From: Thermoplasmata archaeon
GTDB lineage: Archaea; Thermoplasmatota; Thermoplasmata; GCA-020350865
Assembly: GCA_020350865.1 (NCBI GenBank)
Contig: CP070726.1
Coordinates: forward strand, 642,204 to 656,220
Direction of reading: 5' to 3'
DNA length: 14,017 nt
Below, in pieces: positions 1-14,017 of this stretch; the first letter of the stretch is position 1, and each line of letters starts with the position of its first letter. A model generated the notes under the pieces. The model had not been told where the DNA came from. It saw only the letters and a program-made list of their open reading frames with translations, and did not search any database. A program made the position numbers and the translations under genes.

Positions 1-3000
1 GCAAACACAAGAAGGCCCAAGATAAATGGCAATATGACAAACAACCAATTGAAGGGCTCGGGTGTTACCACTTCAAGGTCCACAGGTTCGAGGCTGACGC
101 TGTATTCCCCGTCGCTGGCCGAAAAAACGACATCCCTCAGTTTCTTGTTATTGCCCGGAACCCATGTGGCAGTGTGATTGACCTGGTCTATTTGAATCTC
201 TTCGTTGTTGCATTCAAATGTAAGATAGGGTGTATCCACATCAAGGAAATAATCGTACAGGTCTATGGTCCAGTTCTCATTTTCTTTTATCGTTTTGAAC
301 TGTGGAGGTATTTCTCTTAGTATTATGGGTGCATCATTTACAGGTGAAACAGTAACCAGTATGGCATCCTCCTTGTAGGCGCCATTGGGATCGCTTGCCC
401 TGAAGACCACCAGTTCCGTGCCTGCCCAATTCGGGGAGGCCCTGAAAGTCACCCAGCCGTTCTCATCAATTAGGACCACTAAATATCCACTTGTGTGATT
501 TGCTTTAAAAGAAAGGGTTTCGCCGTCCCTATCATCGAAATAAGTGTTTACATTAAAGGCGTTGCTTAAAACTTTATCCTCATCAAATCCCACGTCTGGG
601 ATGGGCTCATTTAGTGTTGGAGGGTAATTTGCGGTGACTTCGATACCCAATGTTGTGTTGTCCGTGAATAGGCCATCTGAGACGGTTATATCCACAAAAT
701 CTGTCTGGCCCCTCATCTCTTCAGGGTAGATGAGCGTGATTTTCAGTCCATTTATCGAAATGTAAGAATCATTGGACAATATGACCTCCATTTCCGATAA
801 TGGCGTGTCCACATCAGTGACGTAATTGGCCAAATCTATGGTATACGGGTCATTATAACGGACCTGAACTATACCCAAATCTGATATGGTTGGGGGCTCC
901 TTTCTTTCAGTAACTTCGACCTGGGCGGTGTCAAAGCCGAAAGCCGTGCCATCCGTCACCCTCACTCTGACCGTGTAAGTTCCAACGATGTTCCATTTGT
1001 TTCTTACTACATTCTCGGATGAGAATTCTGTGTCCCAATTCCCGTCGTCCTCCCAATCCCACTGGAACAGGAGCTCATCATCACCTGGGTCTGAGGCAGT
1101 AGCGATGAGTATGATGTCACTGCCCTTGATTCCATCGTAGTAATCGCCAATATCCACCTCCGGAGGTACATTGCGCACTTCCACCTGGAGGGTATCAATA
1201 TCCGAGGAACCATCATCGTCTATAACCATGAGTCCAACAGTACGGGTGCCGTCATTGTTCCAAACATATGAGGGTGTCTCCCCCACGCCGTCACCAAAAT
1301 CCCCGTCGGAATCAAAGTCCCAAAGCAAGATCAAAGAATCGCTGTCCGAGGGGGTATCGTAGGAAGCGCTTCCGTTAAAGAAAGCAGTTTCACTCTCATT
1401 GATCACCTGACCCGGGCCGGCATCGGCCACAGGAGGTCTGTTCATCACTGTAATATTAACTACGTCCCAATGCACATTGTTCGATGGATCCCGTGCGATT
1501 AATACAACGGTGTGGGTGGTGTTTTGAGTGAAGACATGGGTCGGTTGAGCATCGTATCCTATAATCTTGCCTCCCACTATCCATGTAAGGTTCAAAATCC
1601 CGGAGTTATCTTGGGAGTTCGTCCCATTGAAGATATAGGGCTCATCCTCCCAAACAGCATCGTCTGGTCCCGCATCAGCTACGGGAGCAACATCGTCACC
1701 CACGAAGAGTGTGAAATTCGTCCAAACGATGCCGCCTTGGCCGTCTTCCACTGTTACGTTCACCCAGTAGTAACCCTTGATACCGGAAGGGGGCGAGCCC
1801 TGAAGCTCCCCTGTGGCCCCGTTCATGTTCAACCAGGAGCCATTGTGGACCATGGACCATGTAAGACCATCATTCTCCAGATCCGCGGCCTCGTAGTCCA
1901 CATAGTACAACTGGCCTTCATCTGCACCTTGATCGTTGTTTGTGGTTATTTTAGGCGGTGAATTCAACACGTAGGGGCCATCTTTTTCCTCACCCTCACT
2001 CCAAAAACCGGTGAGGTTTTCTGCTGCAAAATGATAAGTGTAGTTCAGACCTCTGGCAAAGCCGGTGTTATTGTAATAGTACCATTTGCCGTCGGTGTAA
2101 TTGTCATCGTTTTGATCTAAAATCAGCATATACCAGCTACCCAAATAGGAGGTCCCTTGGGTGATGTTTAAGGTGACATTGAGAGGTACATCTCCCTCCG
2201 GATCCGAATAATTGCACGTGAAATTGAACCAAGTCGTAATAAAGCCAAAACCCGGCTCCACACCCCCAGCTAGAGAAGGAGGTTTATCGCCGACAGCCAA
2301 AGAAAAGTTAGTCCAATCAGAGCCGCCGTATCCATCAATTACAGTCACATTCACCCAGTATATCCCCCTGTCGCTGCCTGAGGGTGTTCCCTCCAATTCC
2401 CCTGTGGTGGAGTTTAGATCCAACCAGAGGGCATTGGTTTCCAAAGACCAATTAAGGGTATCGTTTTCAAGATCATCTGCAGTGTAGTCTACATAGTAAA
2501 GCTCACCCTCCTCTGCGCCCTGCTCGTTGCTTGTCATGATTTTTGGTGGTGAGTTTATCACGTAAGGCCCGTCCTTAGTCCCACTTGTACTCCAAAAACC
2601 TGTTTTGTTGTCCTGTGCTGCAAAATGATACGTGTAATTCGAACCCCTTGCAAAGTATGTTTCATTCAGATAATACCATTTACCGTCGGTGTAATCATTA
2701 TCGCTCGGATCTACGGGAAGCATGTCCCAGGAGCCGAGATGAGATGTCCCTTCAGTGATATTGAGCGTCACCTTCAGTGGCTCATCACCCTCGGGGTCCG
2801 AATAATTCACCGTGAAATTGAACCAGGTAATAATATAGCCAAAACCGGGATCCACTCCCCCTGCAAGGCTGGCCAGTTCACTCACTTCATAGGTCAGATT
2901 CCACTTGAACAAGATAGGCGTTATCAATGGATCTGTGGTTGTGAAGACCCCCCTGAATCTTATCTTTCCTGTGGATGTACTGACAGAAGACAGGTTTCCG

Positions 3001-4838
3001 TCCAGCGTCTGGATCCAATTGGCACCGGAATCAGTGGAATACCAGTATGTTAGGGTCTGGCCATTATCCTGGTCCTCCCCCATGAACTTGCCCCAGTTGA
3101 CCAGTGTTTTTGTCGTGTAATCGCTTGGCAGAAAATCACCGAGCATCTCGATTGCACCGTTGGAACGATACCTGTGGTACGAGATATTGACTGCATTGAG
3201 GACGGGGGACCGTGTTTCGTCGGTGGTGCTCAGGTTGACCATGAATTGAATGAAGTTATTTGTAGGAGATGTTATCGGTTCTCCTCCGGGATTGGTATAC
3301 TCGGCGGACCATGCACTCCATGTATTGCCGTCCGGCGAGGTGCGGGTTCTAATCGAATAACCGGTTCCGGCTCCCTTCAGGGAGACATCCCAGCTTATAT
3401 TCCCCCATAAGACCTGCTGCTGGGCATTGAACTTGTTTGATGTGAAATTTCCCACCAACGCATAATCCAGGGTCGTGATAACGACATTGTCGATATTTAT
3501 ATCACAGCTCATTGGAAATGGCGAGGTCTCATCAGGATGCAGCTGGAAACTGATTGTATAATCCTTTGCAGCGGTCATGTGGGTGCCTATGTTCAGACCC
3601 ACTGCTGTCGCAGGTAACAAGCCATCGATACTTTGATTCCAGACCCCCATTTCGTCTATCTCAACAGTGAGCCATGTATTTGTAAGATTGTAAAAATCAT
3701 TAACGGTATATTCGAATGTCAGGTTTACTGCTGGGGGGAAATCGGGTGTGGCCTTGTTTTTGATGAACGTCTGGTTGACATAGGCGGTCTCGTTGAATGG
3801 AACGGCAGCAGTGGGATCGAGGTAGGTGATGTTCAAATGGGGTTTGTTTGAGGTCTCGTTGGTATCCACCCAGGCTGCGAGATGATCATCATCCTTCTCT
3901 TCTATACCCGCCCCGAACCAATCATGCCTGGTCATATTGTACTGGATATCATAAATAGCCTTTTCTAAGTCATATACCTTCCAATCATTCTCCCCGAAAG
4001 TCATGCTGTCGTCATTTTCTATGAACGCTGTGCCGTCACTGGTGTCAAAGTACAGATATGTGGGGCTTTGACCTGATTCATTGCCTAAATGATGGATATC
4101 GATTCTATGGCTGTTATCAGCTGATTGCTGGGCCAAATATAGATATAAAACGACATCTGTAACGCTTGCAGCATCCGGAATGGAGCTGGTGTTGAAGTAG
4201 AAAAAGCTCCTGTAGTCTTGGTTTACAAGGGGCGGAAACCAAACTTCGCCTATATATGCATCCCAAGCCGTTTCTTCTTTAAAATACCCCGTGGCAATAT
4301 GGTCGTAATACACATGCCCGTCTTCAGAACTGCTGGCAGGGGTCAGGTTTTGGGAGGACTTTACGGGTTCATTGCGCGAGAAGTTCAAGTGAGCTCTCAT
4401 ACCCATATCATCCCAGCGCGATAGAATGCTGGTACTGCTGTTGTACACCCAGTTCTCCTCCTGGCCTACGGTGAAAGTCCCGTTTTTAACCAGGTTCGTG
4501 GTGTTTTGGGTGTAGTTCAATACAACCATACCCGGCTGCTCCGCCTTGGTATTGTAAAGGGTACCATTGTTAAAATCCGAATAAGTGGTTTGATTCCACC
4601 AGAACGTCTCCAATGCAAGGGTAACCTTACCGCTGCCCATGGTCGTGTTCGTCAGAACATAATCGATGGGGCTGTCGAAATTCCATGTGGCGGTAATTGT
4701 GTTGTCGCCGTTATCCACGATGTCGGGTTCGCCTGAGGCATTATCCTGGATGCTGTGAAAAATCAAGGAGAGCTGAAAAAAAAGCAATAAAACCAGCCCA
4801 ACAGCCGTTGCTTTGTTGAAAGTCCTATTTCTGTCCAT
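1..4838 (-). CDS. Giant multidomain surface protein, membrane-anchored (C-terminal end cut by window)
   Basis: This frame stays open from an ATG at 4838 to the window edge (1612 residues), so only the last part of the C-terminus is missing. Residues about 9-27 form a hydrophobic export signal (VGLVLLLFFQLSLIF). Residues ~175-345 resemble DNRLRE domains (YRSFFYFNTSSIPDA). Residues ~345-655 are further beta-sandwich modules, one with an SPDGNTWSAWS motif. Residues 657-1050 are two copies of a ~197-residue unit, each an Ig-like part followed by a He_PIG/cadherin-like part (WLDLNSTTGELEGTP). Three PKD-like domains follow (~1050-1312; PVADAG, WDFDSDGDFGDG), then three cadherin-like domains (~1312-1590; PVNDAP). 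The hydrophobic segment NWLFVILPFILGLLVF ends at the edge and is a probable membrane anchor. N-glycosylation sequons are plentiful. I infer a type I envelope protein for adhesion or structure; no enzyme motif is visible. No clear SD precedes the start; GTG and TTG codons lie just upstream in frame. Confidence 0.9.
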   Translation of the reverse strand, partial: MDRNRTFNKATAVGLVLLLFFQLSLIFHSIQDNASGEPDIVDNGDNTITATWNFDSPIDYVLTNTTMGSGKVTLALETFWWNQTTYSDFNNGTLYNTKAEQPGMVVLNYTQNTTNLVKNGTFTVGQEENWVYNSSTSILSRWDDMGMRAHLNFSRNEPVKSSQNLTPASSSEDGHVYYDHIATGYFKEETAWDAYIGEVWFPPLVNQDYRSFFYFNTSSIPDAASVTDVVLYLYLAQQSADNSHRIDIHHLGNESGQSPTYLYFDTSDGTAFIENDDSMTFGENDWKVYDLEKAIYDIQYNMTRHDWFGAGIEEKDDDHLAAWVDTNETSNKPHLNITYLDPTAAVPFNETAYVNQTFIKNKATPDFPPAVNLTFEYTVNDFYNLTNTWLTVEIDEMGVWNQSIDGLLPATAVGLNIGTHMTAAKDYTISFQLHPDETSPFPMSCDINIDNVVITTLDYALVGNFTSNKFNAQQQVLWGNISWDVSLKGAGTGYSIRTRTSPDGNTWSAWSAEYTNPGGEPITSPTNNFIQFMVNLSTTDETRSPVLNAVNISYHRYRSNGAIEMLGDFLPSDYTTKTLVNWGKFMGEDQDNGQTLTYWYSTDSGANWIQTLDGNLSSVSTSTGKIRFRGVFTTTDPLITPILFKWNLTYEVSELASLAGGVDPGFGYIITWFNFTVNYSDPEGDEPLKVTLNITEGTSHLGSWDMLPVDPSDNDYTDGKWYYLNETYFARGSNYTYHFAAQDNKTGFWSTSGTKDGPYVINSPPKIMTSNEQGAEEGELYYVDYTADDLENDTLNWSLETNALWLDLNSTTGELEGTPSGSDRGIYWVNVTVIDGYGGSDWTNFSLAVGDKPPSLAGGVEPGFGFITTWFNFTCNYSDPEGDVPLNVTLNITQGTSYLGSWYMLILDQNDDNYTDGKWYYYNNTGFARGLNYTYHFAAENLTGFWSEGEEKDGPYVLNSPPKITTNNDQGADEGQLYYVDYEAADLENDGLTWSMVHNGSWLNMNGATGELQGSPPSGIKGYYWVNVTVEDGQGGIVWTNFTLFVGDDVAPVADAGPDDAVWEDEPYIFNGTNSQDNSGILNLTWIVGGKIIGYDAQPTHVFTQNTTHTVVLIARDPSNNVHWDVVNITVMNRPPVADAGPGQVINESETAFFNGSASYDTPSDSDSLILLWDFDSDGDFGDGVGETPSYVWNNDGTRTVGLMVIDDDGSSDIDTLQVEVRNVPPEVDIGDYYDGIKGSDIILIATASDPGDDELLFQWDWEDDGNWDTEFSSENVVRNKWNIVGTYTVRVRVTDGTAFGFDTAQVEVTERKEPPTISDLGIVQVRYNDPYTIDLANYVTDVDTPLSEMEVILSNDSYISINGLKITLIYPEEMRGQTDFVDITVSDGLFTDNTTLGIEVTANYPPTLNEPIPDVGFDEDKVLSNAFNVNTYFDDRDGETLSFKANHTSGYLVVLIDENGWVTFRASPNWAGTELVVFRASDPNGAYKEDAILVTVSPVNDAPIILREIPPQFKTIKENENWTIDLYDYFLDVDTPYLTFECNNEEIQIDQVNHTATWVPGNNKKLRDVVFSASDGEYSVSLEPVDLEVVTPEPFNWLFVILPFILGLLVF
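1691..2276 (-). repeat. Tandem module copy 2 inside the giant surface protein (~195 residues)
   Basis: This second unit begins SLAGGVEPGFGFITTWFNF, directly abutting copy 1. It repeats the landmarks NYSDPEGD, YTDGKWYY, NYTYHFAAE, KDGPYVLNSPPKI, EGQLYYVDY and YYWVNVTVEDG with scattered substitutions. It leads into the first PKD-like domain (APVADAGP). Confidence 0.85.
2277..2870 (-). repeat. Tandem module copy 1 inside the giant surface protein (198 residues)
   Basis: This is the first of two consecutive homologous units, beginning SLAGGVDPGFGYIITWFNF. Each unit has an Ig-like half (NYSDPEGD, then NYTYHFAA, GFWS) and a He_PIG-like half (NSPPKI, then EGELYYVDY, TTGELEGTP, YWVNVTV). The order of motifs is the same in both copies, so this is a recent intragenic duplication rather than two unrelated domains. 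Confidence 0.85.
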
Positions 4839-4907
4839 TTTCAACACAACGAATGGTTATTTCATCATTTGACCTGATAATCTTGATTCCGCATCTATCA
4901 TAAATGC

Positions 4908-5246
4908 TCAATAAATCCTTTTGATTAGGTGTTTAAACCGCTTTTCCTCTAAATTAGCCAGTTTTTTACCTTTTAAAAACTCGGTGACCTTGACCAGGCC
5001 ATCTGCCACCTTTTGCAAACCTTCCTTTGAGGGGTTGGCGAAATCCACCGTCGATTTCTTGAACTGGTACGCAACCATGGGCATGGCAGCCTCCATTCCC
5101 CCGTGCAGCTCACAGAAAATGGAGATGATCTCATCCGACACCTCCACAGGGGTCATGGGGCGACTTGCATCATATTTGGATTTCATTAAAATCTCTTCAG
5201 GGGTCCTTTCCTTGTCAAACTTCTTTTCCTCGTTCGATTCAACCAT
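4908..5246 (-). CDS. Conserved-looking small protein of unknown function
   Basis: This gene encodes 112 residues that I do not recognise. The N-terminal ~25 residues are charged (EEKKFDKERTPEEI). The middle is predicted helical and hydrophobic (VEVSDEIISIFCELHGGMEAAMPMVAYQF). The last ~35 residues are lysine-rich (LKGKKLANLEEKRFKHLIKR). There is no signal peptide, membrane segment or metal motif, so it is probably a soluble cytoplasmic protein. The ATG at 5246 is supported by an SD-like GGTGAGG at 5251-5257 and by TATA-like boxes at 5300-5325. It lies between gatD and the giant surface gene on the same strand; the 69-base gap to the latter could allow cotranscription. An open frame of similar length lies opposite, but it lacks these start signals. 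Confidence 0.65.
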   Translation of the reverse strand: MVESNEEKKFDKERTPEEILMKSKYDASRPMTPVEVSDEIISIFCELHGGMEAAMPMVAYQFKKSTVDFANPSKEGLQKVADGLVKVTEFLKGKKLANLEEKRFKHLIKRIY

Positions 5247-5250
5247 TATA

Positions 5251-5325
5251 CCTCACCACAAGTAAAGAGGGCTTTCCCTTATGAGGACTTACTTTGAACT
5301 TTATAAGCTTAACCATGTATATAAT
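5251..5325 (-). promoter_or_regulatory. Promoter and SD of the 112-residue gene
   Basis: Reading the minus strand, ATTATATAC (5317-5325) and CTTATAAAG (5300-5308) are two archaeal TATA-like boxes. They are followed by the SD-like GGTGAGG (5251-5257), which sits four bases before the ATG at 5246. Either box would give a leader of about 30-45 bases containing the SD. The signals imply that this gene is transcribed independently of gatD. Confidence 0.5.
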
Positions 5326-5386
5326 CCTTTCCCAGTGATTTGTTTCATAATATCCATTACCGCTTGAAAATAATTCAATTAAAGTG

Positions 5387-6676
5387 TTACAAACCCCTCC
5401 TCATGGTAATCTCTCCAACCAGGTTTTTTTCCATGAGAGCTTTTACTTCTTCTGGTTCCTGGGTCTGACCCAAGACCCACATCAACTTGACCAAAGCTGT
5501 CTCCGGCAGCATATCTTTGCCGGAGATCACCCCTGCCCCAAGCAGGTCCCTACCCCTGGAGTACACATTCATGTTCACACTGCCGGAAAGGCACTGGGAG
5601 GTCATTATGACAAAAATCCCCGATTTTACGGCTGAATTCACGCTTTCCAGAAGATATTGGGGGATATGGCCAAGGCCTGTGCCAGCAATTACTATTCCAA
5701 GATTGTTTTCTGCAAGGAAATCAAAATGCTCTGCAGTCACATGTGGATGAGAATACAGCAGGCATGCCCTTTCCTCCATACTATCATGCAATTCCACGGG
5801 GCCTGGCCCTCTTTTTTGATACGCCTCGGAGAGCTCTATTTCCCCTTTATCTATTATCCCAAGGGGCCCTTGGTTCAGGCTTTGAAAGGCATCCCTTCTG
5901 CTGGTGTGCATCTTCCGTACCCTGGTGCCCCTGTGAATGGATACGAAGGAGTCTGAGGTTTCACCGTGCATCATCACCACCACCTCCCCCAGATCCGAGT
6001 GTATGGCCAGGTGTGCAGCTGATATGAGATTCAAATTGGCGTCCGAGGAGGGTCTGTCGCTGGAGCGCTGGGCCCCTGTAAACACCACCGGCCCCGTTAA
6101 TCCACGGAGCATGAAGGAAAGTGCCGCAGAGGTATAGCCCATGGCATCAGTTCCGTGTGGCACTATAACACCCCTTGCACCGGAATTGAGCTCGCGTGCC
6201 ACCTCCCTTGCAAGTTCCTGCCAGTGCTTAACCGTCATATCCTCACTGAATATGCTGTACAGCACCTTTGCTTTGATATTGCACATTTCCGCCAGTTCAG
6301 GCACCGAATAGGCCAGCTCCTCCGCCGTAAGTGCAGGATGAACTGCACCGGTTCTGTAATCAACGTAACTTGCTATGGTCCCCCCTGTGCCTATTACCGC
6401 AAGTATCGGTTTAGAATCCTCATGTGCGATGGTACGTTTCTCAGCATGCGATCTGGCAGCCTTCTGCAACATGCGAAGCTCGGTTTTGTCATCCATTTCA
6501 ACGCCAATATTGTACCCGTTGTCCAGTTTTATTGTCACGATGTTTTCTGCACTGAACTCATGATGGGGCATCAGCACACCTTGGAAGGTTCCCTCGCTGC
6601 TTATTATTTCCAATGTGTCGCCCATCTGGATTCCCGCCTCTTTGAATCGCTTGAGGATATTATCAGAATATGTCAT
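5387..6676 (-). CDS. gatD: Glutamyl-tRNA(Gln) amidotransferase subunit D
   Basis: This is the asparaginase-like subunit of archaeal GatDE. It releases ammonia from glutamine, which GatE uses to convert Glu-tRNA(Gln) to Gln-tRNA(Gln) in the cytoplasm. The 429 residues fit the family. Residues 1-~75 form the GatD-specific N-terminal beta domain (MGDTLEIISSEGTFQGVLMP). The asparaginase fold starts at PILAVIGTGGTIAS. The expected catalytic set is present: Thr100 in TGGTIAS, Thr176-Asp177 in HGTDAMGY and Lys255 in TRVRKMHTSRRDAF. FTGAQRSSDRPSSDA and a late SQCLSGSVNMNVYSRGR segment are also typical. The ATG at 6676 has no SD, but a TATA-like box lies about 34 bases upstream, so a near-leaderless mRNA is likely. 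The gene is divergent from pyrD. GatE is not adjacent in this window. Confidence 0.97.
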   Translation of the reverse strand: MTYSDNILKRFKEAGIQMGDTLEIISSEGTFQGVLMPHHEFSAENIVTIKLDNGYNIGVEMDDKTELRMLQKAARSHAEKRTIAHEDSKPILAVIGTGGTIASYVDYRTGAVHPALTAEELAYSVPELAEMCNIKAKVLYSIFSEDMTVKHWQELAREVARELNSGARGVIVPHGTDAMGYTSAALSFMLRGLTGPVVFTGAQRSSDRPSSDANLNLISAAHLAIHSDLGEVVVMMHGETSDSFVSIHRGTRVRKMHTSRRDAFQSLNQGPLGIIDKGEIELSEAYQKRGPGPVELHDSMEERACLLYSHPHVTAEHFDFLAENNLGIVIAGTGLGHIPQYLLESVNSAVKSGIFVIMTSQCLSGSVNMNVYSRGRDLLGAGVISGKDMLPETALVKLMWVLGQTQEPEEVKALMEKNLVGEITMRRGL

Positions 6677-6705
6677 GAAATCGAAAACCGCAATTGTTTA
6701 GATAG

Positions 6706-6715
6706 ATTAATAGAT
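6706..6715 (-). promoter_or_regulatory. TATA-like box for gatD
   Basis: On the minus strand an AT-rich CTATTAATCT lies about 34 bases before the gatD ATG, in the divergent gatD/pyrD spacer (6677-6799). Its distance fits a transcript with a leader of only a few bases, which agrees with the missing SD. The motif is weak. Confidence 0.35.
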
Positions 6716-6759
6716 TTTTCATTCTTTGTACCAAAATAAGGGGAAGGAAAACCGGGCCA

Positions 6760-6771
6760 TAAAAATATTAA
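6760..6771 (+). promoter_or_regulatory. TATA-like box for pyrD-pyrK
   Basis: TAAAAATATTAA lies about 34 bases before the pyrD ATG at 6800, after a G/C-rich stretch. The spacing predicts initiation around 6790 and a very short leader. It would drive the pyrDK pair away from gatD. Confidence 0.45.
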
Positions 6772-6799
6772 ACGCCCCTGCCTTTTCCCCCATGATAGG

Positions 6800-7711
6800 A
6801 TGGTTGACCTTTCAACTACCATATCGGGGTTGAGAATGAAGAACCCCACTATGCTGGCTTCAGGTATTCTGGGTGAATCTGGTGAATCTCTATTCAGGAT
6901 CGCAGGAAAAGGAGCGGGCGCGGTTGTCACGAAATCCATAGGTATGGAACCCAAAATCGGCCACAAGAATCCCTCATTTGTGGAAATGGAGCACGGTGTA
7001 CTGAACGCCATGGGCCTCCCCAATCCCGGCATAGAGGCTTTTTCCGAAGAGGTAAGTAAGGCGGTAGCTTCCGGAATACCGGTACTAGGCAGCATTTTTG
7101 GGAAGGATAAGGGTGAATTCATCACGCTTGCCCGAAAAATGGAGGAGTACGGGGTGCAGGGCCTTGAGCTCAATCTCAGCTGCCCCCATGCCAAAGGATA
7201 CGGTGCAGAACTGGGACATGATAGGAATATCGTAAGGGAAATCACAGAAGCGGTGAAAAATGCGGTGAGAATCCCTGTCTTCCCCAAGCTCAGCCCCAAT
7301 GTAGAGAGCATAGCCGATATCGCCTTGGCTGTGGAAGAGGCGGGAGGGGAGGGGGTGGTGGTCATTAATACAATGAAGGCCGTGGCAATAAACGCGGAAC
7401 TCGCCATGCCTGTATTGGCCAATGCTGTGGGCGGGTTGAGCGGCCCTGCCATAAAACCTATTGGTCTGCGCTGTGTCTATGAAATCAGAAAAGGCACCGA
7501 GCTTCCCATAATCGGTGTGGGTGGTGTGATCACTGGACGTGATGCAGTTGAGTACTTCATGGCTGGTGCAAGCGCGGTTCAGATCGGCAGTGGTATATAC
7601 TATCGTGGTCGAGACGTTTTTACACTGGTATGCGGCGAAATTGAGAAATTCATGGAAAAACAGGGCTATGAATCCATTGAGGAGATGGTGGGTATTGCAG
7701 TTAAAAAATAG
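6800..7711 (+). CDS. pyrD: Dihydroorotate dehydrogenase B, catalytic subunit
   Basis: This is the FMN-containing subunit that oxidises dihydroorotate to orotate in de novo UMP synthesis. With PyrK it forms the NAD-linked class 1B enzyme. The 303 residues match the class. Visible motifs are VTKSIGMEPK (FMN-contacting Lys45), NAMGLPNPG, the active-site segment LNLSCPHAKGYG with Cys128 as the catalytic base typical of class 1, PVFPKLSPNV, GGLSGPAIKPI, and the phosphate-binding end IIGVGGVITGRDAVEYFMAGA with VQIGSGIYYRG. The ATG at 6800 is preceded directly by AGG with no proper SD spacing, so leaderless initiation is likely. An out-of-frame ATG at 6792 leads nowhere. Its 3' end overlaps pyrK by 17 bases. 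Other pyr genes are not in the window. Confidence 0.97.
   Translation: MVDLSTTISGLRMKNPTMLASGILGESGESLFRIAGKGAGAVVTKSIGMEPKIGHKNPSFVEMEHGVLNAMGLPNPGIEAFSEEVSKAVASGIPVLGSIFGKDKGEFITLARKMEEYGVQGLELNLSCPHAKGYGAELGHDRNIVREITEAVKNAVRIPVFPKLSPNVESIADIALAVEEAGGEGVVVINTMKAVAINAELAMPVLANAVGGLSGPAIKPIGLRCVYEIRKGTELPIIGVGGVITGRDAVEYFMAGASAVQIGSGIYYRGRDVFTLVCGEIEKFMEKQGYESIEEMVGIAVKK
7681..7691 (+). promoter_or_regulatory. SD deciding the TTG start of pyrK
   Basis: GGAGATGGTGG inside the end of pyrD contains two blocks (GGAG and GGTG) complementary to the 3' end of archaeal 16S rRNA. It ends three bases before TTG 7695. No comparable sequence sits ahead of ATG 7668. Confidence 0.6.
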
Positions 7712-8492
7712 GTTGGATGCACCATATATTGTTGAAATCCTTGATGTGACAGATGAATGCTCTGATGTCAAAACACTTTTTTTCGATTATCCTAACGAGG
7801 CGCGCCCCGGTCAATTCCTCATGGTCTGGGTGCCGCAAGTCGATGAAGTGCCCATGTCACTTTCCTTCCTGGGTCAAAAGAAAGGCATCACCATTAAGAA
7901 AATGGGTGAGGCAACCAGCGCATTGCATGGGCTAAAAGAAGGGGACAGAATCGGTATTCGAGGGCCTTACGGAACGCACTTCGAAAAGGAAGAAGGCGAA
8001 AATATTCTCGTTGTAGCAGGAGGCATCGGTCTTGCCCCTCTTGCACCCTTAATCGAGGGAATGGGTGGAATTGGCTGTGAAGTGAGCCTTGCGTTGGGTG
8101 CGAGAACCGAATCCGAGCTGATATTTGAGAACAGATTACAGGAAAAATGTAAAATGGCCATTGCAACAGATGACGGCTCAAAGGGTTATTGCGGATTTGT
8201 GAGCGACCTTGCACAGGAAATGATGAAAAAAGGGCAATTTGACCGCATCTTCACATGCGGACCCGAGGCGATGATGAAGAAGGTGGTGGATATTGCCGCA
8301 AAGGCAAATATACCGGTCTGGGCCTCCCTGGATAGGTATATGAAATGCGGTGTTGGCTTATGCGATTCCTGCGCAATAAACGGGCTTCAGGTGTGCACAG
8401 ACGGTCCTGTATTTTCGGGGGAGGTGCTTCTATCCCTTGAAGATTTTGGTGAAATGAAGAGGGATGCATGCGGCAGAAGAGAGATTATCTAA
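7695..8492 (+). CDS. pyrK: Dihydroorotate dehydrogenase B, electron transfer subunit
   Basis: This is the FAD/[2Fe-2S] subunit that passes electrons from PyrD to NAD+. I place the start at TTG 7695 (MQLKNRLDAPYIVEI), giving 265 residues, the usual PyrK size, with an SD-like GGAGATGGTGG (7681-7691) just ahead and a 17-base overlap with pyrD. ATG 7668 would add nine residues, and the frame stays open further upstream only inside pyrD. Domains: a flavin-binding barrel (RPGQFLMVWVP, EVPMSLSF, GDRIGIRGPYG), an NAD-binding half (VVAGGIGLAPLAPLIE, FTCGPEAMMKKV), then the cluster-binding tail with Cys218, 223, 226 and 234 (C-X4-C-X2-C-X7-C; KCGVGLCDSC). Overlap and SD placement imply translational coupling to pyrD and equal subunit supply. 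Confidence 0.95.
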   Translation: MQLKNRLDAPYIVEILDVTDECSDVKTLFFDYPNEARPGQFLMVWVPQVDEVPMSLSFLGQKKGITIKKMGEATSALHGLKEGDRIGIRGPYGTHFEKEEGENILVVAGGIGLAPLAPLIEGMGGIGCEVSLALGARTESELIFENRLQEKCKMAIATDDGSKGYCGFVSDLAQEMMKKGQFDRIFTCGPEAMMKKVVDIAAKANIPVWASLDRYMKCGVGLCDSCAINGLQVCTDGPVFSGEVLLSLEDFGEMKRDACGRREII

Positions 8493-8494
8493 TG

Positions 8495-10696
8495 CTACTT
8501 ATTGCTTGATTTCCGCAGTCTCGGTATGACAGCCCCTGCCACCAAAATGAGAATGATGGTGATGATTATGAATATTATCTCCACCGTATAATCCCTTTCC
8601 TTGCCCTCATGCCTCTCCGGGTCAAGCGGGTAGGCGTCGTGCTTATCGAGGACACCATCCCCGTCCTTGTCATCATCATCCCCATCCACGATGTAGTCGC
8701 CGTCCAGGTCCGGGGGCGTGGAAGTAACGTCCAAGGCATCAAAATGCCATTCCACTTCCACATCATCCGGATATCCATCCAAATCCGCCTCCGCAAAATA
8801 CATGATTGTGAGCTGCCATGTGTGGGACGCGTTGACTGTTCCATTTGAAACGGTAACCGTGACATTTCCATGCTGGATTTCGTTTGAGCTGTTGTAATCC
8901 AGGGGTACTTCGATTTGAGAAACGTTGTCATTGTAGGTTCTTAACAATGATTGGGGCCCGTCGTACTGCCAGCTGTAATCGAGTTCACCGGTTCCGAGAA
9001 AGCTGACCCCAACCTTCAGTGTTATCTTCTTTCCCTCGTTTATCACGGGATTGGTCTCAGGCACAATTTCGGTGATTTCCAGTGGTTCGATATCTGAAGC
9101 TGTTGTGTACAATTGCCAAATCCTCTCCACCCAAAACTCCCCGTCAGATACCACGGCCCTTATGGTATGTGACCCCACACCGTGAATACCTGAGAAGAAT
9201 TCGTATTGGCTTTCGTTTTCGTTTGGCAGCCTCATATTATCCAGATACCAGCTGTATGTGAGTGTATCTGTGTCATTATCTTCAGCTGATACATTGAATT
9301 CCAGTGATTCACCTTCCATGAGATAGGGAGAATATTCAGGTGAACTTTGTACAATCTCAGGTGGATGGTTCTCGGTCATGGTGAAGATGTAAACGTCATA
9401 TGAGGTTCTGTTTCTGTTATCCTGCCATACGATTCTGTTGGTATATATCACAGGAGAGGAGTGGATGAGCGGGACATCTGTTATGTTACTCAAGGCGGGA
9501 TCCGGAGATTCAGTGTCTGAATCCATGTAATTCGGAACATCGTCTCCATCCGAATCCACCAGCAGATCATACAACCGAATGTAATATTCATCGTTTATTC
9601 CGTAACTGAATACAATCTTGGTGCTGTGGATGTTGCATAACTTGAGTTCGATTTTTTGCTCGGATGTGCTGTTTGTGACCCGATGCTCCGTACCTGTTAC
9701 GATATTGTAGAGATAGACATTGTCCGACCTCGTATATGCGATCAGATTGCCGTGAATCGAGGGTTTGAAATCCGAAGCGGAATTTGTGGTTATTCTTACC
9801 TCCGCGGGGTCGTCTTCCTGGAGTCGGGAATCGAGGTAATTGGGCACCCCATCACCGTCTGAATCCACAGAGAGGTTGTACATTACGATTTCAATATCTC
9901 CTTTACCAGTATACCTCTCGTCCTCCCACACGACCTTGTCACCGTATATCTTGGGATTGATTTGGAAGGGAAATCTCCATTTGGTTATTCCTCCGGAAGT
10001 TTCATAAGACCAACCCGTTTCATTGTACCCTCCTATCATCGCCTCCTTGTCCGAAATGGAATCGTATATGAACACATCCTTATTGCCGTACCTCGAATCC
10101 TGCCATACTATCTTATCCCCGTAAACAGCGGGTTTTTCCTGATCAGCAGGATTATCTGTTATCCTTTTCTCTGCAGGGTCATAATCTTGGTCATTTTCGT
10201 CCAACGTATCATCGCCGTCATCATCCAAGTCGAGATAATTAGGGATTCCATCGGAATCAGTGTCCTCGGAGAGATCGTACATGTAAATATCGAAGCTTCC
10301 AAACCTGTTGTCCTCCCAAACGATGGTGTCCTCGTAAATCTGGGGATAAAATTTATTCGAAATATTGTGGGTCAACCTGATTTTTGCAGGGTCGGGATCC
10401 GGTTTCCCCCCTGTGGATGAATTCTCGAGGTAGTTTGGAAGGCCATCCTTATTGCTATCCAATGCTAAATCATACAGGTATATCTCCCAATAGGTGTTTC
10501 CATTTTCAGAGTGCCTCTCCGACCACACTATCTTATCGCCGTAAATTGCTGGATAGCCTTGAGAAAGCTCGTCATCCGTTATATTAGTTTCAATACCTTC
10601 TATTTCTGCACCGGCTGCAGTATTGGACATGGAGGTAAATAACAGCGTTGTTAGTATGATTATCGTTATCAAATTAACGTAGACCTTTCCTCTCAT
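8495..10696 (-). CDS. Secreted seven-bladed beta-propeller protein with calcium-loop inserts, membrane-anchored
   Basis: This gene encodes 733 residues. Residues ~8-30 are an export signal (LITIIILTTLLFTSM). From ~45 to 440 I count seven TolB/WD40-like blades with the pattern P-x-IYGDKIVWeD-R...DIYLYDL (starts near 49, 118, 189, 248, 311, 352 and 414), enough for a closed propeller. Blades 1, 2, 4 and 6 are followed by Asp-rich loops such as DSDGDGVPNYLD, which resemble thrombospondin-type-3/EF-loop calcium sites. Two Ig/PKD-like domains follow (~444-531 and ~536-632). A further Asp-rich calcium-type stretch (~636-695; DKDGDGVLDKHDAYPLDP) precedes a membrane segment (~703-724) and a basic tail (RLRKSSNK). 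I infer an extracellular binding or structural role; no catalytic motif is seen. The ATG follows an SD-like TGAGGA and a TATA box. Two bases separate its stop from that of convergent pyrK. Confidence 0.92.
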   Translation of the reverse strand: MRGKVYVNLITIIILTTLLFTSMSNTAAGAEIEGIETNITDDELSQGYPAIYGDKIVWSERHSENGNTYWEIYLYDLALDSNKDGLPNYLENSSTGGKPDPDPAKIRLTHNISNKFYPQIYEDTIVWEDNRFGSFDIYMYDLSEDTDSDGIPNYLDLDDDGDDTLDENDQDYDPAEKRITDNPADQEKPAVYGDKIVWQDSRYGNKDVFIYDSISDKEAMIGGYNETGWSYETSGGITKWRFPFQINPKIYGDKVVWEDERYTGKGDIEIVMYNLSVDSDGDGVPNYLDSRLQEDDPAEVRITTNSASDFKPSIHGNLIAYTRSDNVYLYNIVTGTEHRVTNSTSEQKIELKLCNIHSTKIVFSYGINDEYYIRLYDLLVDSDGDDVPNYMDSDTESPDPALSNITDVPLIHSSPVIYTNRIVWQDNRNRTSYDVYIFTMTENHPPEIVQSSPEYSPYLMEGESLEFNVSAEDNDTDTLTYSWYLDNMRLPNENESQYEFFSGIHGVGSHTIRAVVSDGEFWVERIWQLYTTASDIEPLEITEIVPETNPVINEGKKITLKVGVSFLGTGELDYSWQYDGPQSLLRTYNDNVSQIEVPLDYNSSNEIQHGNVTVTVSNGTVNASHTWQLTIMYFAEADLDGYPDDVEVEWHFDALDVTSTPPDLDGDYIVDGDDDDKDGDGVLDKHDAYPLDPERHEGKERDYTVEIIFIIITIILILVAGAVIPRLRKSSNK

Positions 10697-10700
10697 ATTG

Positions 10701-10738
10701 TCCTCATCTCATCAATAAGACCCTTTGACCATATATAG
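10701..10738 (-). promoter_or_regulatory. Promoter and SD of the propeller protein gene
   Basis: On the minus strand, CTATATAT (10731-10738) is a good TATA box about 38 bases before the ATG. GATGAGGA (10701-10708) is an SD-like sequence four bases before it. Expected initiation near 10709 gives a leader of about a dozen bases. Confidence 0.55.
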
Positions 10739-10777
10739 TTTATCTTTTTTCCTAAGAAATGTTCTCTCTTCCCCTTT

Positions 10778-11005
10778 CTATTCCTGCAGTTCTCTGTTTT
10801 GCTCCTCGTACATCTCGCACAGTTCCCATAGAAATTCATCATATGTCTTCCTGAACTTCAGCCAATACAGCCTGTCCCTAACCTTTGTGGAGATGGGTAT
10901 GCTTGTTTTCTTAATTTCCTCTTCTAGTTTTATTTCCTCTTCCACCTCCTCTTTCTTTGCATCTTCCTTTTTTTTCTTTGTTCCTTTTTTGGATTGTTTT
11001 GGCAT
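10778..11005 (-). CDS. Small Lys/Glu-rich protein with ribbon-helix-helix-like C-terminus
   Basis: From ATG 11005 this encodes 75 residues; a GTG at 11014 would add three. I prefer the ATG because GTGAT, a match to the archaeal SD, ends four bases before it. Residues ~3-33 are low-complexity and highly charged (KKGTKKKKEDAKKEEVEEE). The last ~40 residues contain TSIPISTKVRDRLYWLK followed by TYDEFLWELCEMYEEQN. This pattern of a short strand plus two helices resembles archaeal CopG/RHH-type small proteins and antitoxin-like DUF7557 members. A DNA-binding regulator is therefore possible, but no toxin partner is visible beside it. It lies between the AT-rich segment and the propeller gene, on the same strand as the recombinases. 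Confidence 0.65.
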   Translation of the reverse strand: MPKQSKKGTKKKKEDAKKEEVEEEIKLEEEIKKTSIPISTKVRDRLYWLKFRKTYDEFLWELCEMYEEQNRELQE

Positions 11006-11036
11006 ATAAATCACATAATGTATATAGTTTTATTAA

Positions 11037-11044
11037 TATTTATA
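11037..11044 (-). promoter_or_regulatory. Possible TATA box of the small RHH-like gene
   Basis: TATAAATA on the minus strand lies about 35 bases before ATG 11005, predicting initiation around 11015. The surroundings are so AT-rich that similar words occur often, so position is the main support. Confidence 0.35.
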
Positions 11045-11264
11045 CTTTTTTTAATTTTATTAAGATTTATTTTAACATATATCTTGTGGCTGTTTATTTA
11101 TTTTATTATATAATTTATACTATATTGGTTATTTAAAAGATATTCATTAATACCTTTAATATTCATTATAAAAGCATTAATAATATAAATCTTATAAAGA
11201 ATATATGCTTATAACCGCTCTATTAATGTTTATAGTTTACTTATTATAGTACGGAGCGATATGT

Positions 11265-11280
11265 ACTAATAAATATTAGT
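11265..11280. repeat. Perfect 16-base inverted repeat
   Basis: ACTAATA-AA-TATTAGT has seven-base arms and a two-base centre. It overlaps a second, looser pairing between AGTAC at 11249-11253 and GTACT at 11263-11267, so the 11243-11280 area can form alternative hairpins or serve as a dimeric protein site. Confidence 0.6.
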
Positions 11281-11442
11281 GCGAAGCTTAATAGATACTT
11301 CAATCAGTACATAATTCTATAAATAAGTATAGAGTTTATAATATTCATTATATCATTTACATTTATTTCATTATAGCAGTTATAATTGATTTTCACCCGG
11401 TATTAAAAACAACGGTCTACCGATGTTCCATATATCTCATAG

Positions 11443-11473
11443 GGCTAAAAACCCTAAAATAAGGCGAAAAACC
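11443..11473 (-). terminator. Possible oligo-T terminator of the recombinase pair
   Basis: On the minus strand, just after the stop of the downstream recombinase gene, two GGTTTTTNGCC units lie 20 bases apart with TTATTTTA between them. Short T runs after a stop are the usual archaeal intrinsic termination signal. The distal unit also sits in a weak TAGGG/CCCTA stem. Confidence 0.4.
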
Positions 11474-11478
11474 GGGGG

Positions 11479-12201
11479 TTAATCCACCAAAATCAGTGGT
11501 TTGGACCGATAACGGGGGTTTCTGATGTTTCTCTGTATCCTTTCCTGCACATTGTTGAAGAGCTCCCTATCAATGAGGGGCTCATGATCAGCTTTGACAG
11601 CTTCGCTGCCTTTGAAATCGTATCCGGCATAGACGGGATTCTTCAGGATGTCCCTTACCGCCCCCACGCCCCAACCACAGCCTTCCCCTCCTGCATTGTT
11701 ATCAAGGCTCCGAGCAATGGATTCCATAGTTCGTCCTGACAAGTACTCTTCAAAGATTTGTTTGACAACCTCACCATCAACATTGATAATCTTTAGCGTG
11801 CTATCATCTAACTCGTATCCGAAAGGCGCCTGTTGGTCTTTTCCCTCCTCCACGGTGTCATCCCCTCTAACCTTATCTCCCTTCTCTTCAACTTGCACGG
11901 CTGCGGAGTCCACACCTTTTTCACTGCACCACTTATCAAGTGCCTCTGCCTCGCTTTGAGCATCGTAATGCTGAATGAATTCCTTTGGAGAAGCGAATCT
12001 CAGGAAAAGATCTTCGAAGGCATCCTCATTCCCTTCCCCCTGCGGTGCTTCGCCCTTGCACTTCTCACAAAGAATGATAAAACCTTTGGCTTCGCTTCCG
12101 AGAAAAAGTGATCTGGGATAGAGATTGATATCCTTTTCAGACCAGCATCGCTGGCACCTGTATTCATTATCAGCAGGTTTCAACTGCTGCTTTTTGGTCA
12201 T
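11479..12201 (-). CDS. Recombinase-domain protein without catalytic domain (Cys4 module plus Recombinase domain)
   Basis: From ATG 12201 this encodes 240 residues. Residues 16-19 and 45-48 are two CxxC pairs (YRCQRCW and ILCEKCKG), a zinc-ribbon or degenerate treble-clef module. A mixed helical stretch and charged linker (~55-122) follows. Residues ~124-240 are a Recombinase domain (PF07508 type): APFGYELDDSTLKI, GRTMESIARSLDN, ILKNPVYAGY, DHEPLIDRELFNNVQERI. It clearly resembles residues ~157-275 of the upstream recombinase (HPYGYDY, KSTRDIAEELD, ILKNPVYCGY, FNLVQE). There is no resolvase catalytic domain. The start overlaps the upstream gene by 32 bases and has AGGAG at 12212-12216; the same frame is open to an ATG at 12249. 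I infer a DNA-binding partner subunit; a remnant of a second recombinase is the alternative. Confidence 0.85.
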   Translation of the reverse strand: MTKKQQLKPADNEYRCQRCWSEKDINLYPRSLFLGSEAKGFIILCEKCKGEAPQGEGNEDAFEDLFLRFASPKEFIQHYDAQSEAEALDKWCSEKGVDSAAVQVEEKGDKVRGDDTVEEGKDQQAPFGYELDDSTLKIINVDGEVVKQIFEEYLSGRTMESIARSLDNNAGGEGCGWGVGAVRDILKNPVYAGYDFKGSEAVKADHEPLIDRELFNNVQERIQRNIRNPRYRSKPLILVD

Positions 12202-13084
12202 CTTCCCCAGACTCCTTGATAGATTCAATATTAGCAGGCTCTTTTTCATCCGCAGGCAACTCGATGAGCCTTGGCTTCCGCTTCAGTTTAGAATTTCTTG
12301 TCCTTTTAAAGAGCGTCTCCTGTACTAAGTTGAAATCGTCGATTGAAATGATGGATTCATGCTCTCCTTTGAACACGAAATCCTCCCATTCCAGATAGCC
12401 GCAGTACACGGGATTCTTAAGTATCTTTCCCACCGTCCTGGCCGACCAGCATCCATTTCTTTTAGTCGGATATCCACTGCCATCCAGCTCCTCGGCTATG
12501 TCTCTGGTACTCTTACCATAGATATAAAGATTGAACATGAACTTGACCGCCTCTGCCTCCCTTTCATTAATTCTCAGTTCACCTTTGATATAATCATAAC
12601 CGTAGGGGTGGGCAAAACCCAGAATACCTCCTTCCGTTGAGGCTTTCTGCTTCATACCGATGTAGACTCTTTCCCCGATCTGCTCGCTTTCGAGCTGTGC
12701 AATTCTCTGAATAATATCCACAACGAACCGCCCCATGGCAGTGCTCGTATCGAGACTCTCCTGCATGCTAGAAAATTCCTTCCCCCACTTCCTCAGGTTG
12801 TCCATCATCTCCATGAAGTTCTTGCTGTTTCGGTGGATGCGGTCCATCTTCATGACGAGGATCATGTCCCACTCGTCCTTCTCCTCCATCATCCTTTTAT
12901 AGGCTGGTCTTTTGATGCTCCTGCCTGAATAACCGTCGTCCACGTACTCCCTGGCAACCTCCCATTCCCTTGCCCTGCAGTAGTTTCTCAGCCTTTCAAG
13001 CTGGGCGCTCAGTGAATAGCCTTCCTTGGCCTGCTCTGTGGTGGATACCCTGAGGTAGACTGCAACTTTCACCGCGCATCCCAT
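12170..13084 (-). CDS. Serine recombinase, catalytic and Recombinase domains, short form
   Basis: This encodes 304 residues. Residues ~5-145 are the resolvase catalytic domain: VAVYLRVSTTEQAKEGYSL with Arg12 and the nucleophile Ser14, YVDDGYSGRSIKRPAYKRM, and MKMDRIHRNSKNF carrying the conserved D-R-x-x-R (81-85). The long linking helix (~117-145) follows, then a Recombinase DNA-binding domain (~152-275; ILGFAHPYGYDY, ILKNPVYCGY). Family members usually have 450 or more residues, with a zinc ribbon and coiled coil after this point; here translation stops after an acidic tail. The missing part may be supplied by the overlapping next gene, which lies in the +1 frame. ATG 13084 is used; GTG 13072 is an alternative. 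It probably moves or inverts a DNA segment by serine-mediated strand exchange. A palindrome lies in its promoter. Confidence 0.93.
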   Translation of the reverse strand: MGCAVKVAVYLRVSTTEQAKEGYSLSAQLERLRNYCRAREWEVAREYVDDGYSGRSIKRPAYKRMMEEKDEWDMILVMKMDRIHRNSKNFMEMMDNLRKWGKEFSSMQESLDTSTAMGRFVVDIIQRIAQLESEQIGERVYIGMKQKASTEGGILGFAHPYGYDYIKGELRINEREAEAVKFMFNLYIYGKSTRDIAEELDGSGYPTKRNGCWSARTVGKILKNPVYCGYLEWEDFVFKGEHESIISIDDFNLVQETLFKRTRNSKLKRKPRLIELPADEKEPANIESIKESGEDDQKAAVETC

Positions 13085-13101
13085 CCTGTTTCAGATAGAA
13101 A

Positions 13102-13122
13102 TGTCAGACTATTTGTCCGACA
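13102..13122. promoter_or_regulatory. Imperfect palindrome in the recombinase promoter, probable operator or recombination site
   Basis: TGTCAGAC-N5-GTCCGACA: the arms TGTCNGAC and GTCNGACA match at seven of eight positions around a five-base centre. It lies directly downstream of the TATA box and covers the expected transcription start, the usual place for an archaeal repressor. Autoregulation by the recombinase, binding of the RHH-like protein or use as a crossover site are all possible. Confidence 0.55.
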
Positions 13123-13149
13123 CTATATATGACTCATTCTATATAAAAT
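13123..13149 (-). promoter_or_regulatory. Recombinase promoter with two TATA-like boxes
   Basis: On the minus strand, ATATATAG (13123-13130) lies about 40 bases before ATG 13084, and ATTTTATAT (13141-13149) lies about 60 bases before it. The nearer box predicts initiation near 13100, inside the palindrome. The rest of the 213-base spacer to the NMD3-like gene shows no further gene. Confidence 0.5.
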
Positions 13150-13297
13150 ATTCGATTTTTTCCCGGCTTTCCCATTTATCAGTTCTTTTCGGGGGTATGA
13201 CAAAATATTGATAAAAGCCCTAACCTATACTATTAAACGCAGATACTTCATTGGCATAAATTATTATAGCATTAGCCTTAATGGAACATCATGTACC

Positions 13298-14017
13298 CTA
13301 CCCTACTAGAAAATACCCCGCCTCGCACTTCATGACTTTCACATTCTCACCACCGGCGTTAAATCCCGGCGGCAGGAGAACATCCACGGTTTTCAGGTTG
13401 TCTGGGTTCAAAACCTGAATCTCGCCTTCGGACCGCGACACCACAACCATGTCCTTTACGAGCTCCTTTCCCCCCAGGATTTTGGCCCGCCCCAGATCCT
13501 GGAAGTGGAACCAGATGTCCTTTGCGCTCTCCAAGGCACGCAGCAGGACGCCGTCAGGTGATATCTTTTTCACGCAGAAGACCTGCTCATCCACCTGGAG
13601 GAAATCGTCTACCCTGAAACCCGAGATGCGGACAGCATAGGTCGTCCTGTACACATCCTTGCCGTCCTTTCTTCCCACCAGTTTGTGGGACTCCTTCATC
13701 TGTGCTCCGAAAAGGGCGGCAAGCTCCCTTGCCACCATCTTGCCCACATGCTTTGAACCGAGGTAGAAATCAACACCCTCGTGTATTTTTTCCACCTTCG
13801 AAAGGAAGGCCCCGCGGTCTTTTTCTCTTTTCACTAACAGGTTATCCACATGCTCCAATGCCTTCTCAAATTCCTCTTCGTTCAGGCCCCTCCCCGAGCT
13901 GCGCAACTGCACCTTGGCCTCCCAATAACCGCCCTGCTGCTTGCTGCATTCAGGGCAAACCTGGGGCTTGATTCTGAGCCTTGCCTCATGCTCTTCCCGG
14001 GCTCTAAGGCCGAGTGC
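13298..14017 (-). CDS. nmd3: NMD3-like ribosome biogenesis protein, C-terminal part (start beyond window)
   Basis: The frame is open to the window edge (239 residues), so the N-terminus is missing; a GTG at 13912 is internal. The fragment begins with ALGLRAREEHEAR and soon reaches VCPECSKQQGGYWEAKVQLR, the end of the zinc-binding region and the start of the NMD3 core as seen in archaeal homologues. Further landmarks are HVGKMVARELAALFGAQMKES, the conserved GRKDGKDVYRTTYAVRI segment, a barrel-like FRVDDFLQVDEQVFCVKKI, and the closing LLPPGFNAGG...CEAGYFLVG. In eukaryotes NMD3 binds the 60S subunit for export. Archaeal members lack the export tail and are thought to act in large-subunit maturation or quality control. 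The recombinase module follows on the same strand after 213 bases and does not disrupt this gene. Confidence 0.9.
   Translation of the reverse strand, partial: ALGLRAREEHEARLRIKPQVCPECSKQQGGYWEAKVQLRSSGRGLNEEEFEKALEHVDNLLVKREKDRGAFLSKVEKIHEGVDFYLGSKHVGKMVARELAALFGAQMKESHKLVGRKDGKDVYRTTYAVRISGFRVDDFLQVDEQVFCVKKISPDGVLLRALESAKDIWFHFQDLGRAKILGGKELVKDMVVVSRSEGEIQVLNPDNLKTVDVLLPPGFNAGGENVKVMKCEAGYFLVG

What the first reader, a model, noticed from the sequence alone, without database searches (positions are those of the whole stretch)
11479..13084. A serine recombinase divided over two overlapping genes with duplicated Recombinase domains
The upstream gene has the catalytic domain and a Recombinase domain but stops where large serine recombinases normally continue into zinc ribbon and coiled coil. 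The overlapping downstream gene has no catalytic domain but carries a Cys4 module and a second, homologous Recombinase domain (shared ILKNPVY-x-GY and FN-x-VQE). Both frames look intact and start signals are plausible, so this resembles a two-subunit recombinase rather than simple decay. A +1 frameshift fusion is an alternative.
Basis: partly seen in the sequence, partly recalled or inferred. Interest (0 to 1): 0.72.

Follow-up and report, generated by a model that had tools for sequence, protein, structure and literature searches.

The report
Archaeal serine recombinase with dif-like site
Two neighbouring archaeal genes, one a likely working DNA recombinase and one a partner without the cutting part, sit beside a short mirror-image DNA site that in several related genomes occurs only once, so they may form an unrecognised system for separating joined chromosomes.

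Summary
ORF A (catalytic + Recombinase domain, no zinc ribbon or coiled coil found) overlaps ORF B (Cys4 + Recombinase domain, no catalytic domain). B is a conserved family, not debris or a frameshift: all 12 B loci read have A as neighbour, with variable spacing and all frame relations. But 'two-subunit recombinase' is only partly right: A usually occurs without B, B can decay, and in Methanomassiliicoccales A has a second, fully catalytic tandem paralogue.

A counterpart follows the recombinase in 12/12 A-B and 20/20 A-only loci (three variants by eye; the window's only 8/12 symmetric). In 19 of 20 genomes searched it lies beside the gene, with four stray matches elsewhere. Site type tracks Recombinase-domain type. 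XerA is over its cut-off in 3/116 genomes with A, 86/273 without.

Best reading: a chromosomal serine recombinase acting on one dif-like site, probably resolving chromosome dimers in place of XerA/dif, with B a non-catalytic accessory. Activity is untested; kinship among genomes weakens the statistics, and evidence for a terminus position is ambiguous.

The parts
12170..13084 (-). ORF A: serine recombinase, 304 aa, catalytic domain + Recombinase domain, no C-terminal zinc ribbon/coiled coil found
12638..13066 (-). A catalytic (Resolvase) domain, residues 7-149; Y10 R12 S14 R59 D81 R82 R85
12308..12562 (-). A Recombinase (PF07508) domain, residues 175-259
11479..12201 (-). ORF B with the start shared by relatives (240 aa); overlaps A by 32 nt; no catalytic domain
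12058..12156 (-). B Cys4 module (C16, C19, C45, C48), a degenerate HNH-type zinc knuckle
11896..12027 (-). B conserved helical segment with the FASPKE motif (residues 59-102)
11527..11775 (-). B Recombinase (PF07508) domain, residues 143-225
11405..11430 (-). Candidate crossover site: imperfect palindrome with asymmetric 2-bp core, TGGAACATCGGT-AG-ACCGTTGTTTTT (8 of 12 positions paired)
   Evidence: relatives
13102..13122 (.). Two TGTCNGACA-type elements upstream of A (operator-like; one exact, one with a mismatch), also upstream of A in G001 and several A-A' loci

Best explanation
A is a domesticated, chromosomally encoded serine recombinase that acts on one short palindromic site, which in the genomes counted is essentially single-copy and lies just downstream of its own gene or operon. 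With a single site per chromosome the reaction it can do on the host genome is between two copies of the chromosome. The most likely job is therefore resolution of chromosome dimers, the role played by XerA/dif in most archaea: A dimers bind the two half-sites, synapse the two sites of a dimeric chromosome, cut at the central AG with a 2-nt stagger, and rejoin after subunit rotation. B is a partner that carries a second Recombinase domain on a zinc-knuckle/FASPKE N-terminus related to HNH proteins. In the window's lineage the HNH residues are lost, so B most likely modulates A (assembly, timing or direction) rather than cutting DNA. Shown by computation: gene and domain anatomy, intact catalytic residues, site anatomy, near single copy of the site in relatives, conserved neighbourhood, co-variation of Recombinase-domain type with site type, rarity of XerA where A is present. 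Inferred: cleavage at AG, dimer resolution, B as modulator, and single copy in the window's own genome.
For: Site: follows the recombinase in 12/12 A-B loci (10 with palindrome score >=9 and a CGGNNNNCCG core, the window itself 8, G069 a variant core) and 20/20 A-only loci (18 with that score and core, 2 variants). Control: 2 of 288 other gene ends, both the same recombinase sites seen from a convergent neighbour. Copy number: TTCGGTAGWCCGAA with <=1 mismatch gives 23 matches in 20 genomes, 19 of them beside the recombinase, 4 elsewhere, reversed-pattern control 8; the 10-mer CGGTAGACCG occurs once, at the pair, in G001 (5.2 Mb), G002, G214 and G190, and 18 times against 52 for the control over 10 genomes. 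Core orientation relative to the gene varies, so it is not one conserved RNA loop. Recombinase-domain type x goes with ATCAA-type sites (6 loci placed in the tree) and type y with GTTAC-type (10 loci), G069 included; domain exchange between A and B is supported. Gene: one match in 60 and two in 56 of the 116/389 genomes that have it, recurring neighbourhoods (S8e-SRP19...TrkA; propeller protein; RPA-like/thermosome), catalytic residues intact in 101 proteins apart from gaps in one truncated row. XerA over its cut-off in 3/116 genomes with A and 86/273 without (Fisher 6e-12); no XerA hit at all at 1e-30 in G001; 0 of 8 genomes behind other loci over cut-off, five of them Hydrothermarchaeota-type. 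A-A' pairs descend from one duplication (A1 98/89, A2 100/93) and lie 42-50% of the chromosome from the best-scoring Cdc6 gene in 7/7 single-contig genomes computed (but see against). In two A-A' loci (G302, G180) and one fragment an asymmetric site with two different half-sites follows, as a XerC/XerD-dif-like division of labour would predict.
Against: No activity has been measured. Position: in the same seven A-A' genomes the second Cdc6 gene lies only 2-12% from the pair, so the terminus reading depends on which Cdc6 marks the origin; in A-B and A-only genomes the distance to the best Cdc6 is 14% (G001), 10% (G002), 22% (G135), 15% (G129) and 43% (G111). In 25 of 27 A-A' rows, and in the A1-type gene without visible partner L032, no such site was found near the genes. 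G135's only exact CGGTAGACCG lies elsewhere; its site at the pair reads CGGACTACCG. The XerA statistics treat related genomes as independent; one or a few ancestral events could produce them. 52/116 A genomes still have some XerA-like hit at E<=1e-30, three are over cut-off, and 47/273 genomes without A have no such hit either; 7 of the 8 genomes have sub-cut-off matches (up to 188 bits). Only three loci of the window's own clade could be read (window, G001, G002), the window's site is only partly palindromic, and the window's own genome is not held. B's Recombinase domain in the S8e clade is of the type that matches B-less relatives' sites, not its own genome's, which the modulator idea does not explain.
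Confidence: 0.47

Rival explanations
1. Obligate two-subunit recombinase: A supplies catalysis and B the distal DNA binding that zinc ribbon/coiled coil give in large serine recombinases, so the enzyme works only as an A-B complex on this site.
For: A-B adjacency in 12/12 B loci; window, G001 and G002 sites share a mild asymmetry of the outer half-sites (TGGAAC versus AAGAAC/AAAAAC); both proteins keep a Recombinase domain; B's Cys4 kept in 35/36.
Against: A occurs without B, with a perfect or near-perfect palindrome, in 20 loci read; B decays while A and site persist; in the S8e clade B's domain type does not match the site of its own genome.
Confidence: 0.15
2. B began as a site-directed homing-like nuclease: an HNH domain aimed by a Recombinase domain at the crossover site of strains that lack it, inserted between A and its site; in the window's clade the nuclease has died and the gene was kept for another use.
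For: 6 of 14 distant B proteins keep an HNH-like HH...CxxCH, as do five of the six S8e-clade B (L159 not); PF01844 hits in 8/50; in that clade B of L157-L162 other than L160 carries the y-type domain that matches the GTTACC sites of B-less relatives while its own genome has ATCAA-like sites and no exact y-type site; B has decayed in G278.
Against: None of 36 close relatives of the window's B keeps the HNH residues although the protein is conserved, which points to a non-nuclease function there; no cleavage shown; the alternative is simple domain exchange.
Confidence: 0.12
3. The palindrome is an operator or a transcription-end hairpin and A acts elsewhere or is a regulator.
For: It lies just after the stop codon in most loci and could fold as an RNA hairpin with a TAGA-type loop (by eye, not folded); other palindromes near A look operator-like.
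Against: Core orientation relative to transcription is reversed in several loci and the distance reaches +607; rarity elsewhere in the genomes; co-variation with Recombinase-domain type.
Confidence: 0.15
4. A and B are the integrase module of a mobile element, and the site is attP or a hybrid att site.
For: Recombinase-domain recombinases are usually element-borne (recalled); best NCBI models are CcrA/B/C and XisF.
Against: One or two matches per genome, recurring housekeeping neighbours, A1 and A2 each one supported group, single site with no second copy.
Confidence: 0.08
5. DNA invertase for phase variation of the neighbouring secreted proteins.
For: Secreted or surface protein genes often adjoin (by eye); B is inverted relative to A in G069; core orientation varies between genomes.
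Against: Essentially one site per genome; only a short AT-rich inverted repeat near the pair in the window.
Confidence: 0.05
6. Frameshift, sequencing error or gene decay.
For: Overlap of two homologous domains in different frames.
Against: B has its own conserved start and N-terminal module, all three frame relations and some gaps, 36 close proteins.
Confidence: 0.01

Closest known systems
Large serine recombinases / serine integrases (A118 = 4kis/6dnw, SPbeta YokA = 9dxh/9y66, PhiC31, Bxb1, TP901-1)
   Same: Catalytic domain and Recombinase domain by sequence and fold; 2-bp core in the site (PMC5357621 passage).
   Different: A ends after the Recombinase domain, no zinc ribbon or coiled coil found; one 26-bp site found rather than attP/attB; chromosomal and syntenic.
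XerA/dif (archaea), XerCD/dif, XerS/difSL, XerH/difH
   Same: One or two paralogous chromosomal recombinases and a single site of similar length (26 against 28-31 bp), linked to the gene as in xerA/dif modules and XerS/difSL (PMC5357621 and PMC2958812, passages).
   Different: Serine, not tyrosine, recombinase; 2-bp instead of 6-bp centre; no biochemical proof.
Tn3/gamma-delta and Sin resolvases
   Same: Serine recombinases that resolve joined replicons at palindromic crossover sites with accessory sites (recalled); palindromic 19-bp elements flank the operon and site in one clade here.
   Different: A has a PF07508 domain, not a small HTH; the role of the flanking elements is unknown.
CcrA/CcrB of SCCmec
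   Same: Best NCBI matches of A; two adjacent serine recombinases (recalled).
   Different: Far below the family cut-offs (CcrB 167 against 900 bits); A is about half as long as the CcrB model (304 against 542); not on a known cassette.
HNH endonucleases (PF01844)
   Same: B family members outside the window's clade match it.
   Different: The window's B lacks the HH and CxxCH residues.

Membership tests
Large serine recombinase (A) | N-terminal Resolvase domain with catalytic Ser and Arg/Asp set | tested here: met
   PF00239 7e-36; Y10 R12 S14 R59 D81 R82 R85 kept in 101 proteins apart from gaps in one truncated row
Large serine recombinase (A) | Recombinase domain PF07508 | tested here: met
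Large serine recombinase (A) | Zinc ribbon and coiled coil after the Recombinase domain | tested here: not met
   No Pfam match, protein ends at 304 with no modelled element of length after residue 261
Large serine recombinase (A) | Distinct attP and attB partners | tested here: inconclusive
   One site type found in relatives; the window's own genome is not held
Small serine resolvase/invertase (A) | Short helix-turn-helix DNA-binding domain after the E helix | tested here: not met
   PF07508 instead
Chromosome-dimer resolution system (Xer/dif-like) | Chromosomal, low-copy, vertically inherited recombinase | tested here: met
   One or two matches in 116/389 genomes, synteny, tree
Chromosome-dimer resolution system (Xer/dif-like) | Single chromosomal crossover site | tested here: met
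   In relatives with A alone or A-B; not found in 25 of 27 A-A' rows; not testable in the window's genome
Chromosome-dimer resolution system (Xer/dif-like) | Site in the terminus region | tested here: inconclusive
   42-50% from the best Cdc6 gene but 2-12% from the second in 7/7 A-A' genomes; 10-43% from the best in five others
Chromosome-dimer resolution system (Xer/dif-like) | Resolves dimers in vivo or in vitro | not testable with these tools
   needs an experiment
Xer tyrosine recombinase | Tyrosine recombinase fold | tested here: not met
   A is a serine recombinase
CcrAB | NCBIfam equivalog cut-off | tested here: not met
   167 bits against 900 for CcrB, 122 against 700 for CcrA
HNH endonuclease (B) | HNH catalytic residues | tested here: not met
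   0 of 36 in the window's clade; 6 of 14 in the distant set

The most novel reading that the evidence does not exclude
Several archaeal lineages (Thermoplasmatota including Methanomassiliicoccales, and Hydrothermarchaeota-type genomes) have replaced XerA/dif by a serine recombinase and a 26-bp dif-like site. By gene duplication they also evolved a two-recombinase version with an asymmetric site (a serine parallel to XerC/XerD), and in the window's lineage a version whose partner lost catalysis and carries a dead HNH-type domain.
Probability: 0.42. Interest if true: 0.92.

Novelty: new variant of a known kind. Interest (0 to 1): 0.8.

Why it matters
In the passages read, chromosome dimer resolution is described as the work of tyrosine recombinases in both bacteria and archaea, and for archaea lacking XerA one paper suggests recruitment of another tyrosine recombinase (PMC2958812, PMC5357621). 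A serine recombinase with a single linked site would be a convergent solution with a different chemistry. It would make the question directly testable with a small module of one or two genes and a 26-bp site, and it adds a natural recombinase of about 270-300 aa without zinc ribbon or coiled coil. The co-variation of Recombinase domain and site also offers a natural code for half-site recognition.

Tried and rejected
Looked for paired inverted or direct repeats that would mark an invertible or mobile segment in the window and for inverted repeats in nine relatives: in the window only short AT-rich matches; in one clade 19-bp palindromes flank the operon, judged accessory or operator elements rather than crossover sites because they occur in several copies per locus. 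No Rfam match over threshold and no tRNA in the window. A stricter genome-wide site pattern found only 5 of 389 genomes because it was drawn too narrowly; of its five, G001, G214, G126 and G385 are at the recombinase contig, G009 has no A. The viral collection gave 52 loci, all matching B only from residue 62 onwards; they were not examined further. A 16-mer motif search in 36 A-A' loci gave operator-like TGTCNGACA and coding matches but no common downstream site. dN/dS was not computed: only three loci of the window's clade have DNA and B differs at about half of its residues, so synonymous changes would be saturated. The 526-aa protein P0079 looks by eye like two tandem catalytic recombinases read as one, not an A-B fusion. 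The structure comparison was dominated by the Recombinase domain of B; the fold of B's N-terminal part was not tested separately. A catalytic-only tree was too shallow to resolve most forks.
Full report
What is in the window. On the minus strand lie ORF A (12170-13084, 304 aa) and ORF B (11479-12249 in the mechanical list; 11479-12201, 240 aa, by the start shared with relatives), overlapping by 32 nt. A is a Resolvase plus Recombinase protein; B has only the Recombinase domain behind a Cys4 module and a conserved FASPKE helical stretch. Upstream is an NMD3 gene; downstream, after an AT-rich stretch (23% GC at 11000-11499) and a small gene, lies a propeller-like surface protein and then pyrK/pyrD-like genes (names by eye). 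Both proteins are listed with a contig of 2,495,319 bases. No whole genome is held for the window.

A is a family of its own. One search found 3353 homologues. In 389 genomes of the phylum, 116 have A at E<=1e-60, 60 with one match and 56 with two (at most six candidates were scored per genome, and a few second matches may be B). Nine of 389 have a full-length B. Arrangements are A alone, A-B, and A-A' with two catalytic tandem genes. In the tree of 101 proteins the first genes (A1) and the second genes (A2) of the pairs each form one supported group; the only other rows inside are L010, L032 and L033, classed as solo by my script: L010 has a broken first gene, L033 runs off the contig, and L032 is an A1-type gene with no visible partner. 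The window and G001 sit near the base of the A2 side with moderate support. Catalytic residues are intact in all groups. A has no modelled element of length after its Recombinase domain and matches catalytic domains and integrases in the PDB.

The site. Printing the flanks showed a palindrome after B. With 12-bp arms and a 2-bp centre, A-only loci read GTTACCTTCGGT-AG-ACCGAAGGTAAC, A-B loci ATCAACTTCGGT-AG-ACCGAAGTTGAT, Hydrothermarchaeota-type loci GTAAACAACGGT-AG-(A/T)CCG(T/C)(C/T)GTTTAC, and the window clade TGGAACAWCGGT-AG-ACCG-like. The centre is AG or, reversed, CT, except GG in L003 and GA in L136. Counting every distinct locus with A alone or A-B: 10 of 12 A-B loci and 18 of 20 A-only loci have a CGG-N4-CCG core with palindrome score 9 or more; the window scores 8; G069, L155 and L169 have variant cores. 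The site starts between 83 bases before and 68 after the end of the last gene in A-B loci and between -21 and +607 in A-only loci. L010, L032 and L033 were left out of this count; none has such a site nearby. Of 288 ends of other genes 2 had such a palindrome, both the same sites seen from the neighbour. The loci were fetched by B-profile score, not by the site.

Copy number. The 10-mer CGGTAGACCG occurs once in G001, G002, G214 and G190, at the pair; over ten genomes it occurs 18 times against 52 for the reversed pattern; in G135 the one exact match lies elsewhere and the site at the pair reads CGGACTACCG. The 14-mer TTCGGTAGWCCGAA with up to one mismatch gives 23 matches in 20 genomes that I chose among those with A alone or A-B: 19 beside the recombinase, one (G123) on another contig, two more in G105 and one in G132, these four with a mismatch; control 8. 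A y-type pattern matches exactly only in G069, G111, G129 and G220 of 12 genomes; matches with two mismatches in G135, G190 (three), G278 and G111 (one) look like chance (control 3), and one in G129 is its own site read on the other strand.

Recombinase-domain type and site type move together. The tree of Recombinase domains shows that A and B of the S8e clade carry two types (121 columns, many forks unresolved). A of type x goes with ATCAA-type sites (L157, L158, L161, L172, L141, L144) and A of type y with GTTAC-type sites (L138, L168, L139, L140, L171, L146, L170, L148, L169, L160); L155 (y) has a variant, GGTACC/GTAACC, read by eye, and L159 (x-like) has GTCAAT. The catalytic part alone does not separate the two types, and one supported branch joins L159 to L138/L168, so domains were exchanged. 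This links A's domain to the palindrome, with the caveat that the number of independent changes is small. B of L157, L158, L159, L161 and L162 is of type y while its own genome's site is of the x kind, which is unexplained; in L160 A is y, B is x-like and the site is y.

Genome context. A-only and A-B loci of one clade sit near S8e/SRP19 and mostly TrkA genes; the window, G001 and G002 share the propeller gene, and the window and G001 also pyr genes; several A-A' pairs lie by an RPA-like gene and the thermosome (names by eye). This argues for a resident chromosomal gene.

XerA. NF040815 is over its cut-off in 3 of 116 genomes with A (G063, G122, G159) and 86 of 273 without (Fisher 6e-12, ignoring kinship). 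At E<=1e-30 the split is 52 of 116 against 226 of 273. G001 has no XerA hit and only a 98-aa tyrosine-recombinase fragment, whereas the nine other genomes have two to 38 tyrosine-recombinase matches. Of eight genomes behind other loci (one of them, G385, is also among the 389), five of them Hydrothermarchaeota-type, none is over cut-off but seven have weaker matches. Many genomes are incomplete assemblies.

Position. Distance from the best Cdc6_C match to the recombinase, as a share of the contig: A-A' G078 42.6, G134 47.9, G148 47.8, G159 49.9, G165 49.9, G110 44.3, G125 42.4; A-only G111 43.3, G129 15.0; A-B G135 21.7, G001 14.1, G002 10.3 percent (G143, in several contigs, left out). Each genome has a second Cdc6 match; in the seven A-A' genomes it lies 2.3-11.6% from the pair, in the others 29-44%. 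So the pair is opposite the better Cdc6 but close to the other in A-A' genomes; the origin was not determined. One review reports archaeal dif at 122-144 degrees from oriC (PMC5357621, passages).

A-A' sites. L167 (G302), L149 (G180) and the fragment L012 share an asymmetric site TTGATATTCGGG-AG-(A/T)CCGTC(G/A)TTGAC about 100 bp downstream; the other 25 of 27 A-A' rows do not (two loci are present twice among the rows).

Literature. Searches listed no paper that by its title or the start of its abstract treats a chromosomal archaeal serine recombinase of this kind or serine-recombinase dimer resolution of a chromosome. Passages were read in PMC8371274, PMC2958812, PMC5357621 and PMC2873285. 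The library lacks most subscription papers, so absence is not proof.

Verdict. The pair is real and conserved, B is more likely an accessory than half an enzyme, and the larger finding is a resident serine recombinase with a single dif-like site. Dimer resolution is the best but unproven function.

Noticed in passing
L157 4743-4796 and 6687-6742, L158 8492 and 10397-10450, L161, L162, L168, L171 and others: A 19-bp palindromic element, TGCTAGATAATATCTAGCA-like, occurs 1-5 times per locus (up to 4 mismatches) in 11 of 11 S8e-clade loci, mostly flanking the recombinase operon and site, and not in 9 other loci; possible accessory or operator sites.
   Followed up: partly
window 13102-13122; L164, L004, L011, L137, L142, L149, L153, L165, L167, L173: TGTCNGACA palindromes, often in pairs, lie upstream of A in the window, G001 and several A-A' loci.
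   Followed up: partly
L160 8805-11035 (G069): B is inverted relative to A, with the y-type site directly after A; B carries the other Recombinase-domain type than its S8e-clade relatives.
   Followed up: partly
L172, about 600 bases after A (G278): B survives as a pseudogene between an intact A and an intact site.
   Followed up: yes
A-A' genomes G078, G134, G148, G159, G165, G110, G125: The second Cdc6 gene lies within 2.3-11.6% of the chromosome from the recombinase pair in all seven; meaning unknown.
   Followed up: partly
window 3-4847 and 8495-10696: Large secreted repeat protein (1615 aa, runs off the end) and a propeller-like surface protein on the same strand as the pair; the latter has counterparts beside the pair in G001 and G002.
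   Followed up: partly
window 10778-11014: Small 78-aa protein with a weak DUF7557 match (0.00036, below cut-off); a similar short sequence appears downstream of the pair in L163 (by eye).
   Followed up: no
window 11000-11499: 23% GC intergenic stretch with many short imperfect AT-rich repeats.
   Followed up: no
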